The notes under the pieces: model-generated | What the model saw: only the letters and a program-made list of their open reading frames with translations | Databases searched by the model: none | What the model was told of the DNA's origin: nothing | Part shown: in pieces, positions 1 through 24,080 of the stretch | Numbering within the stretch: position 1 is the first letter of the stretch | How the letters are laid out: each line of letters begins with the position of its first letter | Program-made: the position numbers and the translations under genes | DNA from: a virus | Strand: one strand, 5' to 3' | IMG/VR virus record: IMGVR_UViG_3300017960_000056 | Coordinates: 1 to 24,080 of that record | DNA: 24,080 bases

Positions 1-112
1 AAAGCGCAAATGCTCCTGAAAGATTGATTGTGTTTTCTTTTTGTTTTTTAGAAACACATGATAAAATAGCCAGAATTAATACTAACGCGCCGATATAAAG
101 TATTTTTTTCAT
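1..112 (-). CDS. N-terminal fragment of a lipoprotein, possibly a PstS-like binding protein (runs off the left edge)
   Basis: Only the first 37 codons are in the window. The fragment begins MKKILYIGALVLILAILSC, a basic N-terminus, a hydrophobic core and a lipobox ending ILSC, so the product is very likely exported and lipid-anchored at Cys19. After the Cys the chain is polar, then reads INLSGAFAL. This resembles the first strand of some phosphate-type periplasmic binding proteins (SGAFALYP-like), but 37 residues are too few to be sure. There is no recognisable Shine-Dalgarno sequence before the ATG, only A/T-rich sequence, unlike nearly every other gene here. That and the Ser before the Cys give it a different flavour from the phage genes. 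It may be a gene from another replicon or organism, or mark an assembly junction. Confidence 0.45.
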   Translation of the reverse strand, partial: MKKILYIGALVLILAILSCVSKKQKENTINLSGAFAL

Positions 113-227
113 AGTTATTGTTTTAAAGATTATTTTGTTTTTTCAAATGTCTTATCTCACTTATTTTAAAAAATGAAAGGGGTAAAGTGCCTTGAGCCTT
201 AGAGCCACAAGGGTTTAAGGGGGTTTT

Positions 228-284
228 TGTTTTGTAGGACATATAAAGGATAAATACTTATCATAATATATGTCCCACAAAACA
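228..284. repeat. 57-bp imperfect dyad (18-bp inverted arms)
   Basis: The arms TGTTTTGTAGGACATATA (228-245) and TATATGTCCCACAAAACA (267-284) are reverse complements with one mismatch (A236 against C276). On the minus strand that mismatch becomes a G-U pair. The 21-nt centre holds a smaller offset dyad, GATAA/TTATC (249-253 and 258-262). Neither side has the T-run of an intrinsic terminator; the minus-strand side reads into AAAACAAAAACCCCC. The size and layout suit a dimeric or tyrosine-recombinase binding site, a replication or partition site, or a structured RNA. The arms share the ATGTCC core that I recall for the TnpI site of Tn5401, but no recombinase gene is visible. Confidence 0.6.
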
Positions 285-441
285 TAATCATGTTTCAGCC
301 TTACTCTCCCAAGGGATTGAGCCGTTTTGCTTGTTCAAAAATTGAGGAAAACATAGATGAACATATATGCTTCAATGTAAGAATGAACGGGATTTATGAT
401 TTAAAAAGAGTGATAAACATTAAAGTAAACTAATGATTTAG

Positions 442-783
442 ATGATGCCAGGCATTCAAGATAAAAAATTAAGTTATTTGCAGCAGAACATATTTTTAAT
501 AGAAATGGGAAGTATGAGCCAATGGGTAGTGAATCAGGGGCTAAGAACCTCATATTTTGGTTCTCTCTCAAAAACGGTTTCATATAATGCGGTATATAGA
601 CGTTTTATTAGATAAATAGACCAATAGGGACAGAGACAACCAAAACGCCTTAGAGACCCCTTAGAATGATTATTTGAGGCATTAGGCTATAAATGGACTC
701 TTACTATTGAATATTCAGGAATATGTCTCCTCTATTTGTCAGCAAGGAAGAGAAACTTGTCTTTCTATGTAAATAATTTCTAA
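442..783 (+). pseudogene. Possible decayed small gene (in-frame stops at 613, 625 and 667)
   Basis: One plus-strand frame runs from ATG at 442 to a stop at 781 and is broken by TAA (613-615), TAG (625-627) and TGA (667-669). The first piece (57 codons) has a protein-like composition, with stretches such as SMSQWVVNQGL and VSYNAVYRRFIR. After the stops, LFEALGYKWTLTIEYS continues in the same frame. The pieces read loosely like a small helix-turn-helix protein, but that is an impression only. No ribosome binding site precedes the ATG. It may equally be non-coding sequence. I see no better candidate gene on either strand between 285 and 900. Confidence 0.18.
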
Positions 784-924
784 ACTGTGTTTCTTGAGAG
801 GACAAATTTTAAGACTCAGAATTGTCACCCCCCCGGTTTCTCAAAAAATAAGAAAATGAATACAATATACAACTTGCTACCGAGTAATTACTTTATGTAA
901 ACTAGACTAAGAGACTCAAAACCT

Positions 925-933
925 TGATATAAT
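925..933 (+). promoter_or_regulatory. Candidate extended -10 promoter pointing right
   Basis: TGATATAAT is an exact extended -10 element (TG, one base, TATAAT). No -35 resembling TTGACA lies 16-18 bases upstream. Transcription would start near 940 and run through the DnaA-box cluster at 966-1037 towards the tail end of the lipoprotein gene, which lies on the other strand. It could make a primer or antisense RNA, or be a chance match in AT-rich DNA. Confidence 0.3.
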
Positions 934-965
934 AGGCTTTTTTCAAGTTAACCGTATCATATGCA

Positions 966-1037
966 TTTATGCAAAAATTGAAAAGTGTTGATTTTAAGGC
1001 ATTTTCGAAAAAAACTGTGGATAACTTTTTGCATAAA
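966..1037. other. DnaA-box cluster inside a 12-bp inverted repeat; candidate replication origin
   Basis: TGTGGATAA at 1016-1024 is the exact reverse complement of the consensus DnaA box TTATCCACA. Two near-boxes, TTATGCAAA at 967-975 (plus) and its complement at 1028-1036, differ from TTATGCACA by one base. They lie inside a perfect 12-bp inverted repeat, TTTATGCAAAAA (966-977) and TTTTTGCATAAA (1026-1037). The surroundings (840-1075) are very AT-rich and carry no gene. With the partition genes ~700 bp away this is a reasonable candidate for a plasmid-type origin. No initiator gene is in the window, so the role is inferred. Confidence 0.45.
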
Positions 1038-1056
1038 AAATGAATAAAATAAGCAT

Positions 1057-1090
1057 AAAAAAAAGGCCAATGCATAATACATTGAGCCTT
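1057..1090 (-). terminator. Intrinsic terminator after the lipoprotein gene
   Basis: On the minus strand the transcript forms a stem from AAGGC(T)CAATGTA and TGCATTGGCCTT, about 12 pairs with one bulged U and one G-U pair and a 3-nt loop. It is followed directly by a run of eight T (complement of A1057-1064). It begins 12 nt after the lipoprotein stop codon and ends that transcript. Confidence 0.85.
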
Positions 1091-1102
1091 CTTCATTTAA
1101 AT

Positions 1103-1633
1103 TTATTTCACAGGAACGGTGAATGATACGTCTTGATTTTTCATAAAGTCCTCTGTCGTAACATCACCGAATTTTAGTTTAACTTCTTTCACGCTATTAA
1201 CATCGATTTCTTTACCTTCCGGTACGCTAAATTCAAGAACGCCGTCTTGTTTAACGCCGCCTTCGACGTCTCCACCTACTGCACCATCAGTTAAGAACAT
1301 ATTAGCGTCTAATTGCATGTCACCTACTATTGCTTTACCTTGGTCAGGGTAGAAGTGTAGCTGTTTATCTGTGGTGTTTTCAAGGTTAATGCCTACATTA
1401 ATTTTATCCTTCATAATCTTAATGTCGCCTAAGTTAACTTTCATGCCTAAAGCTTCAGCCTTTTGGCTGCTTGCATCGACCTTTTTAGAGCCATCGTCTT
1501 TCTTTTCTTCGGTCTTCTCGGTCTTCTTATCCTTTGAATCATCTGCCCCTGTTGAAACGTCATCTGTAGAGCTACAGGCAGCTAGTGCCAGAGCTAGACC
1601 CAGAGATAAGAATAAAGCTAAGAATTTCTTCAA
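1103..1633 (-). CDS. Secreted lipoprotein with a DUF4352-like C-terminal domain; probable lysogenic-conversion gene
   Basis: The likely start is TTG at 1633, preceded by GGGGGG 6 nt upstream; it gives 176 aa beginning MKKFLALFLSLGLALALAAC. That is a lipoprotein signal peptide with the lipobox LAAC, so Cys20 should be lipidated and the protein held on the outer face of the membrane. Residues ~21-55 are a low-complexity, Asp/Lys/Glu-rich tether. The remaining ~120 residues (MKVNLGDIKIMKDKINVGI onward) alternate beta-strand-like segments and resemble the immunoglobulin-like DUF4352 fold common in Firmicute lipoproteins. It has its own promoter and terminator, so it is expressed apart from the late genes, as expected of a prophage moron. 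Surface lipoproteins of prophages often block superinfection, but nothing in the sequence proves that role. An upstream ATG at 1648 would put the ribosome site inside the gene and is less likely. Confidence 0.85.
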   Translation of the reverse strand: MKKFLALFLSLGLALALAACSSTDDVSTGADDSKDKKTEKTEEKKDDGSKKVDASSQKAEALGMKVNLGDIKIMKDKINVGINLENTTDKQLHFYPDQGKAIVGDMQLDANMFLTDGAVGGDVEGGVKQDGVLEFSVPEGKEIDVNSVKEVKLKFGDVTTEDFMKNQDVSFTVPVK

Positions 1634-1682
1634 GTTAAAGCCCCCCATTTTGATTAAATACAACTTTAATCATAGGGCAATA

Positions 1683-1711
1683 TTCATACCATTTCAACAT
1701 GTTGTTGTCAA
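1683..1711 (-). promoter_or_regulatory. Sigma-A promoter of the lipoprotein gene, with a palindrome in the spacer
   Basis: On the minus strand a perfect -35 TTGACA (711-706 of the 1 kb, i.e. 1711-1706) is followed after 17 nt by TATGAA (1688-1683), preceded by TG for an extended -10 (TGGTATGAAT). The spacer contains the perfect 10-bp palindrome CAACATGTTG (1695-1704), well placed as an operator. The gene start lies ~50 nt downstream. Confidence 0.7.
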
Positions 1712-1745
1712 AAATGTTAAAGTGTCTACCAAAATGGGAACAAAT

Positions 1746-2078
1746 TTACTTTTTTTGCTTACCTTCTGCTTCATCCAGAAGGATTCGTAGGGCAGTGTTC
1801 ACAAAGGAAGTCTTAAAACCCCTTTTGCCCTTTGCTAATTTGTCTAAGCGCTTCCGTAAGTCGTTTTCAACTAAAAAAGTTGTTCGTGTATGAGTATCTT
1901 CAATAGTGGGCTTCTTTTGTTTGCTTTCAAACGTTTCAAAAAACTGTTCAGCATAATTTTTGTTTGCCTCATCTGTTTCTTCTGTTACACTGACTTCTTC
2001 TATATCTTCACTTTTTTGGGGTGTATCATCTAAATTTGAAATGAAATCAGTTAATTTTCGTTGTTTCTGTTGTTTCAT
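1746..2078 (-). CDS. Ribbon-helix-helix DNA-binding partner of ParA (ParB/ParG-like centromere-binding protein)
   Basis: The best start is ATG at 2078, with AAGGAG at an 11-nt spacing overlapping the end of parA, giving 110 aa; a GTG at 2096 lacks its own ribosome site. The first ~60 residues are acidic and look disordered. Residues ~63-104 (THTRTTFLVENDLRKRLDKL and the following helix with FKTSFVNTALRILLDE) fit one beta-strand followed by two helices, the ribbon-helix-helix fold. Proteins of this shape encoded just after a small ParA bind centromere repeats, stimulate the ATPase and often repress their own promoter (type Ib partition). Here the disordered segment is N-terminal, as in ParG-type proteins. 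The binding site is not identified; the dyad at 2906-2937 in front of parA is one candidate. The pairing with ParA is clear, the exact family is not. Confidence 0.8.
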   Translation of the reverse strand: MKQQKQRKLTDFISNLDDTPQKSEDIEEVSVTEETDEANKNYAEQFFETFESKQKKPTIEDTHTRTTFLVENDLRKRLDKLAKGKRGFKTSFVNTALRILLDEAEGKQKK

Positions 2079-2092
2079 GGTTCTTCTCTCCT

Positions 2093-2887
2093 TCACAATA
2101 TGCCTTCAGCTTTAAACTCTTGGTACAACTTATAATAAGCTTTAACCACTTTATGTTTTGGGTAGGTCAACACAGCAGGTTTTCCCTCGTATGCTGTTGA
2201 ATTAGAAAACTGGATGCTTTTAGGTATCACAGTTTCGAACATTGGCAGTTCTTTTTCGTAGCAGATTCTTCGAGCTTCTTGTAGCATTTGACTGTGTAGA
2301 GTTGTTCGAGAATCAACCATCATTGGAATAATACCTGATATATCTAACTGCGGGTTTTCGTCATCTTTGATTTGTTTGATAACGCTGATCATCCGTAGAA
2401 AACCACGGACTGCATACAATTCAGGCATTAGTGGGATTAGCACATGGTCACTTGCTGCAAGAACATTCCCGGTGACTAGCCCTATACTTGGTGGAGTGTC
2501 TATAAATATGTAGTCGTACTCTTCGTGTATCCCGTCAAACCTATCTACAAGCAGCCTAAATGGGTTCCCTAACTCTTTAAGGTTAGGTAGTACATCAAAT
2601 TCTAAAAAGTCCATTTCATCATTAGAAGGTAGCAGATCAATGTTCTTATCTAGTTTCATGATGACGTCTTTTGCACTCTTCTTTCCCATCATTACATCAT
2701 AAATGCTATGCTCGATATTAGCTGGGTTAATGTTGAAAGCAAGGGCGCAGTTACTTTGTCCGTCTACATCAATAATAAGTATCCGTTTTTTCTTGTTTTC
2801 TTTTGCTACAACACAAGCAAGGTTAGTTATAAGGCTCGTCTTCCCTACTCCTCCCTTGTTAGTTGCAACAGATATGACAACACCCAT
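2093..2887 (-). CDS. parA: ParA-family partition ATPase
   Basis: This 264-aa protein is a short ParA/Soj-type ATPase without an N-terminal DNA-binding domain. The deviant Walker A box KGGVGKT is at residues 11-17, the A' motif LIIDVDGQ at 37-44, and the Walker B strand YIFIDTPPS ends around Asp130. Such ATPases bind the nucleoid when loaded with ATP and move a plasmid along it through a centromere-binding partner, encoded immediately downstream. The start at 2887 follows GGGGGTG with a short spacing. The gene stands behind the strong terminator at 2975-3012, so it is transcribed separately from the lysis genes, probably from the AT-rich interval at 2888-2975. Its presence beside a complete phage structural module suggests a prophage maintained as a low-copy plasmid. 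Confidence 0.93.
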   Translation of the reverse strand: MGVVISVATNKGGVGKTSLITNLACVVAKENKKKRILIIDVDGQSNCALAFNINPANIEHSIYDVMMGKKSAKDVIMKLDKNIDLLPSNDEMDFLEFDVLPNLKELGNPFRLLVDRFDGIHEEYDYIFIDTPPSIGLVTGNVLAASDHVLIPLMPELYAVRGFLRMISVIKQIKDDENPQLDISGIIPMMVDSRTTLHSQMLQEARRICYEKELPMFETVIPKSIQFSNSTAYEGKPAVLTYPKHKVVKAYYKLYQEFKAEGIL

Positions 2888-2905
2888 GATACACCCCCAT
2901 AATAC

Positions 2906-2937
2906 AATATGAATACTACTTATACATATATCATATT
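2906..2937 (-). promoter_or_regulatory. Candidate parA promoter/operator region
   Basis: An inverted repeat, AATATGA (2906-2912) and TCATATT (2931-2937), lies 19 bp upstream of the parA start in AT-rich DNA. A -10-like TATGAT (2935-2930, minus strand) overlaps one arm; no good -35 is seen. The arrangement would suit autoregulation by the ribbon-helix-helix protein, or a centromere, but the arms are short. Confidence 0.3.
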
Positions 2938-2974
2938 ATTTCCTTTATTGAAAGCATTTAAATTATTTTAAAAC

Positions 2975-3012
2975 AAAAAAAGACCAAGTATTACTTCGTA
3001 GTAACACTTGGT
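2975..3012 (-). terminator. Strong intrinsic terminator closing the late/lysis operon
   Basis: The minus-strand transcript folds into a 13-bp stem, ACCAAGTGTTACT (3012-3000) with AGTAATACTTGGT (2995-2983), with one G-U pair and a 4-nt loop. It is followed by one C and seven T (2981-2975). It lies 37 nt after the endolysin stop codon and separates the lysis genes from parA. Confidence 0.93.
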
Positions 3013-3048
3013 ATGTTTAATATTTATGTTTACGTATAAGTAATAAGT

Positions 3049-3876
3049 TTACTTATATCTTATGTTTTGACCAACTCTGATTAAGTTTTTGTCTTTAATA
3101 GTAGGATTAAGTTTCATTAAATTGCTTACTGTTGTCTTATACTTTACCGCAATTTCGGACAGTGTGTCTCCGGATTTAACCTTATGATATTTCTTGCTCG
3201 AAGATGACTTTGTTTCTTTGAGTTTAAGCTTTTGTCCGACTTTAATAAGATTTGGATTGCTGATGTTGTTCAGCTTTTGAAGTTTAGCTACAGTGGTGTC
3301 GTATTTTACGGCAATTTCAGACAGTGTATCTCCGGCTTTTACAGTGTAAGTGGAAGCTTTAGAAGTTGTTTTCTTGGCTGCTGTTTGTTTTGCAGGTTTA
3401 GCCGTAGCTCCTGCGGCTTGTTTGTCGATGTCATAAAGCTTGTTGGATTCGATAATGTTAATTAACAAGTTGGTGTAATTCGGGTCTGTGGCATATCCGG
3501 CCGCCTTTATCTTTTTGCAGGCTTCCTTATAGTCTGTCTCACCTAAGACAGCTTTATAGCGTTGGTTCTGTTTGAGAAACAGCGCATGGTCTTTTACACT
3601 GTCAGCTTGACTATTATACTTTCTCCATTTTGCGTTAACAGTCACCCAACGCTTATTAAGATATTCTCGTGTAGGCAACGTAATTGTTCTACCTTTCCAC
3701 GCAGAGTTAGCTTTAATCCCAAAAAGGTTGTTTCCCAACTTGGCTAATTGGCTGCTACCCCAACCTGATTCTAAGATAGCTTGTGCTATTGTCAGGGAAG
3801 GCAACACCTTATACTCTTTCCACCCGTTAATAGCTCCGTTCTTTACTTTGTTAATGAATGCTTGTTTATTTGTCAT
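3049..3876 (-). CDS. Endolysin: N-acetylglucosaminidase domain plus two LysM repeats
   Basis: At 275 aa the protein has an N-terminal FlgJ/AcmA-type glucosaminidase domain (residues ~1-150) with the catalytic motif ILESGWG, in which Glu36 is the expected acid, and the family marker NNLFGIK (49-55). An Ala/Lys/Thr linker (~153-175) leads to two LysM repeats (~176-219 and 230-274), each starting with a [11 protein letters not shown] block, which bind N-acetylglucosamine in peptidoglycan. It would cut the glycan strands at lysis once the holin opens the membrane. There is no signal peptide, in keeping with holin-dependent export. AGGAGG lies 7 nt before the ATG. It follows the holin by 26 nt and is the last gene before the strong terminator. 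Glucosaminidase endolysins are less usual than amidases in Bacillus phages. Confidence 0.93.
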
Positions 3877-3902
3877 GAATAGCCCTCCTGTCTGCTTATG
3901 TA

Positions 3903-4328
3903 TTATTCGTTTTTGGGGTCTGCCTGCTCAGTCTCTTCTAAGGCTTCCCCTTTTTCTTTAATTGTTTCTAAGTATCTGCCAATAAAATCAGGAATAGGTA
4001 TCCCTAATTCATGAAGATTTTCAACAATAGATATACCTTCCATACCGATATAAAAGAAAATAAGTGCTGATTTAGCCACCGGTACACTGTCGAACAAAAC
4101 GACATCGATCATATTACCAATGATGAGAACTAAGAAAATGCCTGCTTTTCTTAATATCCCGAGACTCATGTTCCTGCTGCGTAATTGTCTGTTAACCAGA
4201 GCTTTAAAAAATCCTGTTAGCGTGTCTAACGCAATGAATACTAGTAATACGTTCATAAATGGCGACCATTCACCAAAAAGAAACGTTATAGGGATGCCTA
4301 AGACGGCTAAAAATCCTTGCAGTTTCAT
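3903..4328 (-). CDS. Phage holin (holin family 4, TcdE/Hol44-like)
   Basis: The start at 4328 has AAAGGAG 8 nt upstream and gives 141 aa; an in-frame ATG at 4379 would run through the hairpin at 4351-4377 and has no ribosome site. Hydrophobic segments lie at about residues 4-18, 23-45, 60-75 and 85-100, and the C-terminal ~30 residues are charged (EEKG- and Glu-rich), typical of holins that assemble lethal membrane lesions on schedule. The segment [14 protein letters not shown] is characteristic of holin family 4, where an Asp in a membrane helix is conserved. It directly precedes the endolysin gene, the normal lysis-cassette order. Confidence 0.9.
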
Positions 4329-4350
4329 TAAATTTGCTCCTTTAAATAAG

Positions 4351-4377
4351 GGAGGTGCCACCATATGCAGCACCTCC
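4351..4377 (-). terminator. Hairpin between the XkdX-like gene and the holin
   Basis: The arms GGAGGTGC and GCACCTCC (8 bp, 11-nt loop) lie between the last tail gene and the holin. On the minus strand they are followed by CTTATTTAAAG, only a weak U-tract. It is therefore at best a partial terminator, or a processing or stability hairpin that lowers or protects lysis-gene mRNA. It also argues for the downstream holin start. Confidence 0.5.
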
Positions 4378-4379
4378 AC

Positions 4380-4544
4380 TTAGTCTACGTTATTATGTAT
4401 CTCTTTTTTGAGTCGTTTTGCTTCCTCGTATTCTTCCAACGAAATTAATCCTTTGCCTACCAAAGTTTTTATGTATTCGTCTGTCCAGTAGTCATTTTGA
4501 ACATAGAATTTATATACAAAGTCTGTCCATTTAATTGTGGCCAT
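4380..4544 (-). CDS. Second XkdX-like small phage protein
   Basis: This 54-aa gene starts at ATG 4544 and overlaps the end of the preceding small gene by 14 nt. The product begins MATIKWTDFVYKFYVQNDYW and continues with a segment ending LVGKGLISLEEYEEAK. That layout (a short aromatic helix, then a K-G-x-I-S-x-E-E-Y turn and a charged helix) matches the XkdX family of ~50-residue proteins encoded between tail fibre and lysis genes in Bacillus phages, although the sequence differs clearly from its neighbour. The ribosome site is a weak AAGGGG 12 nt upstream, so translation may be coupled to the gene before. The function of XkdX is not known. Confidence 0.7.
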   Translation of the reverse strand: MATIKWTDFVYKFYVQNDYWTDEYIKTLVGKGLISLEEYEEAKRLKKEIHNNVD

Positions 4545-4725
4545 CTTGTTTATCATCCCCTTCTAACCCGTCTGATGGAGGCGGTGAACTGTAGCTCCAT
4601 CCCGTAATTTTTTCATACTCTTCCGGGGTTAGATAACCCCACTCCACGTAGTCTCTCATGATATAATCCTCGTAGCATCCCCAGTCCCAGAATACTTTTA
4701 TGGTTTCATAATCGGGATATTTCAT
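4531..4725 (-). CDS. XkdX-family small phage protein
   Basis: The 64-aa product starts MKYPDYETIKVFWDWGCYED and contains the family turn WGYLTPEEYEKITG (residues ~29-42), followed by an extra Ser/Pro/Asp-rich tail of ~20 residues. XkdX-type proteins sit downstream of tail-fibre and baseplate genes in Bacillus phages and PBSX; their role is unknown. Its ATG overlaps the stop of the upstream gene (ATGA) and its end overlaps the next gene by 14 nt, so the three small genes are probably translationally coupled. Confidence 0.8.
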   Translation of the reverse strand: MKYPDYETIKVFWDWGCYEDYIMRDYVEWGYLTPEEYEKITGWSYSSPPPSDGLEGDDKQDGHN

Positions 4726-5045
4726 GTAGAAGTGCCACCTTTCAACTGTTCAATTTGTTTCTGTAACTGAGCAATTTGATAAGACAGAACAGCATTTTGT
4801 TTTTTTAATAAGTCAAGTTCATTTGTTTCAGTTTCTGATGGCTGCAAACTCTCAATGTATTCTTGTGTAGCTGTCTCTTTCCAAACCTTTTCTTTCGGGT
4901 AAAACTTCGGGAGATATAAACCCGGATCAAATGAGATGTCAGTCCACCCGTCCGGTATATCATAATTCCCCTGATCATCAGGCTTGAGAACGTCATTGTC
5001 GATCAATAAGAAAGTTTCTTTATCATATTTAAAAATGTTTTTCAT
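4722..5045 (-). CDS. Hypothetical tail-region protein with a C-terminal coiled coil
   Basis: The start is placed at ATG 5045, which has AGGAG at a 9-nt spacing; the ATG at 5054 directly abuts that same AGGAG and cannot use it. The product is 107 aa. Its N-terminal half (KNIFKYDKETFLLIDNDVLK and on through a YDIPDGWTDISF segment) looks like a small beta-rich domain with several Pro and aromatic residues, as in the XkdW-like proteins that follow tail fibres. Residues ~70-100 form a leucine/glutamine heptad helix (LDLLKKQNAVLSYQIAQLQK), likely to trimerise. The ribosome site overlaps the stop of the BppU-type gene. A fibre-associated or chaperone role is an inference from position. Confidence 0.7.
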   Translation of the reverse strand: MKNIFKYDKETFLLIDNDVLKPDDQGNYDIPDGWTDISFDPGLYLPKFYPKEKVWKETATQEYIESLQPSETETNELDLLKKQNAVLSYQIAQLQKQIEQLKGGTST

Positions 5046-5057
5046 GGCGTACATCTC

Positions 5058-6275
5058 CTATAGAGGAATAATTTCGTCTAAACCGTAAGAAGTAATGTTT
5101 TCAAGCTTGTCAGATATTTGGCCTTCTAACCTCATGTTTCCGTTGGATTCGACATATAGCTTAGTCATCCCCGTTGTACCGAATATAGGAACAAGCTTGC
5201 TGCGTAGTTGGGCAGGTCTATAAGAGGCCGGGAGGGTTCCGAAAACTACACCCCTATTAGTGACGATCTCGCCCTTTAAATAAAGCAAGCCACCAACGGT
5301 TGCACACATAACTTTTCTGTCCCCGTGTTTTGCACCATTTTTAAGGGGAACTTCTGTCCAAGTTGGTTCAATTTCACTTGATGTTACAACACGCTTCCAG
5401 CCTTTGAAAACTCCGTCTGTGTGAACAGTGCTATGCCAAATCGTATTGTCGTAACTTCTCCAAGCATATATTGTTTTTCTTCCTTGATCAGTCTCAACTA
5501 CATCGTAGTTAAACCACGAGCTATCATTAGCTGTTGGATTGTTTTGGATTACATGTCCAGGAGCAAAATAAAAACCAGAAGGTAACGTTAATAGGTCAGT
5601 TCCATCGGCCAATTTAGTGCGTTTTCCGTCGTCACTAATAAATTTATACAGTTGAGCATTATTCCATTTATCCCTTTCACCGGGATTAAAATGTAGTTCT
5701 GTGTTGTTTGCATGAACATCTGTGTATTCCTTTGCATTCGCTTCAGCTTTGTCTGCTTTCTCTTGTGCACCTGTTTTTGTTTCAATGTTGTCTAAAACAG
5801 ATAAACGTTTTTCAAGGTCTGCTACCTTGTCTTCTAGTCTCTTCTTCAGCCCGTCAAAGTCAGATACGTAAAACTCTTGAATAATGTCCACAGTTTCATC
5901 AATTAAAGCCCTGTCAATTCTGAACCTGAACTTATGAACTGAGGCTTGTCGTTTGTCGTTATAGAGTAGGTACAACTCTGCTTGTACTTCTCCGTAGTGC
6001 TTTATCTCACTATCAGACAGAACATACTCAATAATTCCATTAGTAGGGTCAACTATATCCAGATCGTCTTTTACAAATATACTTTTGTCAGACATCTTCA
6101 TAGCCAACTTAGGTGTTACCGCACTTAAAGGAAGCCTTTGGCCTTTGTTGTCAGATAGAATAAATTTTAGTTTTGCCGTTCCTTTATCCAATGTTGAAAA
6201 GTTCGCATCTAAAAAAGTAGGAGCCTTGTATTCAGCCCCTACTTCAAAATTACCTATCACAGTTTTATACATCAT
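5058..6275 (-). CDS. BppU-type baseplate/receptor-binding protein with a knob domain
   Basis: At 405 aa the protein begins with a BppU-type N-terminal domain (residues ~1-140), the part that docks fibres on the baseplate of TP901-1-like phages. A coiled coil follows (~145-180, KKRLEDKVADLEKRLSVLDN). Residues ~205-295 resemble the pyocin-knob domain, with LPSGFYFAPG and a GWKRV close. The last ~100 residues form a beta-rich C-terminal head beginning EPTWTEVPLKNGA. The whole reads as a trimeric host-binding fibre. Its ATG overlaps the stop of the previous gene (ATGA). Host specificity cannot be read from sequence. Confidence 0.85.
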   Translation of the reverse strand: MMYKTVIGNFEVGAEYKAPTFLDANFSTLDKGTAKLKFILSDNKGQRLPLSAVTPKLAMKMSDKSIFVKDDLDIVDPTNGIIEYVLSDSEIKHYGEVQAELYLLYNDKRQASVHKFRFRIDRALIDETVDIIQEFYVSDFDGLKKRLEDKVADLEKRLSVLDNIETKTGAQEKADKAEANAKEYTDVHANNTELHFNPGERDKWNNAQLYKFISDDGKRTKLADGTDLLTLPSGFYFAPGHVIQNNPTANDSSWFNYDVVETDQGRKTIYAWRSYDNTIWHSTVHTDGVFKGWKRVVTSSEIEPTWTEVPLKNGAKHGDRKVMCATVGGLLYLKGEIVTNRGVVFGTLPASYRPAQLRSKLVPIFGTTGMTKLYVESNGNMRLEGQISDKLENITSYGLDEIIPL

Positions 6276-7327
6276 TCGAATACTTGCCCCCCTGCATATT
6301 TAACAAATGGACCTCCATCTGATGTTACGGACCGATTCTTTAAAGGTGCAAAGACGATAGACCGGCCTACCTGCGCTAACCTTTCATTTCCGTATCCTTT
6401 ATTAGTCTCATCAAATGTGATTACAGCGTTAAAGTTTGTATATAGACAATCAAACTGGTCTTTAAAGTAACAATCAAGTACCCGGCCGTTACTTGCTGCA
6501 TAGTAAACTGAGTGACTTCTGGTAGCTTTCATATTTTCGGTGAACCTACATTTATTTATTGCCCCATAGCCACACCGATCAAAAAAGAATGTTACAGGTT
6601 CATCAACTCCGGCTCCTGTATATCTTGTTCCAGAATTAATCATGTCGTACTGAGTGAATCCACTAACATTAATGTATCCGGGACAGTCGATAAAGGATAT
6701 AGAACGTATAAATACTCCTGTATCCTCTTTAGACGGGTCAATTTTATCTAAATTTGCGTTCTCTAGAAGGATGTTTGAAGCATAAACCTGCTGTATAGAT
6801 ACATCCTCATCATATACAGCAGGTTTACAACGAATAATGACGTTAGCATTAATTAGCCGTGGGATTCTAGAAACAGCTTTATTAATGGTCTTAAAAGGGT
6901 TCTCTTCGGTACCATTACCAGTAATATCATTTCCCTTATTCCCGTCCACATACAGTATTAAGTCATTGTCTGCACGATATAGCTTATTTAATTGTTCTGT
7001 GAGTTCTGCTGCAACTGTTGCAAATGCAGCCATTTGATCATTAACATCCGAATACTCATCTTTAATTCTGTTAAACTCAAATTCTAATCGGGCTTGCAAA
7101 GTATTATGAACGTGTCCCAGTGAATCAGTATGTGAATCAATGACCTCTAACGGACTGTCGCCGCCACTATTTAATATAAGATTGTCTATCCTGTTCCGTA
7201 CACCCTCATCTGCTTGATAAAGTGCGGCAATAACGTCTTCTAAACGCTGCCAGTTGTCGTTAGTATCATTTCGAAGTCTCCGGCTGTTTAAAGCGTCTTG
7301 CCATTTATGCAACTCAAATTTTGCCAT
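6272..7327 (-). CDS. Tail fibre/spike with a right-handed beta-helix
   Basis: The 351-aa product has an N-terminal helical part (residues ~1-125) with coiled-coil stretches, probably the stalk that joins the baseplate. From residue ~127 the motif ILYVDGNKGND, then GNGTEENPFKTINKAV, is the classic entry into a pectin-lyase-like parallel beta-helix, and the following ~200 residues have the short Asn/Asp-rich turns of such a solenoid. Spikes of this fold bind or cleave surface polysaccharide; no catalytic residues can be assigned here. It starts with ATG at 7327, CGAGGT upstream, directly after the Tal gene, and overlaps the BppU-type gene by 4 nt. Confidence 0.82.
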   Translation of the reverse strand: MAKFELHKWQDALNSRRLRNDTNDNWQRLEDVIAALYQADEGVRNRIDNLILNSGGDSPLEVIDSHTDSLGHVHNTLQARLEFEFNRIKDEYSDVNDQMAAFATVAAELTEQLNKLYRADNDLILYVDGNKGNDITGNGTEENPFKTINKAVSRIPRLINANVIIRCKPAVYDEDVSIQQVYASNILLENANLDKIDPSKEDTGVFIRSISFIDCPGYINVSGFTQYDMINSGTRYTGAGVDEPVTFFFDRCGYGAINKCRFTENMKATRSHSVYYAASNGRVLDCYFKDQFDCLYTNFNAVITFDETNKGYGNERLAQVGRSIVFAPLKNRSVTSDGGPFVKYAGGQVFE

Positions 7328-7330
7328 TGT

Positions 7331-8401
7331 TTAATAACCTCGCTTCATTTTTTTTATTTCTCTAGCTAACTGCGCCTGTATGGTTATAATGTCTTTTTGT
7401 GTATTGGAAACTGTAATTTCAGGTGGTTGATTAAGGAAGGGGAATTTTTTATAGGAGACTATCTGAGTTTGAAGGTTAATGTTAAGGGGTTCATAAATAA
7501 CTGTTAGCCAGTCCCCTTTCTGAACATCCATCTTTTTACCAAGCTTCACATTACCGGATATACTAGGGTAGTCTTGCAGGGTTTGTTTAAGCTTAGCAAG
7601 CATTGAAGCTTCATTTGTAAACCGTTCATCCCTTATCGGGTCCGCAATACGTATACCCCAATCCACAGCACGAGGGGAGGTATATGTTACTGGGGAGAAA
7701 TAGTATCCTCCTCCTTCTTCTTCTGATTTCTCTTTCCCGTAGCCCCTAATTTGTGTTTTTAGGGTTGTCGTATCAGCTTGAAACTGAATTTCATCTGTGT
7801 TGTATTTGTACCGGATATACTCGTTTGTCTGTCTCCCGAACTGAGAAGGTTCATAGAAGGTTAAATGAAGGCCTGTTACGTCTAATATTGCGCCGTAATC
7901 CTCCAAAATGCTTTTAACTCCATCGAGATAGTTAACATCGCCGAAGTTCTCCTTTTCTCTTTTTTCAAAGTTGCCAACAACACTGAAGGTTATTCCTCGA
8001 TCATTCTTACCTAACAAGTGGTTTAAGCATTGATGAATTGTAAGATTCCCTGAAATAGTGCTGTACTGCCTTCCGTGCTGTATTTGAAAATATTGGTGTG
8101 TAGCAGTTACGCTCTTTGTAACTCGTTCCCCTTCAGCTTGTCGGTCTAAGCTGGTTACAATGAATTTTTCACCCTTATAGTAGATAACAGACTCGTCACC
8201 GATTAACTCATAAGTAAAGGCGTTTCTGTCCGTCTTAGTGACTGTAAAACTAATCTGCCATGATTCGTTTTTTTGCCACTCCTCTGTGAAGGTTCCTATA
8301 TCAAAATCTATAAGTATCTCTCTATATTCCTCTGCAAAATCAGAGACTGTAATAATATCTCTGCCTTTTAGAACAGGTATAGGGATCGAATTAGTTTGCA
8401 C
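7331..8401 (-). CDS. Tail-associated hub protein (Tal, prophage endopeptidase-tail family), short form
   Basis: Translation starts at a GTG (8401) with GGGAGG upstream. The 356-aa product matches the N-terminal region of phage minor structural proteins of the Tal/gp27-like family: a beta-rich hub that closes the tail tube below Dit. Recognisable parts are the opening PIPVLKGRDIITVSDFAEEY, the central TIHQCLNHLLG helix and a C-terminal PPEITVSNTQKDIITIQAQL segment. Longer relatives add a peptidoglycan-cutting domain at the C-terminus; this one stops after the hub, so fibre and enzyme functions are on separate genes (7327-5058) and on the tape measure. It lies 18 nt after Dit. Confidence 0.88.
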   Translation of the reverse strand: MQTNSIPIPVLKGRDIITVSDFAEEYREILIDFDIGTFTEEWQKNESWQISFTVTKTDRNAFTYELIGDESVIYYKGEKFIVTSLDRQAEGERVTKSVTATHQYFQIQHGRQYSTISGNLTIHQCLNHLLGKNDRGITFSVVGNFEKREKENFGDVNYLDGVKSILEDYGAILDVTGLHLTFYEPSQFGRQTNEYIRYKYNTDEIQFQADTTTLKTQIRGYGKEKSEEEGGGYYFSPVTYTSPRAVDWGIRIADPIRDERFTNEASMLAKLKQTLQDYPSISGNVKLGKKMDVQKGDWLTVIYEPLNINLQTQIVSYKKFPFLNQPPEITVSNTQKDIITIQAQLAREIKKMKRGY

Positions 8402-8419
8402 CAGTGCACCTCCCTTTTC

Positions 8420-9241
8420 TTAATGATAAAGGGCGTGGAAGTCAAAACTAATGTCAACCTTAGAAACATTAAAGATTCTAATATCATTCCAACCCTTCCT
8501 TAGTGTAATTAAACCGTTGTTTGTTCTCTTACCACAGTGCATATCGTCGAGCATCGGGTAAACCCCGTCTAGTCTCAACATATTTTCTTTAGTTAATTGG
8601 CCGTAAAATCTAAAATTATCGCCCGTGGTGTAGTTAGCTATTCGAAGGTTGTTGCCTTCTGCTGAAATATTTATGACAAGGTTGCTTTCACGAGGGTCTA
8701 TGTCAAAGTCTCCAAAATTGTATACTCTGAAGTTATTTTCGTTAAATCTATACTGAAAATCGTCAAATAGCAGCCCTTGACCTGTTTGCCACTTACCTTC
8801 ACTAAAAGTGAAGGGGCTAAGCGTAGATGCTACTGACTCCGCATAGCCTTTAAATGCTTCAAAATCAATATCTATAGTGGCTTCTTTGAAATTAATTTTA
8901 GACGGGTCCGCAGGTTTAGGATGAACCAGCCAGCGTTTGCCAGGCATTTTTGAGTGGACAATGTAATAAGCGTTTCTTTCATAAAAAAGTCGCCAAATTT
9001 CATCTTGTAACAAATAATAATCCTGATAATCTCTAGCTTTAACTAAAAAACGGGCAGTAATTGTACGGGTACCAAAAGTGGTACCCATATCTAAATTACC
9101 GTCCGAACCCTGAAAATTCGTATAAGTGGTTACAGGCTGAGGGCTCCCGTAGTTAACTTCAAGTAAATCTAAACCCGTCAGCTCGCTCACTTCTGTGGTA
9201 GAGCCGTCAGCCTTGAGTAACCATAGTCTGTCGTCTATCAA
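8420..9241 (-). CDS. Distal tail protein (Dit)
   Basis: The start is TTG at 9241, with AGGAGG 10 nt upstream overlapping the end of the tape measure gene. The 273-aa product belongs to the siphovirus distal tail component family: an N-terminal belt domain (residues ~1-135) with the stretch FGTRTITARFLVKARDYQDY, and a C-terminal galectin-like half ending in GWNDIRIFNVSKVDISFDFH. Dit hexamers form the ring between the last tail-tube ring and Tal and carry the fibres. It sits between tape measure and Tal, the usual order. At this length it is the classic, unextended form without an inserted carbohydrate-binding module. Confidence 0.9.
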   Translation of the reverse strand: MIDDRLWLLKADGSTTEVSELTGLDLLEVNYGSPQPVTTYTNFQGSDGNLDMGTTFGTRTITARFLVKARDYQDYYLLQDEIWRLFYERNAYYIVHSKMPGKRWLVHPKPADPSKINFKEATIDIDFEAFKGYAESVASTLSPFTFSEGKWQTGQGLLFDDFQYRFNENNFRVYNFGDFDIDPRESNLVINISAEGNNLRIANYTTGDNFRFYGQLTKENMLRLDGVYPMLDDMHCGKRTNNGLITLRKGWNDIRIFNVSKVDISFDFHALYH

Positions 9242-9244
9242 ATT

Positions 9245-12200
9245 CTAAAACCCTCCTTGTTGGTAAAGTTTATTATTGAACTGTTTTCCTTGTAAGGCGC
9301 TTATCTTATTTGCAAGGTCTTCAACAGATATTGAATTTCCGCCCTGATTTGCCAGTTGGAATAACAGTCCTAGCATTTGTTGCGTCATGGCGTTTTGCTG
9401 TTCATAAAGCTTATTTTGTTCTTGAAGAAGTTGCTCAAGTTTAGACGTGTCATTGTTGACTGTCACTTTGCTTCCGTTTTCAAACCCTACAACTTCACTA
9501 GCCTTAGCTAGAATTTGTAAAGCTCGGCCACGTTTAGCCTTAGACAGTGGCACAATGGCTTCAGGCTTGTTGCCTTCGCTTATTTCAGCTAATTTGTGTC
9601 TAAAGCTAAAGCCTCCGTTTTCGTACCCTATGTACCGTCTACCTTGATTTACAGCTTTAACCCCCGGCACGTTGCCAATGGTTTTATAACGTGATTTAAT
9701 GTATCGAATAGCTGCAATGATGTTATGTACTGGGTTGAAAATGTTGTCATAGCCTTTCATCTTGTATGCGTTGAAAGTTGGACCGATCGTCTGCATCAGA
9801 CCTTTAGACGGGATACCACGTTTAGCGTTAATATCCCAGTTGTTCTGAGCTCTCGGATTACCCCCAGACTCTTTCATTGCAATTAAAGAAAGGCCGTTAA
9901 GCCAGTTTCTTCCCGATACTCCTGCAATCTCCATAGCCCGAGTAACCCATTTCTTAACGTCTGCTGTAGGGTTTCCACTTGCCTTTACATCATCCCCGCC
10001 TTGAAGAAACTTTTGAATCCAGCTTTTAGCACCTTCAGAAGCCTTGCTAATCACACCTTTAACCATGCCTAGCGCAGGTTGTTTTACGTTGTCTAGGTTG
10101 GTGAAAGACGATATTGCAGATTTAATTAAAGCTAAAGGATTGCTAGCAAAATCCCATACAGCAACGGCCCCATTTTTAACTTTCTCAAACCCGGCTTTGG
10201 CCGCATCTTTAGCGCCATTCCATGTAGACTGTACAGCACCGAAAGCCTCCTGTAGGATACCTTTACCTTTTGCATACGCAGGGATGCCTTTACCTTTAAG
10301 GAATGCAGCAGTACTATTACCGTCCAAGACGCTTGTACCTTTAGGCAGGTTCATGATGGTTTCTTTCTTCGGAGATAAGAATAGTTGACCGTTTGGAAGT
10401 CTGATTAACTCACGTTTGTTAGGCCCTTTACCGTCTGATACCTTGGCAAGACCGCCTTCGTGGTTATCAGTACCCTTTGCATACTCTGGAATTTTCCATT
10501 TAGGTATACGGAGCTTCTTCGGTGCATGAACCTTATCAAGAATCCAGTTAATTCCGCCAGTTACACCATTAACACCTTTTGCCAAGCCTTCGAGTAGGAA
10601 TTTGCTGACTGCCTTCATTCCGTTAGCTATCTTGCCAGCGTTCTTTTTAAGTCCTTCAGCCATACGGCCGGGTAGATTCTTAATTGCATCTACAACTTTA
10701 TTGAAGATGCCGAAGATCGTACTTCTAATACCGTTGAAAATCTGGGATATCTTGTTCCGCAGACTAGAAAATAGTGAACCGACACGGCTTACCACGTTCA
10801 TAACGGGCTTAATGACAATGTCTTTTATTTTTTCCCATACAGACTTAGCTATATTTCTTATCCCGTTAAAAATGTTGGAGACAGTACTCTTCATATTTGT
10901 AAACATATTTCTCACGAAGTTTACAATAGTGCTGATAACAGACTTAAATATTCCGTTTATACCGTTCCAAACCCAGCTAACAAAGGTTTTCAGAGCGTTA
11001 AAAATGCCTTTTACAGTATTCACTGATCGTGTAAAGCTTGATTTCACAAAGTTTACTATCCAGCCGATTACGGTAGAAAAGACAGTTTTAATTCCGCCCC
11101 AAATGCTTGTAAAGATGCCTTTGAATGTTCCGCCAAAGGCAGTGAGACCTTTCAGGAGCTTACCCCAGAACATTAGCTGCATCCAGTTCCAGATTAGGTT
11201 AATTGCTCCGAAGAACACCTGTTTAATGCCTTCCCACATCTTAGAGAAGTCACCAGTGAACAGACCTGAGAACATTTTAATAATGCCCATGATTACATTT
11301 AGTGAGCCGGAAATAACGCCTTTGATGTTTTCCCATACAGACTGAATAACGGCCAGAACAGTATTAAAGATGAATTGAAAGAGTTGGAGGATATAAGGCA
11401 ATGAGGTTTGGAAAAGGGTTGTGAGGGCATTCCAGATTGGTTGTACTATCATCATGATAGCACTAAAAACTGTGGTCACTACGGTTTGGATACCGTTGAA
11501 GACATTACTGAAAGCTTGCAAAATCTGCGTTCCGTTTTCATCCCAGAACGCTTTAATTTCGTTAATCTTAGTCTGGATAAACTGTGATACAGTAGTAAAC
11601 GCCTGTTGAGCAAGGTTCTTTCCTTCGTTGAATTTTTCAATTACTCCGTTAATGAACGATTTAACTGTTTCAATTACTTCAGGAGGAATCATGTTTTTAA
11701 TCGCTTCGCCTATACCATTGATGAAGTTTCTAAACGTTTCACTTTTGTTATAGGCAAGTACAAACCCTGCTACAAGTGCAGTGATAGCACCTATTACAAG
11801 TCCGAATGGACTTAGAACGGCTCCGGCTGCTAGTTTCACACCATCTAGTACCTTACTGAATAGGCCTATCTTTCCTTCTGAATCTCCGAACTTCAGACCA
11901 AGCAACCCCACTACATTAACAATGTTGCCAATAGACCCGGCTAAAGCACCTGCTACAAGTAATAGGGGGCCGATGGCTGCCGCCACAAGAGAAGCATAAG
12001 TAATAAATGTCTGCATACTTGGTGACAGATCATTGAACCAGTTTACAAGGTTCTGGATAGCAGATGCTATGCTTCTAATAGCTGGAGCTAAAGTATTACC
12101 GATTGTAATACCTGCTGTTTCAAACGCTCCGCCCAACTCTTCTAAGGAGCCTTTAAGGTTATCCTTCATTTTTTGTGCTGCGTCTTTACTTGCTCCTGAA

Positions 12201-13804
12201 CTATTTTCAAGAGCTTTTGTCATCTTGTCTATTTCTTCAGGTCCGGCTTCCATAAGTGATAGGAAACCACTTGTAGCCTCAGTACCTACCAGACTAGCGA
12301 TTGTAGCCGCCTTTTGCGTCTTTGTTTGCCCTGCTAAGGCTTTTTGGAAGTTTTTAATAACACCTGAGATTCCAATAAAGTTACCTTCAGCATCTGTAAC
12401 GCTAATACCCAAAGCATCCATTTGTTTACTGTTTTCTTCACTTGGGTTAAGGAGTGCAAGCAAGGACGCACGTAGTGCAGTACCTGCGTTTTCCCCTTGT
12501 AGTCCAGCGTTTGTCATGATACCGATAGATGCAGCAGTTTCTTCCATAGACACGCCTAATGCCGCCGCAGGAGCGCCTGCATACTTAAAGGCGTATTGCA
12601 TATCTGTAATGTCCGCAGCCGTTCTGTTCGCACTCTCTGCAAGCACATCAGCCACCCGTGAAGCTTTGCCGGCTTCTATTCCCCAGATATTAAGGGCTGA
12701 AGCTACAACGTCTGCTGTTTGTGCCATGTCCGCAGCTGAAGCTTCTGCGGCACTAATAACACCCGGCATAGCTGCAATGATGTCCTTAGAGGTGAAACCC
12801 AGGGCAGCTAAGTTTTCTTGCGCTACAGCTACTTCTGTAGCACTCTTAGAAGTTGAAGCCCCTAACTCAAGGGCTGATTCTTTCAATTTTTTCAGTTCAT
12901 CTGCTGATGCTCCGGCGATAGCTCCAACCCTCGACATCTGTGCTTCAAAGTCCATGCTTGTTTTAACGGCCGCACCTAATGCACCTACGATTGGTAGGGA
13001 AATTTTCATTGAAGCTTCTCTACCGACATCCTTAAGCTTTGTCGATACTTCACTAAGTCTGTTTCTTAGGGTAGCCATACGGTCAGCAAATTCTGCGCTT
13101 TTCTTTGAAGCATTGCCAATCTTAGCGTCTAAGTCTTGTAAAGCTTTCCCCATAAGTTTCTGTTTTGCAATAGCTTCTTCGATGACTATTTTTTGTTCTC
13201 TAACTTCCTTTGAGTCTTCGCCTTTTGTTTTGATTAAGTCCTTCAGCTTTTCTTTTTCTTTCTCAATCAGTTGGGTTTGAAGACGATAGGATTTGGTTAG
13301 GCCATCCTTTTCTGCTTTTGCGGCTTGATACTCTTTACCTTGAGCCTTTAAAACAGAAACAGCCGCAGTTGTAGAACGGGCAGCCTGATCTAATTGCGTC
13401 TTTAAGTCCTGTGTTCCTCGTTTGTATTCACGCATAGCAAGCTTAGTGTTATCTAACTGCTGTTTCATTGCTGCCTGTTTAGCTACTGCGTTGTTTATTT
13501 GCGCTGCATATTTCTGCGCTTGTTTAGAATTTTCTCCAAAGTCTTTCTTGGCTTGTTCGTACTTCTCATGAAGCACTTCAATTTGTTTTTCGTTGGATGC
13601 CATTACCTTTGTAAGGCCGTTAACTTTGGCTTCCATTGTCTTATAACCGTTTCCGGCTTGGCTGATCACCGACATATGAGCTTTCATTTCACTTTGAGCA
13701 GCTCTAATTTGTCTTTTAATACCGTCTAATGATTTCGTCATTTTAGAGCCATCTAGACCAATGTCAATGATCATACTGCCTAACGGTTTTCCTTGTTGCG
13801 CCAA
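9245..13804 (-). CDS. Tail tape measure protein with a lytic transglycosylase (SLT) domain
   Basis: The gene starts with TTG at 13804 behind AGGTGA and encodes 1519 aa. Residues ~30-260 are coiled coil. The TP901-1-type core lies at ~265-620 (ASLLALLNPSEE, VGTEATSGFLSLMEAGPEE). Hydrophobic helices follow at ~620-700 (YASLVAAAIGPLLLVAGALA; LVIGAITALVAGFVLAY), then Trp-rich repeats (~850-1080) such as FVSWVWNGINGIFKSVI. Residues ~1285-1385 are an SLT domain with AMKESGGNPRA, in which Glu1312 is the expected catalytic residue, and SKGLMQTIGPTF. The protein sets tail length (roughly 0.2 micrometre by the usual rule of ~1.5 angstrom per residue) and would open the wall when ejected. It follows the chaperone gene behind an internal terminator. 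Confidence 0.95.
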   Translation of the reverse strand: MAQQGKPLGSMIIDIGLDGSKMTKSLDGIKRQIRAAQSEMKAHMSVISQAGNGYKTMEAKVNGLTKVMASNEKQIEVLHEKYEQAKKDFGENSKQAQKYAAQINNAVAKQAAMKQQLDNTKLAMREYKRGTQDLKTQLDQAARSTTAAVSVLKAQGKEYQAAKAEKDGLTKSYRLQTQLIEKEKEKLKDLIKTKGEDSKEVREQKIVIEEAIAKQKLMGKALQDLDAKIGNASKKSAEFADRMATLRNRLSEVSTKLKDVGREASMKISLPIVGALGAAVKTSMDFEAQMSRVGAIAGASADELKKLKESALELGASTSKSATEVAVAQENLAALGFTSKDIIAAMPGVISAAEASAADMAQTADVVASALNIWGIEAGKASRVADVLAESANRTAADITDMQYAFKYAGAPAAALGVSMEETAASIGIMTNAGLQGENAGTALRASLLALLNPSEENSKQMDALGISVTDAEGNFIGISGVIKNFQKALAGQTKTQKAATIASLVGTEATSGFLSLMEAGPEEIDKMTKALENSSGASKDAAQKMKDNLKGSLEELGGAFETAGITIGNTLAPAIRSIASAIQNLVNWFNDLSPSMQTFITYASLVAAAIGPLLLVAGALAGSIGNIVNVVGLLGLKFGDSEGKIGLFSKVLDGVKLAAGAVLSPFGLVIGAITALVAGFVLAYNKSETFRNFINGIGEAIKNMIPPEVIETVKSFINGVIEKFNEGKNLAQQAFTTVSQFIQTKINEIKAFWDENGTQILQAFSNVFNGIQTVVTTVFSAIMMIVQPIWNALTTLFQTSLPYILQLFQFIFNTVLAVIQSVWENIKGVISGSLNVIMGIIKMFSGLFTGDFSKMWEGIKQVFFGAINLIWNWMQLMFWGKLLKGLTAFGGTFKGIFTSIWGGIKTVFSTVIGWIVNFVKSSFTRSVNTVKGIFNALKTFVSWVWNGINGIFKSVISTIVNFVRNMFTNMKSTVSNIFNGIRNIAKSVWEKIKDIVIKPVMNVVSRVGSLFSSLRNKISQIFNGIRSTIFGIFNKVVDAIKNLPGRMAEGLKKNAGKIANGMKAVSKFLLEGLAKGVNGVTGGINWILDKVHAPKKLRIPKWKIPEYAKGTDNHEGGLAKVSDGKGPNKRELIRLPNGQLFLSPKKETIMNLPKGTSVLDGNSTAAFLKGKGIPAYAKGKGILQEAFGAVQSTWNGAKDAAKAGFEKVKNGAVAVWDFASNPLALIKSAISSFTNLDNVKQPALGMVKGVISKASEGAKSWIQKFLQGGDDVKASGNPTADVKKWVTRAMEIAGVSGRNWLNGLSLIAMKESGGNPRAQNNWDINAKRGIPSKGLMQTIGPTFNAYKMKGYDNIFNPVHNIIAAIRYIKSRYKTIGNVPGVKAVNQGRRYIGYENGGFSFRHKLAEISEGNKPEAIVPLSKAKRGRALQILAKASEVVGFENGSKVTVNNDTSKLEQLLQEQNKLYEQQNAMTQQMLGLLFQLANQGGNSISVEDLANKISALQGKQFNNKLYQQGGF

Positions 13805-13841
13805 CTATTTTCACCTGCTTTTCTTAGATTTTTTGTGCAAT

Positions 13842-13875
13842 AAAAAAAGGGAAGACTACCCCCGCAGCCTTCCCC
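13842..13875 (-). terminator. Intrinsic terminator between the tail chaperone and tape measure genes
   Basis: On the minus strand GGGAAGGCT (13874-13866) pairs with AGTCTTCCC (13857-13849), 9 bp with one G-U pair, and is followed by seven T (13848-13842). It begins 8 nt after the stop of the frameshifted chaperone frame and ends 38 nt before the tape measure start. No promoter is seen in that gap, so it must be read through part of the time. Confidence 0.85.
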
Positions 13876-13882
13876 GTACGTA

Positions 13883-14451
13883 TTAAATTGAGTTATAGAA
13901 CTCCTCTGCACTCATCAAACCTCTGGACTTAGACTTAGACCTCTTGCGCTTCTTACCCTTTGACATGGTTTCCAGTAAGCGCAAGAAGTGTGATAAGTCC
14001 ATTTGGTCTATCTCATGGTGTTTGTACCCATTTTCCATCAAGTCTATATAGAGGTCATCTAAGTTATTCAGGTAGTCGGCATACGTTAGGGTGTTATCGG
14101 TTACTTCTTCTTTTTTGCTACTGTTTTTTTTAATTCTGTCCGGTTTTCTTCTTTTTGGACTTGAGTCTCTTTTTGTCCTACAACATCCCCGATGATTTCC
14201 TGAAGAACTTCAGCGATTTTGCTGCCCTCAACACCATCTAAGATCGTGTCAAAAGTAACTGCGTCTGTATCAAACAAATTTGCCACCAACATAATCATTT
14301 CGTCTAACTGCTCTAGTTCGCTCAATGGATTGCTTTCATCTTCAACCTTTGCAGCAAACTCGAGGACACTCCGGAATTTACGTGTGTTAATAAAGCTTTG
14401 TGTATGGGTTTCTTTTTCTCCCTTAGCGTTAATCAGTTCAATTTTAATCAT
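13883..14451 (-). CDS. Tail assembly chaperone GT, made by a -1 ribosomal frameshift
   Basis: The first 114 codons are those of the chaperone G. At the slippery site 14116-14110 a -1 shift avoids the TAA at 14103-14101 and opens 75 more codons, ending at TAA 13885-13883 (189 aa in all). The added part reads KKEEVTDNTLTYADYLNNLD, then a helical stretch with DLSHFLRLLE, a very basic KKRKRSKSKSR segment and EEFYNSI. The T part has no ribosome site or start of its own in a credible place. In lambda, G and GT bind the tape measure and recruit tail tube protein; neither is in the virion. Placement between the major tail protein and the tape measure gene is exactly as expected. Confidence 0.82.
14101..14451 (-). 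CDS. Tail assembly chaperone G (unshifted product)
   Basis: The 116-aa zero-frame product starts at ATG 14451 with AAGGAG 10 nt upstream. The N-terminal ~95 residues (IKIELINAKGEKETHTQSFI onward, with an acidic SELEQLDEMIMLVANLFD helix) look like the short G proteins of Firmicute siphoviruses; the tail end is Lys-rich (TVAKKKK), encoded by the slippery stretch. It should be the major product, with GT made at a lower rate. G proteins coat the tape measure during tail assembly and are shed. The gene lies between two internal terminators, which would lower its mRNA relative to the major tail protein. Confidence 0.85.
   Translation of the reverse strand: MIKIELINAKGEKETHTQSFINTRKFRSVLEFAAKVEDESNPLSELEQLDEMIMLVANLFDTDAVTFDTILDGVEGSKIAEVLQEIIGDVVGQKETQVQKEENRTELKKTVAKKKK
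14110..14116 (-). other. Slippery heptamer A AAA AAG for -1 frameshifting
   Basis: In the zero frame the codons are GCA AAA AAG, so the heptamer A-AAA-AAG is exactly the one used in Escherichia coli dnaX. The zero-frame stop follows two codons later, and the -1 frame is open for 75 codons. A second homopolymer (A AAA AAA within TTA AAA AAA ACA, 12 nt upstream) could also slip into the same frame. The AAGAAGAAG after the site keeps the ribosome on Lys codons; no obvious stimulatory hairpin is seen right after it. Confidence 0.8.
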
Positions 14452-14491
14452 TTAATCTTTCTCCTTATCTTTGGTTTTTTGAATTTGATAA

Positions 14492-14522
14492 TAAAAGCTA
14501 GGCACGTTTTTTGTACCTAGCT
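14492..14522 (-). terminator. Intrinsic terminator after the major tail protein gene
   Basis: The minus-strand RNA forms a 10-bp stem, AGCTAGGTAC (14522-14513) with GTGCCTAGCT (14505-14496), one G-U pair and a 7-nt loop, followed by TTATT. The U-tract counted with the stem end is TTTTATTAT. It lies 12 nt after the stop codon and 40 nt before the chaperone gene, and should reduce transcription of the downstream tail genes. Confidence 0.75.
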
Positions 14523-14534
14523 CATGAAATGGTC

Positions 14535-15134
14535 TTATTTCTCTTCTTCAGGAGTGGAAGGGTTAGAAGGTGCAGAAGTGTACCCGTGGAATACAAGGCG
14601 ATCAAATTCCTCTTTAGTGAAGCCTTCGTTGTCTGAACGGGCTTTAAACAGCACTTGTTTGTCAAGCTTACGTGCTTGGAATGTGCCTGTAATTTCATCT
14701 GTATTAAGTTCTGCGCCACTGTCTGTAGATGTTGCTAAGTTTTGGTCTGGATACGCCATCTTACCCTTTAGAAGAGCAATATAAAGGTCTGCGCCAGAAC
14801 GTGCTTTAGATTTAAGAACAATTGAAATGTAAGGTGCTTCTGTGTTTGCTCCTAGCTTTTCAATACCGTTTTCATATGTAACACCCAGAATTTTATTTAC
14901 AACTTCAGAACCTAAGTCTGCAACTTGCAGGGTTAACTCTGGTGTTCCTGTACCTACTGCTGATACGTAGAAAGGTACGTTATTAGCGTAAGTCGTATTC
15001 ATCTGAGCACCTAACCCACTAATTTGAGCTTCAATAGCCCCTGCCTCTGTTGTAATATCAATCACTTCTTTTACAATCTCTGTGTCACCTTCATGGATTC
15101 CAACTTGAATACCATCAAAACCAATACTTGCCAT
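14535..15134 (-). CDS. Major tail (tube) protein, phi13 family
   Basis: The 199-aa product (ASIGFDGIQVGIHEGDTEIV at the start) has the length and pattern of the phi13-type major tail proteins of Gram-positive siphoviruses: a beta-sandwich with IGFDGIQVGI and a central stretch KSGADLYIALLKGKMAYPDQ-like (residues ~107-127; here KARSGADLYIALLKG). It closes with TGTFQARKLDKQVLFKARSD and an acidic Pro-rich tail. It polymerises around the tape measure to form the non-contractile tail tube. An AAGGAG lies before the ATG. Its own terminator directly after the gene fits a highly expressed structural protein. Confidence 0.9.
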   Translation of the reverse strand: MASIGFDGIQVGIHEGDTEIVKEVIDITTEAGAIEAQISGLGAQMNTTYANNVPFYVSAVGTGTPELTLQVADLGSEVVNKILGVTYENGIEKLGANTEAPYISIVLKSKARSGADLYIALLKGKMAYPDQNLATSTDSGAELNTDEITGTFQARKLDKQVLFKARSDNEGFTKEEFDRLVFHGYTSAPSNPSTPEEEK

Positions 15135-15156
15135 AGTTTTTTATCTCCTTTTCAAT

Positions 15157-15540
15157 TTAAAAATTTACTTGTTGTGTAGCTGTGTACCTTCTCGCCATAC
15201 GTATCAGGTCAATATCAGGGTCATCATCCAATACATTTGCACGTTGTACCCATTGATGTTTAGATAGTAAGCTGTCTAACGCTTTTCTGATTTCTCTTAG
15301 CGTTCTTAAATCTTTGGCCCAAACATCAACTTGTACCGTGATACTTATCTCAATTGCTCCATTGTTAGCGAAGCTTGTCTGATAATCATTGATCTCATTG
15401 ATACGAATAATCGGCGCATTTTCTACCTTTTGGTAGTCTTCTGGTACACGGATTGTGAAAATGTAATCTGGGTTAACTAGACTTGTGATTGTTTCGTCAT
15501 TCATCAGCAATTCATAAACAATTTCAATTGGTAATTTCAC
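15157..15540 (-). CDS. Tail completion/terminator-type protein (DUF806 family)
   Basis: This 127-aa protein reads MKLPIEIVYELLMNDETITS at the N-terminus, then IFTIRVPEDYQKVENAPIIR and a beta-strand pair ISITVQVDVWAKDLRTLREI, a pattern found in the DUF806 proteins of lactococcal, streptococcal and Bacillus siphoviruses. They occupy the position of the tail terminator that caps the tail tube and joins it to the head. The gene overlaps the gp10-like gene by 4 nt (ATGA) and precedes the major tail protein, in agreement with that role. The family assignment is good; the exact mechanical role is inferred. Confidence 0.8.
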   Translation of the reverse strand: MKLPIEIVYELLMNDETITSLVNPDYIFTIRVPEDYQKVENAPIIRINEINDYQTSFANNGAIEISITVQVDVWAKDLRTLREIRKALDSLLSKHQWVQRANVLDDDPDIDLIRMARRYTATQQVNF

Positions 15541-15911
15541 AAGCCTACCCCCTTTTTTAATTCTGATCTAATGATGTCTAAAACTCTTCTTTTCATTTGG
15601 TCTTCTGTCTGCTGGACAAAGCCTTGAGGTGGTTGCTTGATGGTTCCCATTTCAACAAAATGAACCCGCCAACTTGTTTCTTTGCCAAAACCGACTGTAA
15701 TGTGTCCGTCTTCATCCGGCTTACTAATCTGAACATCGTTTTTCATGTGCTTGCCACTGTGATTAGCCCCGGGCGGTGTGTTTCTTTCTAATTGGTTTGC
15801 TACGGCTTCTGCTGCCTTTTCGAGTGCTTTGTTACGGGCCTTGCGCTCTTTAATAGCTAGTTTTCTCAGATTGCTTTCAATAGCCTGTAAGCCCTTAATT
15901 TTAACGCTCAT
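15537..15911 (-). CDS. HK97 gp10-like neck/tail-completion protein
   Basis: The 124-aa product starts MSVKIKGLQAIESNLRKLAI with a basic helix (KERKARNKALEKAAEAVANQ) followed by the motif NTPPGANHSGKHMKNDVQIS and a beta region ending in VGFGKETSWRVHFVEMGT. The helix-then-TP.-.SG.L pattern and the late FVE-GT strand are the hallmarks of the HK97-gp10 family, which sits between head closure and tail terminator. The closing VQQTEDQMKRRVLDIIRSEL helix also fits. The gene overlaps the next one by 4 nt and abuts the head closure gene. Confidence 0.85.
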   Translation of the reverse strand: MSVKIKGLQAIESNLRKLAIKERKARNKALEKAAEAVANQLERNTPPGANHSGKHMKNDVQISKPDEDGHITVGFGKETSWRVHFVEMGTIKQPPQGFVQQTEDQMKRRVLDIIRSELKKGVGL

Positions 15912-16244
15912 CTAACTAGCCACCCTTGCAATAACAGTAGTATATTGCTTGTTTTGTAAATCAGGGTTAATCTGAACGATGTTGTATTTAATCCCTTTGT
16001 GCTTCACAGTCATATCATTGGTGACTTCGTGCCTTTGTTGGTACCGGATGATGAAGGTCAGTGTATTCTCAAGTTTAGTACCAATGGTGGCTGTGACTTC
16101 TTTTAAATACTGGGTTCTAATCGCAGCCCAACATGAAAAAAGAAGCACTTCTTGCTTCCTTGGTGTTCCTGATTCATCTTTAACGGTTTTGATTTGATAG
16201 AATCCGATACGGTCATTCATCTGTCCAACATTAGTAATTGGCAT
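15912..16244 (-). CDS. Head closure / head-tail joining protein
   Basis: At 110 aa this matches the head-tail joining family (SPP1 gp16-like): the opening MNDRIGFYQIKTVKDESGTP is the typical RI-x-FY strand with a G-x-P/K turn, followed by CWAAIRTQYLKE, then TLTFIIRYQQRHEVTNDMTV and the conserved KGIKYNIVQINP. These proteins form the ring beneath the connector and keep DNA in the head until infection. The gene overlaps the connector gene upstream by 14 nt, and the order connector, closure, gp10-like, terminator is the standard one. Confidence 0.88.
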   Translation of the reverse strand: MPITNVGQMNDRIGFYQIKTVKDESGTPRKQEVLLFSCWAAIRTQYLKEVTATIGTKLENTLTFIIRYQQRHEVTNDMTVKHKGIKYNIVQINPDLQNKQYTTVIARVAS

Positions 16245-16521
16245 AGTACCAGCCCCTTAATTGTTGAACGAGGGAGACTACACCATATGGAGAGTCATTA
16301 AGGTTTACTTCGGAAGTGGCTAAACGGTTTTGATACCAGTGGCCGACTAGAAGAAGGACTGCAAAGTTAAACTGTTCTCTTTGCTGTAATGTCTCTAAAG
16401 ATGCTTTTTGATCTATAGCATCTGCTATATACCTCTGCGCTACTTTTTGAAGCATAAGTAGGTAAGCATCGTCTTCATCATGATCAATCCTTAAAATGCT
16501 TTTTAGTTCGTCAAGCTCCAT
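16231..16521 (-). CDS. Head-tail connector (gp6-like, QLRG family)
   Basis: This 96-aa, largely helical protein (MELDELKSILRIDHDEDDAY, then LQKVAQRYIADAID) ends with LVQQLRGWYYANY, containing the QLRG signature of gp6-like connector proteins. A 12- or 13-mer of such proteins binds under the portal ring after packaging. The length is normal for the family. It is the first gene after the major capsid gene, separated from it by a small GC-rich hairpin, and begins at an ATG preceded by AAAGGGGGC. Confidence 0.87.
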   Translation of the reverse strand: MELDELKSILRIDHDEDDAYLLMLQKVAQRYIADAIDQKASLETLQQREQFNFAVLLLVGHWYQNRLATSEVNLNDSPYGVVSLVQQLRGWYYANY

Positions 16522-16549
16522 CTATAAGCCCCCTTTATCGTAACAAGTA

Positions 16550-16564
16550 GGGGCATCAAGCCCC
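16550..16564 (-). terminator. Short hairpin after the major capsid gene (weak terminator or mRNA stabiliser)
   Basis: GGGGC (16550-16554) and GCCCC (16560-16564) form a 5-bp GC stem with a 5-nt loop, 14 nt after the capsid stop. On the minus strand it is followed by TACTTGTTA, a poor U-tract, so strong termination is doubtful. It may protect the 3' end of the capsid mRNA. Confidence 0.4.
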
Positions 16565-16577
16565 TTTTGTCACGTTA

Positions 16578-17774
16578 TTACGCCGCAGGCTCTTCTGGAT
16601 TTGCAACTACTTCAGGTGCGAAGTGAACAAAACGGCCAGCATCTGGGTCAATTTGTTTGTAATCAGCACGAAGTACAACTGCAAGACCTTTACTGTAGGA
16701 GTCGAATTTTTCCCATTCTACAGAGACTTGATTACGCTTAGCTACGAATACTGATTCTTTCAAGTCACCCATGAAAATTGGGTAAGTAGGTGCTGCTTCT
16801 GTACCTCCGTTTGGCAGTAGTTCATCATCAACTACAATTACCTCAGCACCGAACAAAGTCTTGCCAGAAGGTGCAGAAATCGAATCTTGAAGCAAGTAGC
16901 GTCCGTTTTCATCTTTAAGTGTGTCTAACATGTTGTAAGCAGATTGGTTCATTACTGCGGATTTTTTCATAGAGGCTTTAAGTTCTACGTTATGTACACG
17001 TTTCAACTCATCGAGGGAATTAGCATTTACTGCCTTGAAGGATTTTAGAATTTCAATGATTTCATAGTTATTAGTCTCACGAACTGTGCGCTGAAGATAA
17101 GCTTGAACTTTTGAAATAATGTCAATAGCTGAGTCTTCAACAAGCTCGTTAGAAAGTGGAATCATACCTGCGTAAGTATCTACTTTCCATTCAACATCGA
17201 TAAACGGGTTAGTTGTTACTTCTCCCATTTCCGCAAGCTGTTTTTTGGTCATCAATCTTCCAGCTTTACGGCGGACAACCGGGAAGCTACCAGACTCAGT
17301 ACCAACTGTTTCAGATGTTACGTAGTTTGCTAGGTCAAACTCATCATCTTTAAGCTCAAGTACATTAGTAACAACTTCTTTTGGAACAACTACAGAAGTA
17401 TTCTCGGTAGTCAAACCGTCCCGGTACTCCCCATGAGAACGGATGTAATTTTCAAAAGAACGTAGTTCCCCGTCTGTTTTTTTCATAAGGTTTTTAGGCA
17501 TTGATCTAGTTTCTCCTTTACTTGTTTCTTTAGTTGGTGCTGGTGGTTGTTCATCTTCTTTTGGTTCTAGTGCATCGATCTCTTCGAGGTTTTTCAGTTG
17601 TTCCTCAAGCTCTTTAATTTCTTCATTGAGCTTGTCGATCGCTTCCTTGATTTCTTTAGCTGCAACCATATCCCCGGATTCAGCTTTTGTTTTAGCTTCT
17701 TCAATTTCTTTGTTTAAGTCCGCACGCTTCTCATGAATATTGCTGCGTAACTCTTTGATTTTTTCTTTAAGCAT
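16578..17774 (-). CDS. Major capsid protein, HK97 fold, with an N-terminal scaffolding (delta) domain
   Basis: The 398-aa product has a strongly charged coiled coil at residues ~1-70 (KIKELRSNIHEKRADLNKEI), a Pro/Lys-rich hinge (~71-95) and then the mature coat from about residue 100. That layout equals the HK97 gp5 arrangement, in which the N-terminal ~100 residues act as built-in scaffold and are removed by the prohead protease encoded just upstream. Family landmarks in the coat part include TTENTSVVVPKEVVTNVLEL, VTTNPFIDVEWKVDTYAGMI and the closing VVLRADYKQIDPDAGRFVHF. The exact cleavage site cannot be fixed by eye. It starts at ATG 17774 with AAAGGAG 10 nt upstream. Confidence 0.94.
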   Translation of the reverse strand: MLKEKIKELRSNIHEKRADLNKEIEEAKTKAESGDMVAAKEIKEAIDKLNEEIKELEEQLKNLEEIDALEPKEDEQPPAPTKETSKGETRSMPKNLMKKTDGELRSFENYIRSHGEYRDGLTTENTSVVVPKEVVTNVLELKDDEFDLANYVTSETVGTESGSFPVVRRKAGRLMTKKQLAEMGEVTTNPFIDVEWKVDTYAGMIPLSNELVEDSAIDIISKVQAYLQRTVRETNNYEIIEILKSFKAVNANSLDELKRVHNVELKASMKKSAVMNQSAYNMLDTLKDENGRYLLQDSISAPSGKTLFGAEVIVVDDELLPNGGTEAAPTYPIFMGDLKESVFVAKRNQVSVEWEKFDSYSKGLAVVLRADYKQIDPDAGRFVHFAPEVVANPEEPAA

Positions 17775-17807
17775 GTATGCATAACTCCTTTATTTGAAAT
17801 TTTTCAT

Positions 17808-17828
17808 AAAAAATACGCCTTATGGCGC
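17808..17828 (-). terminator. Candidate intrinsic terminator between the zinc-ribbon gene and the capsid gene
   Basis: The minus strand reads GCGCC (17828-17824), ATAA, GGCGT (17819-17815), a 5-bp stem (one G-U) with a tetraloop, followed by A and six T (17813-17808). It is short but has a good U-tract. No promoter is obvious in the 34 nt between it and the capsid start, so it probably only attenuates, or the zinc-ribbon stop is simply followed by a regulatory hairpin. Confidence 0.5.
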
Positions 17829-17834
17829 TGTGTC

Positions 17835-17975
17835 TTAGCCTTTTTTCTTAGCATCAATACAACCTGTAGGACCTTTACATTTCGGACAGTCAATCCCATC
17901 ACGCAGCTTATGTGAGGTCTCTGACCATCCACAACTTTTACTTAAACAGTAGTAAGTTGTTAGTGGAAATTTCAT
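17835..17975 (-). CDS. 46-aa zinc-ribbon protein
   Basis: A short reading frame with an excellent ribosome site (AGGGGGTGATC, 4 nt before ATG 17975) lies between protease and capsid genes, 24 nt after the protease stop. The product begins MKFPLTTYYCLSKSCGW and ends with CPKCKGPTGCIDAKKKG. Cys10, Cys15, Cys30 and Cys33 (with Cys39 extra) give a C-x4-C ... C-x2-C ribbon suited to bind one zinc ion. Similar tiny zinc-ribbon proteins occur in other phages (Com, and unnamed ones in head modules) as translation regulators or of unknown use. The position argues for a part in capsid expression or assembly, but this is inference. Confidence 0.75.
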   Translation of the reverse strand: MKFPLTTYYCLSKSCGWSETSHKLRDGIDCPKCKGPTGCIDAKKKG

Positions 17976-17999
17976 ATTGATCACCCCCTGTTGGCAAGA

Positions 18000-18572
18000 T
18001 CACCGATACTTTTCAAGCTCCAACAGGAACAAAAACATGTCTTTTTGAGCTTCCTGCACTTTTTGCATACTTCTTTGTACGAGTTCTACTGAACTAGCAT
18101 CGTATGCCGGGTATGTAACAACGGATACATCGAAAATAGAAGAAATAGATGTGATTGTGCGTTCAATTAACCCTGTTTGAGGGTTCTTTCTAAGCTTTTC
18201 ACCTCCCGGTGCAAGGTGAAAGCCAAAACTGCAATTAGAAATGTTCCCTAAACGGATATTTTCATAGACATCTTTGCTATATGAAGTGTTAGGAAGTTCA
18301 CAACGGAAGAACAAGCCTATTTCATTTACAGTTAGTTGTAATGTCTCTGAAACCGTTCGACCAATAATCTTAGCTGGGTCGTGGTCGACTAGACACCTTA
18401 CGTCTGATAAGTCCGCATTTTTCAGAGCTTCAGGCGTAATTAGCTCAATGAAACCGCCTAAGTCATTAGACCACTCATTGAATTTCAAGGCGTAACCTTC
18501 AATAATCATTTCTTCATCTTTGTTTACATCGATCGTTGCTGAGCTGAGTGATCGCTTTTCTGGTTCCCTCAT
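18000..18572 (-). CDS. Prohead protease, HK97 family (peptidase U35)
   Basis: This 190-aa protein begins MREPEKRSLSSATIDVNKDE and has the herpesvirus-protease-like arrangement of phage maturation proteases. By position the active site is His64 (in LVDHD), Ser115 (in NCSFGFH) and an acid at 148 (IFDVSVVTYPAY), which matches His65, Ser114 and Glu148 recalled for HK97 gp4. Here the third residue is Asp, a common variant in Firmicute phages. It would remove the capsid scaffold domain and then itself. The ATG overlaps the portal stop (ATGA) and AGGGGGTGA lies upstream. The C-terminal helix (SMQKVQEAQKDMFLFLLELE) may be a self-cleaved tail. Confidence 0.92.
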   Translation of the reverse strand: MREPEKRSLSSATIDVNKDEEMIIEGYALKFNEWSNDLGGFIELITPEALKNADLSDVRCLVDHDPAKIIGRTVSETLQLTVNEIGLFFRCELPNTSYSKDVYENIRLGNISNCSFGFHLAPGGEKLRKNPQTGLIERTITSISSIFDVSVVTYPAYDASSVELVQRSMQKVQEAQKDMFLFLLELEKYR

Positions 18573-19798
18573 GACTGATTTTCACCCCCTTCTGATGAAA
18601 TAGGGGCGTTTTTATTTTGTTTACTCGCTTGGTATTCGTCTAATTTGGTTAAATCAGCGTAGTTGAGACTTACTAACAGCTTGTCTCCCCCTTCAACAGG
18701 TGGTTTGCCGTACTCTTTACGGGCTTCGTTAACTGTAAGAATGGAATTTTGAAGAAGTTTAGAAACGTTCTCAACTTTCTTAGTAGGGTCTACTTCTCGG
18801 AGCCTGTCAGTGCTGAATTTAAACGACTGCGCTCGGTTAAGTGGATACTCAAGGAGTTTTATGTTTAGCTCTGAACTTATGGCTGAAAAATAGTGTGAAA
18901 GGGTATTTTGAAGGTAGGTTAAGTTTGCAGTTTCAAGGGAGGTATTAACCGTTTCAATTCCCATACGGTCTAAAGGGATGCCGCCAAAGGCTTTTGCAAT
19001 TTGCTTTGTAGTATATACGTTGTTGTTAACCAGTTTAAGGATTTCGGTATTGATTTCAATTGGCGTATATTCCATAGTGTCATCAAGAATAATTGTACGC
19101 AAAGCATTTCCTTCACCTGAATTGCTCTCTTCGAACTTTTGACGAATGCTATCTTTAGATTCCTTGTCTAAGCCCGACTTTTTAACTTTAAGAATACCTG
19201 AACTGTTAACCCCTTTTCTAAAGTTAGCTAGGAGAGTTCTTTTAGCTGCGTCCTGTTGAGCTAACTCATTACGTAGGCTTAGTAATGGTGATTCCCCCAT
19301 TAATCCATCTGTTGTAAACATTTTGAAATGGAGAATATCCTCTGCCGGGTACTTCTTGGTTTTGCCCTCCCCCAGATCGTGTGTGTAGACTATGTTTTCA
19401 TGTTCAAGGTCTACTGACTTCACTTCTGATACAGGGATGAAGTCAAGCCTTACTGGGGTATTGGCTTTATCTCGGATAATGTGTGCGTAGGAATTGCCGT
19501 TAAGTAGCATGTTTGCAGCCATTGCAAACTTAAAATGCCAGGCATCCATTAAATCATTAGGTTTTACATTTAGCAGATAATTTAAGTCATTTTCTTCTTC
19601 AGCTATCCCATTTACCATTAGCTGAATCGGAGAGCTTGCAATATCCTGACTAATGATCTGTACAGCCGTAAATACATCACTGTTTCTTATTGCCGTAGCA
19701 CTTGTATAAGTTACTCCATCTGTACTTGTGAAGGATATTACAGTGTCTAAGAACGGGTCTCCTGTTGAAGTCTTAGTTCTACTTCTAAATAGCGCCAT
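18569..19798 (-). CDS. Portal protein, HK97 family
   Basis: The 409-aa product starts ALFRSRTKTSTGDPFLDTVI and carries the family core: VFTAVQIISQDIASSPIQLM, LLNGNSYAHIIRD, the EILKLVNNNVYTTKQIAKAF helix and GGIPLDRMGIETVNTSLETA followed by the LTYLQNTLSHYFSAIS crown-side helix. Twelve copies form the DNA channel at one capsid vertex, where terminase docks and the connector later binds. The length is typical. AAAGGGGTGAT precedes the ATG at 19798. It abuts the DUF1056 gene (2 nt) and overlaps the protease gene by 4 nt. Confidence 0.94.
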   Translation of the reverse strand: MALFRSRTKTSTGDPFLDTVISFTSTDGVTYTSATAIRNSDVFTAVQIISQDIASSPIQLMVNGIAEEENDLNYLLNVKPNDLMDAWHFKFAMAANMLLNGNSYAHIIRDKANTPVRLDFIPVSEVKSVDLEHENIVYTHDLGEGKTKKYPAEDILHFKMFTTDGLMGESPLLSLRNELAQQDAAKRTLLANFRKGVNSSGILKVKKSGLDKESKDSIRQKFEESNSGEGNALRTIILDDTMEYTPIEINTEILKLVNNNVYTTKQIAKAFGGIPLDRMGIETVNTSLETANLTYLQNTLSHYFSAISSELNIKLLEYPLNRAQSFKFSTDRLREVDPTKKVENVSKLLQNSILTVNEARKEYGKPPVEGGDKLLVSLNYADLTKLDEYQASKQNKNAPISSEGGENQS

Positions 19799-19800
19799 TG

Positions 19801-19959
19801 TTAATTATCACCCCTTTCAGGGTCAAGTAAGTATGAAATAACAATTAAAAACACTCCTGAGATGGCTAACCCTAAGAGTGGAAGCCATAGATACACAGCA
19901 GTGTTAATTAAGGTCAGCCCTAACATGAATAAAACACTATGGATATTATCCATGATCAT
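19801..19959 (-). CDS. Small membrane protein of the DUF1056 type
   Basis: A 52-aa product starting at ATG 19959 (MIMDNIHSVLFMLGLTLINT), with AAAGGG 9 nt upstream; the second ATG, 6 nt on, is an alternative. A longer frame open back to 20154 overlaps the terminase gene and has no ribosome site. Two hydrophobic helices (residues ~7-25 and ~26-46) end with the charged DPERGDN. Small two-helix proteins of this kind, DUF1056, are encoded between large terminase and portal in many Firmicute siphoviruses. Their job is unknown; the conserved place suggests a link to packaging or to anchoring assembly at the membrane. Confidence 0.7.
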   Translation of the reverse strand: MIMDNIHSVLFMLGLTLINTAVYLWLPLLGLAISGVFLIVISYLLDPERGDN

Positions 19960-20005
19960 GGATGCCAACCCTTTCAGTTTCTGAAGGTCTATTGTAACCA
20001 CCACC

Positions 20006-21736
20006 TTAAAATGAAAAATTATTTGATTTAAAGAACTCATTATAGTCAATGGTGTCTTCTTCATGGTGCATTGCTTCGGTGTATGCGTTAATTCCTGCCG
20101 CAATCGGGTCAATTTTGTTACGCTCTTTCTTTTTATCGATCTGAATAGTGTCATTTACTTTGGTTACAACAGCATTGTTTATGGCTATTGTCAGCAATGG
20201 GTTCCCGTCATGAATAATTTTCTTATCATACACCTGTAGCCTAAAATCCTTCGTAGCTGGCGATAACGTTTTTACGCCCTGTCTTACACTAATTAAAGGG
20301 TATACATCCTCTAATTCGGTAATAAAGGTTGGTGCGCTGTACTCATCGTACATAATGCCCTTTACCGTGAAATTGTAGGTTTCTACAAGATTGTGAATGT
20401 ATTCAATAATCTGCTGATAATCAATGATTCCTGATTCTTTTTCAGTAATTGTACAATAACCTTTTTTAGACAGGTCTCTATAGTCTATCTTGTCACGCTT
20501 AATCTTAGCGTCTAGACCGCCTTTAGTGCCTACAAAGGAGTGACTGTCTATAAAAAACTGATTATTTACAGGAACAACCCATGTTAATGAAGCTAAGTCT
20601 TCTATTCGGGCTAAGTCAGCGCCTATATACACATCTTTTCCGTATATATCGGGCTTCTCATCAACTTTTACTGCTCTCCACTCCTCCCCTTTTAAAAGGG
20701 ATTCTGAAGAAGCACTTTGCCAGATGTTGAAGTTTTTCACCAAAGTAAGACTGACATCATCCTTAGCCCTTGCTTCTTTGAGCTTTTTTCGGAGAAACTT
20801 CATCATTTTTTCTCTAAGATCGTCTGACTCAAGAAGTGGGTTAGATTTAATCCATAGGTCTTCATCGTTTACTTCTTCATCTTCATCTTGCTCATACACT
20901 ACAGCAAAATAGTTATCGTTTTCTTCATCACCGTTAAGTATCTTAGTTACATAAGGGTATTCAATGGTGTACATAGCGCCATTTAATTCAACACCTGCTG
21001 TACTGATAATTAAAATTAATGGCTGGTCCTGTTGACCTTGTGAGGACTCTAAAACCTCCATCATGTCTGTATTCTTTGCTGTATGGTACTCATCGAGTAT
21101 GCCAACAAGTACATTTAAGCTGTCTAAGTTGTCGGTGTCTCTGGATAAAGGTTTAAGGATGCTGTTCGTGTCCTCTATCCTGATTTCATTTTGAACAATC
21201 TTGGTAAGCTTGCGTATTGCTGGAGACTGTTGACGAATCTTTTTTAACTGAGCAACAATCATTCTATAGACGGTTCTTGCTTGGTCTTTTGAATTGGCTG
21301 TACAGTAAATCTGCTTATCGAATTTCGGTGTTTTGCCGTAAATAAGCTCATACAAAGCAATACCTGCTATCAGCACTGATTTACCGTTTTTACGAGCCAT
21401 ACTGATATAAGCCTTCGTATACCGTCTTAGCCCGGTTTCTTTATCAACCCAACCATAAAGGCTGCCGACAATGAATTTTTGAAAAAGCGCAAGCTTCATA
21501 GGACTTCCGGAACTAACATCAGGGAGAAGCTCTATAAACTTAATAGGCTTGTAAGCTTCATTTTTATCAAACCTATAAGGAAAGTCATTGTCTTTTGATC
21601 TCTCAAGGTCGTCTAAATGTCTTTGTGCAGCCTGAATAGTTTTTTTACTTGCTGTAATTTCACCATCGACAATCTTCCGGGCATACAAGGTTGTCCAATC
21701 AATTACAGTGTCGATGATTTTATTATTCATTATCAT
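20006..21736 (-). CDS. terL: Terminase large subunit
   Basis: At 576 aa (first ATG; a second one at 21730 has a better GGATGAT before it) this is a two-domain packaging motor. The ATPase has a Walker A variant, SMARKNGKS (residues 112-120), and Walker B NVLVGILDEYH with Asp215-Glu216. The C-terminal nuclease shows VYIGADLARIED (Asp374), IMYDEYSAP (Asp464) and IDPIAAGINAY (Asp543), the acidic triad expected for the RNase H-like fold. It translocates DNA into the prohead and cuts it. The gene overlaps terS by 14 nt and is followed by DUF1056 and the portal, the order of HK97-like, usually cos-type, phages that also carry an HNH gene. Confidence 0.95.
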   Translation of the reverse strand: MIMNNKIIDTVIDWTTLYARKIVDGEITASKKTIQAAQRHLDDLERSKDNDFPYRFDKNEAYKPIKFIELLPDVSSGSPMKLALFQKFIVGSLYGWVDKETGLRRYTKAYISMARKNGKSVLIAGIALYELIYGKTPKFDKQIYCTANSKDQARTVYRMIVAQLKKIRQQSPAIRKLTKIVQNEIRIEDTNSILKPLSRDTDNLDSLNVLVGILDEYHTAKNTDMMEVLESSQGQQDQPLILIISTAGVELNGAMYTIEYPYVTKILNGDEENDNYFAVVYEQDEDEEVNDEDLWIKSNPLLESDDLREKMMKFLRKKLKEARAKDDVSLTLVKNFNIWQSASSESLLKGEEWRAVKVDEKPDIYGKDVYIGADLARIEDLASLTWVVPVNNQFFIDSHSFVGTKGGLDAKIKRDKIDYRDLSKKGYCTITEKESGIIDYQQIIEYIHNLVETYNFTVKGIMYDEYSAPTFITELEDVYPLISVRQGVKTLSPATKDFRLQVYDKKIIHDGNPLLTIAINNAVVTKVNDTIQIDKKKERNKIDPIAAGINAYTEAMHHEEDTIDYNEFFKSNNFSF

Positions 21737-22211
21737 CCAACATTTCTGCGAACGGGTCCTTTGTAGTCTCCTTCTGATCCGGCGTTAAAATACGCATTCG
21801 GCTGTCAATAGACAAGCCTAATTGACCTGCAATGCTTTTAATTTCATTTGACGCTGTTTTCATGATGGTTACATACTGACTGGTTTTAGTAACGGGGTTT
21901 CCTTGGCTGTTCATTTCGATAACTGTAAGACCATTCTTCTTAGCTTCATTAGAAGCTTTTATAAAGATCGAATACCAGTTACAGTACATACTTAAAAGCC
22001 CTCTATCCAGCTCACTGACCGGGAGTTGTTCAAGTAAAGGTGTTATCCTTTGCCACTCCCTTTTACCTCTTGCATCAAGGAATGAAGGAATGTTTTCCCC
22101 ATCTATCTGAGCCATGTCATATAGCACCTGCTCTTTGTCTTTACGCTCTGCAATTTCTTCTTTAGTTAAATGCTTCTTAGTTGCATCTGTTAGCGTGGGC
22201 TTACGCCCCAT
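21723..22211 (-). CDS. terS: Terminase small subunit, P27 family
   Basis: The start is ATG 22211, with AGGTGAT 4 nt upstream (162 aa); an ORF extended upstream adds 25 residues that do not look like the family and lacks a ribosome site. The basic N-terminus (MGRKPTLTDATKKHL) is followed by the pattern of P27-type subunits: FLDARGKREWQRITPLLEQL, VSELDRGLLSMYCNWYSIFI and a TVIEMNSQGNPVTKTSQYV turn, then MRILTPDQKETTKDPFAEML at the end. It recognises viral DNA and hands it to the large subunit. The packaging site is likely to lie in the gap just upstream (22212-22742). Confidence 0.92.
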   Translation of the reverse strand: MGRKPTLTDATKKHLTKEEIAERKDKEQVLYDMAQIDGENIPSFLDARGKREWQRITPLLEQLPVSELDRGLLSMYCNWYSIFIKASNEAKKNGLTVIEMNSQGNPVTKTSQYVTIMKTASNEIKSIAGQLGLSIDSRMRILTPDQKETTKDPFAEMLDDNE

Positions 22212-22483
22212 TACTATCACCTGCCTTTGCTGTAAGCTGTCAATTTTATGTGTGAAAAATGTTTTAAAATCAAAAGAAATAAGCAACAGCTAACGACCTT
22301 ATAAACCGTTAACCATTGCTTGTTGAAAGGAAGAAAAATGAGGGATAATGCGGAAAAAACAAAAACCCAAAAAGGGAATTTTCAATAAAGAAGACTCCCC
22401 GCCGTACCCTCCGTTCGTTGAGTTGGTAGGGGTTTTGGTTCGGGGGGCTTCACGTTTCGTTTTCTTTTTCTCTATCAAGGAGG

Positions 22484-22517
22484 AAACCACTTACCTTTTG
22501 TGTGTAGTAAGTGGTTT
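22484..22517. repeat. 11-bp inverted repeat upstream of terS
   Basis: AAACCACTTAC (22484-22494) and GTAAGTGGTTT (22507-22517) are perfect reverse complements around a 12-nt loop. No U-tract follows on either strand, so it is not a standard terminator. It may be a terminase or nuclease binding site near cos, or an RNA structure. Confidence 0.6.
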
Positions 22518-22651
22518 ATAAAGGAGAGAAGAAAGGGGAAAAGGGAGAATGAAAGCAAACTACCCTTACATAACATATATATGTACAAGGTTAAATATTT
22601 CATTGTATGTTTACATATTACTTAAACAACTTAACGTGATTTTTGTGTTTG

Positions 22652-22706
22652 ATTAATATTTAATACATATTTTGTTTTCGTTTAAAGTTGTCAATTAAAT
22701 ATTAAT
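22652..22706 (-). promoter_or_regulatory. 13-bp inverted repeat flanking a candidate promoter
   Basis: ATTAATATTTAAT (22652-22664) and ATTAAATATTAAT (22694-22706) are perfect reverse complements, 29 bp apart. On the minus strand a perfect -35 TTGACA (22693-22688) lies right inside the upstream arm and, after 18 nt, TATGTA (22669-22664) is a weak -10 next to the other arm. The pair would flank a promoter reading towards terS. AT-rich DNA gives such repeats by chance more often than usual, though 13 perfect pairs is long. Confidence 0.4.
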
Positions 22707-22742
22707 GTTGAAGAGTTAATAAAGGTTTACACTTGAGGAAAG

Positions 22743-23090
22743 CTAAGCATGAAGTTTATTATGACAAGCAGCACATACGCTTTCAAGGTTGTCAAAGTCT
22801 AGTCGTTTGCTCCAGTCTTTCTTTGTCTCTATGATGTGGTGAACGATGGTTGCAGGTGTTACGTGCCCTTGCTTTAAACACTGCTCACATAGTGGTTGTT
22901 GGTTTAGTTTGGTTTGTCTTAGGTTCTGCCATTCCTTACTTGAATAGAATTTAATATACTCTTTATCGTACCTGTATCTCTCTTTATTGTACTGTTTGTA
23001 ATGATCGTTCTTATGCTTGCTACAGTATTTCTCATCATAAGGAATAAGCTCCCTACACCTTGAATGGCTACAGCGTTTCATTGGTTTCAT
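22743..23090 (-). CDS. HNH endonuclease
   Basis: The 115-aa product has an N-terminal zinc-finger-like patch (Cys7, Cys12, Cys23, His26), basic spacer residues (~28-60) and an HNH domain at ~66-115: CEQC at 68-71, HHI at 84-86, Asn101 in DFDNLESVC, then CAACH at 106-110. The paired CxxC motifs hold a structural zinc and His85, Asn101 and His110 are the expected HNH residues. HNH proteins encoded next to terminase genes are often needed for DNA cutting at cos during packaging (as in HK97). GGAGG lies 8 nt before the ATG. Only 27 nt separate it from the terminator upstream, so it must depend on read-through. Confidence 0.93.
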   Translation of the reverse strand: MKPMKRCSHSRCRELIPYDEKYCSKHKNDHYKQYNKERYRYDKEYIKFYSSKEWQNLRQTKLNQQPLCEQCLKQGHVTPATIVHHIIETKKDWSKRLDFDNLESVCAACHNKLHA

Positions 23091-23116
23091 TTTAAATTCC
23101 TCCGTATGTATGAAAT

Positions 23117-23145
23117 AAAAAGGAACCCACCGTTAAGTGGATTCC
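23117..23145 (-). terminator. Intrinsic terminator after the membrane-protein gene
   Basis: The minus strand reads GGAATCCAC (23145-23137), TTAACG, GTGGGTTCC (23130-23122), a 9-bp stem with one G-U pair, followed by five T (23121-23117) and then ATTT. It closes the two-gene unit 23973-23154 and separates it from the HNH/terminase genes. Confidence 0.85.
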
Positions 23146-23153
23146 AATTAGGG

Positions 23154-23336
23154 CTATTTCTTTTTAAAGATGATGTCCAGAGCTAGCAGGATAATACAAC
23201 CTACAAGAATGATGATTGAGATAATATTTGACCCGAAGCCAGTGTTCCAGTTTTTCCAAATTGAGTAGACTTGGAAAAGGAGCAAAAGGATAACTGCTAA
23301 CCTAAATGGCAATGTAAATGATTTAATGGTTATCAC
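23154..23336 (-). CDS. Small two-helix membrane protein, possible immunity/partner of the secreted protein
   Basis: Read from GTG at 23336 the product is 60 aa with two hydrophobic helices: ~8-27 (LPFRLAVILLLLFQVYSIW) and ~36-55 (NIISIIILVGCIILLALDII), a short Trp/Asn-containing link (KNWNTGFGS) and a basic KKK end, so it is a small inner-membrane hairpin protein. The GTG follows the previous stop by 7 nt and lacks a good ribosome site, which points to translational coupling; AGGTGAT lies at ideal spacing for an ATT codon at 23327, an unusual start giving 57 aa. Small hydrophobic proteins coded right after a secreted peptide are often its immunity protein. No homologue is recognised, so the role is inferred from the pairing and shared terminator. 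Confidence 0.7.
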   Translation of the reverse strand: MITIKSFTLPFRLAVILLLLFQVYSIWKNWNTGFGSNIISIIILVGCIILLALDIIFKKK

Positions 23337-23343
23337 CTATTCT

Positions 23344-23973
23344 CTATACGCATTGGTTTATTACGTTGGAAATGTTAAAGAAATCAAGGAAAGCATTTCC
23401 TACATCCTTTGGAAGGTTGTTAGATGTTTTTTTTACAGCTTCTTTCCAAGCGTCTATTGTTCTCCATCTTTGTTTTTTCAAGCTTTTGTACTTAGAGTAA
23501 ATTCTGTCAACGGTTTTCTTTACGCCGCCGAGTAAGTCGATAGCTTTCTTCAATTTGACAATTTTAGTCACTGGAAAGCCGACAGTCCCGATCATTAGAC
23601 CAATAGCAGTTATGCATTCCCACGCTCCAGCAGGTTGAATTGCAGAACTGTCAGCAGGTGTTTTAGATTCCTTTACATCTACATCAGATAAAGACGGAAC
23701 AACTAAATTATCACCGTTTGTAGTGACTTCAACCCCTGTTTTTTCTGTTAACCAACTAGCCACTTTTTCAGGGCCTTGTTTTTCGACACTAGCTGGCAAC
23801 TGCTCAATGCCTTCTAAGAATTTAACAAAATCACTGTCTGGTGAAAGAAGTTCACCCTCTAAACTTCCTGCTGGTGCATCAATTTCCCCTTCTTCCTTTG
23901 CTGATGCGAAGGAAGGTGTGATGGTCGCAAATGCTAGTAGAAAGGCTATAAAAAATGGAAAATATTTTTTCAT
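23344..23973 (-). CDS. Secreted protein of unknown function, bacteriocin-precursor-like
   Basis: The 209-aa product starts at ATG 23973 with GGGGGAGG 8 nt upstream. A clear signal peptide (KKYFPFFIAFLLAFATITPS) ends at ASA-KE, so the mature protein starts near Lys26. Residues ~26-112 are markedly acidic. From ~114 the chain changes: AGAWECITAIGLMIGTVGFP is a hydrophobic, Gly-rich stretch, followed by a very basic part (KIVKLKKAIDLLGGVKKTVD to ~185) and the end NVINQCV. The only two cysteines, Cys120 and Cys208, bracket this C-terminal domain and may pair outside the cell. An acidic leader with a hydrophobic/basic, Cys-bounded end recalls toxins such as SdpC, but there is no sequence match to it. 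The gene has its own promoter and shares a terminator with the next gene. The function is not established. Confidence 0.75.
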   Translation of the reverse strand: MKKYFPFFIAFLLAFATITPSFASAKEEGEIDAPAGSLEGELLSPDSDFVKFLEGIEQLPASVEKQGPEKVASWLTEKTGVEVTTNGDNLVVPSLSDVDVKESKTPADSSAIQPAGAWECITAIGLMIGTVGFPVTKIVKLKKAIDLLGGVKKTVDRIYSKYKSLKKQRWRTIDAWKEAVKKTSNNLPKDVGNAFLDFFNISNVINQCV

Positions 23974-24018
23974 AGCATTCCCTCCCCCTTTGTTTATTTT
24001 TTAAGCCCTTTCACCGCA

Positions 24019-24040
24019 ACTATAACATACTGTCCAGTAT
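24019..24040 (-). promoter_or_regulatory. Extended -10 promoter with a 14-bp dyad, in front of the secreted-protein gene
   Basis: On the minus strand TGTTATAGT gives an extended -10 (TATAGT at 24024-24019); the -35 position 17 nt upstream (TTTATT) is poor. Immediately upstream of the -10 lies ATACTG-TC-CAGTAT (24027-24040), a perfect 6+2+6 dyad inside the spacer, well placed for a repressor to block polymerase. It does not match the Bacillus LexA box. The gene starts 46 nt downstream. Confidence 0.55.
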
Positions 24041-24080
24041 AAATAAACATATTATCCCATAATTAGTCCTTAACTACCAT

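Follow-up and report, generated by a model that had tools for sequence, protein, structure and literature searches.

A type Ib partition locus directly behind the lysis genes of a Bacillus licheniformis siphovirus that is probably kept as a circular plasmid

Why does a phage carry a plasmid-type partition locus directly behind its lysis genes, and how far does that locus speak for life as a plasmid? The question is posed by the window, meaning the whole stretch of 24,080 nucleotides from IMG/VR record IMGVR_UViG_3300017960_000056 that was analysed here. We propose, with a probability of roughly 0.9, that it represents 24 kb of a 31.2-kb temperate Bacillus licheniformis siphovirus, which is kept as a circular low-copy plasmid with a type Ib partition locus. 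The features around the junction of the late operon and the partition genes are the following.

1746 to 2078, minus strand: ParB-type partner; N-terminal half of low confidence and probably disordered, C-terminal half ribbon-helix-helix (RHH); ATG start preferred
2093 to 2887, minus strand: parA, encoding a ParA ATPase of 264 aa that has no N-terminal HTH (type Ib)
2983 to 3012, minus strand: intrinsic terminator that ends the late (lysis) transcript; two inverted parS-like half-sites make up the stem
2986 to 3052, minus strand: candidate centromere (parS), with five TTAC/GTAA half-sites in 62 bases
3049 to 3876, minus strand: endolysin (glucosaminidase and LysM), the final gene of the late operon
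3903 to 4379, minus strand: holin (Phage_holin_4_1)

The parA reading frame is complete, free of internal stops and encodes a protein that starts with MGVVISVATNKGGVGKTS. AAA_31 matches residues 4-183 (E 1.2e-45), and the PHROG family 'ParA-like partition protein' matches with an E-value of 9.1e-57. K11, G12, G13, K16, D42, D125, D130 and P133 are invariant across an alignment of 16 ParA proteins. This agrees with the initial annotation, which had described a complete short ParA with intact ATPase motifs. The protein has a deviant Walker A motif and begins directly at it, and thus has no additional N-terminal domain of the kind by which type Ia is defined. It is closest to the ParAs of plasmids and phage-plasmids, with relatives at about 43-52% identity on Bacillales plasmids and phages. 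Solved relatives include the pSM19035-type Orf delta (2oze).

The partner is encoded directly downstream, which together with the properties of ParA places the pair in type Ib, as had been annotated. Its open reading frame (1746-2096) opens at a GTG (2096), and an ATG at 2078 gives a protein of 110 residues. The ATG is the most likely start because both the annotation of identical plasmids (see below) and the ribosome site favour it. This site, AGGAGAG, had been noted as overlapping the end of parA; it is present, but sits immediately after the stop codon TGA and does not overlap the coding part. Residues 53-110 are predicted to form an extended stretch followed by two helices, with a core pLDDT of about 92-95. 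A profile of the RelB-like antitoxins, a family that we take to be RHH proteins, matched 7 of 21 members of the partner family (best 8.6e-7), and an Arc-like repressor profile also matched 7 of the 21 (best 0.0005). In a structural comparison of the predicted RHH domain, the top row was omega (1irq; Z 5.0, rmsd 2.8, 48 residues aligned), the ParB of pSM19035 (PMC9499535). As a Z of 5 is middling, the structural side of the case rests on the fact that almost all rows of this comparison are RHH proteins. A fold search with the whole partner gave no meaningful match, Foldseek with the RHH domain alone gave no significant one, an RHH profile matched none of the solved sequences, and Pfam assigned no RHH family to the 21 family members. 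The profile matches and the comparison of the predicted model nevertheless support an RHH fold at the C-terminus, and with it the earlier claim of an RHH partner beside ParA.

The pair recurs among relatives. In all nine records chosen from ParA match lists (L005 and L010 to L017), a small RHH-like gene lies directly downstream of parA. The encoded proteins are short to medium in length; their N-terminus is mostly basic, their middle variable and of low complexity, and their C-terminus RHH-like. A search with the RHH domain alone returned 24 loci, 19 in genomes and 5 in viral contigs, and a ParA gene lies upstream in 22 of them, the exceptions being L029 and L036. Scans of viral contigs with a single sequence of ParA, or of the candidate replication protein Rep introduced below, found no relatives. 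The record 'Enterococcus phage Efs 1-1-1' (OR846609) was dropped as a relative in ParA and Rep because its gene content is that of a piece of E. faecalis chromosome with an integrative element. Over 3,168 bp, the par region of Bacillus phage FADO shares 98.7-98.9% identity with circular plasmids of 162-166 kb from B. amyloliquefaciens and B. subtilis (L050, L011, L051), suggesting that FADO-like phages are probably phage-plasmids too. The viral record of L047, 41,904 bp long, has a ParA-RHH pair of the same type together with a large terminase and gave no Phage_integrase match; it is a possible further phage-plasmid.

The initial annotation had read the par genes as a sign of extrachromosomal lysogeny. 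Such genes alone are no proof of it (PMC8026635), so the case rests on circular DNA. Megablast with the window matched two circular B. licheniformis plasmids, which divide the window as follows.

1 to 125: stretch absent from both plasmids, probably a chimeric join
126 to 24080: phage-plasmid part, 99.99-100% identical to pTAB7B 28517-4200 except for a baseplate gene that is 363 bp shorter

Of the two plasmids, pTAB7B is a circle of 31,204 bp, and its sister NZ_CP065645 (FDAARGOS_923 unnamed2) is a circle of 37,079 bp with a Tn3-family insertion. A stretch of 25,231 bases is identical between the two isolates. The origin of window positions 1-125 was not found; they hold a possible minus-strand start of a lipoprotein-like protein, and are probably a chimeric join made in the virus record. 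The shortened gene encodes the baseplate upper protein (5058-6275), and the loss, relative to both plasmids, falls between two 59-bp direct repeats (window 5662-5720). It could be either a true deletion or an assembly collapse.

Both plasmids of strain TAB7 were assembled as single circular contigs. From PCR-free paired-end and mate-pair libraries, pTAB7B was covered 400x and the chromosome 85x (PMC6346210), equivalent to about 4.7 plasmid copies per chromosome. The DNA thus exists as an extrachromosomal replicon. Closure into a circle and a copy number distinct from that of the chromosome are what the initial annotation had named as signs of extrachromosomal lysogeny, and the two closed records and the coverage ratio support this lifestyle. 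Of the phages it had offered for comparison, P1 and N15, P1 is the better fit, since the N15 prophage is a linear plasmid. pTAB7B carries a full phage set of structural, packaging and lysis genes; those for terminase, portal, protease, capsid, tail and lysis are each annotated as whole proteins. The TAB7 genome announcement never describes pTAB7B as a phage (PMC6346210), and a search of one literature library for the plasmid or its accession returned nothing beyond that paper.

A plasmid prophage had also been expected to lack an integrase and to encode a replication initiator. Neither the Phage_integrase nor the Resolvase model matched pTAB7B, and where the Resolvase model matches the 37-kb sister, it does so inside the Tn3 insert. 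The part of pTAB7B outside the window encodes an antirepressor, an HNH endonuclease, small proteins, a family-less protein of 359 residues and a primase-like protein of 610 residues, whose gene adjoins a small gene. Relatives of the 610-aa protein, at 36-42% identity, are found on three Staphylococcus plasmids, and two of these plasmids contain complete sets of phage genes. Residues 1-180 of the pTAB7B protein match a viral protein with a C-terminal DUF5906 and a weak Pox_D5 match. In that viral protein, of 709 residues (L043 3281-5410), a Rep-like domain at the N-terminus is fused to a DUF5906/D5-like part. Parts of this type are usual partners of archaeo-eukaryotic primases. In the 610-aa protein, a weak match to the DnaG zinc ribbon follows the N-terminal part; when the Rep alignment was searched against PDB sequences, the only match was a ribosomal protein (E 0.18). 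Judged by these matches, the 610-aa protein is a likely candidate for the replication protein (Rep). It was matched in 17 of 397 sampled genomes. Near its three full-length genomic relatives, which are of Bacillales type, an antirepressor-like gene occurs once and an integrase-like gene twice, and a further relative lies in an E. faecalis chromosome fragment. The expected initiator therefore has a candidate in pTAB7B, but one that by itself is no plasmid marker, since integrase-like genes also lie close to relatives of it. pTAB7B carries a repeat of about 60 bp at 28570-28758, 1610-1670 and 245-312, close to the rep genes and ahead of two further early genes; these copies are possible operator or origin repeats.

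Could the circles be plasmids that merely retain phage genes? In a decayed or captured plasmid of this kind, maintenance would persist while phage production is lost. Megablast found two plasmid records and no phage record, one copy bears the Tn3 insertion, and no repressor gene of a known type was recognised, all of which would suit such a history. We consider it unlikely, as the proteins from terminase to lysis are annotated as whole, and their genes lie in the 25,231 bases that the two isolates have in common without a difference. An integrated prophage, with the plasmid records as assembly artefacts or excised forms, is scarcely credible. The 125 foreign bases at the left end of the window could be quoted for it, yet foreign sequence is found at that end only, two separate circular records exist, one with 400x coverage, and neither integrase family is matched in pTAB7B.

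A different objection concerns the par genes themselves. ParA and its partner might serve to transport phage DNA in the lytic cycle, or have a regulatory function, with plasmid inheritance independent of them. Motor proteins with such roles exist in phages (PMC8026635), and the nearest phage relatives of ParA belong to 160-kb phages such as FADO. The near-identity of the FADO par region to large circular plasmids, however, makes these relatives probable plasmids themselves, and the par locus has its own position behind a terminator. We regard a purely lytic or regulatory role as improbable, and prefer the reading of a temperate siphovirus kept as a circular plasmid, whose lysogens would be able to release phage.

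The terminator that separates the par locus from the late operon is as strong as initially annotated. It lies at 2983-3012, between the lysis genes and parA, and consists of 13 pairs followed by CTTTTTTTG on the minus strand. Its predicted fold has an energy of -17.4 kcal/mol (z -5.66), and none of 200 shuffled sequences is equally stable. It would keep late transcription from entering parA. On the other side of the par pair, directly downstream, lies a lipoprotein-like gene (1103-1663) of PHROG 3727, to which no function is assigned there; as a guess, it may encode a cell-surface or superinfection factor.

The candidate parS lies upstream of parA and overlaps both the endolysin stop and the terminator stem. 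TTAC or GTAA occurs at 3049-3052, 3040-3043, 3030-3033, 3001-3004 and 2991-2994, and two of these half-sites make up the stem. The DNA upstream of parA in relatives holds arrays such as GTATTACAT. A 13-base period with z>2.8 was found upstream of parA in 9 of 29 loci, compared to 5 of 104 controls, which were stretches of matched AT content taken from those loci; for the window alone, P is 0.041. A 12-base period was dropped as evidence because the controls show it as well (29/104).

A motif with the consensus GTATTACTTA was learned from eight relatives, which include none of the three plasmids used for testing, namely pTAB7B, S. aureus pWBG758 and S. carnosus FDAARGOS_1147 unnamed2. The eight training loci were picked from 28 after the upstream sequences and the period table had been viewed, and the window sequence had already been seen; the DNA upstream of parA in pWBG758 and in the S. 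carnosus plasmid was unseen before the motif was applied to them. In each of the three plasmids, the best place of the motif plasmid-wide is directly upstream of parA, and in the joint test not one of 150 control motifs, learned from AT-matched stretches, equals this. For pTAB7B alone, a ranking that appeared strong at first sight became weak once controls were run, as 11 of 150 control motifs (12 of 60 in another set) rank the region upstream of parA as highly. Leave-one-out analysis ranked this region first in three of the eight training loci and lower in the other five. In plasmids L010 and L005, which have a different partner type, the best place was not upstream of parA. Sixteen bases of the window site (TATTACTTATACGTAA) recur without change upstream of parA in an Alicyclobacillus plasmid.

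From these sequence patterns, parS likely lies at about 2986-3052. It is possible, if rather doubtful, that centromere and late terminator are one DNA element, with inverted parS half-sites as its stem. In that case the partition complex would sit where late (lysis) transcription ends, and partition and the lytic switch could interact. Neither the parS motif nor its overlap with the terminator turned up in a listing of the literature. The strongest 13-base periodicity plasmid-wide is found elsewhere, at pTAB7B 31141-31149 between rep and the antirepressor gene, and possibly marks a second binding region.

How might the locus act? We model partition on pSM19035 (PMC9499535). Dimers of the RHH protein would bind the half-site array just upstream of parA (parS, about 2986-3052), and the basic N-terminus of the array-bound protein would stimulate the ATPase of nucleoid-bound ParA. 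The resulting ParA gradient would move plasmid copies apart ahead of division. If the centromere is as placed, late transcription would stop within the partition complex. pSM19035 likewise has a ParA (delta), an RHH ParB (omega) and short repeats at the parA promoter, but its omega sites are contiguous 7-base repeats (WATCACW; PMC9499535), whereas those of pTAB7B are half-sites resembling TTAC/GTAA, for which relatives show a 13-base period.

A plasmid lifestyle is already known for Gram-positive siphoviruses (PMC8026635). Siphovirus-type plasmid prophages that combine ParA-Ib with an RHH adapter have been published for Bacillus cereus sensu lato, in Groups 5 and 7 and a group between them; a protein with a primase-polymerase domain, akin to the primase-like protein of pTAB7B, is present in the group whose description precedes Group 7 (PMC8026635). 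They differ in host and in size, averaging 52,342 bp in Group 5 and 71,333 bp in Group 7, and the passages of that paper that deal with them show no centromere. The Clostridium phage phiCD38-2 is listed as an experimentally proven circular plasmid prophage of siphovirus type with ParA-Ib and ParB-III (PMC8026635, Table 1); in contrast to pTAB7B, which matches neither recombinase family, it has 41 kb and carries Xer-like and small serine recombinases (PMC8026635). pWBG758 and the S. carnosus plasmid share with pTAB7B phage genes, the ParA and RHH pair, a Rep that is 42% identical and the same motif upstream of parA. Their par genes lie near rep, whereas those of pTAB7B lie directly behind the lysis genes, and pWBG758 differs further in carrying a short tyrosine recombinase. 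Passages of two papers on phage-plasmids (PMC12977533 and PMC10879196) mention examples from Bacillus and do not name the pTAB7B element.

Given the published B. cereus plasmid prophages with ParA-Ib and RHH adapters, the pTAB7B element is a fresh example of a known lifestyle. To our knowledge, the centromeres of most plasmid prophages are unknown, and the motif described here is a candidate centromere common to phage-plasmids of Bacillus and Staphylococcus. Taken together, a virus contig held as a linear fragment would be part of a circular phage-plasmid that is cultured in a commercially used strain, so that its copy number, its partition and its induction are open to immediate testing.
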